From: a bacterium
GTDB taxonomy: Bacteria; UBP15; UBA6099; DSWB01
Direction: 5' to 3'
Length of the DNA: 11,835 nt
Assembly (NCBI GenBank): GCA_020061125.1
Contig: JAGUYV010000298.1
Location: forward strand, 1-11,835
The notes under the pieces were generated by a model. The model did no database searches. It had not been told where the DNA came from and worked only from the letters and a program-made list of their open reading frames with translations. Positions 1 to 11,835 of this stretch are shown here, in pieces. The position numbers and the translations under genes are program-made. Numbering within the stretch: position 1 is the first letter of the stretch; each line of letters starts with the position of its first letter.

Positions 1-22
1 AGACGTGGTGCTCTTCCGATCT
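1..22. other. Residual Illumina adapter at the contig end
   Basis: The first 22 bases read AGACGTG, then one extra G, then TGCTCTTCCGATCT. Without the extra G this is the 3' end of the standard TruSeq read-2 adapter, which ends AGACGTG-TGCTCTTCCGATCT. A match of 21 bases by chance at the very first position is implausible, so this is library sequence left on the contig end. The codons read through it (translating as VVLFRS) should not be counted as protein. Confidence 0.9.
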
Positions 23-643
23 GTGGCCGCGTACACGCGCGGTCTGGCCGGCGAAGACACCGCAGCCACGCGCGGCAGCCTGTGGATGCGCATACCCGGC
101 ACGGGCGTCGAGGTGAAAACCATCGCCGGACTTCTGGATGCGCAGGATTTTTTTCTGGGCGCGGACGCCACCGAAGCGCGGTTCAAGGACGAAGGACCGC
201 GCGGCGCGCGGTTCGTGCATGTGGCCAGCCACGGTACCATGGGAGAAGGCGGCGCCGGGCAGCCGGCCCTGGTCCTGTCGCTCATTGGCAATGAATCCGA
301 AGACGGATTTCTGACCATGACCGAAGTGTTCAACCTCAAGGTTCCGGCGGAAACCGTGGTGTTAAGCGCATGCAAGACAGGGCAGGGCGTGATGGAGCGG
401 GGCGAGGGCGTGGCCGGATTGAGCCGCGCGTTTCTGTACGCGGGCGCGAATTCGCTGGTGGTCAGCCTGTGGAGCGTGGCGGACGAGGAAACCAAGAATC
501 TGATGGTGGATTTCTACACGCGGCTCAAGAGCGGGGAAGCGCCGGGCGCAGCGCTCAACGCAGCGCGACGCACCATGATATCCGCCGGAATGCATCCTTA
601 CTACTGGGCGCCGTTCGTGTTTGTTGGGGGCCGCGAAAGGTGA
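23..643 (+). CDS. CHAT-domain (caspase-like) protein, 3' part, 5' end missing
   Basis: This is the C-terminal part of a CHAT domain, a clan CD caspase-like peptidase fold (separase/caspase relatives). About 206 residues remain, and the frame stays open to the left edge. Visible family blocks are IPGTGVEVKTI, LGADATEARFK, the histidine motif VHVASHG (His near window position 230) and the cysteine motif VVLSACKTG (Cys near position 371). SLWSVADEET and YYWAPFVFVG near the end are also typical. Both members of the catalytic dyad are present, so the domain looks active. In this family the CHAT domain usually follows long TPR arrays, which here would lie off the contig. Substrate is unknown; some relatives act in proteolytic defence or signalling cascades, but nothing here shows that. 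The stop lies about 50 bases before the prs promoter, so it is probably a separate transcription unit. Confidence 0.88.
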   Translation: MAAYTRGLAGEDTAATRGSLWMRIPGTGVEVKTIAGLLDAQDFFLGADATEARFKDEGPRGARFVHVASHGTMGEGGAGQPALVLSLIGNESEDGFLTMTEVFNLKVPAETVVLSACKTGQGVMERGEGVAGLSRAFLYAGANSLVVSLWSVADEETKNLMVDFYTRLKSGEAPGAALNAARRTMISAGMHPYYWAPFVFVGGRER

Positions 644-671
644 ACCGAACAGCCCCCAATTCTTCTGTTCG
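624..671 (+). terminator. Candidate terminator with two competing hairpins after the CHAT gene
   Basis: TTGGGGGC at 624-631 is perfectly complementary to GCCCCCAA at 652-659 (8 bp), and the following bases TTCTTCTGTT are T-rich. The stem begins inside the coding sequence and spans the stop codon. A second pairing, CGAACAG 646-652 with CTGTTCG 665-671 (7 bp), overlaps the first, so only one can form at a time. The T tract is interrupted, so termination is likely but unproven. Confidence 0.4.
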
Positions 672-692
672 TGTCCGCTTTATAACAAATCG

Positions 693-720
693 TTGACTTT
701 TTTAATGTGTTTTATAAAAT
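693..720 (+). promoter_or_regulatory. Sigma-70-type promoter for prs-rplY
   Basis: TTGACT (693-698) and TAAAAT (715-720) are separated by 16 bp in a markedly AT-rich stretch. Transcription would start near 727, giving a prs leader of about 75 nt. This is the only good promoter in the gap between the CHAT gene and prs. Confidence 0.65.
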
Positions 721-737
721 AAAATGTCTGTGATCAA

Positions 738-754
738 GGCCCGATGAGCGGGCC
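738..754 (+). promoter_or_regulatory. GC hairpin in the prs 5' leader
   Basis: GGCCCG (738-743) pairs perfectly with CGGGCC (749-754) around a 5-nt loop, ATGAG. It has no T tract, so it is not an ordinary terminator. It could stabilise the leader or influence prs translation, whose Shine-Dalgarno is weak. It matches no riboswitch class that I recognise. Confidence 0.3.
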
Positions 755-801
755 GGATTACGGATGCGAACACAAAAGGCCGGGGGCAGCAGCCGTTTAT
801 C

Positions 802-1794
802 ATGGATCAAAATACTCGTAAGCCTCACACCGAATCCGCGCACATCAAGAAGCGCCAGCTCTGCCTGGTGACCGGCAGCAGCAATCCCAAGCTCGCCCAC
901 GACATCGCCGATTACCTTGGCATCGGCCTTTTCAATGTCGAGGTCTCCCGGTTCAGCGACGGAGAGACACGGGTTGACATCAAGGACAGCATCCGAGGCA
1001 AGGATGTGTTCATCGTGCAGCCCACCTGCCCGCCCGCCAACGACAACCTCATGGAACTGTTCATCATGCTCGACGCCATGAGGCGCGCGTCCGCGCGGCG
1101 CATGTGCGTGGTCATGCCCTATTACGGGTATTCCCGGCAGGACAAGAAACTGCACCCGCGCGAACCGATCACGGCCAAGCTCGTGGCCAACCTTCTCGAA
1201 ACCCTGTCCATCAAACGCCTGCTCGTCATGGACCTGCACGCGGATTCCATTCAGGGATTTTTCGACATCCCGGTGGACCACCTGTCATCTCTGCCCATCG
1301 TGGTGAACTATCTCAAGGAGCGCAGCCTCTGCGGTCCGGACACCTGCGTGGTGTCCCCGGATGTGGGCGGCGTGGTACGCGCACGCAATGTGGCCGAGCG
1401 CATTAACTCGCCCCTGGCCATCATCTCCAAGCGCAGGCCCAAACCCAACCATGTCGAGGTCTCGGAAATCATCGGCTCCGTGGACGGCATGAAGTGCGTG
1501 ATGATAGACGACATGGCCGACACTGCGGGAACCCTGTGCAAGGGCGCGCGCATGCTTATGGAGCGCGGCGCAACAGAGGTGCACGCTTTCTGTACTCACG
1601 GGCTGCTCTCCGGCGACGCCGTGGAAAACATCAAGAATTCCGATCTTATGGAACTTATCATCACGGACACGATTCCCCTGTCTCCTGAAAAACGCATAGA
1701 CAAGATCACCGTGGTGAGCGTGGCTCACATATTCGGAGAAGCCATCAGGAACGCATTCGAGGACATCTCCATCAGCCAGCTTTTCAAAATGTAA
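802..1794 (+). CDS. prs: Ribose-phosphate pyrophosphokinase (PRPP synthetase)
   Basis: Makes 5-phosphoribosyl-1-pyrophosphate from ribose 5-phosphate and ATP, the precursor for purines, pyrimidines, NAD, histidine and tryptophan; cytosolic. The 330 residues are close to the usual length of about 315, with a short N-terminal extension of roughly 16 residues before KKRQLCLVTGSSNP. Class I signatures are all present: FSDGETRV (51-58), PYYGYSRQDKK (106-116, ATP-binding RQD), DLHADSIQGFF (144-154, catalytic His146), the SKRRPKPN flexible loop (209-216, catalytic Lys210) and the PRPP-binding loop VMIDDMADTAGT (233-244). The start is the first ATG of the frame; the nearest purine-rich stretch (GGGGGC at 782-787) is rather far, so the Shine-Dalgarno is weak. 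rplY follows 38 bases later without an obvious terminator. A prs-rplY pair is common in many bacteria. Confidence 0.97.
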   Translation: MDQNTRKPHTESAHIKKRQLCLVTGSSNPKLAHDIADYLGIGLFNVEVSRFSDGETRVDIKDSIRGKDVFIVQPTCPPANDNLMELFIMLDAMRRASARRMCVVMPYYGYSRQDKKLHPREPITAKLVANLLETLSIKRLLVMDLHADSIQGFFDIPVDHLSSLPIVVNYLKERSLCGPDTCVVSPDVGGVVRARNVAERINSPLAIISKRRPKPNHVEVSEIIGSVDGMKCVMIDDMADTAGTLCKGARMLMERGATEVHAFCTHGLLSGDAVENIKNSDLMELIITDTIPLSPEKRIDKITVVSVAHIFGEAIRNAFEDISISQLFKM

Positions 1795-1832
1795 AAATGA
1801 GGGAACACCCTTCAGGGAAAGGAATGACAGCA

Positions 1833-2474
1833 ATGGCAAAAGTGGAAATCAAGGCGACCAAACGGGAGGCCACCGGCAAAGGGGCTTGCAGGCAGTTGCG
1901 AATCAAGGGGCAGTTGCCCGCGGTCATGTACAGCGGCGGGTCTGACGCCGTGTCCCTGGCCGTGGAATCACGCGCCATCGAGCGCATCCTGCACTCCAAG
2001 ACCGGCGAGCGCTCCATTCTGGAACTCGATATTGACGGCGATAAGCAACTGGCCATGATCCGCGAAGTGCAGCATGAGACCGTATCCCCGGAACTGCTGC
2101 ATGTGGATTTCATCCGCATTTCCATGGCGGAAAAGGTTGAAGTCATGGTGCCGGTGAAACTGCTCAACATCGAGGAAATCAGAAAGGCCGGCGGCGTCAC
2201 ACAGCAGGCTCTTACGGAACTGAATGTGGAATGTCTGCCGGACAGCATACCCGAATCCATTGACATTGATTTGAGCGGCAGGGAAGTTGGCGAATCCATC
2301 CACATCTCTGATGTTCCCGCGCCCGAGGGTGCGGTGTTTTTGCATGAGCCGGACGAAGTTATCGCCAGCCTGCTTTCCGCGCGCGTGTCTGTTGATGCCG
2401 GGGAATCCGAAGCTGGGGCTGAAGGCGAGGAAGCGCCGGCTCCCGACAAGGAAAAGAAGCAATCTTCCAAGTAA
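1833..2474 (+). CDS. rplY: Large-subunit ribosomal protein bL25 (TL5/CTC type)
   Basis: Binds 5S rRNA in the 50S subunit. The two-domain CTC/TL5 form is seen: an N-terminal RNA-binding domain (about 1-95, with EIKATKREATGKGACRQLRIKGQLPAVMY and later LLHVDFIRI) and a C-terminal beta domain (about 100-185, VEVMVPVKLLN, GESIHISDV). A low-complexity Glu/Ala/Lys tail of about 25 residues ends the protein, as is usual for this form. The start at 1833 is chosen because AGGGAAAGGA at 1814-1823 lies 9 bases upstream and the product then begins MAKVEIKAT, as in homologues; ATGs at 1797 and 1824 are in frame but poorly placed. The product is 213 residues. It is probably cotranscribed with prs. The peptidyl-tRNA hydrolase gene that often follows is absent here. 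Confidence 0.95.
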   Translation: MAKVEIKATKREATGKGACRQLRIKGQLPAVMYSGGSDAVSLAVESRAIERILHSKTGERSILELDIDGDKQLAMIREVQHETVSPELLHVDFIRISMAEKVEVMVPVKLLNIEEIRKAGGVTQQALTELNVECLPDSIPESIDIDLSGREVGESIHISDVPAPEGAVFLHEPDEVIASLLSARVSVDAGESEAGAEGEEAPAPDKEKKQSSK

Positions 2475-2525
2475 ACGCGGTTTGCTGTTTCCACGGAGTT
2501 CATCGTTCGCTGAACGACAATCACA

Positions 2526-2551
2526 GCGCCGGGCCTTTCAAGGTCCGGCGC
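2526..2551 (+). terminator. Hairpin terminator after rplY
   Basis: GCGCCGGGCCTT faces AAGGTCCGGCGC, giving an 11-12 bp stem with one G-T wobble and a tight loop, 52 bases after the rplY stop. The run TTTT comes only 17-20 bases later, so the tail is not canonical. It sits between convergent rplY and queH, where a terminator is expected. Confidence 0.6.
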
Positions 2552-2590
2552 TTCGCGTTGCGGGAGTTTTGATAAGGAAACGCTAAGCGG

Positions 2591-3124
2591 TCACCGGCGG
2601 CTGTACCGGCAGCCGCAGTAGTCCTGCCTGTAGAACCCAAGCTCCGTTGCCATGCGGGAACTGATTTTGAATCCGTCTTTTTTCTTGAAATCCTTTTCCA
2701 CAAAAGTGACGCCGTGTTCCTGGGCGGCTGCGCGGCCCGCGGCATTAACTTTGCCCGCGTTCTTGTGAGGACTCACGGTGAGAGTTGTGATGAAGCAGGG
2801 GATGCCGAGCTGTCTGGCCGCGCGCGCGGCCGCATTCAGGCGCATTCTGAAACATGCGTCGCACCGCGCTCCGCCCTCCGGCTCGTTCTCCAACCCCAGC
2901 ACGGCATGGTCCCAGGCCGTCACATCGTATTCGCCTACGATCAAGGGAATTCCCTTTGAATCGGAAAAGCGCCGGATTTCGGCTTCACGCAGTTTGTATT
3001 CGTCTTCGGGATGAATGTTGGGATTGTAGAAAAAACCATGCACGGCGCCATACTCGGCGCTAAGAAGCTCAATAACATGGGGACTGCACGGAGCGCAGCA
3101 GATGTGGAGCAGGATACCGGCCAT
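2591..3124 (-). CDS. queH: Epoxyqueuosine reductase QueH
   Basis: Catalyses the last step of queuosine synthesis, reduction of epoxyqueuosine to queuosine in the wobble position of GUN-anticodon tRNAs. It is the QueH (formerly DUF208) type, unrelated to the cobalamin-dependent QueG. At 177 residues it is close to family length. Signatures: LLHICCAPC near the N-terminus (Cys9, Cys10, Cys13), FFYNPNIHP (31-39), CDACFRMRL (Cys88, Cys91), TTLTVSPHKN (113-122), KKKDGF (147-152) and YRQDYCGC at the C-terminus (Cys170, Cys172). The vicinal CC and the CxxC motif are the conserved iron-sulfur ligands of the family. The start is firm because the CC motif follows directly. No Shine-Dalgarno precedes it, but a perfect TATAAT lies 10 bases upstream. 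It is 73 bases downstream of the thiE-like gene on the same strand. Confidence 0.95.
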   Translation of the reverse strand: MAGILLHICCAPCSPHVIELLSAEYGAVHGFFYNPNIHPEDEYKLREAEIRRFSDSKGIPLIVGEYDVTAWDHAVLGLENEPEGGARCDACFRMRLNAAARAARQLGIPCFITTLTVSPHKNAGKVNAAGRAAAQEHGVTFVEKDFKKKDGFKISSRMATELGFYRQDYCGCRYSRR

Positions 3125-3134
3125 GGCAATTCAG

Positions 3135-3163
3135 ATTATAAACCTGCGCCATTGTAAACCCAA
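3135..3163 (-). promoter_or_regulatory. Promoter of queH, very close to the start codon
   Basis: On the minus strand TTGGGT (3163-3158) and a consensus TATAAT (3140-3135) are 17 bp apart. Only 10 bases separate TATAAT from the queH ATG, so transcription should begin about 4 nt before the start codon. Confidence 0.5.
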
Positions 3164-3197
3164 GGCTCTGTGCAACGGGTTGGGGCCGAATGGGAAT

Positions 3198-3857
3198 TCA
3201 TGAGGAGAGCGTCTCGTTCTCAATGATGGCGCACAGGCTGCGGGCCGCGGCTTCGACATCGGGCGCGGCGGTGATGCAGGAAACCACGGCGGCGTGGTTC
3301 ATGCCAAGATCCAGAAGCTCGACGATGTTCTCATGGTTCACTCCGCCGAGCGCGAACATGGGAATGGACAGCTCGCAATCCGTCTCCAGGGCTGTGAATG
3401 GCCCGGTCACGGGCCGGGGCAGGGATGTGGATGTGGTGGGAAACACGGGACTGAAAGTCACATAATCCGCGCCCTGCATCTCCGCCTTGCGGGCTTCTTC
3501 GAGGCTGTGAGCGGAATAGCCTATCACACCTGTGTCGCCCATCAAAACGCGCGCGTCCCGGATGGGGATGTCCCCGGCGCCCAGGTGCACGCCGTCCGCA
3601 CGGCATAGAGATGCGATGTCAATTCGATCATTGAGAATCAGCAGAGCGCCCGCAGCGCGGGTGATTTTGCGCAGAGCGCGGGCTTTTTCCAGATATTCGG
3701 CGTCGGAAGGTTTCCATGGCCTGAACTGCACGCACCGCACGCCGCCGGCCACGGCCGCTTTCACCACTTCCTCAACCGGTCGGTTGTTGCTTCTCTTGTC
3801 GTCCGTGATCAGCATGAGCCGGATTTTGCCCATGTCCGGTTTCGCAACTTTTATCAT
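3198..3857 (-). CDS. thiE: Thiamine-phosphate synthase family protein (ThiE/TenI)
   Basis: A TIM-barrel protein of the ThiE/TenI family. ThiE joins the thiazole and pyrimidine halves to form thiamine phosphate; TenI proteins are thiazole tautomerases. The 219 residues show family landmarks in order: VQFR (43-46), LILNDRIDIA (73-82), ADGVHLGAGDIP (88-99), IGYSAHSLEEARKAEMQGADYVTFSPVFPT (from 112), FALGGVNHENI (168-178) and AAVVSCI (189-195). Two active-site stretches differ from typical ThiE: the REK that follows VQF reads RPW, and PTxTK after the PVF strand reads PTTSTS, lacking the lysine. The symbol is therefore provisional, and TenI or a divergent ThiE is possible. A stop three codons upstream fixes ATG 3857 as the earliest start; there is no good Shine-Dalgarno. 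No other thiamine gene is in view. Confidence 0.82.
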   Translation of the reverse strand: MIKVAKPDMGKIRLMLITDDKRSNNRPVEEVVKAAVAGGVRCVQFRPWKPSDAEYLEKARALRKITRAAGALLILNDRIDIASLCRADGVHLGAGDIPIRDARVLMGDTGVIGYSAHSLEEARKAEMQGADYVTFSPVFPTTSTSLPRPVTGPFTALETDCELSIPMFALGGVNHENIVELLDLGMNHAAVVSCITAAPDVEAAARSLCAIIENETLSS

Positions 3858-3862
3858 ACTGA

Positions 3863-3891
3863 ATTATTCATCCGTGGCATCGCGGGATCAA
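3863..3891 (-). promoter_or_regulatory. Promoter of the thiE-like gene, abutting the start codon
   Basis: On the minus strand TTGATC (3891-3886) and AATAAT (3868-3863) are exactly 17 bp apart. Only 5 bases lie between AATAAT and the ATG, which puts the expected transcription start at or next to the A of the start codon. Confidence 0.45.
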
Positions 3892-3945
3892 GGGAATTCC
3901 GAAATTTGAGTGCGGATTTCGCCTTTCTGATTTTTTTTCGTTGAC

Positions 3946-3974
3946 TTTACAATGTATTCCATAGTGCGTAAAAT
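3946..3974 (+). promoter_or_regulatory. Sigma-70-type promoter of the flagellin gene
   Basis: TTTACA (3946-3951) and TAAAAT (3969-3974) are 17 bp apart, with hexamers identical to those of the lipoprotein promoter at 8307-8335. Transcription would begin near 3981, leaving a leader of about 130 nt. An overlapping TTGACT at 3941-3946 would give a 22-bp spacer and is less likely to be the -35. I see no convincing sigma-28 or sigma-54 promoter. Confidence 0.6.
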
Positions 3975-4060
3975 AAAGGCATCGGGCATATTGTTTTAGT
4001 ATTGGAGGTGGTGCGCCGGGAGAATCACAAACACAAAACACAACACCAAGAGGCGATGGT

Positions 4061-4108
4061 CTTGAGTATGCATGGAAGCATACGCAAAATCAGTCAAACT
4101 CAAGGAGG
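4061..4108 (+). promoter_or_regulatory. Structured flagellin leader with CsrA-like sites
   Basis: GTATGC (4066-4071) and GCATAC (4078-4083) form a perfect 6-bp stem whose loop is the hexamer ATGGAA, fitting ANGGAN closed by a C-G pair, the preferred CsrA/RsmE target. A second ANGGA (AAGGA 4102-4106) lies within the Shine-Dalgarno AAGGAGG. In addition CTTGAGT (4061-4067) is complementary to ACTCAAG (4098-4104), which would bring the two sites together and partly bury the ribosome site. The leader before it contains an unstructured A/C-only run (about 4025-4048). No csrA gene is in the window. Confidence 0.5.
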
Positions 4109-4113
4109 ACACC

Positions 4114-4983
4114 ATGGCAATCGTCAACACTAACTTCAACTCAAATGTTTTGGCGAGCCTGAACAACCTTCGGCTCACCGACTACAACATCCAAGTCTCC
4201 ATCATGAAGTTGTCCAAGGGGCTGCGCATTGTGCGCGCGTCCGACGACCCGTCCGGCATGGCCATCGCCAACCGGTTCGAGTCGCAGATACGCGGGCTGC
4301 GGCAGGCCACCATCAATGCCGAGCAGGCAAGCTCCATGCTGCAGACCGCGTACAGCGTTCTGGACGAGACCGACGAAATTCTGCTGCGCATGCGCGACCT
4401 GGCGCTCAAGGTCATGAACCAGGCCACGCTCACCACCAGCGATGTGGCCACTCTGGACAGCGAGTTCGACAGCCTGCGCGACGAAATCACGCGCAAGGGT
4501 GAGGCGGCCACATTCAATTCCAAAAACATCCTGGACGGCACATTCGCTTCGCCGGGCCAGAAAGCCCAGATCGGCGCGGCTGCGGGCGACCAGTTGAGCA
4601 TCATCATCGAATCCATGGTCGCTGCAACGATCGCCAACGCCACCAATGCGCTGGCGAATGTGCAGCTCACCAGCGACGCCGTGAACAGCGCCGCAGGGCA
4701 TGCAGCCTCGGCCTTGAGCGTCCTGGACACTTCCCTGGATTACCTGGGCACCGTGCAGACCTCGCTGGGCGTGCAGGAGTACCGGCTCAATTCCATCATC
4801 AACGATCTCACGGCCCAGGAAATCAACACCGCCGCCGCCAAATCCAACATCACGGATGTGGATATGGCCGCGGAGATTTCCTACTTCGCCAGGCTTCAGA
4901 TTTTAAGCCAGGCGGGCACGGCCATGCTGGCCCAGGCCAACAGTCTCCAGGAGCGGATCGTCGGCATTCTGGAAGATTTGTAA
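4114..4983 (+). CDS. Flagellin (short, D0/D1 only)
   Basis: Filament subunit exported by the flagellar type III apparatus. The 289 residues correspond to the N- and C-terminal helical D0/D1 domains with almost no variable middle. The N-terminal part shows NTNFNSNVLASLN, KLSKGLRI, ASDDPSGMAIANRFESQIRGLRQA and NAEQASSMLQTA; FNSKNILDG closes the N-terminal D1 hairpin. The C-terminal part shows AAKSNITDVDMAAEI and LQILSQAGTAMLAQAN. The last residues, LQERIVGILEDL, depart from the usual ending (an APQxVLxLL-type sequence). The start is set by AGGAGG at 4103-4108, 5 bases before ATG 4114; an upstream ATG at 4072 lies inside the leader hairpin loop and lacks a ribosome site. It is monocistronic, flanked by its own promoter and terminator. 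FliW and CsrA, which often accompany regulated flagellins, are not in view. Confidence 0.93.
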   Translation: MAIVNTNFNSNVLASLNNLRLTDYNIQVSIMKLSKGLRIVRASDDPSGMAIANRFESQIRGLRQATINAEQASSMLQTAYSVLDETDEILLRMRDLALKVMNQATLTTSDVATLDSEFDSLRDEITRKGEAATFNSKNILDGTFASPGQKAQIGAAAGDQLSIIIESMVAATIANATNALANVQLTSDAVNSAAGHAASALSVLDTSLDYLGTVQTSLGVQEYRLNSIINDLTAQEINTAAAKSNITDVDMAAEISYFARLQILSQAGTAMLAQANSLQERIVGILEDL

Positions 4984-5001
4984 GACAACAGCACTCTGGA
5001 G

Positions 5002-5020
5002 AGCGGGGCGGCTCCCTGCT
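5002..5020 (+). other. Small hairpin just after flagellin
   Basis: AGCGGGG (5002-5008) can pair with CCCTGCT (5014-5020) through 7 bp, one a G-T wobble, around a 5-nt loop. The next bases, TTCC, are a poor T tract. It may protect the 3' end or be chance. The rest of 4984-5156 holds no gene that I can support. Confidence 0.25.
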
Positions 5021-5156
5021 TTCCTGTCAAGAGACCATCGCCTCACGGTTCGGCAAGTTTGCATGCACAGGGTTGTGCTTTGTCACGATCCATATCAACT
5101 CTCGATTTGATTGTTAATTAGCGAAAATTAATCTTTTCACAATGACACAACACCAG

Positions 5157-5190
5157 AAGCCCCGCATCTCACAGCGGGGCTTTATTTATT
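5157..5190 (+). terminator. Rho-independent terminator of the flagellin transcript
   Basis: AAGCCCCGC (5157-5165) pairs perfectly with GCGGGGCTT (5174-5182) around an 8-nt loop, and TTTATTTATT follows. This is the clearest terminator in the window. It lies 174 bases after the flagellin stop, so the mRNA has an unusually long 3' tail. Confidence 0.88.
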
Positions 5191-5198
5191 AAAACAGG

Positions 5199-5247
5199 CA
5201 TAATTGCAGATAAGCTAGACATAATTTGCAATGCAAGTGAAATTATG
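5199..5247 (+). promoter_or_regulatory. Operator-like repeat cluster upstream of the kinase operon
   Basis: CATAATTGCA (5199-5208) recurs as CATAATTTGCA (5220-5230), start to start 21 bp, two helical turns. The second copy also forms an inverted repeat: CATAATTT (5220-5227) with AAATTATG (5240-5247). Nested in it is the dyad TTGCA-A-TGCAA (5226-5236). This sits in a very AT-rich stretch between the flagellin terminator and the kinase gene. No clear -35/-10 pair was found; TTGCAA 5226-5231 with TAAATT 5249-5254 (17 bp) is the best weak candidate. Autoregulation by the downstream response regulator is inference. Confidence 0.45.
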
Positions 5248-5425
5248 TTAAATTTGTATTAATTGTTGAATATGCTTTACTCAAATCCACATACGATTTG
5301 TGTTTTTCCAAGGGTTAATCGTTCCGGGAAATGTTGAAATTCGAGAAATGCGTTTTTTGTTTCACTGTATATGGGAACCGGTTCTGCGCAGCGTGAAGCG
5401 ACACGAAATGGTTAATGGACAGAGT

Positions 5426-7546
5426 ATGCGGAAATTCAGAATTCCAGCCAGCCCGGTGATGAGTGTCATTCTTCCGGTCGTTCTTACGGTTGCCTTGTTT
5501 GCGATCACGGTGCATGCTGTCATCCTGCCGGCCCTTGAGCGGCAGATGATGGATCGCAAGCGAGAAATGATCAAGGAACTGACCAACAGCGTTATCAGCA
5601 TGCTGGACTCTTACGAAGAGCAGGTGCGCCGCGGGGAACGCACCCGGGAAGACGCCATGCGTGCGGCTGCGGACAGAATCGCCAACATGCGGTACGGGCC
5701 GGAAAACAAGGATTACTTCTGGATTAACGACATGCGTCCGCATATGGTCGCGCATCCCTACAGACCCGACCTGAATGGCACGGATATTTCAGACTTCAAA
5801 GACCCGGGCGGCAAGCGGTTGTTTGTGGAGTTCGTGCGAGTGGTGAATGCGCAAGGGTCCGGTTATGTGGACTACATGTGGCAGTGGAAGGACGATTCCA
5901 CGCGCATCGTTCCAAAGATTTCTTATGTGCGCGGTTTCAAACCCTGGGGTTGGATCGTGGGCACAGGGATTTATGTCCAGGATGTGCAGGCGGAAATTGG
6001 CCGTATCCGGCGCATGCTGGTGAACACATATCTGGGAGTGCTTGCCGTGATGGTGGCGCTTTCCTCGGTGGTTATCCGCAACAGCGTGGTCATTGAGCGC
6101 AAGCGCGCCAGAGCCGAGCGCAGCCTGCGCGCATCCACAAAGCTTTATTCCACACTGGTGGAAAATGTGAACGACATGGTGTTCCTGCTCGACGACAGGG
6201 GCAATGCCGTGTTCGCGAATTCCTACGCGTGCTCCCACTACGGCATGGAGCAGGATAAAATCCAGGGAATTCCGCTTTGCTTCTTTTTTTGCGGAGCGTC
6301 CATGGATCAGGTGGATCGGGCCGTGGACACGGTGAGGCGGACCCGCATCGAATTTTCACTGGATTGCCGTTGCGAAGACACTTTCTATTTTTTGAGCATC
6401 GTTCCGCTTGTTGACAATACCGAAAACATTGAAGGCATGATATGCGTGGCGCGCGACATCACACAGCGCAAAATCGAACAGTTGCGGATCGAGGAAATGC
6501 AGCGTCGGTACCAGACCCTTTTCGATACTGCGGGGGACGGCATTCTGGTTTTAAAGGGCGATACAATACTGGATTGCAACAAACGCATTCTCGAACAATT
6601 CCATTGCACGAGGGAAGAGTTGCTCGCCAATCCCCTGTATGAATTTTCACCGGACAAACAGCCGGACGGTTCCGATTCCAAAGTTAATGCCCTGGATAAA
6701 ATTCAGGCGGCATTGAGGGGAAATCCGCAGTTCTTCGAATGGGTGCACCAGAGAGCGGACGGAACTCGGTTCGACGCCGAGGTAAGTTTGAACAAATTCA
6801 CCATTAAGGGTGAGGACTACCTGCAGGCCATCGTGCGCGATGTCACCGAACGCAAGCAGGCGCGCGTGGCGCTTGAGCACCGCGAAATCCAGTTGCGCGC
6901 CCTGTCCGCGCAACTCGTCAAAGCGCAGGAGGACGAGCGCAAACGCCTGTCCCGCGAGCTGCATGACGAGCTGGGACAGAAACTCGCCGGACTCAAACTC
7001 GAAATCGCGACGCTCAAGAGAAAACCTGAAATGCTCGACCGGTTTCTGGAAAATGCGGATGACTTGCTGGGAAGTGTAAACACGGATCTGCGGCGCATAT
7101 ATAACGCCCTGCGGCCCGTGACCATAGACAAACTGGGCCTGCCCCGATCCCTATCGGCGCTCGTTAAAATGCGTTTCGAGGACAGCTCCTTCACAGTGGA
7201 AGCGGACATTGACGAAAACCTTAAAGATCTCATTCCCGAGGACATGGCCATGAGCATCTACAGGATTTGTCAGGAGATTTTCACCAACGCCATCAAGCAT
7301 TCGGACGCGCACAGAATCACGGTCGCGTTGAAAAAACTGGACGATGCCATTATCCTTGAAACCGCCGACGACGGGAAGGGATTTGCTCCCGGCGGCAAGC
7401 GGGAAAGCGCGGGATTCGGGCTGCTCGGAATGAAGGAGCGGGCGCGGCAGCACGGAGGGGACATGCGCGTGGAATCATCGCCCGGGAACGGCGTTCGCAT
7501 TTGCGCCCGGTTTCCGCTGCCGTCCCGGACTGCGGAGGATTCATGA
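5426..7546 (+). CDS. Membrane sensor histidine kinase: Cache-PAS-PAS-HisKA_3-HATPase
   Basis: A sensor kinase of the NarX/DegS type that should autophosphorylate and pass phosphate to the regulator encoded next. Counting from ATG 5426 (706 residues): transmembrane helix 11-34; periplasmic sCache_2-type sensor about 38-194, with NKDYFWINDMRPHMVAHPY, DYMWQWKD and the end motif GWIVGTGIYVQDV; transmembrane helix 197-219; PAS domains about 240-348 and 360-478, each closed by a DxT(Q/E)RK sequence; HisKA_3 dimerisation helix with ERKRLSRELHDELGQ (His513); and HATPase_c with N-box QEIFTNAIKH (Asn621), DDGKGF and GFGLLGM. The ligand is unknown; related Cache domains bind small organic acids or amines. 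The start is uncertain: ATG 5408 (MVNGQSM) and further-upstream GTG 5300 are in frame, but the extra residues are not sensor-like and no position has a strong ribosome site. The stop overlaps the regulator's ATG. Confidence 0.93.
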   Translation: MRKFRIPASPVMSVILPVVLTVALFAITVHAVILPALERQMMDRKREMIKELTNSVISMLDSYEEQVRRGERTREDAMRAAADRIANMRYGPENKDYFWINDMRPHMVAHPYRPDLNGTDISDFKDPGGKRLFVEFVRVVNAQGSGYVDYMWQWKDDSTRIVPKISYVRGFKPWGWIVGTGIYVQDVQAEIGRIRRMLVNTYLGVLAVMVALSSVVIRNSVVIERKRARAERSLRASTKLYSTLVENVNDMVFLLDDRGNAVFANSYACSHYGMEQDKIQGIPLCFFFCGASMDQVDRAVDTVRRTRIEFSLDCRCEDTFYFLSIVPLVDNTENIEGMICVARDITQRKIEQLRIEEMQRRYQTLFDTAGDGILVLKGDTILDCNKRILEQFHCTREELLANPLYEFSPDKQPDGSDSKVNALDKIQAALRGNPQFFEWVHQRADGTRFDAEVSLNKFTIKGEDYLQAIVRDVTERKQARVALEHREIQLRALSAQLVKAQEDERKRLSRELHDELGQKLAGLKLEIATLKRKPEMLDRFLENADDLLGSVNTDLRRIYNALRPVTIDKLGLPRSLSALVKMRFEDSSFTVEADIDENLKDLIPEDMAMSIYRICQEIFTNAIKHSDAHRITVALKKLDDAIILETADDGKGFAPGGKRESAGFGLLGMKERARQHGGDMRVESSPGNGVRICARFPLPSRTAEDS

Positions 7547-8181
7547 TCCGGATCATCATCGCCGAAGATCACAACATCGTGCGCAGCGGCCTGCGGCATT
7601 TCTTCAACACCGTGCCGGACATCGAAGTGATCGCGGACACGGGCCTGGGCCTGGAGGCCGTGCGCCTGGCGCGCGAACTGCGCCCGGATGTGCTCATCCT
7701 GGATATGGATCTGCCCGACATCAACGGTATGGACGCCATGGCCCGGCTTGCAAATTCCGGCCATGCCGTCGCCATTCTGTTTCTGACCATGTACGACAAT
7801 CCCGACCTCGCGGGGCAGCTTATGAAGGCGGGCGCAAAGGGGTTCATCGTCAAATCCGGAGAACCCGAGGAACTGGTCGAGGCGCTACGAAAAATACATT
7901 CCGGCGGTATTTACATCACCCCGGCCGTAAGGGATCAAATTCTGCAGAGCCAGTTCCACACTGTTCCCGGCCAGGAAAGCCTCAAGGATCTGTCACAGCG
8001 CGAAATGCAGGTGCTTCTGAAAGTCGCACAGGGCCTTTCCAACGCCGAGATTGCGGACCGGCTCTGCATCAGCGAAGGAACCGTTAAAACCTACAGGCAT
8101 AGAATTCAAACCAAACTGGGCTTAAAAAAGAATGTGGATCTTATCAAATTCTGCATTAAACAGGGCCTGATTTCCCAATAA
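7543..8181 (+). CDS. NarL/FixJ-type response regulator
   Basis: A DNA-binding regulator, 212 residues. The receiver domain (about 1-120) has the acidic pair Glu8-Asp9, phospho-acceptor Asp54 in LILDMDLPD, Thr82 and Lys104, so phosphorylation should work normally. The LuxR-type helix-turn-helix (about 145-208) carries LSQREMQVLLKVAQGLSN, AEIADRLCISEGTVKTY and HRIQTKLG. ATG 7543 is chosen because GGAGGA (7534-7539) precedes it and the product starts directly at the first beta strand. Its ATG overlaps the kinase stop (ATGA), indicating translational coupling and a cognate pair with the kinase. NarL-family regulators pair with HisKA_3 kinases, as here. Target genes are unknown; flagellin and the upstream repeats are candidates by position only. 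Confidence 0.95.
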   Translation: MIRIIIAEDHNIVRSGLRHFFNTVPDIEVIADTGLGLEAVRLARELRPDVLILDMDLPDINGMDAMARLANSGHAVAILFLTMYDNPDLAGQLMKAGAKGFIVKSGEPEELVEALRKIHSGGIYITPAVRDQILQSQFHTVPGQESLKDLSQREMQVLLKVAQGLSNAEIADRLCISEGTVKTYRHRIQTKLGLKKNVDLIKFCIKQGLISQ

Positions 8182-8205
8182 AACGAACATTGACACTGTG
8201 AACTT

Positions 8206-8219
8206 CAAAACGCGTTTTG
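8206..8219. promoter_or_regulatory. Perfect 14-bp palindrome
   Basis: CAAAACGCGTTTTG is a perfect palindrome 24 bases after the response-regulator stop and about 100 bases before the lipoprotein promoter. It looks like a dimeric regulator site, or a cruciform. With no central loop and no T tract, it is a poor terminator. Confidence 0.35.
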
Positions 8220-8240
8220 CACCACCATCAGGCATTGACG

Positions 8241-8274
8241 ATTGCGCCCGTGCAGGCGCGAATTCTGTATTTTT
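8241..8274 (+). terminator. Terminator of the kinase-regulator operon
   Basis: GCGCC (8244-8248) pairs with GGCGC (8255-8259) around CGTGCA. ATT (8241-8243) can extend the stem with AAT (8261-8263) across a bulged G. The tail TCTGTATTTTT ends in five T residues. It lies 60 bases after the regulator stop and before the lipoprotein promoter. Confidence 0.55.
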
Positions 8275-8306
8275 CATGTCAATTTCCAGAGCGCGTTAGC
8301 CAGCCC

Positions 8307-8335
8307 TTTACACTGGCGCGCGGTTTACCTAAAAT
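8307..8335 (+). promoter_or_regulatory. Sigma-70-type promoter of the TPR lipoprotein gene
   Basis: TTTACA (8307-8312) and TAAAAT (8330-8335) are 17 bp apart, each matching consensus at five of six bases. The predicted start near 8342 gives a leader of about 54 nt. Confidence 0.72.
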
Positions 8336-8395
8336 AGAATGCAGAATAGTTCCAGCGGGTTTTCTGTTTCCACTTTGAAACTGGCGGAGAGACAA

Positions 8396-9412
8396 ATGAA
8401 GAGATCAGGCATGGTACTACTACTGGCGATGATGATTCCCGCGCTGCTGGCTGCGGGATGCGCCACCAAAAATATGGGCGACAAACTCGTCAAAAAAGCG
8501 GAGAAAAAACCCGCGGACATCGGACTGCGCCTTCTGGCCGGAGATGCGCTCATGGAAGAGGCGCGCTACGATGAAGCGGTTGCGCAATACGACGCCGCCG
8601 TCAAGCTTGTGGCCAAAGACAAAAAGAAATACGGAAAATACTATTTCAAAGCCTGGAACAACAAGGGCGTGGCTCTGTACAAGCTCGGAGAGAAGTCCGG
8701 GAAAAAGGAACACTTTCAGGAATCCATCAAGATTTTCAAAAAGATGCTGGAGCTGAAGGACAAGAAAAAAGACAGCATGCTATACAGCAACATTGCGCAT
8801 GCGTACCACGGGCTGGGCGATTTCGCCGAATCCGAAAAATGGTTTCAACAAGCCCTGCAGTTGAACAGCAGCAATGAAAACGCGAGTAAGGGCTACCGCA
8901 TTCTCATGGACGACATGAACAAGGCGGCCGCTGATAAAATCAAACAGGCCGAGCGCGAAGCCGCGGATCTGGCTGTGAAAGTGGACGCCGCGCCGCAGGA
9001 TGTCGAGCTGCGGCTCAAGCTCGCCGATCTGCTCGTAGATCTCGACCGCATGGATCAGGCCATGCCGCATTTCCAGGCCATTATCGAAAATGCCGATCCG
9101 GCCAATTCCGAACACAGGGAAGCCCTTGTCACGGCGTATTTCTTCTCGAAAAATTACGAGCAGGCTCTTTCCTTGCTCGAAGAGATGGCCGCGGAACACC
9201 CGGATGACGCCATGCTGTACGCGCGCATGGCCCGCTGCCAGCACGAAATGGGCCAGAGCGATCCCGCGCTCAAAAATTATGAAAAGGCTCTGAAACTCGA
9301 TTCCGAGAATCCCGTGGCGATCAAGGGCCTCGCCGACCTCCAGAAAAAACTCGAGCAAGCCGCCAAAGACGAACCGGACGCGGCTTCGGATCCGGATCCG
9401 GACTCCGAGTAA
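8396..9412 (+). CDS. TPR-repeat lipoprotein
   Basis: A secreted, lipid-anchored scaffold protein of 338 residues. The N-terminus MKRSGM, a hydrophobic stretch and LLAAGC (Cys22) form a lipoprotein signal peptide; the residue after Cys is Ala, not Asp, which in Gram-negatives favours the outer membrane. The mature part is about six TPR-like helix pairs, for example ARYDEAVAQYDAAVKL, HFQESIKIFKKMLEL, GDFAESEKWFQQALQL, DRMDQAMPHFQAII, KNYEQALSLLEEMAAEHP and GQSDPALKNYEKALKL. A Lys/Ala-rich linker (ADKIKQAEREAADLAV) separates two sets. The C-terminus is short and acidic (DPDPDSE). ATG 8396 is preferred over ATG 8339 because GGAGAG (8386-8391) precedes it and it starts the signal peptide. It is probably monocistronic. 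Partners and exact function are not visible; TPR lipoproteins commonly assist envelope assembly. Confidence 0.88.
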   Translation: MKRSGMVLLLAMMIPALLAAGCATKNMGDKLVKKAEKKPADIGLRLLAGDALMEEARYDEAVAQYDAAVKLVAKDKKKYGKYYFKAWNNKGVALYKLGEKSGKKEHFQESIKIFKKMLELKDKKKDSMLYSNIAHAYHGLGDFAESEKWFQQALQLNSSNENASKGYRILMDDMNKAAADKIKQAEREAADLAVKVDAAPQDVELRLKLADLLVDLDRMDQAMPHFQAIIENADPANSEHREALVTAYFFSKNYEQALSLLEEMAAEHPDDAMLYARMARCQHEMGQSDPALKNYEKALKLDSENPVAIKGLADLQKKLEQAAKDEPDAASDPDPDSE

Positions 9413-9423
9413 AAATATTTCCC

Positions 9424-9466
9424 TTGACAACCCGCCTCGAAAGGCATTCTCATACTCACATGAGAA
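9424..9466 (+). promoter_or_regulatory. Promoter with overlapping inverted repeat before the DUF5693 gene
   Basis: A consensus TTGACA (9424-9429) is followed 18 bp later by TCTCAT (9448-9453), a weak -10. That -10 is one arm of the inverted repeat TTCTCAT (9447-9453) and ATGAGAA (9460-9466), 6 bp apart. A consensus -35 with a weak -10 buried in a dyad suggests a regulated promoter; the binding factor is unknown. Confidence 0.45.
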
Positions 9467-9513
9467 ACTATGATATGGCAGTGCGCGCCGCGCATTGAAG
9501 GGGAGGCGATTTT

Positions 9514-11412
9514 TTGAAGAGCGCATCCCGCATGATTCTGATGGGCCTGGTGGCCGCGGGACTTCTGTGTTCGGTGTTCATTTCCGCGCGCCGCATCCAG
9601 AACGAGCGCGTGCACCGGCGCATTGACATCGTCGTGGACTATGGCGATTTGCGCCGGATTACGCCCGTGACTGGCGAAGGCATGGTGCGCGCCCTGCGCC
9701 GCATGTCTGAATCCGGCGCCACGGCCATCGCCATTTACGAAGACAATTTCATTGATGCGCTCGACAACCAGTGGATCGCTCTTAACCGCATGCCCGGCGC
9801 CAGCGTGCGTTCGGAGCAGTACCGCGAGGTGCGCACCGGGCAGATTACCGCGCTCTCGGTTCTGGACCGCGCGCCCCGGATCATGGGCATGTTCAGGCGC
9901 TATTTCGGAGAGGATGCCTGTCCGGAATCCAACAAATGCTTCGTGCCGTTCAAGCGCAAGGAACTTGAGGAATTTTCGCTGGGCTTCAGTCCCCCGCAAA
10001 CGGATCTGGCCATTTCCCTGCGCCCGCGTCATGTGCCTTTCGACACCCCTGAATCCATCCGCGCAAAGATGCAGGCATGGGACAGGCTGGAGCGCAAAGG
10101 GCCGGTGATTTTTGACGGGATTGCGGTGACGGGATATCCCAACGGGATGAAGCCGCTGCTGGAGGAAATCGGCAAGAGGCCCGGCATGCGGGTCGGATAT
10201 CTGGAGCTTGCGGGGCAGCAGGGCATGACGGCTATCGCCGCAAAATATCCGGAACAGATTGTGCAGACGCACGGGATCACGGATCTGGAGATGCTCAAGG
10301 TGGGACGCGAAACCGCGGTGCGGCGCATGGTGCGCGCGGTGCGCGAGCGGCGCGTGCAAGTCCTTTATCTGCGACTGTTTGTGCGCGAGAGCGGGTTGCC
10401 GCCGCAGGAAGCGCTGGATTTCAATGCGGATTATGTAAAGTCGGTTGCTGACGGAGTGCGCGCCGCCGGATACGAGGTTGGATCGGCCGCGCCGGTGAAA
10501 AATATTGATGTGCCTTGGGTAATCCGCGCCGGGGCCGTGAGCGGAGCGTTCGCGCTTGTGTTTCTTCTGGCGGGCGCGGTGTTCCGTGCGCCGTGGCCCC
10601 TGGCCGCTCTGGCGTGCCTTCTGGTGTTTCCGGGTTACGCAATCGCCGCGTCCCAGGGCATGGGAATGCTCGTGCTCAAGGCGTCCGCGCTTGTTGTGGG
10701 GTGTCTGGCGCCGGGGCTTGCCGTGAGCGCCCTGTTCCTGTATCCGCAAAAGCACTACGACGGTCCCGGCCGCACCATGCCGCTCACGGAAAATGTCCGG
10801 GCGTTTCTTGCGGTGAGCCTGCTTACGGCCGCGGCCGGATTCATGGCCGGGTCCATCCTTTCCCACAGAGATCTGTTTGCGCGCATCGAGACATTCGCAG
10901 GGGTCAAGCTGGCCCTGGTTTTCCCCATGCTGGTTGTGATTTACGCCTGGCTGCGGGTATGCCGGTTCAGCCTGCGGGAGTTCCTTGAGTCCCCGCTTCG
11001 GTATGTGGAAGCCCTGGCCGGTGTGGCGATTCTCGGCGCCGCGGCCATATACCTGATGCGCAGCGGCAACGACGCTGCACTGGCGCCTATGGGCGGACAG
11101 GAGCGCAATGTGCGCGAGTGGCTCGAAGCCGTGTTTGTGGCCCGGCCGCGCACCAAGGAATTTCTGTTCGGCCATCCGGCCATGATATTGCTGGGCCTGA
11201 TACCGTTCCACCGCAGAAACTACCTGTTCCTGGTGGTTCTTCTCGCGGGCGTGGTGGGGCAGGCGAGCTTGTTCAATACCTTCTGCCACATTCATACGCC
11301 GCTGCCGCTGACGCTGGCGCGTGTGGCGCTGGGCGTGATACTTGGCACGGCCGTGGGCGCGGCGCTGCGAACCGCATGGATCGCGGCGCTGCGGGTGTGG
11401 AGAAGAGAGTGA
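9514..11412 (+). CDS. DUF5693 family polytopic membrane protein
   Basis: A 632-residue protein of the DUF5693 family, whose biochemical role is unknown but whose gene commonly precedes csaB, as here. It has one N-terminal membrane helix (about 7-24), then a large soluble region to about residue 330 with VDYGDLRRITPVTGEG, SGATAIAIYEDN, YLRLFV and FNADYVKSVADGVRAAGYEVG, and then about eight helices (about 336-357, 360-380, 386-410, 428-450, 464-482, 496-514, 570-590 and 603-626). The soluble part probably lies outside the cytoplasmic membrane. The TTG start is supported by AAGGGGAGG (9498-9506) 7 bases upstream and by the membrane helix just after it; the next ATG would cut into that helix. Context suggests a role in export or assembly of the polysaccharide modified by CsaB, which is inference. 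The stop TGA overlaps the ATG of the small frame at 11412. Confidence 0.85.
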   Translation: MKSASRMILMGLVAAGLLCSVFISARRIQNERVHRRIDIVVDYGDLRRITPVTGEGMVRALRRMSESGATAIAIYEDNFIDALDNQWIALNRMPGASVRSEQYREVRTGQITALSVLDRAPRIMGMFRRYFGEDACPESNKCFVPFKRKELEEFSLGFSPPQTDLAISLRPRHVPFDTPESIRAKMQAWDRLERKGPVIFDGIAVTGYPNGMKPLLEEIGKRPGMRVGYLELAGQQGMTAIAAKYPEQIVQTHGITDLEMLKVGRETAVRRMVRAVRERRVQVLYLRLFVRESGLPPQEALDFNADYVKSVADGVRAAGYEVGSAAPVKNIDVPWVIRAGAVSGAFALVFLLAGAVFRAPWPLAALACLLVFPGYAIAASQGMGMLVLKASALVVGCLAPGLAVSALFLYPQKHYDGPGRTMPLTENVRAFLAVSLLTAAAGFMAGSILSHRDLFARIETFAGVKLALVFPMLVVIYAWLRVCRFSLREFLESPLRYVEALAGVAILGAAAIYLMRSGNDAALAPMGGQERNVREWLEAVFVARPRTKEFLFGHPAMILLGLIPFHRRNYLFLVVLLAGVVGQASLFNTFCHIHTPLPLTLARVALGVILGTAVGAALRTAWIAALRVWRRE

Positions 11413-11486
11413 TGCACAACGAAAGAGAATTCCGCGGGCGCAAGCGGCAACGCGCCCCGCGGATTTTTATTGGTGACCTTTCGTGA
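11412..11486 (+). CDS. Small arginine-rich coupled frame (candidate leader peptide)
   Basis: A 24-codon frame begins at ATG 11412, sharing one base with the DUF5693 stop (TGATG), and ends with TGA 11484-11486, overlapping the csaB GTG (GTGA). A strong Shine-Dalgarno-like GGAGAAGAG (11399-11407) lies 4 bases before its ATG (9 from the GGAG core). The product has six Arg and one Lys, including RGRKRQR. The terminator-like hairpin at 11431-11471 is entirely inside it, so a translating ribosome would prevent hairpin formation. I recognise no homologue; it could be a leader peptide, a translational bridge or chance. Confidence 0.4.
   Translation: MHNEREFRGRKRQRAPRIFIGDLS
11431..11471 (+). terminator. 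Intrinsic terminator or attenuator directly before csaB
   Basis: TCCGCGGGCGC (11431-11441) pairs with GCGCCCCGCGGA (11452-11463) through 11 bp with one bulged C, around a 10-nt loop, followed by TTTTTATT (11464-11471). The csaB ribosome site GGTGA begins at the next base. As a terminator it would stop readthrough from the DUF5693 gene just before csaB, so conditional readthrough is plausible. Confidence 0.65.
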
Positions 11487-11835
11487 ATCTTTTCGTTTTC
11501 GGATATTTCGGATGCGGGAACCTCGGAGACGAGGCCATTTTGAGTTCTTTCATTCAGTGGGCCGGAGACCGGCTACAGGGCGTGGAGATCACGGCCCAGA
11601 GTTCGGACCCCGCGCAAACCAGAAAGAACCATGGCATCGGCGCGGTCCCGAAATTCAATGCATGGGCGTTGTGGCGTGCACTGTCGCGCTGCGATGCCGT
11701 GGTTGCGCCGGGCGGAGGCCTGTTGCAGGACACCACCAGCATGCGCAGCGTGATTTACTACGCGGGCCTGATCCGGTTGGCGCAGGCCATGGGCAAGCCC
11801 GTGTTTCTTCTGTCGCAGGGCATCGGTCCGCTGCG
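11483..11835 (+). CDS. csaB: Polysaccharide pyruvyl transferase CsaB, N-terminal part (runs off the window)
   Basis: The CsaB family transfers pyruvate from phosphoenolpyruvate as a ketal onto secondary cell-wall polysaccharide; pyruvylated polymer is the ligand for SLH-domain surface proteins. The 117 residues visible contain the family N-terminus FGYFGCGNLGDEAIL, SSDPAQTRKNHGIGAVPK, APGGGLLQDTTS, YYAGLIRLAQAMGKPVF and SQGIGPL. No frameshift is seen. GTG 11483 is the start: an in-frame TGA lies at 11474-11476, and GGTGA (11472-11476) is 6 bases upstream. The frame is open at the right edge and roughly two thirds of the gene is missing. Genes for SLH proteins or polysaccharide synthesis are not in view. 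The function of CsaB in a diderm would be surface-polymer anchoring, inferred from family. Confidence 0.9.
   Translation, partial: MNLFVFGYFGCGNLGDEAILSSFIQWAGDRLQGVEITAQSSDPAQTRKNHGIGAVPKFNAWALWRALSRCDAVVAPGGGLLQDTTSMRSVIYYAGLIRLAQAMGKPVFLLSQGIGPL

Follow-up and report, generated by a model that had tools for sequence, protein, structure and literature searches.

Whether flagellin synthesis in an unplaced bacterial lineage is controlled by the RNA-binding protein CsrA is the question raised by the 5′ leader of a flagellin gene in the window, i.e., the whole stretch of 11,835 nucleotides that was analysed, which represents one contig of a 4.1 Mb, 79% complete assembly. An earlier note on this DNA had read the leader as a CsrA-type control element, and this overall reading is supported by the presence of csrA and fliW, by covarying counterparts in relatives and by a distribution linked to csrA. 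As judged from sequence comparison, the leader is very probably a CsrA operator of the hag/flaA type (CsrA-FliW switch) that would repress flagellin translation; the comparison thus gives strong support to a switch of an established kind that occurs in a new lineage. The traits of this type that were found comprise an ANGGA in a hairpin loop 5′ of the Shine-Dalgarno (SD) sequence, an ANGGA within the SD of a flagellin gene, a csrA with its RNA-binding core, a fliW near csrA, and compensatory changes in the stems.

The leader carries two sites of CsrA type, here called BS1 and BS2 (Table 1). The perfect hairpin with the hexaloop ATGGAA and a C-G closing pair, described in the earlier note, is exactly present, its stem being formed by GTATGC (4066-4071) and GCATAC (4078-4083), and so is the second ANGGA at the SD, with 30 nt between the A of the loop and the A of the SD. 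The SD ends 5 nt 5′ of the flagellin ATG at 4114. The ATG within the loop, at 4072, is in frame and would open a 303-aa ORF, and was rejected as the flagellin start because an SD precedes 4114 and homologues begin with MAIVNTN or MSVVNTN; the N-terminus of the window flagellin, MAIVNTNF, agrees with relatives. Both strands of the window together hold 109 ANGGAN sites, among which only the one at 4066-4083 is enclosed by a Watson-Crick stem of at least 4 bp, and about 0.03 ANGGAN sites with a stem of at least 6 bp would be expected per window from base composition. As a whole, the leader shows no unusual stability (z -0.83), and its predicted folds leave the SD partly paired. No Rfam family matched the window leader, either at the gathering score or up to E 5; this also sets it apart from TwoAYGGAY (RF01731), whose covariance model found no match there at either level. 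Likewise, no family was matched in eight related loci at the gathering score.

Table 1. Features of the flagellin locus in the window.
Feature	Coordinates	Strand	Description
Sigma-70-like promoter TTTACA-17-TAAAAT	3946-3974	+	10/12 consensus positions; consensus match alone
7-bp flanking complementarity	4061-4104 (4061-4067 with 4098-4104)	+	exists, not conserved
BS1 hairpin, first CsrA-type site	4066-4083	+	6-bp stem and hexaloop ATGGAA, perfect pairing; covarying counterparts in relatives
Hexaloop ANGGAN = ATGGAA	4072-4077	+	no variation at A1, G3, G4 and A5 among 21 distinct hairpins from the order
BS2, second CsrA-type site AAGGA	4102-4106	+	within Shine-Dalgarno AAGGAGG (4102-4108)
Flagellin gene, 289 aa	4114-4983	+	Pfam Flagellin_N 6.5e-28, Flagellin_C 1.6e-18
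Terminator-like hairpin 3′ of the flagellin gene	5156-5183	+	consensus alone

In regard to transcription, the putative sigma-70-type promoter with a long leader that the earlier note had named amounts to a consensus match; a leader of about 130 nt would be predicted from its end at 3974. No match to the sigma-28 consensus was found within the window, and sigma-28-like -10 boxes are present in 9 of 47 short-flagellin leaders of the order. Further downstream, the window encodes a DUF5693 protein (9514-11412), directly followed by an ORF (11483-11835) which by inspection presumably resembles polysaccharide pyruvyl transferase of the CsaB type.

A genome-wide search of the same assembly revealed one csrA (E 4.4e-22) and one fliW (E 1.2e-30), adjoining each other, which settles in the affirmative the search for both genes that the earlier note had suggested. 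The genes of this locus follow in the order flgN-flgK-flgL-fliW-csrA-flagellin, where flgN, flgK and flgL were named by position and sequence, without a family search. The CsrA protein has 80 aa; its core aligns to the CsrA of entry 1t3o (2.2e-16), which we take to be that of B. subtilis, and to other solved CsrA/Rsm proteins, the HRKE region is kept, and residues past the core form a C-terminal extension, the part that may receive FliW. For the FliW protein, the best match is FliW in entry 5dmb, where a CsrA chain is present as well. csrA and the window flagellin are located on different contigs. The leader of fliW itself (L035:5250-5310) holds GGCGGC-AATGGATGAA-GCCGCC together with an SD of the form ATGGAGG, which hints at control by CsrA of its own antagonist. 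This SD recurs before fliW in four relatives and the upstream GGA loop does not, and because of the loss of that loop CsrA control of fliW is not claimed.

The same genome (G000) gave 33 flagellin-like matches, some of which are pieces of one gene, and thus holds a large set of paralogues. In contrast to most short flagellins, long flagellin-like ORFs of this genome, located in L038-L041, L043, L044, L046 and L047, have no CsrA-type hairpin; their start codons being uncertain, they measure about 360-580 aa when counted from the start that was chosen.

The conservation of the element was followed through flagellin leaders taken from this genome and from six other genomes of the same order. An ANGGA within the SD was present in 37 of 38 short-flagellin leaders of the related genomes and in 7 of the 8 found in the own genome, while an unbroken stem of at least 4 bp around an upstream ANGGAN hexaloop was found in 28 of the 38 short-flagellin leaders of the order, compared to dinucleotide shuffles with 0.46 on average and 3 at most. 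Of the 8 short-flagellin leaders in the own genome, 3 have such a strict stem, and several leaders without it, both there and in relatives, form this hairpin apart from a single mismatch or bulge (L033, L049). The median distance between BS1 and BS2 is 24 nt within the order and 28.5 nt in other lineages. For all six pairs, changes on both sides were found among 21 distinct hairpins, with 48 of 126 cells doubly changed vs. a shuffle mean of 12.7; these counts come from ungapped hairpins, leaving out an alignment (A1) in which a few rows had gaps inside the hairpins. As the 21 hairpins had been chosen for at least 4 pairs, the fairer number is that of an unselected test, in which the nearest ANGGAN 20-56 nt 5′ of each start was taken blind to pairing, yielding 29 distinct leader sites. 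There, the first five stem positions were paired in 87.6% of cases, compared to 40.3% at 1445 ANGGAN sites of the same loci; pairs one to four were all intact at 21/29 leader sites vs. 6% at other ANGGAN sites. The invariance of A1, G3, G4 and A5 in the loop is given by construction, since the sites were picked by the ANGGAN pattern, and the real test lies in the stem statistics. The comparison of leaders among relatives, proposed in the earlier note, therefore came out with hexaloop and GGA kept and with stem sequences that change with compensation.

In this order, the flagellin leader linked to csrA shows an additional hairpin with next to no variation, GTTTCTGG-TGGCT-CCAGAAAC, located 3′ of the GGA hairpin and 5′ of the SD (L035:6258-6273; C51:12257-12272 in the own genome), which is also found in leaders in L051, L057, L060, L062, L065 and L072. 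Each of 7 genomes of the order has a single copy of the sequence TTTCTGGTGGCTCCAG, and the other 283 genomes together have only one, within a coding frame. The CUCC of this additional hairpin could pair with the SD.

Furthermore, a covariance model (R1) was built from 13 leaders of relatives, the window being left out, and run on the whole sequence of seven genomes, where 28 matches reached E <=1. Of these, 25 lie directly 5′ of flagellin genes and 1 at a contig edge, while the remaining 2 are weak (E 0.37 and 0.89), lie elsewhere and agree in number with what chance predicts; 13 of the flagellin matches, plus near-copies, belonged to the training set. The window leader was not recovered with filters and scored weakly without them (7.5 bits, E 2.3), probably because its stem is richer in AU and its spacer is longer, so that its membership in the group rests on the direct features described above and not on the model.

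The variation in stem sequence bears on the alternative of a generic 5′ stem-loop, acting as an mRNA stabiliser or a processing mark, with the purines of the loop and of the SD coinciding by chance. Short hairpins are indeed often held by 5′ leaders, and the SD is GGA-rich by nature; however, the stems differ in sequence while pairing around ANGGA persists. The alternative was further confronted with distant genomes. A total of 213 genomes from the list of relatives, spread over the domain with mostly one or two from each family, were screened for Flagellin_N and CsrA, and flagellin leaders were read in 54 of them, 44 with csrA and 10 without. The hairpin, counted if its constrained fold was <= -3.5 kcal/mol and ended at least 14 nt 5′ of the start, was found in 38/61 leaders from genomes with csrA and in 0/18 from genomes without it; for ANGGA in the SD, the corresponding counts were 55/61 and 4/18. 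Hairpin and SD-ANGGA occurred together in one leader in 28/44 genomes with csrA vs. 0/10 without (Fisher p 2.2e-4), start codons being set by rule, few leaders being read per genome, and the genomes not being fully independent, as those lacking csrA include two pairs that each share a family. The remaining 16 of the 44 genomes with csrA lacked the combination in the leader or leaders sampled. FliW is encoded in 43/44 genomes with csrA and in 0/10 without. The element thus depends on the presence of csrA, and with its absence from all 18 leaders of genomes without csrA and the scarcity of SD-ANGGA there, we consider a generic stem-loop very unlikely.

Another alternative concerns the sequences flanking the hairpin. 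The earlier note had proposed that complementarity between them brings the two GGA sites together, and the complementarity as such is exact, CTTGAGT (4061-4067) being the reverse complement of ACTCAAG (4098-4104). It could be argued that the leader is a thermosensor or attenuator in which this pairing hides the SD and the hairpin merely shapes the leader, and when 4061-4108 is folded alone, the 7-bp pairing indeed reaches P 0.72. On the other hand, it is weak or gone in longer folds (P 0.03-0.32, with P 0.71-0.97 for the hexaloop hairpin, with which it competes), and in the 30 leaders tested the complementarity between flank and SD is what chance would give (mean 4.27 bp; shuffled 4.15). Moreover, it would take up 4102-4104 and thus compete with the second CsrA site. 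A thermosensor or attenuator is therefore given even less credence than a generic stem-loop. As the complementarity is not conserved, it is probably incidental, and it was rejected as a component of the mechanism, since it would also compete with the second site. Finally, the loop could be the target of a base-pairing small RNA, for which nothing direct speaks, though flagellar genes of C. jejuni are under sRNA control (PMC11187230), and which is scarcely credible in view of stems of many unrelated sequences around A.GGA and of the element's dependence on csrA.

Returning to the CsrA operator, one CsrA dimer would bind the ANGGAN hexaloop and bridge to the ANGGA of the SD, where it would block binding of the 30S subunit and repress flagellin translation. 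Export of flagellin would free FliW, which would then capture CsrA and lift the repression; because of this release on export, flagellin synthesis is proposed to be matched to filament assembly. We infer CsrA binding and repression at the window leader by analogy, as we do dimer bridging, ribosome occlusion and partner switching by FliW, with B. subtilis, C. jejuni and C. difficile as the models.

In B. subtilis, hag carries a pair of CsrA sites separated by about 25 nt, one of them at the SD, and FliW is the antagonist of CsrA (PMC7652899, PMC8523840); the sites were reported at A51-A55 and C75-G82 (PMC8523840). The window leader is alike in its two sites of CsrA type, with the second at the SD, and in the presence of fliW, and differs in that its contig is separate from csrA, in its many flagellin paralogues, and in being known from sequence alone. 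In C. jejuni, one ANGGA of the flaA leader lies in a stem-loop and another at the ribosome-binding site, with compensatory changes in relatives and FliW antagonising CsrA (PMC4894983). There, however, the GGA of the SD is part of another defined stem-loop, and the 5′UTR is 45 nt long, while the window has no conserved hairpin at the SD and probably a longer leader. For C. difficile fliC, BS1 TGACAAGGATGT and BS2 CTAAGGAGGG were predicted (PMC8523840); this pattern is also present in Clostridium loci (L088-L089) and in distant genomes, although fliC belongs to another phylum and another flagellin than the window. In Leptospira and Borrelia, CsrA binds flaB leaders at a GGA near the SD, and the predicted hexaloop sites of Leptospira lie 6-7 nt 5′ of the start codon; unlike in the window, a second, upstream hairpin site is not described in the available part of that source (PMC8668096).

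Experimental demonstrations of CsrA control of flagellin come from a few Firmicutes, Campylobacterota and spirochaetes. The earlier note's suggestion of a switch extending past the known cases is supported by the survey of distant genomes: the sequences support conservation of the element across the unplaced order and many distant bacteria with csrA, and its absence where csrA is absent, beyond the cases demonstrated experimentally in the papers searched. No paper stating such breadth of the CsrA-flagellin operator was found in the open-access literature, subscription papers lying outside the search. We find it reasonably likely that the two-site operator (an ANGGAN hexaloop, 20-30 nt, and an ANGGA at the SD) is the default flagellin leader in bacteria of many lineages with csrA and fliW and is missing without csrA, as a recurrent element that has no Rfam match in the scanned loci and is kept separately for each paralogue. 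If so, an operator at each paralogue would let a single CsrA-FliW pair gate the whole flagellin set in genomes with multiple flagellins. The same architecture in the unplaced order and in dozens of families, tied to csrA, suggests that flagellin control is a widespread and possibly ancestral task of CsrA with FliW, and makes this question testable. The architecture also offers a simple signature at the sequence level by which flagellin leaders of uncultured bacteria can be annotated.

Unusual copies of both regulators were observed among the genomes searched. Two adjacent CsrA-domain matches, with frames of equal length (143 and 176 aa, respectively), as if fused, were found at G022:C6:34182-34526 and G158:C12:127306-127644, and two adjacent FliW-domain matches at G054:C25:16934-17782 both lie in a 332-aa frame, likewise as if fused. 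One genome of 6.4 Mb holds nine CsrA matches (G131:C1).
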